Virus record (IMG/VR): IMGVR_UViG_3300046004_001332
Coordinates: 1-40,104 of that record
Direction: 5' to 3' (one strand)
Origin: a virus
DNA length: 40,104 nucleotides
A program made the translations under genes and the position numbers. Under the pieces are notes generated by a model that was not told the origin of the DNA, made no database searches, and worked only from the letters and a program-made list of their open reading frames with translations. This document shows positions 1-40,104 of this stretch, one piece after another. How positions within the stretch are numbered: the stretch's first letter is position 1; the number at the start of each line of letters is the position of its first letter.

Positions 1-1
1 A

Positions 2-205
2 TGCCCGCAAATCCGCAGGGAGTTGGCGCGGGCGTATCAGTCCGGCGCGAACATGGACGAACTGCTCGCCATGGTGCCGCTGGCGACCCGGGCGCAGATG
101 GCGCGCAACATGATGAACCCCGCGTTCTGGTCGCACCTGACCGGCGCGGCCACGAACGTCATGGCCGACCCCCCATCCAACACCATGTCACCCCCGGCGC
201 AGTAG
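2..205 (+). CDS. 3' end of the ejection-type protein that starts at 37811
   Basis: This is the C-terminal part of the large protein that runs off the right end of the window. After the 126-base overlap the frame continues through SHLTGAATNVMADPP and stops at TAG 203-205. The joined protein would be 789 residues. An ATG at 23 could be mistaken for a separate 60-aa gene, but it lies inside this frame. The last 18 bases overlap the stop end of the leftward gene at 188-364, so the late and early transcripts converge with no visible terminator between them. Confidence 0.85.
   Translation, partial: CPQIRRELARAYQSGANMDELLAMVPLATRAQMARNMMNPAFWSHLTGAATNVMADPPSNTMSPPAQ
4..129. repeat. Left copy of terminal direct repeat
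   Basis: Bases 4-129 are identical to 39979-40104, an offset of 39,975. Bases 1-3 (atg) differ from the equivalent ggc at 39976-39978. Either the contig is a circular assembly with an overlap left at its ends, or the phage has a short terminal redundancy. Sequence alone cannot separate the two. The gene frame runs correctly through the join. Confidence 0.95.
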
Positions 206-364
206 GTCGCGGCGCTCGCGGGCGGCGCGCAGCTTGCACAGCCGGGTGTGCATGCGGGTCAGGTGCGAGGCGCGGGCCAGGCCGTTCGCCTCCTCCTGGA
301 TCGCCGCACGCAGGTCGGCCTCGGTCATCTTCGGCAGCCGGAGATGCAGTTCGGTCCAGTTCAT
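188..364 (-). CDS. Small unknown protein, end of leftward operon
   Basis: A 58-residue protein starting MNWTELHLRLPKMTEADL and ending in a basic helix-rich stretch (CKLRAARERRDLLRRG). It looks soluble, probably helical, with an acidic-to-basic charge gradient. I recognise no family. The ATG at 364 is preferred over an upstream TTG at 379. It is the last gene of the long leftward operon, and its 3' end overlaps that of the convergent late ejection gene. Its function is unknown. Confidence 0.6.
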   Translation of the reverse strand: MNWTELHLRLPKMTEADLRAAIQEEANGLARASHLTRMHTRLCKLRAARERRDLLRRG

Positions 365-369
365 AGTGG

Positions 370-567
370 CTATTCCCAAGAGAACCGGCGGATCGTCGCC
401 GGGCCGGAGGTGATGTTCTTGCTGGCCGTTCTCGCCGCGCTGGCGGCAACCTGCGCCTTCTTGTCCGCCATGAGATCGGCCCGGCGACGGAGCGACAGGC
501 TCTTGCCTCTCGGCCCAGCGTAGGGCGCAGGCGCGTATCGCCCGTTGTTGAACCCCTGCCCGCTCAT
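370..567 (-). CDS. Small basic unknown protein
   Basis: A 65-residue, Arg/Lys-rich protein beginning MSGQGFNNGRYAPAPYAG and containing a SLSLRRRADLMADKKAQ segment. The ATG at 567 follows the upstream gene's TGA (570-572) after two bases (TGAGCATG), which decides this start over an in-frame start further upstream. The net positive charge would suit nucleic-acid binding, but that is only inference from composition. No family recognised. Confidence 0.55.
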   Translation of the reverse strand: MSGQGFNNGRYAPAPYAGPRGKSLSLRRRADLMADKKAQVAASAARTASKNITSGPATIRRFSWE

Positions 568-569
568 GC

Positions 570-791
570 TCACGCCTCTAGCCAGACGCAAGGGAACGCG
601 CCTTCTGCGCCGGGCAGGCACGGTTCGGGCGTGTCGATGTAGCGGCGCGCGAACCCCCGAACCGGCGGGGGTATGTCGTACAGGAACGACCCGTCCGCGC
701 CGGGCTGCTCGTAGGGCCGGACGAACACAGGCATTGCCCCGGTCGGGTCTGCCGCGCGCAGCTTCTCGACCAGTTCTGCGGTGGTGGTCAT
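570..791 (-). CDS. Unknown 73-aa protein
   Basis: Starts MTTTAELVEKLRAADPTGAMP, a common beginning of small phage proteins of the form 'helix, then PVxV strand'. The C-terminal half (FLYDIPPPVRGFARRYIDT) has no motif I know. Its start overlaps the stop of the 50-aa gene upstream by 4 nt (ATGA), so the two are probably translationally coupled. Unknown function. Confidence 0.65.
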   Translation of the reverse strand: MTTTAELVEKLRAADPTGAMPVFVRPYEQPGADGSFLYDIPPPVRGFARRYIDTPEPCLPGAEGAFPCVWLEA

Positions 792-940
792 GGCGTCTTC
801 TCGCTCTTGGCTTTCATGTCGGCCATCTCGGCGGCGACGTACCTTTCCAGCGCCACGCGCATGGCCGGCGTATCCGGCAGGCTGAACATCCTCAATACGG
901 CAGGCACCACCACGGTCTGTGTGTACTCGTCGAGGGTCAT
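788..940 (-). CDS. Unknown 50-aa protein
   Basis: A 50-residue ORF, MTLDEYTQTVVVPAVLRMF at the N-terminus and a charged AEMADMKAKSEKTP tail. It overlaps both neighbours by 4 nt (ATGA at each end), which is the main evidence that it is real and sets its start at 940. A longer reading in the same frame extends into the helicase gene and is rejected. Probably a small helical protein; no family recognised. Confidence 0.65.
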   Translation of the reverse strand: MTLDEYTQTVVVPAVLRMFSLPDTPAMRVALERYVAAEMADMKAKSEKTP

Positions 941-1245
941 CGGTCGGTCTCGTTCAGGATGGCGTCGATCATGGCGGTGAAGTTCTCGCGCGCCTTTCGG
1001 TTCGCCTCGACGCAGTCGATGACCGGCGGAGTGGGCGACGAGAAGCCCATAATCTTCGCCAGCCAGTGCCATTGCCCGGCAGCGGCTACCGAGACGGTCG
1101 GCTCCCTGATAGCCGTGAGCGCGGCGCGGACCTGCACAGTGAAGTCGTAGGTGTCCTCCGGCGACACCGTCGTGCCGTCGGGCATCTCGCCGTGCGATGA
1201 AAGCCGCGACAAGGCCCAAGCGGCTTTGTTCAACATCGTCGTCAT
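937..1245 (-). CDS. Unknown 102-aa protein
   Basis: Starts MTTMLNKAAWALSRLSSHG. The N-terminal half mentions DGTTVSPEDTYDFTVQVRAAL and the C-terminal half is helical and charged (VIDCVEANRKARENFTAMI). This pattern is common among uncharacterised phage proteins, but I cannot assign a named family. It sits directly downstream of the helicase with a 4-nt overlap and upstream of the 50-aa gene with another. Confidence 0.7.
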   Translation of the reverse strand: MTTMLNKAAWALSRLSSHGEMPDGTTVSPEDTYDFTVQVRAALTAIREPTVSVAAAGQWHWLAKIMGFSSPTPPVIDCVEANRKARENFTAMIDAILNETDR

Positions 1246-2528
1246 GCAGCCAACTCCTCTGCGGCCAGTTCGGAGAGCGATCGCTTGTCGTGCAGCGACT
1301 GCCAGATCCGTTCGTCGATCGTCTTTTCAGTGAGAAACACATACGCCCACACCGGGTGCTTCTGCCCGCTGCGGTGCAGCCGCCCGACCGTCTGCTCGAA
1401 CAACTCCAGCGACCACGGCAGCGACACGAACACCACCTTGGACCCGCCGTGCTGGAGGTTGAGCCCATGGCCGGCGGACTTCGGGTGGACCAGCAGCATC
1501 TCGATCTGCCCGGCGTTCCACCGCTCAATAGCGTCGGCGTCGTCCAGCGTCTGCGCCAAGGGATAGCGCCTCTTCAGTTCGGCCAACTCCTCGCGGTAGT
1601 TATAGACCACCAGGGTGTTGGCCCGCTGGTTCTCGGCCAGCAACTCCTCGAGCCGGTCGAAGCGGTGCGACGAGAACCAGACCGGCGAGGGACTATACGC
1701 CCACCCGCCCGCCAGCTGCTGGAGCTTGCTGGTCATCGCCGCCGCCGTCAGCGCGGTCACCGTCTCGGTCCCGACCTGCGCGACATAGTCCCGCTTCATC
1801 TTGTCGTACGCCTTCATGTCCATCGTCGACCGCACCTCGACGACGTGCAGCGGCGGCAGGGTGTCGGCGTAGTCGCCGGGCTCCAGCACGAACGTCGCAG
1901 GCTTGATCTTGGCCATGATGCCCGCCAGGGCGCTCGGGCGGGCGACCCACTGGCCGAACTCGCGGCTGATGGGGATGAACCACGTCTGGAGGAACGCCCC
2001 CTTGGAGCGCCCGAGCAGGGCCTCGTCGATCACCTTGCACTGGCCGAAGACGTCCTCGAGGCCGTTCGATGTGAACGACCCGGTCAGGCCCCACCGGAAG
2101 CGCAAGGGGGCGAGCAGTTTGAGCAGCGCCTTGAAGCGTGCGCCGGACGGATTCTTGAGCCGGGTGAGTTCGTCGAACACCACCCCGTCGAAGCCGTCGA
2201 GCGACGGTAGGGTCTGGATCGTGTCGTAGTTGGCGACCACCACGTCAGCGCCGCTGGCGAACGCCGCGGATCTCTGCGCCGGCGTGCCTACGGCGACGGC
2301 CATGGACAGCCCCGGCGCCCACTTCTTGACCTCGACAGGCCAGACGTCGGTGCAGACCCGGCGCGGGGCGAGCACCAGCCAGCGCCGGGCGACGCCGTCC
2401 TTGACCATCGCGGCCATGGCGGTGAGGGTCAAGGCTGTCTTGCCGGCACCCACCGCCGCCAGCACCATCGCGCGATCGGTGGCGTACAGGAAGTCCGCGG
2501 CCTCATCCTGGTACGGGCGGAGTTTCAT
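1242..2528 (-). CDS. SNF2/DEAD-like superfamily 2 helicase
   Basis: A 428-residue SF2 ATPase, expected to move on or remodel DNA during phage replication or recombination. Visible motifs in order: N-terminal Q-type segment RPYQDEA (residues 4-10), Walker A AVGAGKTA (25-32), DELTRLKN Walker B (119-126), motif III GLTGS (147-151), a SAGHGLNLQ motif V, and motif VI QTVGRLHRSGQ near residue 390. The QTVGR..R.GQ signature is typical of SNF2-family phage helicases. Such helicases often travel with VRR-NUC, DUF2800 and PolA genes, all present here. Length is normal for the short phage type. ATG start at 2528; 4-nt overlaps on both sides. Confidence 0.92.
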   Translation of the reverse strand: MKLRPYQDEAADFLYATDRAMVLAAVGAGKTALTLTAMAAMVKDGVARRWLVLAPRRVCTDVWPVEVKKWAPGLSMAVAVGTPAQRSAAFASGADVVVANYDTIQTLPSLDGFDGVVFDELTRLKNPSGARFKALLKLLAPLRFRWGLTGSFTSNGLEDVFGQCKVIDEALLGRSKGAFLQTWFIPISREFGQWVARPSALAGIMAKIKPATFVLEPGDYADTLPPLHVVEVRSTMDMKAYDKMKRDYVAQVGTETVTALTAAAMTSKLQQLAGGWAYSPSPVWFSSHRFDRLEELLAENQRANTLVVYNYREELAELKRRYPLAQTLDDADAIERWNAGQIEMLLVHPKSAGHGLNLQHGGSKVVFVSLPWSLELFEQTVGRLHRSGQKHPVWAYVFLTEKTIDERIWQSLHDKRSLSELAAEELAA

Positions 2529-2992
2529 ACCCCCTCCCGCGCAAGAAGGGCGAGGATGGCGTCTGCTTTGCTGAAAGCGCGAGCCGGATATGCATCTGCG
2601 GACAAGCGAAGATCGGCTGCGCGTTCCTCGGTCTGGTGTCCGTCCTCGACCAATCGCGCGATCTCGGCATAGTGCCGGTCCCGCGTTCGGAAGGCGTCAG
2701 GACTGATAATCCGCGCCACCTTCTCCCGCAGCCCTACCATAGAGGGGGCTGGGGGAATGGGAGAGGGGGCGCGGCGGTTCCATGCAGCGATGGCGCGCGC
2801 TTGAGCGAACTCGACCCGGTCAGGCATCTCGCCTTGGATTTTGGCGTACTCACCGGACGCAGCGCAAGTGGTGCATTCGATGAAGTGGCCTGCCGGGGCC
2901 GGGTTCTTAGCAAGGGCGTAGTACGACATTTCGCCCTCACCCCCACAGAACGGGCAAGGCAGCAGGGCTTCCGGTGCTTGGCTGTCGGTCAT
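2525..2992 (-). CDS. Lar-like zinc-ribbon protein with C-terminal extension
   Basis: 155 residues. The first 75 or so match the Lar restriction-alleviation type of small zinc ribbon: LLPCPFCGG, then a second pair in IECTTCAASG, then the conserved QARAIAAWNRR end. Lar itself relieves host type I restriction; many phage proteins carry this domain with no tested role. After a Pro-rich linker (PSPIPPAPS) comes a helical domain with RTRDRHYAEIARLVEDG that I do not recognise. ATG at 2992 overlaps the upstream TGA (ATGA), which rules out the start six codons upstream. Confidence 0.75.
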   Translation of the reverse strand: MTDSQAPEALLPCPFCGGEGEMSYYALAKNPAPAGHFIECTTCAASGEYAKIQGEMPDRVEFAQARAIAAWNRRAPSPIPPAPSMVGLREKVARIISPDAFRTRDRHYAEIARLVEDGHQTEERAADLRLSADAYPARAFSKADAILALLAREGV

Positions 2993-3171
2993 CGGTGGGC
3001 CTCGTAGCATTGAACGGCGTCGCGAAGCCCTTGAAGGTATGCTTCGGACAGCAGCAGGATCAGGGGCCGGTCAGCGTCAACGAAGGGCCTGACCCGGCGG
3101 TGGATTACTTCTTCTTCGTCAGCGTTCGGCTGGACGACGCTGCGAACAGCGGGGGGTTTCGCGCGGCTCAC
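2989..3171 (-). CDS. Unknown 60-aa protein, GTG start
   Basis: Start chosen as GTG 3171-3169, which overlaps the upstream stop as GTGA and has a strong purine-rich ribosome site (GGGAGGGGAG) just upstream. An in-frame start at 3219 would sit deep inside the preceding gene. The protein has an acidic middle (NADEEEVIHRR), then a LILLLSEAYLQGLRDAVQCYE helix. No known family. Confidence 0.6.
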   Translation of the reverse strand: MSRAKPPAVRSVVQPNADEEEVIHRRVRPFVDADRPLILLLSEAYLQGLRDAVQCYEAHR

Positions 3172-3593
3172 TTCTCCCCTCCCTTCAGGCTTGCAAGGGC
3201 GGCAAGACCACGACGGCAAAGGCTTGTCGCTTCTTCCGCGTAGAACCGTTCAGTCTGACCGGGGTGGTCTTTGCGCAGGGCCACTACGTCCGAAAACGTC
3301 TTTGCGAACGCCTCCCGCATCATCTCCCTATCATGGGCGAGGGACTCGATCAGGGCGGCGGCTTCGGGGCCGTCAGGGTTGACGCGCTGGCCAAAGCCGC
3401 TTCTTGCGAGCGGATTAGACGGAATAGACCTCAGGCGTTTCAGCCGTTCCACCAGCCCAGCCACGTCCGAGGGAGCTGCGGGAATGGGAGAGGCGACCGC
3501 CTCCCACTTGTCGACTTCCAGCGCATGCTCGATGAAGCGGTACTCCTTGCCGCCTATCATGCGGACCTTGCCGGGAATTGGGCCGTCAGTCAT
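3168..3593 (-). CDS. Unknown 141-aa protein
   Basis: Begins MTDGPIPGKVRMIGGKEYRF, followed by a short beta-type segment, a Pro/Ala linker (ASPIPAAPSD) and a helical domain with VAGLVERLKRLRS and AAALIESLAHDREMMREAF. The linker resembles the PIPPAPS linker of the Lar-like protein, suggesting that these operon proteins exchange modules. Starts and stops overlap neighbours by 4 nt. Unknown function. Confidence 0.65.
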   Translation of the reverse strand: MTDGPIPGKVRMIGGKEYRFIEHALEVDKWEAVASPIPAAPSDVAGLVERLKRLRSIPSNPLARSGFGQRVNPDGPEAAALIESLAHDREMMREAFAKTFSDVVALRKDHPGQTERFYAEEATSLCRRGLAALASLKGGEK

Positions 3594-3676
3594 CGGTCAT
3601 CGCCTTTCAGGTATTGGATGAAGGCCCCCACGAAGGCCAAGGTCAGTAGCGCGAGGAGAACAGCGAGCGGGATCAT
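3590..3676 (-). CDS. 28-aa single-span membrane peptide
   Basis: ATG at 3676 is preceded by AGAAGGA at a good distance; the TGA overlaps the next start as ATGA. The peptide is MIPLAVLLALLTLAFVGAF followed by IQYLKGDDR: one hydrophobic span and a short charged tail, so inner-membrane with the tail probably in the cytoplasm. It is one of three such micropeptides in this genome. The role is unknown; interference with a host membrane protein is one possibility. Confidence 0.6.
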   Translation of the reverse strand: MIPLAVLLALLTLAFVGAFIQYLKGDDR

Positions 3677-3716
3677 CCTGGTTCCTTCTCGGGAGATTGT
3701 TGGCGGGCAGCGGCGG

Positions 3717-3983
3717 TCATCGGGCGTAAACGACGCGGCACTCGCCCTCGATAGTTGTCAAGCGTCCGTTCGCCGCGTCCACGAAGGTCAGGCGACCGCC
3801 CTCGTCGTAGATGATCTTGCCGGTGCTGGTCCCCTCAAAGGTGAGGGTTCCGTAGGCGTAGCAGGTGACGGCGGCGGGCTTGTCGCTGTAGTAGGCTTCG
3901 CGGCTTGCCTTTCCGGCTTCGGTGACTTCGCAGCCTGTCAGGGCAACGGCGGAAACGATGGCGGCGGTGGTCAGAATACGCAT
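3717..3983 (-). CDS. Small lipoprotein
   Basis: 88 residues with a type II signal peptide: MRILTTAAIVSAVALTGC, lipobox ALTGC with Cys18 as the predicted lipidated residue. The mature part is a small beta-rich domain (CYAYGTLTFEGTSTGKIIYD, GRLTFVDAANGRLTTIEG, CRVVYAR). The start at 3983 is supported by AAAGGAA about 8 nt upstream and by the signal peptide; an in-frame ATG at 4037 would bury it. A phage lipoprotein expressed early might act in superinfection exclusion, but nothing here proves it. Confidence 0.7.
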   Translation of the reverse strand: MRILTTAAIVSAVALTGCEVTEAGKASREAYYSDKPAAVTCYAYGTLTFEGTSTGKIIYDEGGRLTFVDAANGRLTTIEGECRVVYAR

Positions 3984-3987
3984 GGTG

Positions 3988-4101
3988 TCAGTTCCTTTGT
4001 TGGTGGGATTGAGTTGTTTGGTTGAGGACGCGCTCATTCCAGCGTTCGCTTGTAACGCCGCTCGCCTCGGCTACCTCCAGCCGTGCTAGAAGATCAGTCA
4101 T
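3988..4101 (-). CDS. 37-aa ORF, truncated relative of the 4389-4799 gene
   Basis: Starts MTDLLARLEVAEASGV. The first 13 residues match the start of the gene at 4389-4799, because both lie in the two copies of a 115-bp duplication. It then diverges and stops after 37 codons. The start overlaps the 72-aa gene upstream. It is either a remnant of a duplicated gene or a leader that couples translation to the lipoprotein gene 4 nt downstream. Whether the product matters is open. Confidence 0.45.
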   Translation of the reverse strand: MTDLLARLEVAEASGVTSERWNERVLNQTTQSHQQRN

Positions 4102-4177
4102 GTGACGTTCCTTTGGGTTCATCGGCAGCGGCTTTCATGCGGGCTGCGAACTGGCGATTGGTCTCGCCGGGCAGATT
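4063..4177. repeat. Copy A of a 115-bp imperfect direct repeat
   Basis: Aligns with 4761-4878 with about ten mismatches and a 3-base insertion in copy B. Each copy carries the 3' end of a small secreted-type protein gene (shared NLPGETNRQFAARMKA) and the overlapping start of the next gene (shared MTDLLARLEVAEA). It records duplication of a gene junction in the operon. Confidence 0.9.
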
Positions 4178-4312
4178 TTCGCATGGCTCAGGTGGCGGGG
4201 GCGGCGCAGTCGTTTTCCGCTCATCGTCGCTGGCGTCGATTTCAGGTCGCGGCGCGGCGGCAAGGGACATTACGGCGATTGACGCCAGCACCGAGTTGAT
4301 ATGCATCCTCAT
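4094..4312 (-). CDS. 72-aa secreted-type protein, paralogue of 4792-5037
   Basis: MRMHINSVLASIAVMSLAAAP looks like a signal peptide or short membrane anchor. An acidic, Pro-rich middle follows, then a C-terminal NLPGETNRQFAARMKAAADE shared almost exactly with the 81-aa gene at 4792-5037. The N-terminal parts differ. ATG 4312 overlaps the micropeptide stop (ATGA). Unknown function; the conserved tail is probably the functional part. Confidence 0.65.
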   Translation of the reverse strand: MRMHINSVLASIAVMSLAAAPRPEIDASDDERKTTAPPPPPEPCENLPGETNRQFAARMKAAADEPKGTSHD

Positions 4313-4392
4313 TCCACAGCTCCTTCAGCCCGGATAACGACTGCTATTGCGATCAGGCCAAGCGCAAGGAGGGGGGCGGCAAGGGCGATCAT
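4309..4392 (-). CDS. 27-aa single-span membrane peptide
   Basis: MIALAAPLLALGLIAIAVVI followed by RAEGAVE: one membrane span and a short polar tail. Both ends overlap neighbouring genes by 4 nt, which sets the start at 4392 rather than a longer in-frame reading. It resembles the 28-aa peptide at 3590-3676 in size and layout but not in sequence. Unknown role. Confidence 0.6.
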   Translation of the reverse strand: MIALAAPLLALGLIAIAVVIRAEGAVE

Positions 4393-4799
4393 TGCTCGGC
4401 TCCTTTGGCGCGAAGGATTGCTACAGCGGTGAACGAAAGCTGGTTCGCCCCGTTCGGCTGGACGGTCATCCCGTCGAACCCGAGACGCCTTCCGAGCGCG
4501 CACCACGCATCGTTCGCGGCTTCCTGCGGCGAGCGCGGCATCCCGACGTTGAGCATGATGAGCGGCGTAGAACGGGCCGAGTTTATGGCCGCAATGATGC
4601 CGTCAAAGTCGGCTTGCGACATGAGGAACGGGATGCGCGTTCCAGCCTTGTTGCCTGCCCTTGCCGGACAAGGGCCGGGCGCAGCATCATCATGCGCCGC
4701 CCGGCAGTAGAGGCACGGGTCGCCGTAGTGCGCGGTTGCTGAACGTTGGGCAAGGTCGCCCGCCTCGGCTACCTCTAGCCGTGCTAGAAGATCAGTCAT
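4389..4799 (-). CDS. Unknown 136-aa protein
   Basis: Starts MTDLLARLEVAEAGDLAQ, a common N-terminus among small phage and prophage proteins. Residues 30-50 hold a Cys cluster (PCLYCRAAHDDAAPGPCP) that could bind a metal. The C-terminal part contains SPQEAANDAWCALGRRLGFDG and ends AVAILRAKGAEQ. The ATG at 4799 is chosen over 4820 because the same start is preserved in the duplicated copy at 4101. No named family. Confidence 0.7.
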   Translation of the reverse strand: MTDLLARLEVAEAGDLAQRSATAHYGDPCLYCRAAHDDAAPGPCPARAGNKAGTRIPFLMSQADFDGIIAAINSARSTPLIMLNVGMPRSPQEAANDAWCALGRRLGFDGMTVQPNGANQLSFTAVAILRAKGAEQ

Positions 4800-4878
4800 G
4801 TGACATTCCTTTGGGTTCATCGGCTGCGATGGCTTTCATGCGGGCTGCAAACTGGCGGTTCGTCTCGCCGGGGAGATT
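4761..4878. repeat. Copy B of the 115-bp imperfect direct repeat
   Basis: Partner of 4063-4177. This copy has three extra bases (one codon) inside the shared C-terminal tail of the 81-aa gene, so the frame is kept. That suggests both copies are under coding constraint. Confidence 0.9.
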
Positions 4879-5037
4879 GTCGCCAGCGACCTCGACTGGC
4901 GGATGAACGGCTTTCCGGTCGCGGATGCGTTTGCGCTCGCTGTTGGACAGACCGCCGCCGACAAATCCTGCGTCACCAAGCGCCGCGCCAGCCAGTGCAG
5001 CCATCGCCGCCGCGTGAGTTGCGAGTAGGCGGCTCAT
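4792..5037 (-). CDS. 81-aa secreted-type protein, paralogue of 4094-4312
   Basis: Hydrophobic start MSRLLATHAAAMAALAGAAL, a Gly-rich stretch (GDAGFVGGG), a basic segment (SERKRIRDRK) and the shared tail NLPGETNRQFAARMKAIAAD. The tail match to the 72-aa protein is nearly exact at protein level and lies in the DNA repeat. Start 5037 overlaps the upstream stop (ATGA). Unknown function. Confidence 0.65.
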   Translation of the reverse strand: MSRLLATHAAAMAALAGAALGDAGFVGGGLSNSERKRIRDRKAVHPPVEVAGDNLPGETNRQFAARMKAIAADEPKGMSHD

Positions 5038-5342
5038 CCCTCATCTCCACTATTCCTGGTGGCGGTGGCCTTGGAGATTGCTGCGTCCATAACGGCGAGC
5101 GCGGCGGGGCTGGTCATCGCGTCCCGTGTGCTAATCAGCGCCTCCAGCAGTTCAGGAGCGGCGGCTATCAGGCGGGCGTTGGCGGTGTCGGTGACAGGGT
5201 CATAGGCGGCCAGCCACATATTCTCGTAGCTGGCGCACGCGATAACCTGACGACCGCCCGGACCATAAAGGTCGAAGGTCGATTTGCCCGGCTCGTATCC
5301 CGGCCCGAAATCCCAAGGCCCCGGCGTATGTGCCCCGCTCAT
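5034..5342 (-). CDS. HTPGPW-type phage protein of unknown function
   Basis: 102 residues with two signatures of a widespread uncharacterised phage/prophage family: HTPGPWDFGPG at the N-terminus and TANARLIAAAPELLEAL in the second half. The part between them is a small beta sheet (QVIACASYENMWLAAYD). These proteins occur in early, accessory regions of many phages, and no function is established. 4-nt overlaps with both neighbours. Confidence 0.75.
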   Translation of the reverse strand: MSGAHTPGPWDFGPGYEPGKSTFDLYGPGGRQVIACASYENMWLAAYDPVTDTANARLIAAAPELLEALISTRDAMTSPAALAVMDAAISKATATRNSGDEG

Positions 5343-6277
5343 TGTCCCCCCTCCAGAGCAGTAGCTTTGGAGACGACAGATCGGGCTTCTTCAGCACCCT
5401 CTTCCGCGCAATCTGCGAGACCGTTGATCGTGGCTTCGTTCATGAAAGCCGAGTCTTGAACGACGGCATCCTCGCGGATTTCATCGAAACGCTTTGCCGC
5501 CTCTTTCAGCGCCTCCAGCAGTTCAGCATTCACCCCCTCTACAGGAGGGATTGGTTCACTCGCCTTGCGGCTCGTACCCACCGAGACTGAGGCTGCGGGC
5601 GGGGGTGGCAGGGGCATCCAGTGGGTGACGTGGCACGAACCGTCTGTCGGGTTGCACGGCGTCGCTCCCTCGGGAACCGTGCGCGGCCAGCAATGATTGT
5701 CGCCACCGATCAGCCGCTTTATCGCGACCGGTTCGTCTCTCGTCAGCCGGGCCAGCGGGCGATAGACCAGCACCTCCCTTCCGTCGATGGGAGCCGTCTC
5801 AATCGGTTGCCAGCCTACAACACCCGTTCCGTGACCCTCACCGGGGACGGACGGCGAAGCCGGGAGTGAACCCTTATCTGCGGCTTCGGAGACAAGGCGG
5901 AAGGCGATGATTGAGGCGACCCCGATCTCTTTCCACGAAAACTGTTCGGACGGCTCGGGAATGGTGCTGTCAAAGAAGACCCCACCGTCGCCCCGGCATC
6001 GGACAAATATCCGCCGCCCCGGCACCGGGTTCTCCCCTCCGCTCCATGAAATCCAGCCGTCATCTCCGCGCTCGCCGATGTAAGAGAGGTTTTCAATCGC
6101 CGCGCCGTAGCCCTCGCCACTCGATAGAGTGACAAGAAGGGTGCCGCGCCCGATGCCGCCGAACGCCTCCTCGAAGGTGCAGACGCCTTCCTTGACGTGC
6201 TGCAACACACTCCGTCCTGCCGTAAGCAGCGGCACCATGTCCGCCGTCAGCGGAGACCCTGATTTCAGATTGGTCAT
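5339..6277 (-). CDS. Multi-domain early protein with DUF551-like domain
   Basis: 312 residues. The first 135 or so are a domain I do not recognise (GTLLVTLSSGEGYGAAIENL, GWISWSGGENPVPG). Residues around 154-230 match the DUF551 pattern: GWQPIETAPIDGREVLVY at the start and HVTHWMPLPPPP at the end, with HCWP between. The C-terminal part (NAELLEALKEAAKRFDEI) is a helical segment found in many phage early proteins. It looks like a fusion of operon modules. No enzymatic role is known for DUF551. Confidence 0.75.
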   Translation of the reverse strand: MTNLKSGSPLTADMVPLLTAGRSVLQHVKEGVCTFEEAFGGIGRGTLLVTLSSGEGYGAAIENLSYIGERGDDGWISWSGGENPVPGRRIFVRCRGDGGVFFDSTIPEPSEQFSWKEIGVASIIAFRLVSEAADKGSLPASPSVPGEGHGTGVVGWQPIETAPIDGREVLVYRPLARLTRDEPVAIKRLIGGDNHCWPRTVPEGATPCNPTDGSCHVTHWMPLPPPPAASVSVGTSRKASEPIPPVEGVNAELLEALKEAAKRFDEIREDAVVQDSAFMNEATINGLADCAEEGAEEARSVVSKATALEGGQ

Positions 6278-6513
6278 TGGTCAGCTCCAGTCCAGGTGAA
6301 AGAGCGAGGGGCGGCAGGCTTGCGGTGGGTAGCTCCGCGGTTCCATGTTGCCTTGTCGCGCCGGCGCGTGCCGATCAGGCCAAGGCGGTTCAGTTTTCCG
6401 ATCACGGCGTTGCGGGTGCCGATGTTCAGGGCGCGCGTTATTTGCCCCGTCGTCTTGCCCTCGGCCCACAAGGCGCGAAGGGCCCCGATGCGACCGGGCG
6501 TCCACACGTTCAC
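6274..6513 (-). CDS. gcrA: GcrA-family transcription regulator
   Basis: 79 residues, GTG start at 6513 overlapping the upstream stop (GTGA). The N-terminal 46 residues match the DNA-binding domain of GcrA: VWTPGRIGALRALWAEG, then QITRALN, then the hallmark RNAVIGKLNRLGL. GcrA is an alphaproteobacterial cell-cycle regulator that binds RNA polymerase with sigma-70 and favours promoters with methylated GANTC. The phage copy has a short basic tail (RRRDKATWNRGATHRKP) and probably lacks the full C-terminal RNA-polymerase-binding region of host GcrA, which is much longer. It could redirect or mimic host cell-cycle transcription. Confidence 0.88.
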   Translation of the reverse strand: MNVWTPGRIGALRALWAEGKTTGQITRALNIGTRNAVIGKLNRLGLIGTRRRDKATWNRGATHRKPAAPRSFTWTGADQ

Positions 6514-6779
6514 AGGTTCTGTATCCACTGGTCGACATCCTCTTTGCTCGACAGGCAGGCGTACATCTGCCCCAGGCGTTTCATTTCGTCGGCGAAGATC
6601 CGCTGGAGCGGCATCAGTCGCCCGCCGGGGCGCTTCAACTCCACGAACCACGTCTGGCCCGGCAGGCAGACGATCCGATCGGCGACACCCCGATGGCTGG
6701 GGCTGGTGAACTTGAACGCGACCCCGCCGGCGCCCTGCACCGACTTGCGGAAGTATGCCTCGACGTCCCTCTCAAGCAT
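6510..6779 (-). CDS. VRR-NUC domain nuclease
   Basis: 89 residues, the size of stand-alone phage VRR-NUC proteins. PD-(D/E)xK core visible: Glu in MLERDVEAYF, GVADRIV with the catalytic Asp, and FVELKRPGG with the ExK pair, followed by QRIFADEMKRLGQ. Such nucleases cut branched DNA and commonly sit beside SNF2 helicases in phage replication modules, as here. Start 6779 overlaps the upstream stop as ATGA. Confidence 0.9.
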   Translation of the reverse strand: MLERDVEAYFRKSVQGAGGVAFKFTSPSHRGVADRIVCLPGQTWFVELKRPGGRLMPLQRIFADEMKRLGQMYACLSSKEDVDQWIQNL

Positions 6780-6997
6780 CACCGCACCGTTGCGGGTTCG
6801 ACGACGAAGTCGGTGCGCGCGAAGCGGTGCCAGAAGTAGCCGAGGTCCGTGCGGAGCGCGGGAGCCGCGACGCCGCCCGGCTTGCGGGCCAACCCTCGGG
6901 TGTCGAACTGCGCCGCCCACCCGCGCTTGCGCGGCTGTAGCAGCGCCCGCTGCCCTTGTAGATGGGCCAAAGGCCCGACGTACGTTCCTGCGGGCAT
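6779..6997 (-). CDS. Unknown 72-aa protein, first gene of leftward operon
   Basis: Starts MPAGTYVGPLAHLQGQRALL, with an aromatic-rich C-terminal half (DLGYFWHRFARTDFVVEP). The ribosome site AGAGGAGAG precedes ATG 6997. As first gene of the operon it follows the divergent control region at 6998-7097. Similar short proteins accompany replication genes in other phages, but I cannot name a family. Confidence 0.65.
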   Translation of the reverse strand: MPAGTYVGPLAHLQGQRALLQPRKRGWAAQFDTRGLARKPGGVAAPALRTDLGYFWHRFARTDFVVEPATVR

Positions 6998-7097
6998 GTC
7001 TCTCTCCTCTGTGATGCCCCGACCCTACGCAACAAAAATCAGGATTGCAACGCTAAATGTTGTGTGTATGGTGGTGGGCAGAAAGGGAGACACTGAA
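6998..7097. promoter_or_regulatory. Divergent control region between leftward and rightward early operons
   Basis: Both operons must start here. Rightward candidate: TTGCAA at 7045-7050, 16-bp spacer, TATGGT at 7067-7072. Leftward candidate on the other strand: TTGCAA overlapping the same bases, then a T-rich spacer. The stretch at 7030-7072 is A+T-rich compared with its surroundings. Both assignments are weak consensus matches. Confidence 0.4.
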
Positions 7098-8225
7098 ATG
7101 AACCACTCCAAGATCGTCGGCGGTTCGACCGCCGCCCGTGTGATCCACTGCCCCGGCTCGGTGGCGCTGGTCGACAAGATGCCTGCGGACGAGGGCTCGT
7201 CCTACGCCAACGAGGGCAGCCTGCTCCACGAGGCGATCGCGGTGGTGCTGGACACCGCCTGCCCGCCCGAGGACATGGTCGGCTTCGAGGCGCACGGCCT
7301 GGTGCTGACCGAGGAACTGCTCGAGCGCAAGCTGCGCCCGGCGCTGGACCTGCTGGCCGAGTACGACCCCGAGAAGAAGCTGGTCTACATCACCGAGGCC
7401 ACCGTCGACTTCGGCGACCTGCTGCCGGGTGTGTTCGGCTCGTCCGACATCGTGGCCCGGCTGGACGGGCGCGCCGTCATCCTCGACTGGAAGTTCGGCG
7501 ACGGCGTCATGGTCGACGCCGAGGAGAACATGCAACTGATGTTCTACGCCGCCGCCGCCATGCGCACGCCGGCCTGCCAGTGGGCGTTCGAGGGTGTGAC
7601 CGAGGTCGAGTGCGTCATCATCCAGCCGCCGTACATCCGCACATGGACGACCCCCGTCGAGCGCATCCGGAAGTTCGAGCGCCAGCTGGCCCGCGCCGTC
7701 GCCTCCTCGGCCCTGCCGAACGCCCCGATCAACATGGGCGACCACTGTCGCTGGTGCGCCGCCAAGCCGATCTGCCCGGTCAAGACCGGCCAACTGGACC
7801 GCGCCCGCGTCGCGGCCATGAAGGAGATCGACGTCGACAAACTGACCGAGTACCTGGCGGCGGCGGAGGGTATCGAAGATTTTATCGCCGCCTGCCGCGC
7901 GCTGGCCTATCGTATGCTGGAGAACGGCGTGCCAGTGCCCGGCTACAAGCTCGTCAACAAGCGCGCCACTCGTTATTGGGCCGACCCCTCGACCGCGCTG
8001 GCGCGGCTGAAGGATCTCGGCCTCGCAGAGACTGACGTGACCAAGACCGACCTGTTGTCGGTGGCGCAGGCCGAGAAGGTGCTCAAGAAGCACAAGATCG
8101 CCCTGCCCGCCGACATGGTCGTCGCGGTCTCGTCGGGAACCACCCTCGCGGTGGAAACGGACAGCCGACCCCCGGCTGTTCTCATCGGGCAGCAGCTTGC
8201 TGCGGCCCTTGGTAAGATAGGATAG
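7098..8225 (+). CDS. DUF2800-type PD-(D/E)xK nuclease
   Basis: 375 residues; ATG 7098 with AAAGGGAG upstream. Pattern of the phage DUF2800 family, related to Cas4/RecB nucleases: an N-terminal GGSTAARVIHCPGS motif, EGSLLHEA, then GSSDIVARLDG with the metal-binding Asp, VILDWKFGDG with the DxK pair, QLMFYAAA, and a Cys cluster HCRWCAAKPICPV typical of an Fe-S or zinc site. The C-terminal third is helical (YWADPSTALARLKDLGL). In known phages DUF2800 sits next to an ssDNA-binding protein and PolA, the same order as here. Likely an exonuclease in replication or recombination. Confidence 0.85.
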   Translation: MNHSKIVGGSTAARVIHCPGSVALVDKMPADEGSSYANEGSLLHEAIAVVLDTACPPEDMVGFEAHGLVLTEELLERKLRPALDLLAEYDPEKKLVYITEATVDFGDLLPGVFGSSDIVARLDGRAVILDWKFGDGVMVDAEENMQLMFYAAAAMRTPACQWAFEGVTEVECVIIQPPYIRTWTTPVERIRKFERQLARAVASSALPNAPINMGDHCRWCAAKPICPVKTGQLDRARVAAMKEIDVDKLTEYLAAAEGIEDFIAACRALAYRMLENGVPVPGYKLVNKRATRYWADPSTALARLKDLGLAETDVTKTDLLSVAQAEKVLKKHKIALPADMVVAVSSGTTLAVETDSRPPAVLIGQQLAAALGKIG

Positions 8226-8228
8226 ACT

Positions 8229-8870
8229 ATGAGCAATCTGACTGTGTTCGGCGGCGCGGGTCTCCCGTCCGTCGGTGACCTGACCTCGGCCCTGCGCCGG
8301 GTCGAGACGACCACCCAAACGGGGGGCGGTGGCATCATCCTCAAGATGGACAAGACCGGCCACTGGGTGTTCGGCGCTGACCAGACCGAGGTCGAGCCGG
8401 ACAGCGTGTGGGCCGTCAACCCGTTCTCCTTCGTCCACGGCTATATCGCGTGGGGCGACGGTGACGTGCTCGGCGAGCACATGGTGCCGGTGACCGAGCC
8501 GCTGCCCGAGACGGGGCCTGCCCCCGACGGCGCCAAGAAGGGCTGGGAAGTGCAGATCGGCGCGTCCGTGAAGTGCGTCTCGGGCGAGGACGCGGGCCTC
8601 GACGCCCGCTACTCGGCCACCTCGGTCGGCGGCAAGAAGGCCCTGACCGCGCTGGGTCTGGCGATCGCCGCGCAGGTCGAGAAGGACCCGGCCAACCCGG
8701 TGCCGCTGGTCGTGCTGAAGAAGGAGCACTACCAGCACAAGTCCTACGGGCGCATCTTCACCCCGGTGTTCGAGGTGACGAAGTGGGTCGCCATGGACAA
8801 GGAGCCGGAGCCGGATGAGGCGGCAGCCGAGGTCGAGCCGTCTGACCGCCGCCGCCGCCGCGCCGCGTAG
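8229..8870 (+). CDS. Unknown replication-module protein, possibly ssDNA-binding
   Basis: 213 residues. Beta-rich body (GGIILKMDKTGHWVFGAD, SFVHGYIAWGDGDVLGE, WEVQIGASVKCVSGED, GRIFTPVFEVTKWVAMD) and a strongly acidic then Arg-rich tail (EPDEAAAEVEPSDRRRRRAA). By position between a DUF2800 nuclease and the polymerase it could be the phage ssDNA-binding protein, but that is inferred from gene order; the tail does not look like a standard SSB tail. It starts 3 nt after the nuclease stop. Confidence 0.7.
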   Translation: MSNLTVFGGAGLPSVGDLTSALRRVETTTQTGGGGIILKMDKTGHWVFGADQTEVEPDSVWAVNPFSFVHGYIAWGDGDVLGEHMVPVTEPLPETGPAPDGAKKGWEVQIGASVKCVSGEDAGLDARYSATSVGGKKALTALGLAIAAQVEKDPANPVPLVVLKKEHYQHKSYGRIFTPVFEVTKWVAMDKEPEPDEAAAEVEPSDRRRRRAA

Positions 8871-8885
8871 TGGAGAACGCGAAAG

Positions 8886-8901
8886 GGGGGCTTCGGCCCC
8901 C
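8886..8901 (+). terminator. UUCG hairpin after the 8229-8870 gene
   Basis: Six GC pairs closing a C(UUCG)G tetraloop: gggggc, ttcg, gccccc. No T-run follows, so it may be a weak terminator or an RNA-stabilising hairpin between the replication genes and the methyltransferase. Confidence 0.5.
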
Positions 8902-8919
8902 TGAGTAGCGGCCAATCAC

Positions 8920-9699
8920 ATGAACGTCCTAGATTTATTCAGCGGCATCGGCGGGTTCAGCCTCGGGCTGGAACGCGCAGGAATGCGAACCGTCGCCTTC
9001 TGCGAGATCGACCCTTTCTGCCGGCGCGTGCTGGCGCGGCACTGGCCGGAGACGCCCTGCTATGACGATGTCAGAAACCTCACTGCCGAACGACTGGTCG
9101 CAGACGGCGTTGCCGTTGACGTCGTCTGCGGCGGCTTTCCCTGTCAGGACATCAGCAAGGCCGGCCCTCGAACCGGCCTCGCCGGGAAACGGTCTGGACT
9201 GTGGTTCGAGTTCGCCAGGATCATCGGTGAGGTCAGGCCGAAGTTCGTTATCATCGAAAACGTCACAGCCCTTCGCCATCGGGGACTGGACGTCATTCTC
9301 CGGTTCTTCGCTTCGATCCGGTATGATGCGGAGTGGCACTGTGTTCCCGCTGGCGCCCTTGGCGCGCCTGACATACGGGACCGGATTTGGGTCATCGCCT
9401 ACCCACAGCATCCCGACGCCGACGGCGCAGGATCATATCCAGCGGACCTGCACCAGCAAGGAGGTTCTGAACTTTGTGACCGGCAAGAGCGTGTCGCTGG
9501 ACCGATTTTGCAGGCGCTACCCCGACGCCGCGAAGGGGTGGGATCAGGAGCCTGCCGAGACTGGCATCCCGAACCCGGAATACGGCGAGTGGTTGACCGG
9601 ACTTCCGAGGGGGTGGACCGAACCAGGGTCATCGGAAACGCCGTGAAGCCAATCATCCCTGAGATCATCGGTCGCGCCCTCATGGCGGCAGCCAAATGA
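8920..9699 (+). CDS. DNA cytosine-C5 methyltransferase
   Basis: 259 residues. Motif I DLFSGIGGFSLGLERAG (5-21), motif IV GGFPCQDIS with catalytic Cys75, motif VI IIENVTAL (112-118), motif VIII APDIRDRIWVIA (149-160), motif X GNAVKPIIPEIIGRAL (239-254). It transfers a methyl group to C5 of cytosine, probably to protect phage DNA from restriction. The target-recognition region between motifs VIII and X is only about 75 residues, short for the family, and overlaps a second recognisable frame (9062-9646). The start codon lies inside a CCAATCACA leader motif. The last 4 nt overlap the polymerase start. Confidence 0.9.
   Translation: MNVLDLFSGIGGFSLGLERAGMRTVAFCEIDPFCRRVLARHWPETPCYDDVRNLTAERLVADGVAVDVVCGGFPCQDISKAGPRTGLAGKRSGLWFEFARIIGEVRPKFVIIENVTALRHRGLDVILRFFASIRYDAEWHCVPAGALGAPDIRDRIWVIAYPQHPDADGAGSYPADLHQQGGSELCDRQERVAGPILQALPRRREGVGSGACRDWHPEPGIRRVVDRTSEGVDRTRVIGNAVKPIIPEIIGRALMAAAK
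9062..9646 (+). CDS. Alternate-frame ORF inside the methyltransferase gene
   Basis: A 194-codon ORF, +1 relative to the methyltransferase frame. It has features I associate with a phage protein family usually found with or fused to Dcm genes: a Ser-rich PVRTSARPALEPASPGN segment, LRSGMMRSGTVF, IPTPTAQDH, and an end reading NPEYGEWLTGLPRGWTE followed by SETP. These are too specific for chance translation of the other frame. It may be a remnant of a longer Dcm fusion shifted in frame, or a real overlapping gene. I cannot tell whether it is translated; no strong ribosome site is seen at ATG 9062. Confidence 0.4.
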   Translation: MTMSETSLPNDWSQTALPLTSSAAAFPVRTSARPALEPASPGNGLDCGSSSPGSSVRSGRSSLSSKTSQPFAIGDWTSFSGSSLRSGMMRSGTVFPLAPLARLTYGTGFGSSPTHSIPTPTAQDHIQRTCTSKEVLNFVTGKSVSLDRFCRRYPDAAKGWDQEPAETGIPNPEYGEWLTGLPRGWTEPGSSETP

Positions 9700-12506
9700 C
9701 CGTCCTCTGGTGCGACTTTGAAAGCAGAAGCCGCTGCGATCTCAAGGCGAAGGGCGCCTACAACTACGCCCGCGACGGCTCCACCGACGTGCTGTGCATG
9801 TCGTGGGCGTTTGACGACGAGGACGTGCAGACATGGCTGCCCGGCCAGCCGTTCCCCGAGCGGGTGCGCGACCACACTGGCCAGATCCGCGCGCACAACG
9901 CCGCGTTCGAGCGGCTGATCTTCTGGTACGTCCTCCAGATCGACTACGCCTTGGAGCAGTTCTACTGCACCGCGACGCAGGCCCGCGCCAACTGCGCGCC
10001 CGGCAGCCTTGAGGACGTGGGCCGGTTCGCCGGCGCGTCCATGCGCAAGGATCACCGCGGCGGGCAACTGGTCCGCGCGCTGTGCATCCCTCGCCCCGAC
10101 GGCACGTTCAACGACGACCCGGCGCTGATGGCCGAGCTCGTCGCCTACTGCGAGCAAGACGTCCGCGCGATGCGGGCGATCTCGCAGACGCAGCGCCAGC
10201 TGTCCGCCGAGGAACTGGCTGACTACCACGTCAACGAGCGGATCAACGACGCCGGCGTGCTGGTCGACGTGCCGCTGGCCAGGGCCGCGCAGGTCTACGC
10301 CGCCGCCGAGCTTGAGGAGATCCAGGCGCTCGTCGCCAGCGTGACCGAGGGCGTCGTCACCTCGGTGCGCAGCCCCCGGATGCGGGAGTGGGTGTGGGAC
10401 CGCGTCGGCCCGCAGGCGCAGGGCCTGATGACCGTCACCAAGGGCGACGAGACCAAGCGGTCGATCGACAAGAACGTGCGCGCCTCGCTGCTGGTGCTGG
10501 CCGAGGAGAACCCCGACGAGGTGCCCGCCGACGTGGCCGACGTGGTCCAGTGCGCCGACGACCTGTGGGCGTCGAGCGTGGCCAAGTTCGCCCGCATGGC
10601 GGCGCTGGCCGACGACGAGGACCATCGCGTGCGCGGGGCCTTCGTGTTCGCCGGTGGCGCGGCGACCGGGCGGGCGTCCAGCTACGGCCTCCAGGTCCAC
10701 AACTTCGCCCGCAAGACGGCCAAGGAACCCGAGGCGGTGCGTCACGCCATGGTCAGAGGACACCAGATCGTCCCGGCCTACGGCAAGCGGGTCACCGACG
10801 TGCTCAAGGGCATGCTGCGCCCGGCGCTGGTCGCCGCGCCCGGCAAGATGCTGGTCACGGCGGACTGGTCAGCGATCGAGGCGCGGGTGAACCCGTGGCT
10901 GTCGAACTGCCCCTCCGGCGAAGCCAAGTTGGACCTGTTCCGCACCGGCGAGGACATCTACAAGGTCAACGCCGCCGCGACGTTCGGCGTGCGCGTTGGT
11001 GATGTGGACGACCCGCAGCGCCAGATCGGCAAGGTGCAAGAGTTAGCCTGCATAGCCGAAGACACTATGGTGTGGACCAGTAACGGGCTTAAGGCTATAG
11101 TGGACGTTCGGTTGAGCGATAAGCTATGGGACGGGGAGCAATGGGTAAGCCACCAGGGTGTAGTGAGCCGGGGCGTCAAGCCGACTATCAGCGTGTGCGG
11201 AATGTCCGTCACGGAGGACCATCTGTTGCTGGTCAAGTCGGGGTGGCTCGACGCAAAGACGGTACTTTCGTGCAGCAAATACCAGACCCAAGCGTTGGAG
11301 ATCGGTTTGGCGACCTCACCGTCGTGGGGTCGACCGCTACGCTCGACACGCGCCGCATGGTGTCTGTCCAGTGCGCATGCGGGGCCGAGCCCCACGCCGT
11401 CTACATCTACAACCTGCGCAAAGGCGCATCTACCCGGTGCAACACCTGCGCCAAGAAAGCCTCTGGCTACTGGCGGAAAGACTACTTCAAATACGCCGCG
11501 GCTTGTCCAGAAGACAGCCATAGGCGGCGGCTTCTTGGTCGCTTGTCAGCCTGCAAGAACCGCTGCCACAATCCGAAAGACCCTGCATACGCCAACTACG
11601 GCGGGCGGGGCATCTGCGTCTACGAGCCGTGGCGATCCGACAAAGCCGCTTTCTTGCGATATGTCATCACGCTTGAGGGGTGGGATGAGCCTCGTCTCGA
11701 ACTGGATCGCATCGACGTGGACAAGGGCTACGAGCCGGGCAATTTGCGGTTCATCACGCGCAAAGCCAACATGGCAAACAGACGATCCGTCCAAGACCTG
11801 CAAGCCCGATGCGATGCCCTTGAGGCGCGTCTACGACATTGCACATGCGGGGCCTAGAAACCGCTTCATGGTGGCGACGCCGGAAGGGCAGGTGATCGTC
11901 CATAACTGTGGCTTCGGTGGGTCGGTCGGCGCGTTCACCGCCATGGGCCGGGTCTACGGCGTCGTGCTGCCCGAGGCGCAGTCGCGCCGGATGGTCGAGG
12001 CATGGCGCCGGGAGAACCCGTGGGCTGTGGACCAGTGGAGCGCGCTGGAACGGGCCTACACGACCGCCATGCGCCAGCCGGGTCACGAGATCACCGCCGG
12101 GCGGGTCACCTACCTCTACGACCGTCAGCACCTGTGGTACGCGCTGCCGTCAGGGCGGGTGCTGTGCTATCCTTTCGCCCGCTTCGATCGGGACGGCATC
12201 TCCTATGCCAAGGCGGCGTGGAAGCCAGCGCAGGACGCGACGGAGTGGCCGCGCGCGCGGCTGTGGCACGGGCTGGCGTGCGAGAACATCGTCCAGGCGG
12301 TCGCCAACGACCTGCTGCGTGACGCGCTACGCCGCCTTGACGCGGCGGGGCAGAGGGTCATCCTGCACGTCCACGATGAGATCGTGATCGAGGGTGACGA
12401 GACGGCAGCCGAGGTGCTGGCGCAGGTCATGACGACCGCGCCGGCGTGGGCGGCAGGGCTGCCGCTCGCGGCAGAAGTCAATATTCGGGAGCGGTACGGA
12501 AAATGA
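9696..12506 (+). CDS. polA: Family A DNA polymerase with 3'-5' exonuclease, containing an intein
   Basis: 936-residue precursor; 650 after removal of the intein (residues 452-737). Exonuclease motifs: DFES (7-10), AHNAAFERL (67-75), YCEQDVRAM (151-159). Polymerase motif A TADWSAIEARV with Asp390; motif B begins RQIGKVQELA and continues after the intein as CGFGGSVGAFTAMG; motif C LHVHDEIVIE with Asp894. It is the replicative polymerase of the phage. The intein splits motif B, so unspliced protein should be inactive. Start overlaps the methyltransferase stop and the end overlaps the next gene, both as ATGA. Confidence 0.93.
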   Translation: MTVLWCDFESRSRCDLKAKGAYNYARDGSTDVLCMSWAFDDEDVQTWLPGQPFPERVRDHTGQIRAHNAAFERLIFWYVLQIDYALEQFYCTATQARANCAPGSLEDVGRFAGASMRKDHRGGQLVRALCIPRPDGTFNDDPALMAELVAYCEQDVRAMRAISQTQRQLSAEELADYHVNERINDAGVLVDVPLARAAQVYAAAELEEIQALVASVTEGVVTSVRSPRMREWVWDRVGPQAQGLMTVTKGDETKRSIDKNVRASLLVLAEENPDEVPADVADVVQCADDLWASSVAKFARMAALADDEDHRVRGAFVFAGGAATGRASSYGLQVHNFARKTAKEPEAVRHAMVRGHQIVPAYGKRVTDVLKGMLRPALVAAPGKMLVTADWSAIEARVNPWLSNCPSGEAKLDLFRTGEDIYKVNAAATFGVRVGDVDDPQRQIGKVQELACIAEDTMVWTSNGLKAIVDVRLSDKLWDGEQWVSHQGVVSRGVKPTISVCGMSVTEDHLLLVKSGWLDAKTVLSCSKYQTQALEIGLATSPSWGRPLRSTRAAWCLSSAHAGPSPTPSTSTTCAKAHLPGATPAPRKPLATGGKTTSNTPRLVQKTAIGGGFLVACQPARTAATIRKTLHTPTTAGGASASTSRGDPTKPLSCDMSSRLRGGMSLVSNWIASTWTRATSRAICGSSRAKPTWQTDDPSKTCKPDAMPLRRVYDIAHAGPRNRFMVATPEGQVIVHNCGFGGSVGAFTAMGRVYGVVLPEAQSRRMVEAWRRENPWAVDQWSALERAYTTAMRQPGHEITAGRVTYLYDRQHLWYALPSGRVLCYPFARFDRDGISYAKAAWKPAQDATEWPRARLWHGLACENIVQAVANDLLRDALRRLDAAGQRVILHVHDEIVIEGDETAAEVLAQVMTTAPAWAAGLPLAAEVNIRERYGK
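11049..11906 (+). other. Intein in DNA polymerase motif B
   Basis: 286 in-frame codons. Splicing residues all present: Cys1 (codon 11049), block A CIAEDTMVWTSNGLKAI, block B with TxxH in SVTEDHLLLV, block F RVYDIAHAGPRNRFMV, block G VIVHN with penultimate His and terminal Asn, then Cys as the first C-extein residue (codon 11907). The two Hint parts cover only about 70 and 30 residues; the roughly 180 residues between them read as low-complexity nonsense in this frame because that DNA encodes the HNH protein in another frame. Expected to excise itself and ligate the polymerase. Confidence 0.92.
11270..11857 (+). CDS. HNH-type homing endonuclease nested out of frame in the intein
   Basis: 195 residues from GTG 11270; ATG 11141 (after GGGGAG) or 11126 are alternatives that extend into Hint-N. 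Pattern of the common phage HNH family: VGDRFGDLTVVG, a zinc ribbon with VQCACGAE and RCNTCAKK, then LSACKNRCHNPKD, ANYGGRGICVYEPW, and LELDRIDVDKGYEPGNLRF followed by ITRKANMANRR. The first His of a canonical HNH is Arg here (DRID), as in many relatives. It is read in frame +2 relative to the polymerase, and its TAG at 11855-11857 lies within intein block F. It probably cuts inteinless polymerase alleles to spread the element. Confidence 0.85.
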   Translation: MQQIPDPSVGDRFGDLTVVGSTATLDTRRMVSVQCACGAEPHAVYIYNLRKGASTRCNTCAKKASGYWRKDYFKYAAACPEDSHRRRLLGRLSACKNRCHNPKDPAYANYGGRGICVYEPWRSDKAAFLRYVITLEGWDEPRLELDRIDVDKGYEPGNLRFITRKANMANRRSVQDLQARCDALEARLRHCTCGA

Positions 12507-14785
12507 GCGAGTTCATCGACTACATCTGCGGGCTGGCGCCGGAGGGCGACACCGCGCTCCTGAGCTACCAGAAGCCCGCCGGCGGGACGCACGCCGACGG
12601 CTCGCCCAAGTACACATGGCCGTCGTTCCTGCCGTCGCAGGGCGTGAAGCCGGGGACCGCGGCCTACCTCAACACCGGCTCCTTCATCCTCGACCGGATG
12701 ACCAACGGCGTCAGCGCCTCCGCCGACAACTGCGAGTTCGTCCTGTGCATGATGCTGGACGACATCGGCACCAAGTCCAAGCGCCCGCCGCTGGAGCCGA
12801 CGTGGATCATGGAGACGTCGCCCGGCTCGTTCCAGTGGGGCTACGCCTTCTCCGACCAACCGCCCAAGGGCGCGTTCGTCGCCGCGATCAAGGCTATAGC
12901 GGCAGCAGGCTACACCGACCCAGGCTCCATCAACGCGGTGCGCAAGTTCCGCATCCCCGGGTCGGTCAACCTCAAGCCGGGCCGCGACAAGTTCGCCGCC
13001 CGCCTGGTCGAGTTCCACCCGGGCCGCGAGTTCACCCTGGACCAGATATGCACCGCGCTCGAGGTGGTGCCCGACGAGGCCGACACCGCCACCCACCAGC
13101 CGCTGCGGCTGGCCGACACCGGCAACGACGTGGTGCTGAAGTGGATGTCGGAGCAGGGCATGGTCCTGTCCCGCGCCAACGCGCAAGGCTGGATGGCGGT
13201 GGTCTGCCCTAACAAGGACCAACACTCCGACGGCACGATCGAGGCCCGCTACCGTGCGCTCGACCGGGCGTTCTGCTGCTACCACGGCCACTGTGAGACG
13301 CTGACGTCTCAGGTGTTCCTCGACTGGGTCCACCAGAACGGCGGGCCGAACACCAAGCCGGGTCTGCGCGACGACCTGCTGGCCGAGCAGATGACGCGGG
13401 TGCAGGCGGCGTTGACGCCAGACACCTTCTTCGCCGAGGACGCCGCCGACGTGATCGCCGAGGTCACCCGCAAGGAGTTGGGCCGGGTCGAGAAGCGCGA
13501 ATGGTACAGCCGGTTCGCCTATGTCCAGAACGACGACGGCTATTTCGACCTGATTGAACGCCGTCAGGTCAGCCGGCAGGCGTTCAACGCGCTGTACCGG
13601 CACATCAAATGCGACAGCATCCATAACGGACGGCGCATCGAGGCGTCGGTCTGCTTCGATGAGAACCGGCACGCCATGGGCGCGGCCTCGGTCGCGGGCG
13701 TCACCTACGCCGCCGGCGAGGGCGTGCTGGTGGCGCACGGCGGCGAGGCGCTGGCGAACCGCTGGCGCGATGCGCGGCCTGTAGTCGGCAGCAGCGCGCG
13801 CGACGCCGGGGTGTGGCTGGAGCACTGCCGCCAGCTGGTGCCGGAGCCGGAGATCCTGGAGCATCTGTGGGACATCATGGCGTTCAAGCTCCAGAACCCG
13901 GCGATCAAGGTCAATCACGCCGTGCTGCACGGTGGCGACGAGGGCTGCGGCAAGGACAGTATGTGGGCACCGTTCATCTGGTCGGTGTGCGGCCCGCAAC
14001 TGCGGAACCGCGGTCTGGTGGACAACGAGAGCCTGACATCGCAGTTCGACTATCATCTCGAGAGCGAGATCCTGCTCATCAACGAGCTTCGCGAGCCGGA
14101 CGCCTCGACCCGGCGCGCGCTGGCCAACCGGCTGAAGCCGATCATCGCCGCGCCGCCCGAGACCCTGCCGATCAACCGCAAGCACCATCACCCGTTCGAC
14201 ATGGCCAACCGCCTGTTCGTCCTGGCGTTCTCCAACGACCCGGTGCCGATTTCCCTGCCGTCGCAGGACCGCCGGTGGTGCTGCGTCTGGTCGCATGCGC
14301 CGCGGATGCAGCCGGCGGACGGGCTGGCGCTGTGGACGTGGTTCAAGGACGGCGGCTTCGAGGCGTGCGCCGCATGGCTGCATGCGCGTGACGTGCGGGC
14401 GTTCAACCCGGGCGCAACGCCGCCATGGACGGACTTCAAGGCTAACCTGGTCGAGAACGGCATGTCGATCGCCGAGAGCTATCTGGTCCAGCTGATTACC
14501 GACCGTCAGGGCGAGTTCGGGCGCGGCATCATCGCGTCGCCGCTGCACGCGATGTGCGAGCGGATCGCGGCGGCGTCCACGATGAACGTCAAGATACCGC
14601 AGCCTGCCTTGCTGCACGCCTTGAAGGAGGCCGGGTGGCGCGACCTGGGGCGTCTGGCGTCGTCCGAGTACCCGACGAAGAAGCAGGTGTTCGCCGCGCC
14701 GGACGTCGCGCGGGGCAAGAGCAAGAGCGAGCTCCGCCGCATGGTCGAGACGGGCGAGGGCGTCGGGTTGCGGGTGGTGAAATAG
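12503..14785 (+). CDS. Primase-helicase (PrimPol-like N-terminus, SF3/VapE-type ATPase)
   Basis: 760 residues. N-terminal region resembles a RepB/PrimPol-type primase: FVLCMMLDDIGTKSK (acidic metal-site candidate) and a VRKFRIPGSVNLKPGRD strand. A Cys/His patch (VVCPNKDQHSDG, CCYHGHCE) may bind zinc. The C-terminal half is a helicase ATPase: Walker A LHGGDEGCGKDSMW near residue 480, then LLINELREPD, and NRLFVLAFSNDPVPISL with a sensor Asn. Such proteins unwind and prime the phage fork. The ATG overlaps the polymerase stop. An in-frame start at 12446 would overlap the polymerase by 60 nt and is rejected. Confidence 0.85.
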   Translation: MSEFIDYICGLAPEGDTALLSYQKPAGGTHADGSPKYTWPSFLPSQGVKPGTAAYLNTGSFILDRMTNGVSASADNCEFVLCMMLDDIGTKSKRPPLEPTWIMETSPGSFQWGYAFSDQPPKGAFVAAIKAIAAAGYTDPGSINAVRKFRIPGSVNLKPGRDKFAARLVEFHPGREFTLDQICTALEVVPDEADTATHQPLRLADTGNDVVLKWMSEQGMVLSRANAQGWMAVVCPNKDQHSDGTIEARYRALDRAFCCYHGHCETLTSQVFLDWVHQNGGPNTKPGLRDDLLAEQMTRVQAALTPDTFFAEDAADVIAEVTRKELGRVEKREWYSRFAYVQNDDGYFDLIERRQVSRQAFNALYRHIKCDSIHNGRRIEASVCFDENRHAMGAASVAGVTYAAGEGVLVAHGGEALANRWRDARPVVGSSARDAGVWLEHCRQLVPEPEILEHLWDIMAFKLQNPAIKVNHAVLHGGDEGCGKDSMWAPFIWSVCGPQLRNRGLVDNESLTSQFDYHLESEILLINELREPDASTRRALANRLKPIIAAPPETLPINRKHHHPFDMANRLFVLAFSNDPVPISLPSQDRRWCCVWSHAPRMQPADGLALWTWFKDGGFEACAAWLHARDVRAFNPGATPPWTDFKANLVENGMSIAESYLVQLITDRQGEFGRGIIASPLHAMCERIAAASTMNVKIPQPALLHALKEAGWRDLGRLASSEYPTKKQVFAAPDVARGKSKSELRRMVETGEGVGLRVVK

Positions 14786-14786
14786 G

Positions 14787-14850
14787 CCCGCACCGAGGGA
14801 GGGTGCCGGATAAAACGACGGCCCCGCACCGAGGGAGGATGCGGGGCCGT
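14787..14850. terminator. Repeat and hairpin between convergent operons
   Basis: A 20-nt sequence beginning cccgcaccgagggagg occurs at 14787-14806 and again at 14823-14842 with one mismatch. The second copy lies in a perfect 11-bp hairpin (14818-14828 with 14840-14850, 11-nt loop). No T-run on either side. Placed 33 bp after the primase-helicase stop and before the end of the leftward operon, it could stop transcription in both directions. Confidence 0.55.
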
Positions 14851-14897
14851 CAGCCTGCCAATCACAGAAGGCTCGCGCGAGGCGAGTTGGCAGCATA

Positions 14898-14984
14898 CTA
14901 GGGCAGCAGCAGGTTCACAAGCCCGATTATGGGCAGCGCGACCGCGGCGGCTGCCAGCACGGCGTTGCGGATGACGCGGATCAC
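14898..14984 (-). CDS. 28-aa membrane peptide, GTG start
   Basis: GTG 14984 overlaps the upstream TGA as GTGA; stop TAG at 14898-14900. Sequence MIRVIRNAVLAAAAVALPII followed by GLVNLLLP: a basic start and one long hydrophobic span. It is the last gene of the leftward cluster and the third micropeptide of this layout in the genome. Unknown role. Confidence 0.5.
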   Translation of the reverse strand: MIRVIRNAVLAAAAVALPIIGLVNLLLP

Positions 14985-15181
14985 AGCCCGAGCGCCGCGA
15001 GGTCGTCGGCGATGCTCGGCAGGTCGCCCATGGGAGCGCGGTGCCAGTCGGCGGCGGTGAGGGCGGAGGCCCGGCTGCGATAGCCGCGCATGCCGCTATG
15101 CCAGAGCCCGTCGAGCGTGTTGACGAAGCTCCAGCGGTCGCCGTCCTGCGTCAGCGTGGTGTGCCAGCGGTCGCAGGCCAC
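14981..15181 (-). CDS. Unknown 66-aa protein, GTG start
   Basis: Starts (GTG) MACDRWHTTLTQDGDRWSFV and continues with a Trp-rich beta-type segment (NTLDGLWHSGMRGYRSRASA) and a C-terminal helix (LPSIADDLAALGL). The GTG overlaps the upstream TAG by one base (TAGTG). No family recognised. Confidence 0.6.
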   Translation of the reverse strand: MACDRWHTTLTQDGDRWSFVNTLDGLWHSGMRGYRSRASALTAADWHRAPMGDLPSIADDLAALGL

Positions 15182-15390
15182 TACCGCCCCCTTCTCATCA
15201 GCTCAACGACGCACGCTGCGAAATCAGCAACCGCGTCGGCGTAGGTGTCCCGCGTTGATGACGCTGCGTGCGCCCTCTGGTCCGCGGCCATCCTGAAGAC
15301 GCCAGCCGCTTCCCTCATCTTGTCCTCAAGATGCATAGATGGGAGACGCGCAAACGGCGGCGTCATATGCGGTTCGGGAAACTCGTCCAT
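15181..15390 (-). CDS. Unknown 69-aa helical protein
   Basis: MDEFPEPHMTPPFARLPSMH, then a long helix-forming segment (LEDKMREAAGVFRMAADQRA, DTYADAVADFAACVVELMRR). ATG 15390 overlaps the upstream TGA (ATGA), which fixes this start; the longer in-frame reading is an artefact of high G+C. Unknown function. Confidence 0.6.
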   Translation of the reverse strand: MDEFPEPHMTPPFARLPSMHLEDKMREAAGVFRMAADQRAHAASSTRDTYADAVADFAACVVELMRRGR

Positions 15391-15581
15391 CACCGCACCC
15401 ACAGCAGGGAGAGGGTGCCGGCGATGACGGCCAGGATCACCAGTGAGCGAGGCCGCAGGGTCTCGGCCAGCGCGCGAGCCCACAACGGAGGCTGGTCGTC
15501 GTCGCGGAAGTCCCATCCGCGGTGTGAGGCCTGGTCGGTGGTCATGGCGGCGACGCGCCGGTGGTCGCGAGGGTCGATCAT
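15390..15581 (-). CDS. 63-aa protein with C-terminal membrane span
   Basis: Polar N-terminus (MIDPRDHRRVAAMTTDQASH), an amphipathic stretch with PPLWARALAETLRPR, then a span SLVILAVIAGTLSLLWV at the very C-terminus. It looks like a tail-anchored inner-membrane protein with its bulk in the cytoplasm. Coupled to both neighbours by ATGA overlaps. Unknown role. Confidence 0.6.
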   Translation of the reverse strand: MIDPRDHRRVAAMTTDQASHRGWDFRDDDQPPLWARALAETLRPRSLVILAVIAGTLSLLWVR

Positions 15582-15790
15582 TGCGCTTGCTCCTTGAGGC
15601 ACGCCGCGAGCCGCGCGGCGGCGGAGGCGATGCGGTGGCGCTGGTCGGGGCTCAGGTCGTCGCCGAGCCGCTCCAGTTGGCCGATGGCCACGGTGAGGGA
15701 CGACATGCACCGCTCGAACGGCGTGCTGCCGTCGTGGCCGACCACGATGGCGTGCGGCAGCCCGAGGGTGGGGTGGGGCTTGAGGATCAT
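15578..15790 (-). CDS. Unknown 70-aa protein
   Basis: MILKPHPTLGLPHAIVVGHD, then a helical domain (FERCMSSLTVAIGQLERLGD, QRHRIASAAARLAACLKEQ). ATG 15790 overlaps the stop of the zinc-ribbon gene upstream (ATGA). No known family. Confidence 0.6.
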   Translation of the reverse strand: MILKPHPTLGLPHAIVVGHDGSTPFERCMSSLTVAIGQLERLGDDLSPDQRHRIASAAARLAACLKEQAQ

Positions 15791-15954
15791 TGATCCGCCT
15801 CCGCGCTGTAGCACGCCGTGCAGATGATGCGCCCTGTGTCCTCGAACGCCTCGGCGTCGGGGCTGAACTCGTCATCGTCGCCGCAGACCGTGCAGCCGCC
15901 CGTGTGGGCTTGCGCGGCGGCGTAGTAGGCCCACGCCTTCTGGTGCGCGCTCAT
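15787..15954 (-). CDS. 55-aa zinc-ribbon protein
   Basis: MSAHQKAWAYYAAAQAHTGG, then CTVCGDDDEF and, 20 residues later, IICTACYSAEADQ. The two CxxC pairs are a classic zinc ribbon. Overlaps both neighbours by 4 nt (ATGA), which supports it as a real gene although it is short. It could bind nucleic acid or a host protein; nothing more specific is visible. Confidence 0.65.
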   Translation of the reverse strand: MSAHQKAWAYYAAAQAHTGGCTVCGDDDEFSPDAEAFEDTGRIICTACYSAEADQ

Positions 15955-16214
15955 CACAGCCGCACCCCGGTGATGTCAGCCGCGATCTGGAGCCAGCTGC
16001 GGGCGGGCGTGACGCCCGGGGCGGCCAGCGCGTGCTTCAGGGCTGCGGTGTAGTCGGCGTCATCGTCGGCGTGCGCCTCGGCCAGGGCCTCAAGCCGCGC
16101 CTCGGTGTCGCAGTCGTCGCAGAGCCCGTCGGGCGTCAGGTCGTCGCAGTCGTCAGCGACGGTGACGCCGCACCGGGCGCAGTCGGCAGAGTAGATGTTC
16201 TGTGGATCTCGCAT
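15954..16214 (-). CDS. 86-aa protein with N-terminal zinc ribbon
   Basis: MRDPQNIYSADCARCGVTVA, then LCDDCDTEARL: two CxxC pairs about 20 residues apart. An acidic helical stretch (LAEAHADDDADYTAALKHAL) and a C-terminal SWLQIAADITGVRL follow. ATG 16214 is preceded by AAGGAG within the CCAATCACA leader. First gene of its cluster; a promoter could lie in or before 16235-16280. Unknown function. Confidence 0.7.
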   Translation of the reverse strand: MRDPQNIYSADCARCGVTVADDCDDLTPDGLCDDCDTEARLEALAEAHADDDADYTAALKHALAAPGVTPARSWLQIAADITGVRL

Positions 16215-16234
16215 CGGGGTAGTCTCCTTGTGAT

Positions 16235-16248
16235 TGGCAGGGATGCTA
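16235..16248. promoter_or_regulatory. Palindrome TGGCA-N4-TGCTA
   Basis: A variant of the TAGCA-N4-TGCTA palindrome found at five other places between 17440 and 19323. It lies between the HTH gene stop and the zinc-ribbon gene start, next to a CCAATCACA leader motif. Candidate operator. Confidence 0.45.
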
Positions 16249-16452
16249 GGTTGACAGTTCGGCGACTAGCTTGTCAAGCAGGGCGCGGCGGGCGGTCACG
16301 ACGCCGGCGAGCGCGGCCCGGGCGTCGGGCGTCAGTTTCAGGGTGTGGGTGCCCGCCAGGCCGGCTTGCACGGTCGAGCGCGCGACGCCTAGCAGCGCGG
16401 CGATCTCGCGATCGGAGAGGCCGGTGGCCTGTTTGAAGTCAGCGACGATCAC
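16246..16452 (-). CDS. Small helix-turn-helix DNA-binding protein
   Basis: 68 residues, GTG start overlapping the upstream stop (GTGA). MIVADFKQATGLSDREIAAL followed by LGVARSTVQAGLAG is a Cro/C1-type helix-turn-helix (residues about 12-34); the rest is helical (ALAGVVTARRALLDKLVAEL). It is the only obvious small repressor-like protein in the genome besides GcrA, so it is a candidate for binding the TAGCA-N4-TGCTA sites. Direct evidence is lacking. Confidence 0.72.
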   Translation of the reverse strand: MIVADFKQATGLSDREIAALLGVARSTVQAGLAGTHTLKLTPDARAALAGVVTARRALLDKLVAELST

Positions 16453-16736
16453 TGTGCCAGCCTTTCCAGCGTGGCCAGCCAGTCGGCGAAGGCACCAGGC
16501 GTGATCTCGGTCACGAGCGGCTCGTCGTCGCTGGCGTCGAACGGTTGCGTGCTGACGTGCGCTTGCAGGGCCTTCAGGTCGTCCAAGGCGGCGACGGCGT
16601 CGCTCAGGTCGAGGCCGTTGCGGTCGAGCGCGTCGGCGAGGGCTTCGAGGTCGGCGAGCCCGATCCGCAGGTCGTCGGCTTGGGATGGCGTGGCGGCGAG
16701 CCTAGCTTGCTCCAGTGTGTCTAGGATCGTTTTCAT
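16449..16736 (-). CDS. Unknown 95-aa acidic protein
   Basis: Very acidic and helical: MKTILDTLEQARLAATPSQA, LADLEALADALDRNGLDLSD, ending GAFADWLATLERLAQ. Such acidic small proteins can mimic DNA or bind host factors, but that is inference from charge alone. CCGGAG precedes ATG 16736. The stop overlaps the HTH gene start (GTGA), so the two are probably co-expressed. Confidence 0.65.
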   Translation of the reverse strand: MKTILDTLEQARLAATPSQADDLRIGLADLEALADALDRNGLDLSDAVAALDDLKALQAHVSTQPFDASDDEPLVTEITPGAFADWLATLERLAQ

Positions 16737-16779
16737 GGGGTGGTCTCCGGTGATGGTCAGACGATAGCCGTCCGGGAAG

Positions 16780-16803
16780 CCCCGCGCCGTTGCTGGCGCG
16801 GGG
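16780..16803 (-). terminator. GC hairpin after the clamp-like gene
   Basis: 9-bp perfect stem (ccccgcgcc with ggcgcgggg), 6-nt loop, 12 bp downstream of the stop of the leftward gene at 16816. On the transcribed strand the stem is followed by CTTC. It is almost identical to the hairpin at 17744-17767. Confidence 0.6.
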
Positions 16804-16815
16804 TGACCGGGAAGG

Positions 16816-17406
16816 CTACAGCCAGGCGGGCAGGGTGTCGCCGCCGGCGGGTGTGTGGCGCATCGGCATGCATATGCCGAAAATCGGCAGCGGTGCGTTG
16901 CCCGTGACGAGATGCGGCCCGTCGGCGTCCGCGCCGCGGATCAGGAGCGGTTGCGTGGGGCCGTCGGAGAGGGCCTTCGCCAGCGTCGCGAGGAGCTTGT
17001 GATCGAACGCGGCGGCGGTCGGCGCGAGCGCGTCGCCGGCGGTCGGCGTGGGCAGTATCCGACGCCAGTCCGGGAACGCGCCGTCGACGAGCACGGTCGA
17101 CGGCGACAACCACAGGCCGGGGACGGTGGCCGCGCCCGTGGCCGGGTCGAGCGTCAGTTCTTCGCCTTTGGCGGCGGCTTTCAGGCCTTCCTTACCCAGG
17201 CCGACGATCAGGCCGCCATCAGTGGTCGGAGGCGTGCCCGTGGGGTCGTGCGCGGCGATGAGCATATGTCCATCTGTTGCGGCCAGGATGACGCCTTCGC
17301 CGCGCGGATGCGCGCTGACGTGGACGCCTTTCAGATAGTAGCGGGTTTCCTCGGTCGATTGCGCCATGGCGACGCGGGCGAACAGTTTGGAATTGAGCGT
17401 GAGCAT
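16816..17406 (-). CDS. Sliding-clamp-like protein (DnaN-related)
   Basis: 196 residues, about half a bacterial beta clamp (~370). Visible clamp features: VILAATDGHMLIAA (the TDGHRLA motif), GAFPDWRRILP (the FPDYxxxxP motif), FDHKLLATLAKAL, and the C-terminal IFGICMPMRH, matching the PMR end of beta clamps. It could form a processivity ring for the phage polymerase as a higher oligomer, or interfere with the host clamp. ATG 17406 with AAAGGA in a CCAATCACA leader. Expressed from its own promoter at 17436-17463. Confidence 0.75.
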   Translation of the reverse strand: MLTLNSKLFARVAMAQSTEETRYYLKGVHVSAHPRGEGVILAATDGHMLIAAHDPTGTPPTTDGGLIVGLGKEGLKAAAKGEELTLDPATGAATVPGLWLSPSTVLVDGAFPDWRRILPTPTAGDALAPTAAAFDHKLLATLAKALSDGPTQPLLIRGADADGPHLVTGNAPLPIFGICMPMRHTPAGGDTLPAWL

Positions 17407-17435
17407 AGTCGGTGTCCTTTGTGATTGGCCAGTGG

Positions 17436-17463
17436 GGTTTAGCAGATTTGCTAGGGGTGTCAA
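17436..17463 (-). promoter_or_regulatory. Leftward promoter with internal palindrome (for the clamp gene)
   Basis: On the minus strand: -35 TTGACA (17463-17458), 16-bp spacer, -10 TAAACC (17441-17436). The spacer holds TAGCA-N4-TGCTA (17440-17453 on plus). Near-identical layout at 18087-18114 and 19208-19238. A repressor or activator bound at the palindrome would block or shape the promoter. Confidence 0.65.
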
Positions 17464-17702
17464 GCGGCTTGACGCGCGCAGTTCCAGCGGACCGCCTGGA
17501 CACGTTCGCGGGCCTTGTCGAGCAGATCCAGCTGCGAAGGGAGCGAGCGCGAGCCGCGCAGCGCGTCGCGTAGCGGCGTCTCATAATCGATGGCGAGCCA
17601 TGCGTCGCAGCGCGCCAGCAGGGCGGCAGGACACGCACCCTTGTAGCGGACGTCTAGCAGCGCGTTGGCAAGGTCGTGACTGGCGGCGAGAGGGCAATAC
17701 AT
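17460..17702 (-). CDS. Unknown 80-aa protein
   Basis: MYCPLAASHDLANALLDVRY, then KGACPAALLARCDAWLAIDY and a basic C-terminal helix (LLDKARERVQAVRWNCARQA). Three Cys, not in a ribbon arrangement. ATG 17702 with AGGAT in a shortened leader (CCAATCAGG). No family recognised. Its stop overlaps the -35 box of the clamp promoter. Confidence 0.6.
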   Translation of the reverse strand: MYCPLAASHDLANALLDVRYKGACPAALLARCDAWLAIDYETPLRDALRGSRSLPSQLDLLDKARERVQAVRWNCARQAA

Positions 17703-17743
17703 TGGGCGATCCTGATTGGCTGAGGCCCTAAGCGGCCTAGAAG

Positions 17744-17767
17744 CCCCGCGCCGTTGCTAGCGCGGGG
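17744..17767 (-). terminator. GC hairpin after the 17780-18058 gene
   Basis: 8-bp perfect stem (ccccgcgc with gcgcgggg), 8-nt loop, 12 bp after the upstream gene's stop. The block gaagccccgcgccgttgct is shared exactly with the hairpin at 16780-16803. Confidence 0.6.
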
Positions 17768-17779
17768 TAACTAGGCGGC

Positions 17780-18058
17780 TCAGTCCACGAACAGGACGGT
17801 GCATGAGCCATAGGGCCGGAATTCGATCTGGTCGCCGTGGCTGTGACGGACGCCCCGCGCGCCAGTCAGCCCGACCGCAGCCTTGGCGCGGCGCATGAGC
17901 TCGCGCTGATAGATGCGGTTGGCGCGGGCGTAGTTCGTTCCGCCGTCGTAACCGTAGTGGGTCAGTTCGGGCATCGTGACGGTCGCGCGGCGAACCCAGG
18001 CGTAGTTCGCTTCGCCTCCGAAAGTGTCGGTGTATTCGACGCGGTGAGAGTTGGTCAT
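17780..18058 (-). CDS. Conserved-looking small phage protein (92 aa)
   Basis: MTNSHRVEYTDTFGGEANYA, WVRRATVTMPELTHYGYDGG, YQRELMRRAKAAVGLTGARG, IEFRPYGSCTVLFVD. I recall this pattern (DTFGGEANYxWVRR and MPELTHYGYDG) from uncharacterised proteins in many phages of proteobacteria; no function is known to me. Mixed alpha/beta, soluble. Own promoter at 18087-18114 and GGAGAT ribosome site in a CCAATCACA leader. Confidence 0.8.
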   Translation of the reverse strand: MTNSHRVEYTDTFGGEANYAWVRRATVTMPELTHYGYDGGTNYARANRIYQRELMRRAKAAVGLTGARGVRHSHGDQIEFRPYGSCTVLFVD

Positions 18059-18086
18059 GGGGTGATCTCCTGTGATTGGTTAGACG

Positions 18087-18114
18087 GTTCTAGCACATTT
18101 GCTAGGGGTGTCAA
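18087..18114 (-). promoter_or_regulatory. Leftward promoter with internal palindrome (for the 92-aa gene)
   Basis: Minus strand: TTGACA (18114-18109), 16-bp spacer, TAGAAC (18092-18087). The palindrome CTAGCA-N4-TGCTAG covers 18090-18105. Followed by CCAATCACAGGAG before the start codon. Best match of the set. Confidence 0.7.
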
Positions 18115-18152
18115 CGGCTAGTTTCGAGGCGTTGACGCGCGCTCATTTTCAA

Positions 18153-18176
18153 GTTAGGCGTAGACTTACGCCTAAC
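18153..18176. repeat. 10-bp perfect palindrome
   Basis: gttaggcgta, 4-nt loop gact, tacgcctaac. Perfect stem; could be a protein site or the foot of an RNA hairpin. It lies upstream of the terminator at 18198. Confidence 0.75.
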
Positions 18177-18197
18177 CGACGCGGAGGCTGTTTTTAG

Positions 18198-18221
18198 ACC
18201 GCGTTCGGACGCCGGTTTTTT
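18198..18221 (+). terminator. Rightward intrinsic terminator
   Basis: Stem ACC-GCGT, loop TCGG, ACGC-(C bulge)-GGT, followed by six T. It reads rightward although no rightward gene ends here, so it may end a small RNA or block stray transcription into the hub. Confidence 0.5.
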
Positions 18222-18414
18222 AGCCCTAGATGACCCAGGACATGACCCAGGAAGTTGCCAATGTGGCGGAGGGTGTCCGGAATGAGGCGCGATTGTGGCG
18301 AAAGATTACGCAGAGTTCATAATTCTGGGTAATTGGGGTGACAATTTGGGCAATGGACGCGAGGCGCAAAATTGGGGCCTCAAACGCAGTGGCGGCGCGG
18401 GTTTGCGGCGCGCG

Positions 18415-18432
18415 TCTGGGTCAAATTGTCAT
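18415..18432. repeat. Left arm of 18-bp perfect inverted repeat
   Basis: tctgggtcaaattgtcat; exact reverse complement at 18504-18521, spacer 71 nt. A partial third copy (tgacaattt, preceded by a degenerate tctgggtaattg) lies at 18324-18347. Confidence 0.9.
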
Positions 18433-18462
18433 GCGTCCCTTATCTATTGGATAATCAAAAAT

Positions 18463-18476
18463 TAGCAAATATGCTA
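18463..18476. promoter_or_regulatory. Palindrome TAGCA-N4-TGCTA in the hub
   Basis: Same palindrome as in the three leftward promoters, here without a TTGACA box beside it, centred between the arms of the 18-bp inverted repeat. Confidence 0.6.
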
Positions 18477-18503
18477 TGTCTGTATAGCAGGACTTGGAAA
18501 TCG

Positions 18504-18521
18504 ATGACAATTTGACCCAGA
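18504..18521. repeat. Right arm of 18-bp perfect inverted repeat
   Basis: atgacaatttgacccaga; exact reverse complement of 18415-18432. Confidence 0.9.
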
Positions 18522-18573
18522 TTGCCAATGTCCGCGAAATTCGGGCCGCGGTATGGTGGCGCGAAATTAAGGG

Positions 18574-18735
18574 CTATTTGGCCGCTGAAATGCGATCACG
18601 AATGCGGCGCATCGTTGCGTGCTCATCGAGCCGCGCCCATATCGCGCCGGCGATGAGGATGATGGGCGTCGCGACCAAGAACGCGGCGACAGGGTTGTGT
18701 GGCGACGCCTGAACGATCGCAATGATGAGGTCCAT
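18574..18735 (-). CDS. 53-aa single-span membrane protein
   Basis: MDLIIAIVQASPHNPVAAFL, then VATPIILIAGAIWARLDEHA and a basic tail (TMRRIRDRISAAK). Residues about 17-34 form a membrane span; the positive tail should stay in the cytoplasm. GGAAGGAT precedes ATG 18735. Part of the cluster that begins at 19179. Unknown role. Confidence 0.65.
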   Translation of the reverse strand: MDLIIAIVQASPHNPVAAFLVATPIILIAGAIWARLDEHATMRRIRDRISAAK

Positions 18736-18775
18736 AACTAGATCCTTCCAAAACCGGCCCTAAGCAGCCGTGAAG

Positions 18776-18798
18776 CCCGCCGACTGATAGCCGGCGGG
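18776..18798 (-). terminator. GC hairpin after the 18811-18981 gene
   Basis: 7-bp perfect stem (cccgccg with cggcggg), 9-nt loop, 13 bp after the stop. Same style and position as the hairpins at 16780 and 17744, and on the transcribed strand also followed by CTTC. Confidence 0.5.
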
Positions 18799-18810
18799 TA
18801 ACAGGGTAGC

Positions 18811-18981
18811 TTAGACAGGCCTGGCGCTCGTGCAGGGGTATTTGCGGGGCTTGAGACCGTCGTCATCAAACAGGACGACAGGAACGCCGGCATAAGCCCC
18901 GACGCTGACGACACGCCCAAAACGGACACGCCCGTAGCTTTCGACTGACACGCGGTCGCCGACGCTGAATGAATAGGTCAT
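18811..18981 (-). CDS. 56-aa beta-barrel-like small protein
   Basis: MTYSFSVGDRVSVESYGRVR, FGRVVSVGAYAGVPVVLFDD, DGLKPRKYPCTSARPV. The alternating pattern VGDRVSV...GRVVSV...VPVVLFDDG looks like a small SH3/KOW-type barrel, common in phage early proteins. Starts 3 nt after the upstream gene's stop. Unknown function. Confidence 0.65.
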   Translation of the reverse strand: MTYSFSVGDRVSVESYGRVRFGRVVSVGAYAGVPVVLFDDDGLKPRKYPCTSARPV

Positions 18982-18984
18982 GGC

Positions 18985-19179
18985 TCAGCGCTCCGCTTTG
19001 GCAAACAGCACCGTGACCGCCAAGAGCGGGCACAGCACAGACAGCGCAATCAGGCCGAAACCGACGGAACGGATTTGGGCTTCAGCTTCGAACTCGGCGG
19101 CGTTAGCCAAGATGTCGAGTCCACCGACGGCGAAGATGACGGCAGCGAAGATAAGGAAAAGGGCGGATGCGATACGCAT
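18985..19179 (-). CDS. 64-aa protein with two membrane spans
   Basis: MRIASALFLIFAAVIFAVGG and SVGFGLIALSVLCPLLAVTV flank an acidic loop (NAAEFEAEAQ). Two spans with a short basic tail (FAKAER). AGGATCT in the TCAATCACA leader before ATG 19179. First gene of a three-gene cluster with its own promoter. Could affect the host envelope; unknown. Confidence 0.65.
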   Translation of the reverse strand: MRIASALFLIFAAVIFAVGGLDILANAAEFEAEAQIRSVGFGLIALSVLCPLLAVTVLFAKAER

Positions 19180-19207
19180 TGGGTTAGATCCTGTGTGATT
19201 GACACCC

Positions 19208-19238
19208 TATCTATCTAGCACATTTGCCAGTGTGTCAA
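19208..19238 (-). promoter_or_regulatory. Leftward promoter with internal palindrome (for the 64-aa gene)
   Basis: Minus strand: TTGACA (19238-19233), then a TGGCA-N4-TGCTA palindrome (19216-19229 on plus), then overlapping TAGATA boxes (19217-19212 with a 15-bp spacer, or 19213-19208 with 19). Followed by a TCAATCACA leader. Confidence 0.6.
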
Positions 19239-19506
19239 CACCTATTGACGCCTAGCCCCCAATCATTCTACGCCATGGTCCATGGCGTAGACGAAACGCC
19301 ACGCGACGCTAGCAGATATGCCAGCGCATCCCTCGCCAGCTGGCGCACGCTGCTAACCCTACGCGCGACGCGAGCGCCAGGCCGACGCCAGGCGACGCCG
19401 GCTGATAACTAGAGGGGGAGGGGGTAGGGCCGAGCGAAAGGAGAATGCGTTAGGGACCGCCCGTGAACGATTTTTATTTTTTGCAAAACTGCCCTAACAT
19501 CCCCGC
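19239..19506. promoter_or_regulatory. Control region between early leftward and late rightward genes
   Basis: Holds a 23-bp palindrome (19268-19290), another TAGCA-N4-TGCCA site (19310-19323), a purine-rich tract (about 19413-19443), and a T-rich stretch (19471-19482) just before the small terminase gene. A rightward TTGACG at 19245-19250 with the palindrome over its -10 position is a candidate late promoter, a weak match. Confidence 0.45.
19268..19290. promoter_or_regulatory. 23-bp perfect palindrome, candidate operator
   Basis: ctacgccatgg, central t, ccatggcgtag: 11-bp perfect arms with one centre base. Too short a loop for an RNA hairpin, so a dimeric protein site is more likely. Confidence 0.6.
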
Positions 19507-19926
19507 ATGAGCTTCATCACCCTCACGCATGAGCCGCTCCAGCTACAGGCCACCGAGCAGCGGCTGACCGCCCTCTACGACGCCGCCCGCAAAGGGCTGA
19601 AGGGCGACGTCCTGGCCTTCGCGGCAGGGATGAAGCCCTCCGACTTCCGGCGTCTGGCCCAAGTCGACCCGCTGGTCGAGCTCGCCGTGGAGAAGGGCGC
19701 GGCAGACGGTGAGCTCGAACTGGCCAACACGCTCTACGACGCCGCCGTCACCTACAAAGACCCCAAGGTCGCGCTCGACCTCCTGCGCCATACGCGCGGG
19801 TGGGTCGCCAAGCAGCAGATCGACGTCGAGGTGAACGACAAGATAAGCGTCCTCAAGGCCCTCGAACTCGCCAACCAGAGGGTCGACGCCCTGACGATCG
19901 AGGGCACCGCCGTTGCAATCGACTAG
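19507..19926 (+). CDS. terS: Terminase small subunit
   Basis: 139 residues, right upstream of the large subunit and overlapping it by 14 nt. Helical N-terminal domain with a possible HTH (VLAFAAGMKPSDFRRLAQ), AAADGELELANTLYD-type repeats and an ALDLLRHTRGWVAKQQIDVE segment typical of small terminases. It would recognise the packaging site. No Shine-Dalgarno sequence precedes the ATG; an A+T-rich tract lies 25 nt upstream, so a leaderless or near-leaderless transcript is possible. Confidence 0.8.
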   Translation: MSFITLTHEPLQLQATEQRLTALYDAARKGLKGDVLAFAAGMKPSDFRRLAQVDPLVELAVEKGAADGELELANTLYDAAVTYKDPKVALDLLRHTRGWVAKQQIDVEVNDKISVLKALELANQRVDALTIEGTAVAID

Positions 19927-21433
19927 ATACTCCCCCGCCGACGAAACCACGCTGATGGCGCGGCTGTGGTCGCCCAAGATCAAAAACGACCCGCTCGCCT
20001 TCGTCATGTTCGCCTTCCCGTGGGGGCAAGAGGGCACGCCGTTGGCCAAGTTCACCGGCCCGCGCCGCTGGCAGCGCGACATCCTCGCCCAACTGCGCGA
20101 CCACATCCAAAGCAACGACGGCAAGATCGACTTCGAGATGTTCCGCAAGGTCGTCTCGTCGGGTCGCGGCATCGGCAAGTCCGCGCTGGTCTCATGGCTG
20201 GTCCTGTGGATGCTCACCACCCGGATCGGGTCCACCACCATCGTCTCGGCCAACACCGAGGCGCAGCTGACGACGAAAACCTGGCCCGAGGTCACCAAAT
20301 GGGCCTCCATGGCGATCAACAAGCACTGGTTCGAGCCGATCGCGACCCGGATCACCATGGCCAAGTGGCTGACCGCCCTGGTCGAGCAGGATCTCAACCG
20401 CGACACCCGCCTGTGGGCGGCGCATGCGCAACTCTGGTCGGCTGAGAACCCCGACGCCTACGCCGGCACGCACAACTACGACGGCGTCATGGTCATCTTC
20501 GACGAGGCGAGCGGCATCCCCGACCCGATCTGGTCGGTCACCGACGGCTTCTTCACCGAGAACACCCCCGACCGCTTCTGGTTCGCCTTCTCCAACCCGC
20601 GCCGCAACACCGGCTACTTCTACGAAGCCTTCCACGCCCGTCGCGCGTTCTGGTCGACCACCATCGTCGACGCGCGCACCGTCGAGGGCACCGACCAGAA
20701 GGTCTACGAGCGCATCATCGAGGAATACGGGCCTGACAGCCCCCAAGCGCACGTCGAGGTCTACGGGGTCTTCCCCTCCGAGAGCGACGACCAGTTCATC
20801 TCGTCCACCTTGGTCGACGACGCCATGGAACGCGTCCCCACGAAAGACCCGACAGCCCCTATCATCATCGGCGTGGACCCGGCACGGTTCGGGTCGGACG
20901 CCACCGTCATCGCCGTGCGCAAGGGTCGCGACATCGTCAGCATCCGCCGGCACCGCGGCGCGGACACCATGGAGGTCGTCGGGCGGGTGATCGAGGCGAT
21001 CGAGGAGCACAACCCCGCGCTGGTGGTCATCGACGAGGGCGGCGTCGGCGGCGGCGTCGTCGACCGGCTGAAGGAGCAACGCTACAAGCAGGTGCGGGGC
21101 GTCAACTTCGGGATGCGCAGCAGACAGCCGCTGATGTGGGGCAACAAGCGGGCCGAGATGTGGGGGTCCATGCGCGAGTGGCTGAAGACCGCGTCCATCC
21201 CTGCCGACCGGCTGCTCAAGAGCGACCTGATCTCGCCGCTGGTGAAGCCGGACAGCAAGGGGACGATGTTCCTGGAGAGCAAGAAGGACATGCGCGCGCG
21301 CGGGCTCCAGAGCCCCGACGCCGCCGACGCGATATGCGTCACCTTCGCCTTCCCCGTGGCCGCAACCACGCGGGTCGACAAGACGCCGCTGCGAAGCTAC
21401 GCTCCGACGCAATCCTCCTGGATGGGTTCCTGA
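19913..21433 (+). CDS. terL: Terminase large subunit
   Basis: 506 residues from TTG 19913 (GAGGG upstream); ATG 19955 is an alternative. ATPase: Walker A GRGIGKSAL (84-92), Walker B VMVIFDEASG (192-201). RNase H-like nuclease: GVDPARFGSDA with Asp322, VVIDEGGVGGG with Asp374, SPDAADAICV with Asp469/472. It cuts concatemers and pumps DNA into the prohead through the portal. Confidence 0.95.
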   Translation: MQSTRYSPADETTLMARLWSPKIKNDPLAFVMFAFPWGQEGTPLAKFTGPRRWQRDILAQLRDHIQSNDGKIDFEMFRKVVSSGRGIGKSALVSWLVLWMLTTRIGSTTIVSANTEAQLTTKTWPEVTKWASMAINKHWFEPIATRITMAKWLTALVEQDLNRDTRLWAAHAQLWSAENPDAYAGTHNYDGVMVIFDEASGIPDPIWSVTDGFFTENTPDRFWFAFSNPRRNTGYFYEAFHARRAFWSTTIVDARTVEGTDQKVYERIIEEYGPDSPQAHVEVYGVFPSESDDQFISSTLVDDAMERVPTKDPTAPIIIGVDPARFGSDATVIAVRKGRDIVSIRRHRGADTMEVVGRVIEAIEEHNPALVVIDEGGVGGGVVDRLKEQRYKQVRGVNFGMRSRQPLMWGNKRAEMWGSMREWLKTASIPADRLLKSDLISPLVKPDSKGTMFLESKKDMRARGLQSPDAADAICVTFAFPVAATTRVDKTPLRSYAPTQSSWMGS

Positions 21434-21436
21434 TAC

Positions 21437-23500
21437 ATGGCCTACGGCGAAAAGAGCGACGACCGCCTGTCGACCATGCGTAGCCGCATGAGCATGGCCA
21501 TCGCCGCCTATGGCGACAGCCGTGAAGCCGAGCTTGACGACCTGCGCTTCATGGCGGGGTCGGCGGACAATAATTTCCAGTGGCCTTCCGACGTCCTCTC
21601 GTCCCGCGGCTCCAGCCAGGGCATGACGATCAACGCCCGGCCCTGCCTGACGATCAACAAGCTGCCGCAGCATGTCCGGCAGGTGACCAACGAGCAGCGC
21701 CAGAACCGGCCCACCGGCAAGGTGATCCCCGCCGACGACAACGCCGACGTCGAGGTAGCCGAGGTCTTCAACGGCATGATGCGCCACATCGAGTACATGT
21801 CGGACGCGGATGTCGCCTATGACACAGCCTGTGACAACCAAGTCACATACGGCGAGGGCTACGTCCGGCTGCTGACCGAGTATTGCGACGACAACACTTT
21901 CGATCAAGACATCCGCATCGGGCGCATCCGCAACTCGTTCAGCGTCTACATGGACCCGATGATCCAGGACCCGACCGGCGCGGACGCCGAGTGGTGCTTC
22001 ATCGCGCAGGACATCCTCAAGGACGAATACGAGCGCCAGTGGCCGGATTTCCCTGTGCGGTCGATACAGGAGCAGGGCGTCGGCGACCCCTCCCTGAGCC
22101 AGTGGCTGAACGATAACACCGTGCGGATCGCGGAGTATTTCTGCGTCCACCGCGAGCCGGCGACGCTGAACCTGTACCCCGACGGCCTGACCGCGGTAGA
22201 CGGCTCCCGTGAGGACAAGGTCGCCCGGCTGCTGTTCGGCAAGCCGACGCGCACCCGCCGCGCCGACCGCAAGGTCATCAAGTGGATCAAGACCAACGGG
22301 TTCGAGATCCTTGAGGAGCAGGACTGGCCGGGCAAATGGATACCCGTCGTCCGCGTCGTCGGCAACGAGTTCGAGATCGACGGCGAACTGCACATCTCCG
22401 GCCTCATCCGCAACGCCAAGGACGCGCAGCGGATGTACAACTACTGGACCAGCCAGGAGGCGGAGATGCTCGCCCTGGCGCCCAAGGCCCCGTTCATCGG
22501 CTACGGCGGGCAGTTCGATGGCTATGAGAGCCAGTGGAAGACGGCCAACGTCAACAACTGGCCGTATCTGGAGGTCAACGCCGACGCGACCGACGCGCTC
22601 GGCAACCCGCTGCCGCTGCCGCAGCGCGCGCCGCCGCCACTGGCGCAGACCGGGCTTATACAGGCCAAGATGGGGGCATCGGACGACATCAAGTCGACCA
22701 CGGGGCAATACGACAGCAGCCTCGGGGCCACGTCCAACGAACGGTCGGGCAAGGCGATCCTCGCGCGCGAGAAGCAGGGCGACACCGGCACCTACCACTA
22801 CGTCGACAACCTCGCGCGAGCGATCCGGCACGTCACGCGCCAGTGCATCGACCTGATCCCCAAGATCTACGATACGGTGCGCATCGCCCGCACGATCGGG
22901 CTGGACGGCGAGGTGTCCATGGCCCGCGTCGACCCGAACCAGGCCGAGCCCGTGCGCAAGATCGTGGACGAGCAGGGCAACGTCATCGAGAAGATCTACA
23001 ACCCCGGCGTCGGCAAGTACGACGTCGTGGCCGTGACCGGCCCGGGCTACATGACCAAGCGTCAGGAGGCCATGGACGGCATGGCGCAGGTGCTGCAAGG
23101 CAACCCGGCGCTGTGGGCGGTCGCAGGCGACCTGTTCGTCAAGAACATGGACTGGCCAGGAGCGCAGGACATGGCCGCGCGGCTGCGCAAGTCGATCGAC
23201 CCGAAACTGCTGGCCGACGACGACAAGTCGCCCGAGCTTCAGGCTGCCGAGAAGCAGATCGAGGAGATGGGCGGCATGCTCCAGCAGCTGCAAGGCGCGC
23301 TGAAGAACGTCGAGCAGTCGATCGAGGCGCAAGAGATGCGCACCAAGCAGTTCGAGGCTCAGGTGAAGGCGTATGACGCCGAAACCAAGCGTATCGGCAT
23401 CATGCAAGCGGGCATGACGCCGGAGCAAATTCAAGATACCATCGACGGAACCATCGACGCAGCCATGCAAACGGGCGATCTAGCCCCACCGCAACTCTGA
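21437..23500 (+). CDS. Portal protein, P22 type
   Basis: 687 residues, close to P22 gp1 (725). Features of the P22-portal family: RPCLTINKLPQHVRQVTNEQ near the start, an acidic DNADVEVAEVFNGMMRHIEY segment, ACDNQVTYGEGYVRLLTEY, SFSVYMDPMIQDPTGADAEW, and a long helical C-terminal barrel-like region (EEMGGMLQQLQGALKNVEQS). It forms the 12-fold ring at one vertex through which DNA passes. Starts 3 nt after terL. Confidence 0.93.
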   Translation: MAYGEKSDDRLSTMRSRMSMAIAAYGDSREAELDDLRFMAGSADNNFQWPSDVLSSRGSSQGMTINARPCLTINKLPQHVRQVTNEQRQNRPTGKVIPADDNADVEVAEVFNGMMRHIEYMSDADVAYDTACDNQVTYGEGYVRLLTEYCDDNTFDQDIRIGRIRNSFSVYMDPMIQDPTGADAEWCFIAQDILKDEYERQWPDFPVRSIQEQGVGDPSLSQWLNDNTVRIAEYFCVHREPATLNLYPDGLTAVDGSREDKVARLLFGKPTRTRRADRKVIKWIKTNGFEILEEQDWPGKWIPVVRVVGNEFEIDGELHISGLIRNAKDAQRMYNYWTSQEAEMLALAPKAPFIGYGGQFDGYESQWKTANVNNWPYLEVNADATDALGNPLPLPQRAPPPLAQTGLIQAKMGASDDIKSTTGQYDSSLGATSNERSGKAILAREKQGDTGTYHYVDNLARAIRHVTRQCIDLIPKIYDTVRIARTIGLDGEVSMARVDPNQAEPVRKIVDEQGNVIEKIYNPGVGKYDVVAVTGPGYMTKRQEAMDGMAQVLQGNPALWAVAGDLFVKNMDWPGAQDMAARLRKSIDPKLLADDDKSPELQAAEKQIEEMGGMLQQLQGALKNVEQSIEAQEMRTKQFEAQVKAYDAETKRIGIMQAGMTPEQIQDTIDGTIDAAMQTGDLAPPQL

Positions 23501-23507
23501 GGCCCCC

Positions 23508-23942
23508 ATGTCCCGCATCGTCCCGCTGCCCACTACCAACACCGTCGTCGACAACACGGTGGCCATCATCAACGCCGACGGCACCGTCGCTAGCTTCGCG
23601 GGCTCGGCGTCAACGGCCAGCCGCATCCCGTCGAGCGCCAACAGCGTCAACGCCACGTCCGCCAAGGCGTCGGCGGGCAAGCTGTTCGGCGTCAACGGGC
23701 TGAACGCGTCGGCGACGGTCACCTACATCAAGTTCTACAACAAGGCGTCGGCCCCGACGGTGGGGACCGACACGCCGGTCCTGACCATCGCGATCCCGGC
23801 CTCCGCGGCGTTCAACTTCGACCTTGGCGGCATCGCGTTCTCGACCGGCATCGCCTATGGCCTGACCACCGACGCCGCCGACGCGGGCACGACGGCGGTC
23901 GCCGCCGGCGCGATCCTCGGCCTGAACGTCGTGTACGCCTGA
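23508..23942 (+). CDS. Unknown 144-aa virion-region protein
   Basis: MSRIVPLPTTNTVVDNTVAI, rich in Ala/Ser/Thr, with beta-type stretches (ATVTYIKFYNKASAPTVGTD, PVLTIAIPASAAFNFDLGGI, AFSTGIAYGLTTDAADAGTT). The pattern resembles small head decoration or cement-like proteins, but I cannot name the family. It sits between portal and fibre genes. Confidence 0.7.
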   Translation: MSRIVPLPTTNTVVDNTVAIINADGTVASFAGSASTASRIPSSANSVNATSAKASAGKLFGVNGLNASATVTYIKFYNKASAPTVGTDTPVLTIAIPASAAFNFDLGGIAFSTGIAYGLTTDAADAGTTAVAAGAILGLNVVYA

Positions 23943-23964
23943 CAACCCCTGGAGAGCGTGCGTC

Positions 23965-25824
23965 ATGGCTGAAGGCAAGACAGTCCCCGAACTGACCGCG
24001 GTATCGCTGCCGGTCGTCGGCACGGACACGCTGGTCGCATACCGCTCGCCGGGACCTCTCGGAAAGGCGCTTGCGTCCGACCTGCGAACCTACATGCTGG
24101 CGACCCTCGGCACCATGTCGACGCAGAACGCCAACGCGGTGGCCATCACGGGCGGCACCGTCCTCGGCCTGTCCGAACTGACCGTGACGACCAACGCGAC
24201 CGCAGGGCTCGCCCCGCTGCGCGTGGGGACGCAGGGTGAAACGGCGACGGACAGCGGCATCGTCATCTCCCGCAACATGTTCGACGCCAGCGTCGATAAC
24301 GGCCACGGCTTCGTCGAAAAGAGCCTGTTCCGCCGCACGGGAAGCCTTGCGTTCGCCGCGTTCGATGCGTTCACATCCATGCAGGGCGAAAGCTACGACC
24401 ATTGGGCCGGGTTTCAGGACCGCCCCATCTACCAAGCGGGCAGCGGCGTCCAGACCATGCAGGAAATGTATGGCCTGTATAGCTCCCCCACGATCGACAC
24501 GGGCACAGTCGTTAACCGCTACGCGGCGTATGCCGCCGCGCCTACGCTTCAAAGCGGCGGGGCGATCACGAACCAGTACGCCTTCTACTCCGAAGCCCTG
24601 ACCACGGGCACGAACAACTGGCTGATCTACACGCCGGGCATCATGTCGTCGCAGATCGGCAACAGGCTGATCGTCGGCCAATACGGCGCGACCTCGACGG
24701 ACCCCGGCGTCGTCATCTCCCGGGACATGAACGACAGCAGCACGACCGCCGGCCACGGCTTCGTGGAGCGCACCTACTTCCGCCGCCCCGGCACCAACGC
24801 CTTTGCCGCCTTCGACGCCTACACCACGATGGCTGGCCAAGCCTACGACCATTGGGCCGGGTTCCAGGATCGACCGTCGTACCAAGCCTCCGTGGCTGGG
24901 CAGACGATGATAAACATGTACGGGTACTTCACCCTGCCCTCGATCGACACGGGCACGGTGACGAACCGTTACGGGGCCTACGTCGCCGCACCCTCCCTGA
25001 CCGGCGGGGCGGTCGTCACCAACCAGTACGCCTACTATGCGGAAGCCCTGACTGGCGCGACGAACAACTGGGCGTTCTATTCGGCTGGCGCTACCCCTTC
25101 GCAGTTCGGCGGTCCCGTGACCCTTGCTGGCGGGGCCAACGCCGTACCGCTGACTGCTTCGGGCTACTCGCTGACCGGCTCCAATGCCTCGGCAGGCATC
25201 AGCCTGACCGGCACGTGGAACACGTCGGGCGCTCCCGCTGCGTTGAGCATCGCCATCACCAACACGGCCTCGGCTGCAACGTCGCGGATTATCAAGGCGA
25301 CGGTCGGCGGCTCGGACGTGTTCACCGTTAGCCCGGCTGGCGCGGCGTACTTCGCCAGCAAGGTCAGCATCGGCACCACGGGCACGAACGCTCAGGTCAA
25401 CATTGAGGCCGCACCCAGCGACACTCACGGCCTGCTGCGTCTGCAATCGGCCAGCACGGCGGACAACGTCGGCATCACGCTGTGGGCCAGAGCGTCCGGC
25501 GCTGCAGCCAACGCCCGGACGTGGCAAGTCGCCAGCAACTACGGCGGCGTCGGAAACCTGGACTTCCTCCGCAGCACGACCAGCACCGGCAACCCGACAA
25601 CGCGTGTCGCGTCGTTCGACAAGGACAGCAACTTCGACGTTGACGGGACTATCCGGACGAAAGCCTACACGGTGGCCACGCTTCCTACAGGGACCGCTGG
25701 CGCTCGGGCCTATGTAACTGACGCAAGTCTCTCCATGACCCTTGGCATCGGCACGATTGTAGCGGGCGGAGGGGCTAACGGAGTTCCGGTTTACAAAGAC
25801 AGCGCCAACTGGCGCATCGGCTAA
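23965..25824 (+). CDS. Fibre- or appendage-like protein with tandem repeat
   Basis: 619 residues; GGAGAG before ATG 23965. The N-terminus (TVPELTAVSLPVVGTDTLVA) is typical of phage fibre/tail-spike proteins. Two copies of a roughly 130-residue module with a 150-residue period follow (residues about 96 and 246: SxxVISRxM, GHGFVE, YDHWAGFQDRP, MYG, IDTGTVxNRY, NQYAxYxEAL). The C-terminus ends YTVATLPTGTAGARAYVTDA and VPVYKDSANWRIG, a common last domain of phage fibres. Probably a surface-binding protein. Its location before scaffold and coat is unusual for a P22-like order. Confidence 0.75.
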   Translation: MAEGKTVPELTAVSLPVVGTDTLVAYRSPGPLGKALASDLRTYMLATLGTMSTQNANAVAITGGTVLGLSELTVTTNATAGLAPLRVGTQGETATDSGIVISRNMFDASVDNGHGFVEKSLFRRTGSLAFAAFDAFTSMQGESYDHWAGFQDRPIYQAGSGVQTMQEMYGLYSSPTIDTGTVVNRYAAYAAAPTLQSGGAITNQYAFYSEALTTGTNNWLIYTPGIMSSQIGNRLIVGQYGATSTDPGVVISRDMNDSSTTAGHGFVERTYFRRPGTNAFAAFDAYTTMAGQAYDHWAGFQDRPSYQASVAGQTMINMYGYFTLPSIDTGTVTNRYGAYVAAPSLTGGAVVTNQYAYYAEALTGATNNWAFYSAGATPSQFGGPVTLAGGANAVPLTASGYSLTGSNASAGISLTGTWNTSGAPAALSIAITNTASAATSRIIKATVGGSDVFTVSPAGAAYFASKVSIGTTGTNAQVNIEAAPSDTHGLLRLQSASTADNVGITLWARASGAAANARTWQVASNYGGVGNLDFLRSTTSTGNPTTRVASFDKDSNFDVDGTIRTKAYTVATLPTGTAGARAYVTDASLSMTLGIGTIVAGGGANGVPVYKDSANWRIG

Positions 25825-25842
25825 CACCGCAAAGGATCTCGG

Positions 25843-26103
25843 ATGACCCCGCAAGAGCATATCAACGCCATCGGCGCGGCGCAGATCCAGCTGGAGGCCG
25901 ACCTCGACGATCTCGTGGCGGCGTCCAAGCTGGTCGAGAAGCTGGCCCGCCGGGCGGACAAGCAGGCCCGACGCGTCCACTTCCTGCAAGACCGCGCGCA
26001 GCGCGCCTTCAAGGAAGCCTACCCCGACGACAACGTGGTCCTGTTCTCCGGCGGCAATGACAAGCCCCCGGTCGACGACCCGGATGGGCCGATCAAGCCA
26101 TGA
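25843..26103 (+). CDS. 86-aa coiled-coil protein
   Basis: MTPQEHINAIGAAQIQLEAD, DLDDLVAASKLVEKLARRAD, KQARRVHFLQDRAQRAFKEA: a long charged helix with heptad-like spacing, then a Pro/Asp tail. AAAGGAT before ATG. Directly upstream of membrane proteins and lysis genes. Unknown function. Confidence 0.65.
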   Translation: MTPQEHINAIGAAQIQLEADLDDLVAASKLVEKLARRADKQARRVHFLQDRAQRAFKEAYPDDNVVLFSGGNDKPPVDDPDGPIKP

Positions 26104-26588
26104 TGATCCTGTACCTCGTCGCTACGGTCGCAGTGTTCGCGGCCAGCTTTCTGGCCTACCGATCGCGACCTGAGAAGTATGCCGACCTCATGGGCGTCAG
26201 CGCCCTGCTGGCCGTTGTGTTCGTCATCAACAACCTGTTGGTGATGCTGTACGGCTTCCCGGAGGCGATCCTGGCCGCGCCGGTTCTGGACCTGTTTCTC
26301 TCGGTGATGATCTACCGGGCGTGGGTGCGGAACCGCGAGCCGTGGAAAGTTGTCGTTGTGGCTGCGCTTGTCGCGCAACTTATGCTACACGTCGTCTGCA
26401 TCGCGATGTGGAAGCTGGGGGTTCTGACGCAACACGGGCTGTATCTGTACGTCGTGGCGATCAATGCGTTTTTCATCGTTCAACTCTTGGCCCTTGGGTG
26501 TGTCGGGGTGGGTCATGGTCTGGATCGGCTTCTCACTCATCTGCTTAGTCGCGGCGGTTTGGGCATTATGCAGGATGCTGGCCGATGA
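26100..26588 (+). CDS. Multi-span membrane protein
   Basis: 162 residues with about four hydrophobic spans: MILYLVATVAVFAASFLAY, VSALLAVVFVINNLLVMLY, VVVVAALVAQLMLHVVCIAM and YLYVVAINAFFIVQLLALGC. A basic loop (YRSRPEKYADL) follows span 1. Overlaps the coiled-coil gene by 4 nt. In the lysis region it might be a holin partner or antiholin; it is larger than usual holins. Confidence 0.6.
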   Translation: MMILYLVATVAVFAASFLAYRSRPEKYADLMGVSALLAVVFVINNLLVMLYGFPEAILAAPVLDLFLSVMIYRAWVRNREPWKVVVVAALVAQLMLHVVCIAMWKLGVLTQHGLYLYVVAINAFFIVQLLALGCVGVGHGLDRLLTHLLSRGGLGIMQDAGR

Positions 26589-26773
26589 GCGCCCCGACGC
26601 TGGACGTCCTCGCAAACGAGCTAAAGCACCTGACTGACCGTGCCGACAAGCTGGAGGAGCGGCTAGAGGCGGTGATGAAGGTCCAGCGTTGGCAGATGGG
26701 CATGGCGGTTGGTGCGGGGGCAGTCCTGACGCTGCTGCTGCCGAAGATTTCTGCTGCCTTGGGGCTGACGTGA
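26585..26773 (+). CDS. 62-aa holin-like protein (one span)
   Basis: N-terminal coiled coil (ANELKHLTDRADKLEERLEA) and one C-terminal span (MGMAVGAGAVLTLLLPKISA). The same shape is seen in some small phage holins and in haemolysin-XhlA-type proteins. 4-nt overlaps with both neighbours. Immediately before the second holin candidate and the endolysin. Confidence 0.6.
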   Translation: MSAPTLDVLANELKHLTDRADKLEERLEAVMKVQRWQMGMAVGAGAVLTLLLPKISAALGLT

Positions 26774-27072
26774 CCGACACGCCGATCAACGCACGAGAGG
26801 TGCCTCCGGTCCACACATCGGAGCGCGTCAAGGCGTTCATCGGCGACCTCGCCCGCCCGTTCGCTATCATCGCCACGTCCTACGCCGCGGCCCACGCGAC
26901 CATCGTCATCGCCGGCAAGGTCGAGAACGGCAACGACGGGGCCATTTTCGCGGGGGCATACTTCCTCGGCGTCGCCTCGCTCTATGGGGCTAAAGCCGTT
27001 GAGGCTATCAATACCGCCCGCGCGCGCCGCGACGTCGACGTGGCCGCGGTCAACGCAGGAGCATCGTCATGA
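26770..27072 (+). CDS. Holin candidate (two spans), GTG start
   Basis: 100 residues from GTG 26770 (GTGA overlap). Two hydrophobic segments: PFAIIATSYAAAHATIVIAG and AIFAGAYFLGVASLYGAKAV, then a charged tail (NTARARRDVDVAAVNAG). The class II-like shape and the position one gene before the endolysin (4-nt overlap) make it the best holin candidate: it would open the inner membrane at lysis time. Confidence 0.65.
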   Translation: MTDTPINAREVPPVHTSERVKAFIGDLARPFAIIATSYAAAHATIVIAGKVENGNDGAIFAGAYFLGVASLYGAKAVEAINTARARRDVDVAAVNAGASS

Positions 27073-27614
27073 GCAAGGCCCTTTTCGACGCCGTCCGCGC
27101 CATCAAGGGCTCCGCGCTGACGCAGGCCGACGTGGACGCCATCAACGCGGCCTTGGCACCGCCAGCCGCGCCCAAGCGCGTCAGCCAGACCGGGATCGAC
27201 CTGATCCACTCGTTCGAGAGCTGCAAACTGACGGCCTACCCCGACCCCGGCTCGGTCGACGGCCATCCGTGGACGATCGGCTGGGGCTCGACAGGCCCCG
27301 GTATCGCCAAGGGCGTGGTCTGGACGCAGGCGCAGGCCGACGAGCGGTTCAAGGCGGATCTCGGGCGGTTCGAGAAGGCTGTGGCCCTGATGGCCCCGGT
27401 GACGACGCAAAACCAGTTCGATGCGCTGGTCTCGTTCGCTTACAACGTCGGTCTTGCGGCCCTGAACGACAGCACCCTGCTGCGCCTGCACAAGTCCGGC
27501 GACTATGTCGGTGCCAAGGACCAATTCAGCCGGTGGGACAAGAACGATGGCCGCGTCATGAAGGGCCTGACGCGCCGGCGCGCGGCTGAAGCCGCCCTGT
27601 ACGGGAAAGCCTGA
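27069..27614 (+). CDS. Endolysin, glycoside hydrolase family 24 lysozyme
   Basis: 181 residues. After a 40-residue N-terminal helix comes the lysozyme domain: IHSFESCKLTAYPDP with catalytic Glu50 and Asp59, WTIGWGSTG with Thr69, NQFDALVSFAYNVG and FSRWDKNDGRVMKGLTRRR. It cuts the MurNAc-GlcNAc bond of peptidoglycan. No signal peptide or SAR domain is seen, so a holin is needed for release. A short insertion (GSVDGHPW) lies between Asp and Thr. Confidence 0.92.
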   Translation: MSKALFDAVRAIKGSALTQADVDAINAALAPPAAPKRVSQTGIDLIHSFESCKLTAYPDPGSVDGHPWTIGWGSTGPGIAKGVVWTQAQADERFKADLGRFEKAVALMAPVTTQNQFDALVSFAYNVGLAALNDSTLLRLHKSGDYVGAKDQFSRWDKNDGRVMKGLTRRRAAEAALYGKA

Positions 27615-27615
27615 C

Positions 27616-27936
27616 ATGTACCCGTTCCCTCGCCTCCTGACGGTCAAGTCGTGGGCCATCCTGGGTGTCATCGTCATCGTCCTACTGATGCTGCTGTCGT
27701 GGCGCGGGGCCTGCACCGCAACCGACACGGCCAAGGACCAGAACACTATTGCTAACGGGCGCACCGCGTCCGCCGTCGAGACCCTCGACATCGTCACCGA
27801 GAACGCGGCGCTCGACGCCGAAACCCAACAACAAGTCAAGGAAGCCCAAGATGCGGTGCGCCAAGCTGCTCCTGCTGATCGCGAGCGCGTCGCTCGTCGC
27901 GAGTTGTGCCAGCTCCAGGGTCGAAGCCCCTGCTGA
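27616..27936 (+). CDS. Inner-membrane spanin (Rz-like)
   Basis: 106 residues. N-terminal span WAILGVIVIVLLMLLSW after a short cytoplasmic start, then a charged periplasmic helix (TLDIVTENAALDAETQQQVK, EAQDAVRQAAPADRERVARR). It starts 1 nt after the endolysin stop. With the overlapping lipoprotein it forms the spanin pair that breaks the outer membrane in the last step of lysis. Confidence 0.8.
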   Translation: MYPFPRLLTVKSWAILGVIVIVLLMLLSWRGACTATDTAKDQNTIANGRTASAVETLDIVTENAALDAETQQQVKEAQDAVRQAAPADRERVARRELCQLQGRSPC

Positions 27937-28177
27937 GGGCTGCTCAGTCTTCGCCGAACCAATCCTTGGTCGCGTCGTCGGCCACGCCACGCTCGACGAA
28001 AGCAATGCCGACCCGCTGGACGCATGGCGGGACTACGGCCTCGACGAGACTGGACGCCTGACGCAGTCCGAACGGGACAAGAAAGACGGCCTGTCTGTCA
28101 TCAAGATTTGTGAGGCCCGCGACCGACGCGCCTACCACGCGATCAACGCGCCTTGGTACGCTTTTTGGGCTCGCTAA
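27851..28177 (+). CDS. Outer-membrane lipoprotein spanin (Rz1-like), overlapping in another frame
   Basis: 108 residues; ATG 27851 with AAGGAAG upstream. Signal MRCAKLLLLIASASLVASC with lipobox LVASC (Cys19). The mature part is longer than many Rz1 (VFAEPILGRVVGHATLDESN, WRDYGLDETGRLTQSERDKK). It overlaps the i-spanin by 86 nt in a different frame, the classic Rz/Rz1 arrangement. Confidence 0.78.
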   Translation: MRCAKLLLLIASASLVASCASSRVEAPAEGCSVFAEPILGRVVGHATLDESNADPLDAWRDYGLDETGRLTQSERDKKDGLSVIKICEARDRRAYHAINAPWYAFWAR

Positions 28178-28183
28178 AGACTG

Positions 28184-28211
28184 TTGCCAAAAAATCGCGA
28201 CGCAGTTACCT
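28184..28211 (+). promoter_or_regulatory. Weak promoter candidate before the head genes
   Basis: TTGCCA (28184-28189), 16-bp spacer, TTACCT (28206-28211) in an 88-bp gap ahead of the scaffold gene. Consensus match is poor; the gap is the only sizeable one between lysis and head genes. Confidence 0.25.
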
Positions 28212-28265
28212 TTGCGGCACACGACCCTACCGGCGGGGTACACCGGGGGTTCCAAGGGACCATAG

Positions 28266-29009
28266 ATGTCAGACGACCAAAGCCTAGCGGCAGGTGAGCA
28301 AGTCGCGCCGGAACTGGAGGCCACGGCCCCTCCCGTCACCGAAGTCCAAACGCCGGGAGACGAAGCGCCCAAGACCTTCACACAGGAGGAACTGGACGCC
28401 GCCATTGGCAAACGTCTCGCACGAGAGCAGCGAAAATGGGAGCGAGAGCAGCAGCGCCAAGCACCGCCGCCTGTCCCCCTTCCGCCGGCTGACCAGTTCG
28501 AGAGTACCGAGGCATACGCCGAGGCGCTGGCAGAGCAAAAGGCACTCGCCTTGGTCGAGCAGAGGGAGCGGCAGCGCCACCAGGACGCCGTTGTAGAAGC
28601 CTATTTCGACCGCGAGGAGCAGGCCCTCGGCAAGTACGACGACTTCAAGCAGGTCGCGTACAACCCGTCCCTGCCGATCACCGCCGAGATGGCCGAAACC
28701 ATCCGCGCCTCCGACCAAGGCCCCGACGTGCTCTACCACCTCGGGTCCAATCCGGCGGAAGCGGCGAGGATTTCGAAACTGTCGCCGCTCTTGCAGGCCA
28801 AGGAGATCGGAAGGATCGAAGCCGCTCTGGCGTCGGCACCCCCGGTCAAACGCACCACCTCCGCCCCTCCGCCTATCTCACCTGTCACCCCGACCAGCAG
28901 CGGCACCCCCGCATACGACACCACCGACCCCCGCTCTGTATCTTCCATGAGCACGTCGGAATGGATCGCGCAGGAACGGCTCCGGCAGATGCGAAAAGCG
29001 GCCAGATAA
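28266..29009 (+). CDS. Head scaffolding protein
   Basis: 247 residues, acidic and helical, directly before the coat gene. FTQEELDAAIGKRLAREQRK is a common motif of phage scaffolds; a long charged helix (EQRERQRHQDAVVEAYFDRE) follows, and a basic C-terminal end (WIAQERLRQMRKAAR) that should bind the coat. It guides prohead assembly and leaves before DNA packaging. AAGGGA before ATG. Confidence 0.85.
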   Translation: MSDDQSLAAGEQVAPELEATAPPVTEVQTPGDEAPKTFTQEELDAAIGKRLAREQRKWEREQQRQAPPPVPLPPADQFESTEAYAEALAEQKALALVEQRERQRHQDAVVEAYFDREEQALGKYDDFKQVAYNPSLPITAEMAETIRASDQGPDVLYHLGSNPAEAARISKLSPLLQAKEIGRIEAALASAPPVKRTTSAPPPISPVTPTSSGTPAYDTTDPRSVSSMSTSEWIAQERLRQMRKAAR

Positions 29010-29033
29010 CCCCCTCTGCAAGGAACCACCGAC

Positions 29034-30242
29034 GTGGGCAACTCGCTTCTGACTATCGATATGATCACCAGGAAGGCCCTGGAGATCTTCGAAAACAACC
29101 TCGTCCTGACGCGCAACATCAACCGCCAGTACGACGACAGCTTCGCCAAGGAAGGTGCCAAGATCGGCTCCACCCTGCGCATCCGCCTGCCCGACCGCGC
29201 GCTGGTCACTGACGGTGCCGCCCTGCAAGTTCAGGACGACAACGAGCAGTTCACCACGATGTCGGTGTCCAACCAGAAGCACATCGGCGTCAACTTCACG
29301 ACCGCCGAAATGGCCCTGTCGCTGGACGACTTCGCCGACCGCGTGCTGAAGCCGCGCATCAGCCAGCTGGCCGCCAGCGTGGATGCGGACGTCGCCAACG
29401 TCTACAAGGATGTCTACAACGCCGTCGGCACCGCAGGCACCACCCCGGCCACCTCCGAGGTGCTGCTGTCGGGTCAGCGCATCCTCAACGAGGGCGCCGT
29501 CCCGATGTCGCCGCGCTACGCGACGGTCAACCCCGCCGCCAACGCCAGCCTGGTCGAGGGGCTTAAGGGCCTGTTCAACCCGGGCGACGTCGTCAGCCGT
29601 CAGTTCAAGAGTGGCATGATGGGCGAGGGCGTGCTGGGCTACGACGAGATCAACATGTCGCAGTCCATCAAGGTCCACACCTACGGCACCCGCGCGGCCA
29701 CGGGCGCTACCGTCACCACCACGGTGTCCACCCAGGGCCAAGCCACCCTCGCCATCACCGGCACGGGCTCGCAGGTCATCAACCGGGGCGACACCTTCAC
29801 GATTGCCGGCGTGTACGCGGTCAACCCGCAGACCCGCGAGAGCACCGGCCAACTCCAGAAGTTCGTCTGCACCGCGGCCAACACGGCCTCGGGCGGTTCG
29901 TACACCTCGGTGGCCATCAGCCCGGCTATCTACACGGCCAGCCACGCGCTCGCCACGGTCGACGCCTTCCCGGTCGCTACCGCCGCCATCGTCTTCGACG
30001 GCGTCGCCTCGACCTCGGCTCCGCAGAACCTGATCTACCACAAGGACGCTTTCTCGTTCGCCACCGCCGACCTTCTGCTGCCGCAGGGCGTCGACATGGC
30101 CTCGCGTCAGGTCCACAACGGCATCTCCATGCGCATCGTTCGTGATTACGACATCAACAACGACCGCATGCCCTGCCGCATCGACGTCCTCTACGGCTAC
30201 GCCGCGATCCGCGCCGCCGCCGCAACCCGCCTGCTCGGCTAA
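29034..30242 (+). CDS. Major capsid (coat) protein, P22 gp5-like
   Basis: 402 residues, GTG start with AAGGAA upstream. P22-coat-type pattern: MGNSLLTIDMITRKALEIFE, NLVLTRNINRQYDDSFAKEG, IGSTLRIRLPDRA, then QKHIGVNFTTAEMALSLDDF, ADRVLKPRISQLAASVDADV, and a C-terminal SMRIVRDYDINNDRMPCRID. HK97-fold family; builds the icosahedral shell. Residues about 220-300 (TTVSTQGQATLAITGTGSQV onward) probably form the inserted domain seen in P22. Confidence 0.92.
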   Translation: MGNSLLTIDMITRKALEIFENNLVLTRNINRQYDDSFAKEGAKIGSTLRIRLPDRALVTDGAALQVQDDNEQFTTMSVSNQKHIGVNFTTAEMALSLDDFADRVLKPRISQLAASVDADVANVYKDVYNAVGTAGTTPATSEVLLSGQRILNEGAVPMSPRYATVNPAANASLVEGLKGLFNPGDVVSRQFKSGMMGEGVLGYDEINMSQSIKVHTYGTRAATGATVTTTVSTQGQATLAITGTGSQVINRGDTFTIAGVYAVNPQTRESTGQLQKFVCTAANTASGGSYTSVAISPAIYTASHALATVDAFPVATAAIVFDGVASTSAPQNLIYHKDAFSFATADLLLPQGVDMASRQVHNGISMRIVRDYDINNDRMPCRIDVLYGYAAIRAAAATRLLG

Positions 30243-30266
30243 CCCCTCCCGAAAGGAGACACGTCC

Positions 30267-30677
30267 ATGGCTATCTCGAACATCGGCGGCGGCTCGCAGG
30301 TCGGTGACGGCAACCTCAACGAAACCGTCCTCAACGTCGTTCCCGCCCCGCTGACCGCTGCCGGCGACGCCACCCTCTCGGTGGCCCAACTGACCAACGG
30401 CATCATCCTCGGCAGCCCCGGCTCGTCCGCCGCTGCCTACACCCTGCCGACCTGCGCCCTTCTGGACGCAGCCCTCGGCAACGCCAAGGTCGGCTCGTCC
30501 TTCGACTTCGCGGTCATCAACGTGAACGGCTCCGGCTCCGGCGTCATCACCGTGACCACGTCGACCGGCTGGACCCTCGTTGGCCTGATGACCATCGTGG
30601 CCACCGCCGGCACCGCCCAAGCCTTCCGTGCCCGCAAGACCGGCGACGCAACCTGGTCCCTGTACCGCATCGCCTGA
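30267..30677 (+). CDS. Small protein after the coat gene, decoration candidate
   Basis: 136 residues, Gly/Ala/Thr-rich: MAISNIGGGSQVGDGNLNET, ALLDAALGNAKVGSSFDFAV, INVNGSGSGVITVTTSTGWT. Many short strands. Position right after the coat gene suggests a head decoration or cement protein, but no family is recognised. AAAGGAG before ATG; a strong hairpin follows the gene. Confidence 0.7.
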   Translation: MAISNIGGGSQVGDGNLNETVLNVVPAPLTAAGDATLSVAQLTNGIILGSPGSSAAAYTLPTCALLDAALGNAKVGSSFDFAVINVNGSGSGVITVTTSTGWTLVGLMTIVATAGTAQAFRARKTGDATWSLYRIA

Positions 30678-30685
30678 CGCCTACC

Positions 30686-30711
30686 CCGCCCCGCCTTAAC
30701 CGGCGGGGCGG
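30686..30711 (+). terminator. 10-bp GC hairpin after coat/decoration genes
   Basis: Perfect stem ccgccccgcc with ggcggggcgg, 6-nt loop ttaacc, starting 8 nt after the stop. No T-run, so termination may be partial and would set a higher level for coat than for downstream tail genes. Confidence 0.6.
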
Positions 30712-30741
30712 TCCTACCCGTTCCAACGACAGGACGAGCGC

Positions 30742-31452
30742 ATGACGACCGCAGGAGACATCATCTACGGCGCGCTCCGTCTGATCGGGCAACTGGCAGA
30801 GGGGGAAGTGCCCTCGGCGGACACGGCGCAGGATGCGCTGACCGCGATGAACCAAATGATCGACAGTTGGAGCACCGAGCGCCTGTCGATCTACGCCACG
30901 CAAGATCAGACCTTCACATGGCCCGTCAACCAGTCCACCCGAACGCTCGGGCCGACCGGCGACTTCGTCGGTCTGCGGCCTGTCCTGCTGGACGACAGCA
31001 CCTACTACGTCGACCCGAACGGCCTGTCGTTCACACCCATGATTATCAATGAGGCGGAGTACAACAACATCGTCCTCAAGACGGTGACGAGCACCTATCC
31101 GCAGGTCATCTACGCCGAGGCGTCCTTCCCGAACGCGACGTACAAGATCTACCCGGTGCCGACGCAGGCGCTGGTCTGGCACTTCATCTCGGTGTTGGAA
31201 CTGACGCAACCTGCGTCGCTCAGCACCGAGCTCAGCTTCCCGCCCGGCTACCTGCGCGCCTTCCGTTACAATCTGGCCTGCGAACTGGCTCCCGAGTTCG
31301 GCGTCGAGGCGTCGTCGGAGGTGAAGCGCATCGCCATGGTGTCCAAGCGGAACCTGAAGCGGATCAACAACCCGAACGACCTGATGGCCATGCCCGGCAG
31401 CCTGATGGGCTCCGGCGGGCGGTACAACATCTACACCAACGAACCGAACTGA
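30742..31452 (+). CDS. Head-completion/tail accessory protein, P22 gp4-like
   Basis: 236 residues. MTTAGDIIYGALRLIGQLAE, AMNQMIDSWSTERLSIYATQ, DQTFTWPVNQSTRTLGPTGD and LSFPPGYLRAFRYNLACELA are the pattern of gp4-like proteins, which bind under the portal and plug the filled head. Some gp4 proteins also have wall-cutting activity; no such motif is seen here. Confidence 0.88.
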   Translation: MTTAGDIIYGALRLIGQLAEGEVPSADTAQDALTAMNQMIDSWSTERLSIYATQDQTFTWPVNQSTRTLGPTGDFVGLRPVLLDDSTYYVDPNGLSFTPMIINEAEYNNIVLKTVTSTYPQVIYAEASFPNATYKIYPVPTQALVWHFISVLELTQPASLSTELSFPPGYLRAFRYNLACELAPEFGVEASSEVKRIAMVSKRNLKRINNPNDLMAMPGSLMGSGGRYNIYTNEPN

Positions 31453-31453
31453 G

Positions 31454-32971
31454 ATGAAGTCCCCGATCCTGGGAAGCAGCTATGTGGTGCGCAGCCTCAA
31501 CGCTGCCGACAACCGCATGGTCAACCTCTACCCCGAGGTGCTGGCCGAGGGCGGGCTGGAGGCGGCGTACCTGCAACGCTGCCCCGGCCTGCGGTTCATC
31601 TCCGAGGTCGGCGACGGCCCCATCCAGGGTCTGTGGGCGAACGGCACCACCGGCTACGTCGTCTCGGGGCAGGAGTTCTACACGATCACGTCCGCCGGCG
31701 TCGCGACGCTGGTCGGCACGGTCGAGAACAGCGGCCCGGTCTCGATGGCCGACAACGGCACGCAACTGTTCATCGCCGCGGACCCGGCGGGCTACATCTA
31801 CAACTTTGACACCGGCGTGCTGGCGCAGATCACCGACGAGGACTTCGCCGGGGCCAGCACCGTCGCCTATCTGGACGGCTATTTCGTTTTCTCCGAGCCC
31901 AACTCGCAGCGGATTTGGGTGACGACGCTGTTCGACGGCTCCAGCGTAGATCCGCTCGACTTCGCCAGCGCGGAAGGCGCGCCGGACGACGTCGTCGGTC
32001 TGGTCGCCAACCACCGCGAGGTGTGGGTGTTCGGCAACAACTCGACCGAGGTCTGGTACAACTCCGGCGACGTCGACTTCCCGCTGTCGCGCATCCAGGG
32101 GGCCTACAACGAGGTGGGCTGCGTCGCCCCCAACTCGATCGCCAAGCTCGACAACAGCATCGCGTGGCTGGGGCAGGACGCCCGGGGGCGGGGGATCGTC
32201 TACCGCGCCAACGGCTACCAGGCGCAGCGCATCTCGACGCACGCCGTCGAGTACGCCATCCAGAGCTACACCGACATGACGGACGCGGTGGCCTACTCCT
32301 ACCAGCAGGATGGCCACGAGTTCTACGTCCTCAACTTCCCGCTGGCCGACACGACGTGGACCTACGACGCCGCGACCGGGGCGTGGCACGAACGGCGCGG
32401 GCTGGACAACGGTGTCTACACCCGCCACCGCTCCAACTGCTTCGTCAACTTCAACGGCCTGCTGGTCGTCGGGGATTTCGAGAACGGCAACCTGTACGAA
32501 CTGGACCTCGACACCTACGCCGACAACGGCGCGGTTCAGAAGTGGCTGCGCCGGTGGCGCGCGCTGCCGACGGGGCAAAACGACTTCAAGCGCACGGCGC
32601 AGCACGCGCTGCAACTGGTCTGCGAAACCGGCGTCGGCCTGACGGGCCGCGCCTACGACTTCGACCTGTGGGTCGAGCCGGACGTCTCGCTGCTGGTGTC
32701 GACCGGCGTGCCCTTGCAGCTTGGCTTGACCACCGTCCCCGACGCCGACCCGCAGGTGATGCTGCGCTGGTCCGACGACGGCGGGCACACATGGTCCAAC
32801 GAGCACTGGCGGTCGATGGGCGAGATCGGGCGGTCGGAGACGCGCGTCATCTGGCGTCGCCTCGGCATGACTAACAAGCTGCGCGACCGGGTCTACGAGG
32901 TCTCCGGCTCCGCCGCAGTCAAGGTGGCGATCATGGGGGCGGAACTGACGGTGAGCGGCACCAATGGCTGA
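31454..32971 (+). CDS. Packaged DNA stabilisation protein, P22 gp10-like
   Basis: 505 residues. NAADNRMVNLYPEVLAEGG, then beta-propeller-like repeats (GTTGYVVSGQEFYTITSAGV, STVAYLDGYFVFSEPNSQRI, REVWVFGNNSTEVWYNSGD, GHEFYVLNFPLADTTWTYDA) and a C-terminal WSDDGGHTWSNEHW segment. Family role: tail hub that joins gp4 to the needle and spikes and keeps DNA in the head. It starts 1 nt after the previous stop. Confidence 0.88.
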   Translation: MKSPILGSSYVVRSLNAADNRMVNLYPEVLAEGGLEAAYLQRCPGLRFISEVGDGPIQGLWANGTTGYVVSGQEFYTITSAGVATLVGTVENSGPVSMADNGTQLFIAADPAGYIYNFDTGVLAQITDEDFAGASTVAYLDGYFVFSEPNSQRIWVTTLFDGSSVDPLDFASAEGAPDDVVGLVANHREVWVFGNNSTEVWYNSGDVDFPLSRIQGAYNEVGCVAPNSIAKLDNSIAWLGQDARGRGIVYRANGYQAQRISTHAVEYAIQSYTDMTDAVAYSYQQDGHEFYVLNFPLADTTWTYDAATGAWHERRGLDNGVYTRHRSNCFVNFNGLLVVGDFENGNLYELDLDTYADNGAVQKWLRRWRALPTGQNDFKRTAQHALQLVCETGVGLTGRAYDFDLWVEPDVSLLVSTGVPLQLGLTTVPDADPQVMLRWSDDGGHTWSNEHWRSMGEIGRSETRVIWRRLGMTNKLRDRVYEVSGSAAVKVAIMGAELTVSGTNG

Positions 32972-33659
32972 CATTACGTCGATCCCCGCCGCGCGCGTCC
33001 CGGTGCTGGAGCCGGGCACCACGATCATGTCGCGCGAGTGGTATCGGTTCCTGTTCAACCAGTTCGGCCAGACCGGCTCCGGCACCACGGACATCTCGAT
33101 CAGCGACCTGTCGCTCGCGCCGTTCAGCGCCGCCGAGACCGAGGCGACCGTCGGCACGCTGCGTGACGAGGTGCAGGGCCTCGCCCTGGCGCCCGTCGCC
33201 GTGCCGCTGCCGCGCAGGGTCGGGTCGTTCGCGTCCACGGCCACGCAGACCTTGGCTGCGATCGACACCGCGACGGCGGTCACCTTCAACACCACCATCC
33301 TCGCCGCCGGCGTCGGGCTGGCGTCGTCATCTCAGGTGTCGCCGGGCTGCGCGGGGACGTATCTGGTGGCGTTCGACGCCCAACTCGACAAGACGTCCGC
33401 CGGCGACGCCTCCGCTTACATCTGGCTGCGCAAGAACGGCGCGGATCTGGCCAACACCGCCAAGCGGTGCCGGGTGCAGGGCACCGATGCCGAGGTCGGC
33501 TTTTCGCTGGTCACGACGATCCTGCTGGCGCAGACGGACTACATCCAGGTGATGTGGGCATCGCCGGACATCAATGTTACGCTGGACGCCACTGCCGCGA
33601 CCGCCTTCTCGCCGGCAGGCCCATCCGCGCTTCTGAGCATCACGCAGGTTGACCAATGA
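32964..33659 (+). CDS. Tail-associated protein with jelly-roll-like C-terminus
   Basis: 231 residues. N-terminus VLEPGTTIMSREWYRFLFNQ is common in phage proteins that attach to the tail. The C-terminal part (TAVTFNTTILAAGVGLASSS, AGTYLVAFDAQLDKTSAGDA, IWLRKNGADLANTAKRC) resembles a C1q/TNF-like or phage fibre-tip jelly roll. Overlaps gp10-like by 8 nt. Could be a short fibre or needle part. Confidence 0.72.
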   Translation: MADITSIPAARVPVLEPGTTIMSREWYRFLFNQFGQTGSGTTDISISDLSLAPFSAAETEATVGTLRDEVQGLALAPVAVPLPRRVGSFASTATQTLAAIDTATAVTFNTTILAAGVGLASSSQVSPGCAGTYLVAFDAQLDKTSAGDASAYIWLRKNGADLANTAKRCRVQGTDAEVGFSLVTTILLAQTDYIQVMWASPDINVTLDATAATAFSPAGPSALLSITQVDQ

Positions 33660-34450
33660 CCGTTTTCCTTTCGGCCCTCGGCGGCGCGGGCCAGCAGTTC
33701 TTCGACAACTCGGGCAACGTCCTGACCGGCGGGCTGCTCTACACCTACGCCGCAGGTACGACGACGCCGCAGGCCACCTACACGACGACGGCAGGCTCGA
33801 CGGCCAACTCCAACCCGATCATCATGGACGCCGCGGGGCGGCTGGAGAGCGAGGTGTGGCTGACAGGCGGCGTCGCCTACAAGTTCGTCCTGCGCGACAG
33901 CACGGGCGCGTTGCTCGGCACATTCGACGACATCTACGGCATCAACGACATCAGTGCCAACGGCGTCGCGTGGTCCAGCATCACGGGCGAGCCGACGACG
34001 CTGGCCGGGTACGGCATCACCGACGCCATCACCGCCGCCACGGCAGCGTCGACCTACGCCCCGATCAACAACGCGGCGTTCACGGGTACGACGACGATCA
34101 AGGACGCCGCTGCGGCCTCGCACGCGGCGGGCTTCCTCGACGTCCCGCAGACCCTCAACGTCGCCAACTACGAGCTTGTGCTGGCCGACCGCGGCAAGTC
34201 GATCGTCATGAACGGCACGGCCCTGACCCTGACGGTGCCGGCCAACGCCTCGGTGGCCTTTCCCATCGGCACGGCCATCGTCATCATCAACATCAACGTC
34301 TCGCCGCTTTCTATCGCCATCACGACGGACACAATGACGCTGGTCAACTCGACGACCACCGGCACCCGCACACTGGCGCAGAACGGCATGGCTTCGCTGG
34401 TCAAGGTCGGCGCGACGTCGTGGATTATCTCCGGCCTGGGGCTGACCTGA
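33656..34450 (+). CDS. Tail fibre-like protein
   Basis: 264 residues. The N-terminal domain matches a common fibre/tailspike head-binding pattern: GGLLYTYAAGTTTPQATYTT, NPIIMDAAGRLESEVWLTGG, VAYKFVLRDSTGALLGTFDD. The rest (GVAWSSITGEPTTLAGYGIT, NNAAFTGTTTIKDAAAASHA) is typical phage fibre repeat sequence. It probably attaches to the tail hub and contributes to host binding. 4-nt overlap at start. Confidence 0.8.
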   Translation: MTVFLSALGGAGQQFFDNSGNVLTGGLLYTYAAGTTTPQATYTTTAGSTANSNPIIMDAAGRLESEVWLTGGVAYKFVLRDSTGALLGTFDDIYGINDISANGVAWSSITGEPTTLAGYGITDAITAATAASTYAPINNAAFTGTTTIKDAAAASHAAGFLDVPQTLNVANYELVLADRGKSIVMNGTALTLTVPANASVAFPIGTAIVIININVSPLSIAITTDTMTLVNSTTTGTRTLAQNGMASLVKVGATSWIISGLGLT

Positions 34451-35058
34451 TGAGCGGCGTCATGGCGGCTATGGTGGGCCTGAGCGCACAGACGTCGCCC
34501 AACCTCGTCATCTTCGACTTCTCCACCGGCTCGGGCTCGGTCACGATCCCGGCTGCGCCGACTAGCGTCACCATCCAGGTGTGGGGTGGCGGCGGCGGTG
34601 GCGGGTTCGGCCAAGACACCGGCGAGGGCGGCGGCGGCGGCGCGGGCGGCTACAGCAAGGTCACCATCGCCATGTCGGGTGCCGACGCGGCCAAGACGAT
34701 GCTCTACACCGTCGGCGCGCTCGGCACCGGCTCCAACACGCCCGACCCCGGCAACCCCGGCGGCACCTCGACGGTATCGAGCGGCACCTACGCCGTGACG
34801 CCGCTCATCGCGACCGGCGGGCAGGGCGGGCTGTCGGACGGCACCGTCACGCAAGGCGCGGGCGGCACGGCCACGGGCGGCAGCACCAACACCACAGGCG
34901 CAGGCGGCGCGGCGGCCACACAGGCGGGGGCCGCAGCGACCACCGGCGACGGCGGGCTGGTCGGCGGGGCAGGCGGCACCGGCGGCAATCCGTCGTTCGG
35001 CGGCGACCGCGGTGATAGCGGCACGCCGGGCCGCGTCCGCTTCGTGTTCTCGATATAG
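34450..35058 (+). CDS. Glycine-rich tail protein
   Basis: 202 residues from ATG 34450 (TGATG overlap with the fibre stop). VTIQVWGGGGGGGFGQDTGE is the hallmark of the phage glycine-rich domain, forming a sandwich of Gly-rich polyproline II helices; similar stretches follow (GGQGGLSDGTVTQGAGGTAT, GGAGGTGGNPSFGGD). The C-terminal RVRFVFSI closes the domain. Such domains form adhesive fibre tips. The same frame is open far upstream over the fibre gene, but only this part is coding. Confidence 0.8.
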   Translation: MSGVMAAMVGLSAQTSPNLVIFDFSTGSGSVTIPAAPTSVTIQVWGGGGGGGFGQDTGEGGGGGAGGYSKVTIAMSGADAAKTMLYTVGALGTGSNTPDPGNPGGTSTVSSGTYAVTPLIATGGQGGLSDGTVTQGAGGTATGGSTNTTGAGGAAATQAGAAATTGDGGLVGGAGGTGGNPSFGGDRGDSGTPGRVRFVFSI

Positions 35059-35067
35059 GAGGGCCAG

Positions 35068-35403
35068 ATGGCCGTTTACGTTCGCGTCCTGATCCCCTCC
35101 AAGACCGCCGAGGCTGCGCAGACGACGCAATACACCTCGACGGCGGTGACCACGATCATCGACAAGTTCACCGCCACCAACTACAGCGCCTCCGCCGCGA
35201 CGCTGTCGATCAACCTCGTCACGTCGCTCGACAACGCAGGCAACGCCAACCTCGTCATCAAGACAGTCAGCCTCCAGCCGGGGCAGACCTACCTGTGCCC
35301 CGAGGTGATCGGCCACGTCCTGATGCCGGGCGGGTTCATCTCGACGCTGGCCGGGACCGGGACGGCCATCAACATCCGCGCCAGCGGGAGGACCATCTCG
35401 TGA
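35068..35403 (+). CDS. Unknown 111-aa beta-rich protein
   Basis: MAVYVRVLIPSKTAEAAQTT, DKFTATNYSASAATLSINLV, VIKTVSLQPGQTYLCPEVIG, VLMPGGFISTLAGTGTAINI. All-beta, probably a small virion protein acting with the fibre genes upstream. AGGAGG before ATG is the strongest ribosome site of this region. No named family. Confidence 0.72.
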   Translation: MAVYVRVLIPSKTAEAAQTTQYTSTAVTTIIDKFTATNYSASAATLSINLVTSLDNAGNANLVIKTVSLQPGQTYLCPEVIGHVLMPGGFISTLAGTGTAINIRASGRTIS

Positions 35404-35837
35404 TCTCGACGCTGCGCGACCACTTCGTGAACCAACTGGATCTGCCGCCGGCTGCCGTCGACTGGCTGATCGACCTGTGGAGCACGATCCAGGTGTTCGA
35501 CGACATGCACGACGACGACGCGGTCGAGGACGTCATGCCCGCGCTGTGGGCCTCGCTGGTGTCGATGCCGGGCAATCCCTTCTACCAGTCCAACGCCGGC
35601 GCGCTGCAAGGTGCAGTGGCCACCGCCATCCTGAAATGGCACGCCGCCAACGTCGCCGAGGCGTCCGGCAAGGCCGACGAGAAGTCCTACGTCTGGCGCG
35701 CGGCCTACTACGACGTGGTGCTGCTGGCCGTCCTGCTGTGCCACGGGCAGGCCGTCGCGCTGGATATGGCCCCGGTCGTCATGATGATGTACGGTGAGCC
35801 GTTCGCCGACTACCGGGAGGAGTTCCCCAATGCCTGA
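35400..35837 (+). CDS. Unknown 145-aa protein, GTG start
   Basis: GTG 35400 overlaps the upstream TGA (GTGA). Helical: STLRDHFVNQLDLPPAAVDW, LIDLWSTIQVFDDMHDDDAV, WRAAYYDVVLLAVLLCHGQA, ending VVMMMYGEPFADYREEFPNA. Found between tail and ejection genes, so maybe a chaperone or minor virion protein; no family recognised. Confidence 0.68.
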   Translation: MISTLRDHFVNQLDLPPAAVDWLIDLWSTIQVFDDMHDDDAVEDVMPALWASLVSMPGNPFYQSNAGALQGAVATAILKWHAANVAEASGKADEKSYVWRAAYYDVVLLAVLLCHGQAVALDMAPVVMMMYGEPFADYREEFPNA

Positions 35838-36492
35838 CGTCATTTCCGGTCTCACCGCGAACAACCAGGCCCGCGCCTCGCGCCGCGCCGCTGACGCGCA
35901 GGTGCGGTCGGCAGAGGAGGCGTCGCGTCTCCAGCGCGAGATGTTCGACCGGCAGGTGCAGCTGCAAGAGCCGTTCCGGCAGGGCGGGCTCGCTGGCCAG
36001 AACCGCTTGATGGAACTGCTCGGCATCGGCGGCAACGCGCAGGCGAGCGACTACGGTCGGGACGCCCGCGACTTCGGGATGAACGACTTTGAGGTCGACC
36101 CCGGCTACGGCTTCCGGCTGGCCGAGGGCAACAAGGCGCTGGAGCGGTCGGCGGCGGCGCGCGGCATGGTCCTGTCGGGGCAGATGTTCAAAGGAGCGCA
36201 GCGGTTCGGGCAGGATCTGGCGTCGCAAGAGTACCAAAACGCCTTCAACCGCTTTCAGACCAACCGCAGCAGCCGCCTGAACCCGCTGATGGGGTTGGCT
36301 GGCGCAGGGCAGCAGGCCACGAATGTGCTGTCCGGCGCGGCGGGGCAACTCGGGCAGAACCTCGGCGAGAACGCGATGGGGGCGGGCAACGCGCGCGCCT
36401 CGGGCTACGTCGGGCAGGCCAACGCCTACACCAACGCAATCAACCAGATGAACAACATGGCCGCGCAGGCGTTCGGCATGAGGGGCGGCTGA
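35830..36492 (+). CDS. Ejection (internal virion) protein A candidate
   Basis: 220 residues. Begins MPDVISGLTANNQARASRRA, then helices rich in Gln/Arg (ASRLQREMFDRQVQLQEPFR), YGFRLAEGNKALERSAAARG, and a Gly/Ala/Asn-rich end (TNVLSGAAGQLGQNLGENAM). The pattern RxxGxxLSGxxxKGxQxFGQDLASQEYxNAF is typical of phage proteins placed with ejection proteins such as P22 gp7. It probably leaves the head with DNA to help build the cell-envelope channel. Confidence 0.72.
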   Translation: MPDVISGLTANNQARASRRAADAQVRSAEEASRLQREMFDRQVQLQEPFRQGGLAGQNRLMELLGIGGNAQASDYGRDARDFGMNDFEVDPGYGFRLAEGNKALERSAAARGMVLSGQMFKGAQRFGQDLASQEYQNAFNRFQTNRSSRLNPLMGLAGAGQQATNVLSGAAGQLGQNLGENAMGAGNARASGYVGQANAYTNAINQMNNMAAQAFGMRGG

Positions 36493-37811
36493 TGGCACTC
36501 GACCCGCGTATCGCCCTGCAAGCTATCGGCATCCAAGCGCCGGACGTTCTCGGTGCGATGCGCCAGGGGCAGGAGTACCGCCAGAACCAGATGGCGCAGC
36601 AAGCCGCGCAGGCGACTGCACAGCGCAACATGATGGCCCGCCAGCGCGCGGCTGCGGTGGACCCGACCAACCGCCCGCAGGTCAATGCGTTCGTGAACGA
36701 GGTCGGCGCAGACGTCGCCGCCCCGTATCTGGAGGCATGGAACAACGTCGGCGGCATGTTCCGAGCCGAAGCGGAAGAAGGCCGGGCAGCACGCAAGTTC
36801 GGCACTGACCAGAGCGAAGCCTACATGACGCAACTGCCGCGGTTCGCCGCGCAGCTTCTCGGCGACGCCTCACCGGCAAACGTCGCGCGTGTGCGCGCGC
36901 AGGCCGACGCGAGCGGGTTCCCTGTAGCCGTCTACGACGCGCTGGCCACGCGCTTGGCTGACCTCCCGCCGGAACAGCAGCAGCAGGCCATCCAGTCGTA
37001 TTTGCTGACGACCGGCGGCGGCGAAACCGCCGTCAAGGCGCTCTACCCCGCTCGCGAACTGGTCAACACCGGCGCGACGCAGGTGCCGGTCAACCTCTCG
37101 CCGCTGGCGCGCGATCCGGCGTCCGGCGCACCTGTCCCGGTCACCGGCGCGCTGCGCAACACGCCGGACCCCCGCGCACCGCAGATCTTCTCGTCGTCGC
37201 AAGGCGTCGGGCAGATTGGCTCTGACGGCACGTTCACGCCAGTCACTGACGCGGGTGGCGCGCCAGTCATGCCCTACGTCGCGCCGCGCGCGGTCCCGGC
37301 GACAGACGCGCTGGGCGCGCAAGCCGCGTCAGCGGATACGTTGCGCGACGTGCTGGGGCAGCTTCGGACAAACTTCGATGTGCTCTACCAAAACGGCTTC
37401 ATGCGAGGCGGCGGCGTCAGTCCCGTAGGCAACCTCGCGCAGTTTGTCGGCGACCTTGTCCCTGGCGTGCGCGGCGCTCGCCTGTCGACAAACAGCGCGG
37501 CAGACACGGCGTCGGGCAATGTCGAGGCCCTGCTGTCGACCGCGATCAGCACCCTGTCGGCGCTCTACGGCACCAGTTCGCGGGTGATGGACGCCGTCAA
37601 GGAAATGGAGAACGCTCGGTCGACCTTCGGCGGACAGAACCTGACGATCGAGGCCGCCCGCAACATGGTGGACACCGCCCTGCGACGGGTCGATGAACTG
37701 GAGGCTTCGCGGGTAGACGGCGGCGGCGGCGGATCGGGCGGAGGTCAGGTGGCCTACGACGCTCAAGGCAACCGCTTTGTTGTCCGCAACGGTCAGTGGG
37801 TGCGCGAATAA
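36492..37811 (+). CDS. Ejection (internal virion) protein B candidate
   Basis: 439 residues, TGATG overlap with the previous gene. Gln/Ala-rich helical N-terminus (MRQGQEYRQNQMAQQAAQAT), a central helical part (LPPEQQQQAIQSYLLTTGGG), a Pro-rich middle and a C-terminal helical region (TASGNVEALLSTAISTLSAL), then a Gly-rich linker and a short strand pair (QGNRFVVRNGQWVRE). Composition and position fit P22 gp20/gp16-like ejection proteins. Confidence 0.72.
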   Translation: MALDPRIALQAIGIQAPDVLGAMRQGQEYRQNQMAQQAAQATAQRNMMARQRAAAVDPTNRPQVNAFVNEVGADVAAPYLEAWNNVGGMFRAEAEEGRAARKFGTDQSEAYMTQLPRFAAQLLGDASPANVARVRAQADASGFPVAVYDALATRLADLPPEQQQQAIQSYLLTTGGGETAVKALYPARELVNTGATQVPVNLSPLARDPASGAPVPVTGALRNTPDPRAPQIFSSSQGVGQIGSDGTFTPVTDAGGAPVMPYVAPRAVPATDALGAQAASADTLRDVLGQLRTNFDVLYQNGFMRGGGVSPVGNLAQFVGDLVPGVRGARLSTNSAADTASGNVEALLSTAISTLSALYGTSSRVMDAVKEMENARSTFGGQNLTIEAARNMVDTALRRVDELEASRVDGGGGGSGGGQVAYDAQGNRFVVRNGQWVRE

Positions 37812-40104
37812 TGGCACAGCAGACGCCCCCGCTCCCGCCGGGCCTGTCCCTGACGCCGCCCGCGCCTGCTAGCGGGCTGCCTCCTCTCCCTCCGGGCCTG
37901 TCCCTGGCGCCGCCCGCTACACCCGCCCCGCGCCGGGCGGCGGCAGCGCCCGTCCGCCGCCGTAACGCCGCGCCTGCCGCTGAGCCAGCAGTCGATGAGG
38001 CCAGCGAGCCGCTCATCCGGGATGCGCAGACGACGGCGGAGGGCACCACCTATACCGTCCGCCCGCTGGCCCCTGGCGACACGCCGGAGAGCCTCGCGGC
38101 GGAGGGTCGTGAGTTCAACCCGGTCACGAACACATGGGAGTTCCCGCGAGGGCTTGAGGACGTCGAGGTGCAGGGCTCGCGCCCTGAGATGCTGCCGATG
38201 GTGCGTCCGCCTGCTGCTGGCGGGCCGCTGGAGCAGGCCGGCGCGGCAGTCGTCGACGCCTACCGCGCGAACCCGGTCACGCGGCAGTTCCTCAACTTCG
38301 GTTCCGGCGTAGCGCGCGGCGTGCAGCGCGTCGCAGGCGGAGCCTACGGGCTCCTCGGCCAAGCCGCCGACCGGCTCGGGCTGGACGGCATCGGCAACGC
38401 CATGATCGACCAGGCGGACGCCTATCAGGCGCGCGCCAACGAGATGAACGCCCCGCAGCGCGCCGACAACCTGCTGCTCAACCAGACCGGCCAGTTCGCC
38501 GGCGAGGTCGCCGCGACCGCCCCCGTGGCGGGCGTCGTGGGCCGCGGTATCGTGGCGGGCGGGCAGGGCGTCGCTCGCGTCGCGCCGGGGGTGGGGCGTG
38601 TCATCGAGCGCGTCGGCCAAGCCACGCAGGCGGGCGGCTTTCTGCCGTCCGCTGTACGGCCTCCGGCGGCGGGTGCCGCTCCGGCTATCGGCGAGCGGTT
38701 GGGGAACCTCGCCTTGCGCGGCTCGGGAGGCGCGATCTCGGGCGGCACGCAGGCCGCGCTCATCGACGAGGAAGACGCCGCCGCCGGCGCGACCATCGGC
38801 GCGCTGCTGCCGACCTTCGCCGCCCGTCCGGCCAAGTACGCCCTCAACCGCCTGTTGAACGGCTATGAGGCGCTGACAGGGTCGCTCGGACGCACCCGCG
38901 CGGCGGAGATCGTACGTCGCTCGCTTGGCGTCGACTACGACCGCGCCGTCGCCGCGCTGCGCAACGCAGGCCCTGACGTCACGGCGCAGCAGGCCCTGGT
39001 GGACGCTGGCGTCGAGCCGTCCGCCTTCATGGGCGTCGGCGCGGCTGTGCGCGGCGCGGAACCCGACGCGTTCCTCGCCATCGACGCGGCGCAGGCGGCG
39101 GCGAGGCAGGCTCCGATCGACCGGCTGGCCGGCGGCGCAAACCTCACGGCAGCGCAACTGTCGCAGCGCGGTGAGACGGCGGGGCTGCGCGCGGCTACGG
39201 TGCCGATGCAGCAGGCCGAGCTCGCGGCGGCGGACGCCTCCGGCGCACTGGACGTCGCGCCGGTGTCTGCGGCGCTGATGCAGCGCGCGGACGCGCCGGG
39301 CGTCGGCACGACAAACAGCCGGGTGCTGGCCGAGATCGCGGCGGCGCTGGAGGCCATGGCCGAGCGCCGGGGTGGCGTCGCGTCGGCGGACGATCTGTAC
39401 GCCTTCCGCAAGGACGACCTCGACGACATCATTTCAAGGGCGTTGAGCGGGCAGCGCGGCGGCGACATCACCAGCCAGGCCGCGCGGCGCAGCCAGCTGG
39501 TGCGCGAGACGCAAGGGATGCTGGACGACGCCATCGTGGCGGCGGGAGGCACCGGCTGGCCCGGCTACCTTGACGCCTATTCGTCGGGCAGCCGCAGCAT
39601 AGAGCGGCAGGCCATGATGGGCGTCGCCGGGCGGCAACTGCGCCAGAGCCCCAACGCCTTCGCCAACCTCGTCGCGGGCGACACACCTGATGTCGTCTCG
39701 GGCGTGTTCGGCGGCAACCGCATCGACCTGCGCAACCTGATGAACCCGACCGGCGTCGGCCCGTCCGGCATGGACGCGCTGGATGATGCTGCGCGCCAGA
39801 TCCGCCGCGACGAGCGCATCGGCGTCCTCGCCGGCGAAGGCCGGGGCGTGGCCCGCGAACTGCTGTCGCAAGGAGACCGCGGGCCGCTGCGCCGCGCGCG
39901 CAACCTGCTGTCCTTCGGACGTCCGGTCACCGCCGCGGCCATGGAGTTCGGCTCCATGCTGGTCGACGCCAAGGTGGCCCCGCAAATCCGCAGGGAGTTG
40001 GCGCGGGCGTATCAGTCCGGCGCGAACATGGACGAACTGCTCGCCATGGTGCCGCTGGCGACCCGGGCGCAGATGGCGCGCAACATGATGAACCCCGCGT
40101 TCTG
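37811..40104 (+). CDS. Large ejection-type protein, continues across the window join
   Basis: 765 codons here plus 25 after the join (stop at 205): 789 residues. ATG 37811 overlaps the previous TAA (TAATG). The N-terminus is Pro-rich with a double repeat (LPPGLSLTPPAPASGLPPLP) and a basic Ala/Arg stretch. Then long Gly/Ala helices (QFAGEVAATAPVAGVVGRGI, GGAISGGTQAALIDEEDAAA) that could insert into membranes, and a C-terminal helical domain (IDRLAGGANLTAAQLSQRGE, LYAFRKDDLDDIISRAL). This fits the third, largest ejection protein of P22-like phages. Confidence 0.75.
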   Translation, partial: MAQQTPPLPPGLSLTPPAPASGLPPLPPGLSLAPPATPAPRRAAAAPVRRRNAAPAAEPAVDEASEPLIRDAQTTAEGTTYTVRPLAPGDTPESLAAEGREFNPVTNTWEFPRGLEDVEVQGSRPEMLPMVRPPAAGGPLEQAGAAVVDAYRANPVTRQFLNFGSGVARGVQRVAGGAYGLLGQAADRLGLDGIGNAMIDQADAYQARANEMNAPQRADNLLLNQTGQFAGEVAATAPVAGVVGRGIVAGGQGVARVAPGVGRVIERVGQATQAGGFLPSAVRPPAAGAAPAIGERLGNLALRGSGGAISGGTQAALIDEEDAAAGATIGALLPTFAARPAKYALNRLLNGYEALTGSLGRTRAAEIVRRSLGVDYDRAVAALRNAGPDVTAQQALVDAGVEPSAFMGVGAAVRGAEPDAFLAIDAAQAAARQAPIDRLAGGANLTAAQLSQRGETAGLRAATVPMQQAELAAADASGALDVAPVSAALMQRADAPGVGTTNSRVLAEIAAALEAMAERRGGVASADDLYAFRKDDLDDIISRALSGQRGGDITSQAARRSQLVRETQGMLDDAIVAAGGTGWPGYLDAYSSGSRSIERQAMMGVAGRQLRQSPNAFANLVAGDTPDVVSGVFGGNRIDLRNLMNPTGVGPSGMDALDDAARQIRRDERIGVLAGEGRGVARELLSQGDRGPLRRARNLLSFGRPVTAAAMEFGSMLVDAKVAPQIRRELARAYQSGANMDELLAMVPLATRAQMARNMMNPAF
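39979..40104. repeat. Right copy of terminal direct repeat
   Basis: Exact copy of 4-129, inside the coding region of the large ejection protein. See the left copy. Confidence 0.95.

Follow-up and report, generated by a model that had tools for sequence, protein, structure and literature searches.

Inteins are usually thought to be mobile through an endonuclease domain fused in frame between their two splicing halves, and the locus described here raises the question of how an intein is organized, maintained and possibly mobilized when its putative endonuclease is written in another reading frame of the same DNA. The window, that is, the whole stretch of DNA that was analysed, comprises the complete 40,104-base virus record IMGVR_UViG_3300046004_001332. 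It carries on the plus strand, at 9696-12506, an open reading frame (ORF) of 936 aa that is open throughout and encodes a phage family A DNA polymerase (PF00476, E = 4e-16; PHROG 17, E = 1.6e-82). This gene sits in a replication module beside genes for an exonuclease and a DNA methyltransferase and beside a primase-like gene; further along, the record also contains terminase and portal genes. The features of the polymerase locus are the following.

9696-11048, plus strand: N-extein of the family A DNA polymerase (3'-5' exonuclease and start of the polymerase part), ending in RQIGKVQELA; from Pfam and PHROG matches and an intein-less relative (L005)
11049-11273, plus strand: Hint N-half in the polymerase frame, with Cys1 at 11049-11051 and block B TEDH at 11211-11222; from an HMM match in all relatives and AlphaFold2
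11128-11138, plus strand: Shine-Dalgarno (SD)-like purine run GGGACGGGGAG ahead of ATG 11141, also coding the Hint motif W-D-G; from duplex energy
11141-11857, plus strand: HNH-family ORF in the -1 frame relative to the polymerase, 238 aa from ATG 11141 to TAG 11855-11857; from stop depletion, start conservation, PHROG and AlphaFold2
11328-11771, plus strand: linker in the polymerase frame (intein residues 94-241), without stops and predicted to be disordered (pLDDT < 50)
11372-11449, plus strand: zinc-ribbon-like CxC...CxxC of the HNH-frame protein; cysteines C44, C46, C66 and C69 invariant in 50 sequences
11597-11752, plus strand: conserved core YGGRGI...LDRIDxxxGYEPGNLRF of the HNH-frame protein; from alignments and PHROG 374, 3377 and 2081
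11787-11906, plus strand: Hint C-half in the polymerase frame, with block F VYDIAHAGPRNRF and block G VIVHN (Asn at 11904-11906); from HMM, conserved residues and AlphaFold2
11907-12506, plus strand: C-extein of the family A DNA polymerase, beginning with the +1 Cys (CGFGGSVGAF); from profile matches and relatives

In the polymerase frame, the intein spans 11049-11906 (286 residues) and contains a complete motif set, namely Cys1, TEDH (block B, T55-H58), VYDIAHAGPRNRF (block F), VIVHN (block G) and the +1 Cys. Cys1, T55 and H58 are invariant across the 53 inteins compared, and among 160 inteins with an out-of-frame HNH, Cys1 is retained in all 160, the terminal HN in 157 and a +1 Cys or Ser in 159. 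AlphaFold2 models both Hint halves at pLDDT 96-98, with the linker falling below 50, and the best Foldseek matches of the halves are the DnaX, Ssp DnaB and gp41-1 inteins (best E = 1.9e-4). By its motifs and predicted Hint fold the element is an intein of the Hint type, and it would be expected to excise itself and ligate its exteins; in the relative without an intein (L005) the polymerase reads RQVGKVQELACGFGG at this place, which supports the predicted splice junction. The layout departs from that of a canonical intein, where the endonuclease is in frame with the Hint domain, in that the HNH lies in the -1 frame, and from that of a split intein, which occurs only in one relative (L069), in that a single ORF runs across the entire region.

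The -1-frame ORF ends at a stop codon that overlies the P-R codons of block F. In addition to ATG 11141, candidate starts in the window are ATG 11126 (243 aa, 11126-11857), GTG 11243 and GTG 11270. The encoded protein matches PHROG 374 "HNH endonuclease" (E = 5.8e-35), 3377 (E = 6.2e-22) and 2081 (E = 7.6e-20), three other HNH or restriction-endonuclease families being matched beyond PHROG 374. The part from 11243 is modelled by AlphaFold2 at pLDDT 91.6, and in a Foldseek search of BFVD its closest structures are viral, several of them annotated as HNH endonucleases (E about 1e-12). Profile and fold searches of Pfam, NCBIfam and PDB gave no significant nuclease match, PacI HNH appearing in the PDB search at only E = 0.79, and the HNH motif reads LDRID...YEPGN, so that the usual DH is replaced by DR and the first His is lost. 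The HNH label is therefore a family assignment, based on PHROGs and on predicted viral structures carrying that annotation; because no solved nuclease and no Pfam model was matched and the DH reads DR, nuclease activity is ascribed to the protein through its family membership, and we refer to it as a putative endonuclease. A first-pass annotation made from the letters of the window had proposed a complete intein in the polymerase frame together with an out-of-frame HNH protein whose stop codon lies in block F, and these proposals are borne out by separate database searches, which lead from the HNH frame to PHROG HNH families and from the Hint halves to mini-inteins; the start that it favoured, GTG 11270, is considered below.

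The frame relation is shared by a large set of relatives. A tblastn search with the HNH frame matched 765 phage records, and its top places (Pseudomonas MR14, Vibrio 97.13, EBPR siphovirus 2 and Salmonella SETP3) all fall within the polymerase gene and keep the same -1 relation to it. HNH and HintN alignments were used to scan IMG/VR, and 84,980 bacterial and archaeal species genomes were scanned as well; together this yielded about 250 loci, and the removal of identical Hint sequences left 165 non-redundant inteins from IMG/VR, named phages and bacterial genomes. An HNH in the -1 frame is found in 138 of them and a divergent HNH in the +1 frame in 22, the remainder consisting of three or four mini-inteins that lack an HNH, a single split gene and L080, whose gene contains a frameshift; setting L080 apart, none of the 165 has the HNH in frame. 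A query restricted to HintN, and hence blind to the HNH, retrieved 47 -1-frame inteins, 12 +1-frame inteins, four mini-inteins and none with the HNH in frame. Bacterial isolates bearing the element include Erwinia sp. OLFS4, Taishania pollutisoli, Allobaculum and Actinomycetaceae zg-1166. E. coli phage ST4, in which an HNH ORF splits the polymerase gene, was considered as the same element and set aside for its lack of Hint halves.

These comparisons bear directly on whether the layout could be an artefact, in which a base missed on each side during sequencing or assembly had thrown an ordinary in-frame HNH out of frame. Such errors do occur, and L080 and L064 have frameshifts elsewhere in the gene, but the same relation recurs in more than 160 non-redundant inteins, whose sources are isolates, metagenomes and bacterial genomes, polymerase-frame stops are avoided, and the annotated complete phage genomes SETP3, Ent2 and MR14 keep a single open polymerase CDS across the HNH. 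The chance that error explains the layout is negligible in our judgement. Both conditions that the first-pass annotation had named as refuting it, a base-calling error and homologues with the HNH in frame, fail on these data; nor is the layout a product of chance, as it is repeated in every informative relative. Judged across these independent genomes, the out-of-frame arrangement is real and conserved in well over a hundred phage and prophage inteins, and it is both old and widespread.

Substitution patterns indicate what each frame contributes. In 20 pairs of related loci, position 3 of the polymerase codons takes 53, 52, 66 and 54% of the substitutions in the N-extein, Hint N-half, Hint C-half and C-extein, respectively, whereas in the linker 58% fall on position 2 of the polymerase codons, which is position 3 in the HNH frame. 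This switch implies that HNH coding governs the evolution of the linker, and coding for an intein within a polymerase that of the flanks. Expected stop numbers were obtained for 55 loci by redrawing the HNH codons at random among synonyms; counting related loci as independent, as the P-value and all expectations do, about 200-260 polymerase-frame stops would be expected over the HNH in total, whereas none is present in 54 of the 55 loci, and the seven observed belong to the remaining one, the split locus L069. On the same basis the third frame, which served as a control, has 560 stops against 463-625 expected, and the window by itself has 0 in the linker against about 2.2-2.4 expected (P about 0.05). 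Since this window-only signal is weak, the case for a protected open frame is made by the family. Each of the two frames is, on these patterns, under selection of its own. Two further proposals of the first-pass annotation thus hold up, namely that the polymerase frame remains open over a linker of nonsense codons, and that one stretch of DNA carries at once a splicing-type intein, an open linker and a nuclease-family protein.

It may be asked whether the HNH frame is a fossil, the intein alone being maintained. Loss by deletion does happen, as illustrated by the mini-intein L091, in which the -1 frame keeps both ends of the HNH protein and the core is deleted; most linker substitutions, however, fall on third positions of the HNH frame, and the cysteines and core residues are invariant in 50 divergent sequences, the model being confident as noted above, so that decay appears very improbable. 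The same relative speaks to origin. The first-pass annotation had regarded the locus as a possible snapshot of a free-standing endonuclease invading a mini-intein and had pointed to relatives lacking the insert: three or four mini-inteins do exist, but at least one of them (L091) is the product of HNH-core deletion and not an uninvaded ancestor, and, with a layout that is old and an HNH that moves with the Hint domain, the snapshot interpretation is not supported.

Where translation of the HNH frame begins can be narrowed by the same type of analysis, with related loci again counted as independent in the expectations. Upstream of Cys1+77 the -1 frame is unprotected (90 stops seen, 51 expected), whereas from Cys1+92 to +191 only 2 stops are seen against 53.7 expected, and the stretch is open in 52 of 54 -1-frame loci; of 21 +1-frame inteins, by contrast, just 2 keep that stretch free of stops when it is read in the same frame. 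ATG is enriched at Cys1+77 (33/54 loci versus 7.6 expected from codon usage; ATG 11126 in the window) and at Cys1+92 (35/53 versus 16.7 expected; ATG 11141 in the window), the latter position being conserved as ATG or GTG. Neither GTG 11270 nor GTG 11243 is suitable as the main start, the frame being protected already from +92; +194 would be at most secondary, and CTG is depleted there (5/54 versus 19.9 expected). The SD-like run upstream of Cys1+92 reaches a duplex energy of -5 kcal/mol or lower in 98% of -1-frame loci. As proof of the start its strength is not decisive, given that the run also codes the W-D-G motif and occurs in +1-frame inteins, which do not use it; it is in part a by-product of that conserved Hint motif. 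Taken together, these data place the beginning of the HNH protein very probably inside the Hint N-half, most likely at ATG 11141 and possibly at ATG 11126, so that the GTG 11270 start of the first-pass annotation is unlikely. With a start in the Hint N-half and a stop in block F, the Hint and HNH proteins would overlap at both ends.

Programmed -1 ribosomal frameshifting, yielding a PolN-HintN-HNH fusion instead of internal initiation, would also accommodate an HNH in the -1 frame and an ORF overlapping the Hint N-half. Canonical slippery heptamers, however, are present in only 4 of 55 loci and at no fixed place, another lineage, inserted at related sites, carries the HNH in the +1 frame, and the enrichment of ATG at +77 and +92, with protection confined to the region downstream of them, points to start codons. 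We consider frameshifting distinctly improbable, and internal initiation is the interpretation followed below.

Several pairs of loci carry inteins that are more alike than the polymerase sequences on either side, with the change occurring at the intein borders. SETP3 and L055 differ by 0-7% in the intein, by 13-35% in the sequence upstream and by 8-17% across most of the sequence downstream; for L068 and L077 the divergence is 7-17% in the intein versus 24-52% outside, and L004/L085 and L009/L010 are similar. At least one close pair (L026/L034) shows the reverse pattern, with the intein more divergent than the extein. HNH and Hint domain thus appear to move as a unit. Two adjacent insertion points are found in the O-helix region, between QELA and CGFG and between GKA and CELG, and +1-frame inteins are also located at sites of the VEN/CTQA type. 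Two groups of +1-frame inteins fall in separate Hint clades, and because this type occurs in at least two such clades, HNH genes have likely been gained or replaced more than once. In L069, three ORFs take the place of one: PolN-HintN (ending at 2834), an HNH gene (2702-3454) and HintC-PolC (starting at 3354), the HNH overlapping both others, a gene layout by which L069 is a natural split intein with the putative endonuclease between its halves.

Endonucleases can serve in phage competition, and a real and selected HNH-family protein could have been domesticated for a task other than homing, either as a DNA-binding or regulatory protein or as a nuclease with another target, such as competitor phages. 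The replacement of the first His of the canonical HNH (DRID) and the lack of a nuclease fold match in PDB would fit such a role. Set against it are the movement of the intein as one block with respect to its exteins, the existence of an empty-site relative (L005), the retention of the Hint domain in L091 despite the absence of the HNH core, and the repeated pairing of different HNH subfamilies with Hint domains, which fits homing. A non-homing role is unlikely on this evidence.

The explanation that we regard as highly probable, on evidence that is comparative throughout, is that the family A polymerase carries a mobile intein in its O-helix region and that the endonuclease of this intein is encoded by a gene of its own, overlapping the intein. 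Reading of the mRNA in the polymerase frame would give a precursor whose Hint domain, of class-1 type, is interrupted by about 150 residues of unstructured linker, and the Hint domain would splice itself out to leave a joined polymerase of about 650 residues. Internal initiation in the -1 frame (most likely at ATG 11141, possibly at 11126) would give a free HNH-family protein of about 238 residues. During mixed infections this protein would cut polymerase alleles that lack the intein, at the place of insertion, and the whole intein would be copied across when the cut allele is repaired. More broadly, and with somewhat better than even confidence, we envisage a class of phage inteins in which an overlapping gene, with a start codon of its own, encodes the enzyme of mobility and so uncouples it from the spliced protein. 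This arrangement would have arisen, or been re-filled, several times and in either alternative frame, and loss of the stop-free linker may lead to split inteins (L069) and shrinkage to mini-inteins (L091). These two relatives make the route from a mobile to a split or mini-intein directly testable. In such elements a selfish enzyme would be separated from the spliced polypeptide, and one stretch of DNA has to meet three demands, those of the Hint residues, a stop-free linker and a nuclease, providing over a hundred natural cases of strongly constrained overlapping coding. Surveys that translate only the host frame miss the endonuclease, and inteins annotated as splicing-only, for example in Salmonella phage Ent2, may still be mobile.

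Like canonical large inteins with a LAGLIDADG or in-frame HNH endonuclease, the window element has a Hint domain, a host enzyme of nucleic acid metabolism and an endonuclease encoded between the Hint halves; unlike them, its endonuclease lies outside the intein polypeptide, as an overlapping gene in the -1 frame (in relatives also +1). The dCTP deaminase intein of cyanophage CL131, for instance, has HintN and HNH_3 in one frame (PMC6293099). The Jerseyvirus polymerase intein (SETP3, vB_SenS-Ent2) is a relative of the window element inserted four residues upstream, between GKA and CELG instead of between QELA and CGFG. In the Ent2 record the polymerase intein is annotated as "encoding splicing domains", and the HNH frame is unannotated; the neighbouring helicase intein of Ent2 is annotated with a LAGLIDADG endonuclease. 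Fractured genes, in which a free endonuclease gene lies between the halves of a split intein, were reportedly described by Dassa et al. in 2009, with an endonuclease said to belong to a family different from that of the window HNH. L069 shares this layout, whereas the polymerase of the window, like that of nearly all relatives, is read as a single uninterrupted ORF through the HNH gene. The HNH homing endonucleases of phages that are intron-encoded or free-standing (PHROG 374, 3377 and 2081) share the family, the zinc-ribbon and the YGGRGI...DRID core with the window protein; their genes lie in introns or between genes, whereas the window type is nested in an intein reading frame.

Out-of-frame insertions have been described in mycobacteriophage DNA methylases, as the ShiLan domain and the Pacc40 "hidden HNH" (Arsenault, Gosselin and Gogarten 2025, PMC11855218). 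ShiLan-type insertions have a disjunct distribution, suggesting homing, and no Hint or other splicing element was found in ShiLan, whose insertion is considered to be retained in the host protein (PMC11855218). As in ShiLan, the HNH ORF of the window lies out of frame in a phage gene whose own frame is free of stops; unlike ShiLan-type insertions, which have no splicing domain, it is flanked by a complete Hint domain, and whereas the ShiLan HNH starts 18 bp into the insertion, that of the window starts in the Hint N-half and stops in block F. Our literature search found no paper on an out-of-frame endonuclease inside an intein; a 2025 preprint by Gosselin et al. on actinobacteriophage inteins of "non-canonical architecture" (cited in PMC11855218) lay outside that search and could contain related cases. 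The closest described case is the out-of-frame HNH of ShiLan, which stands without an intein.

Among the Jerseyvirus relatives of the window element, a 100-base profile of two loci, L004 and L055, revealed an almost identical intein, whereas the polymerase exteins were 13-35% different upstream. This suggests a recent transfer of the intein together with its HNH. A match to the HNH frame is annotated in Salmonella phage LPSE1, as an uncharacterized protein of 247 aa (BFVD entry A0A1L7DRS1), while annotation in other Jerseyviruses covers the polymerase or the intein only.

In the mini-intein of locus L091 (2143-2574), the out-of-frame HNH protein is retained at its two ends, but the core between them is deleted; this mini-intein is therefore a loss product of the element. 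A fractured DNA polymerase relative was found at L069 (1209-4091), comprising two polymerase-Hint ORFs and an HNH gene:

1209-2834, PolN-HintN ORF
2702-3454, HNH gene, overlapping both the PolN-HintN and HintC-PolC ORFs
3354-4091, HintC-PolC ORF

The former linker frame of L069 contains seven stops, so the break is not due to a single base error.

In Escherichia phage ST4 (L240, 684-4106), an HNH ORF splits the polymerase I gene without any Hint halves. The insert may be a group I intron; alternatively, it may be free-standing. The sole non-intein relative among those found in bacterial genomes, in Desulfovibrio sp. OttesenSCG-928-A18 (L250), is a possible free-standing member of the HNH-frame protein family.

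Some polymerase inteins encode a divergent HNH endonuclease in frame +1, the second of the two alternative frames; this was observed at loci L128, L152, L099, L117, and L143, and in Shewanella phage SFCi1 (L237), Caulobacter phage GB2A (L238), and Gardnerella phage AB1 (L239). These inteins are mostly inserted at VEN|CTQA or YGGK|CVEN (bar, insertion point); that of Gardnerella phage AB1, at ELA|CGYGG, occupies the same insertion site as the window intein.
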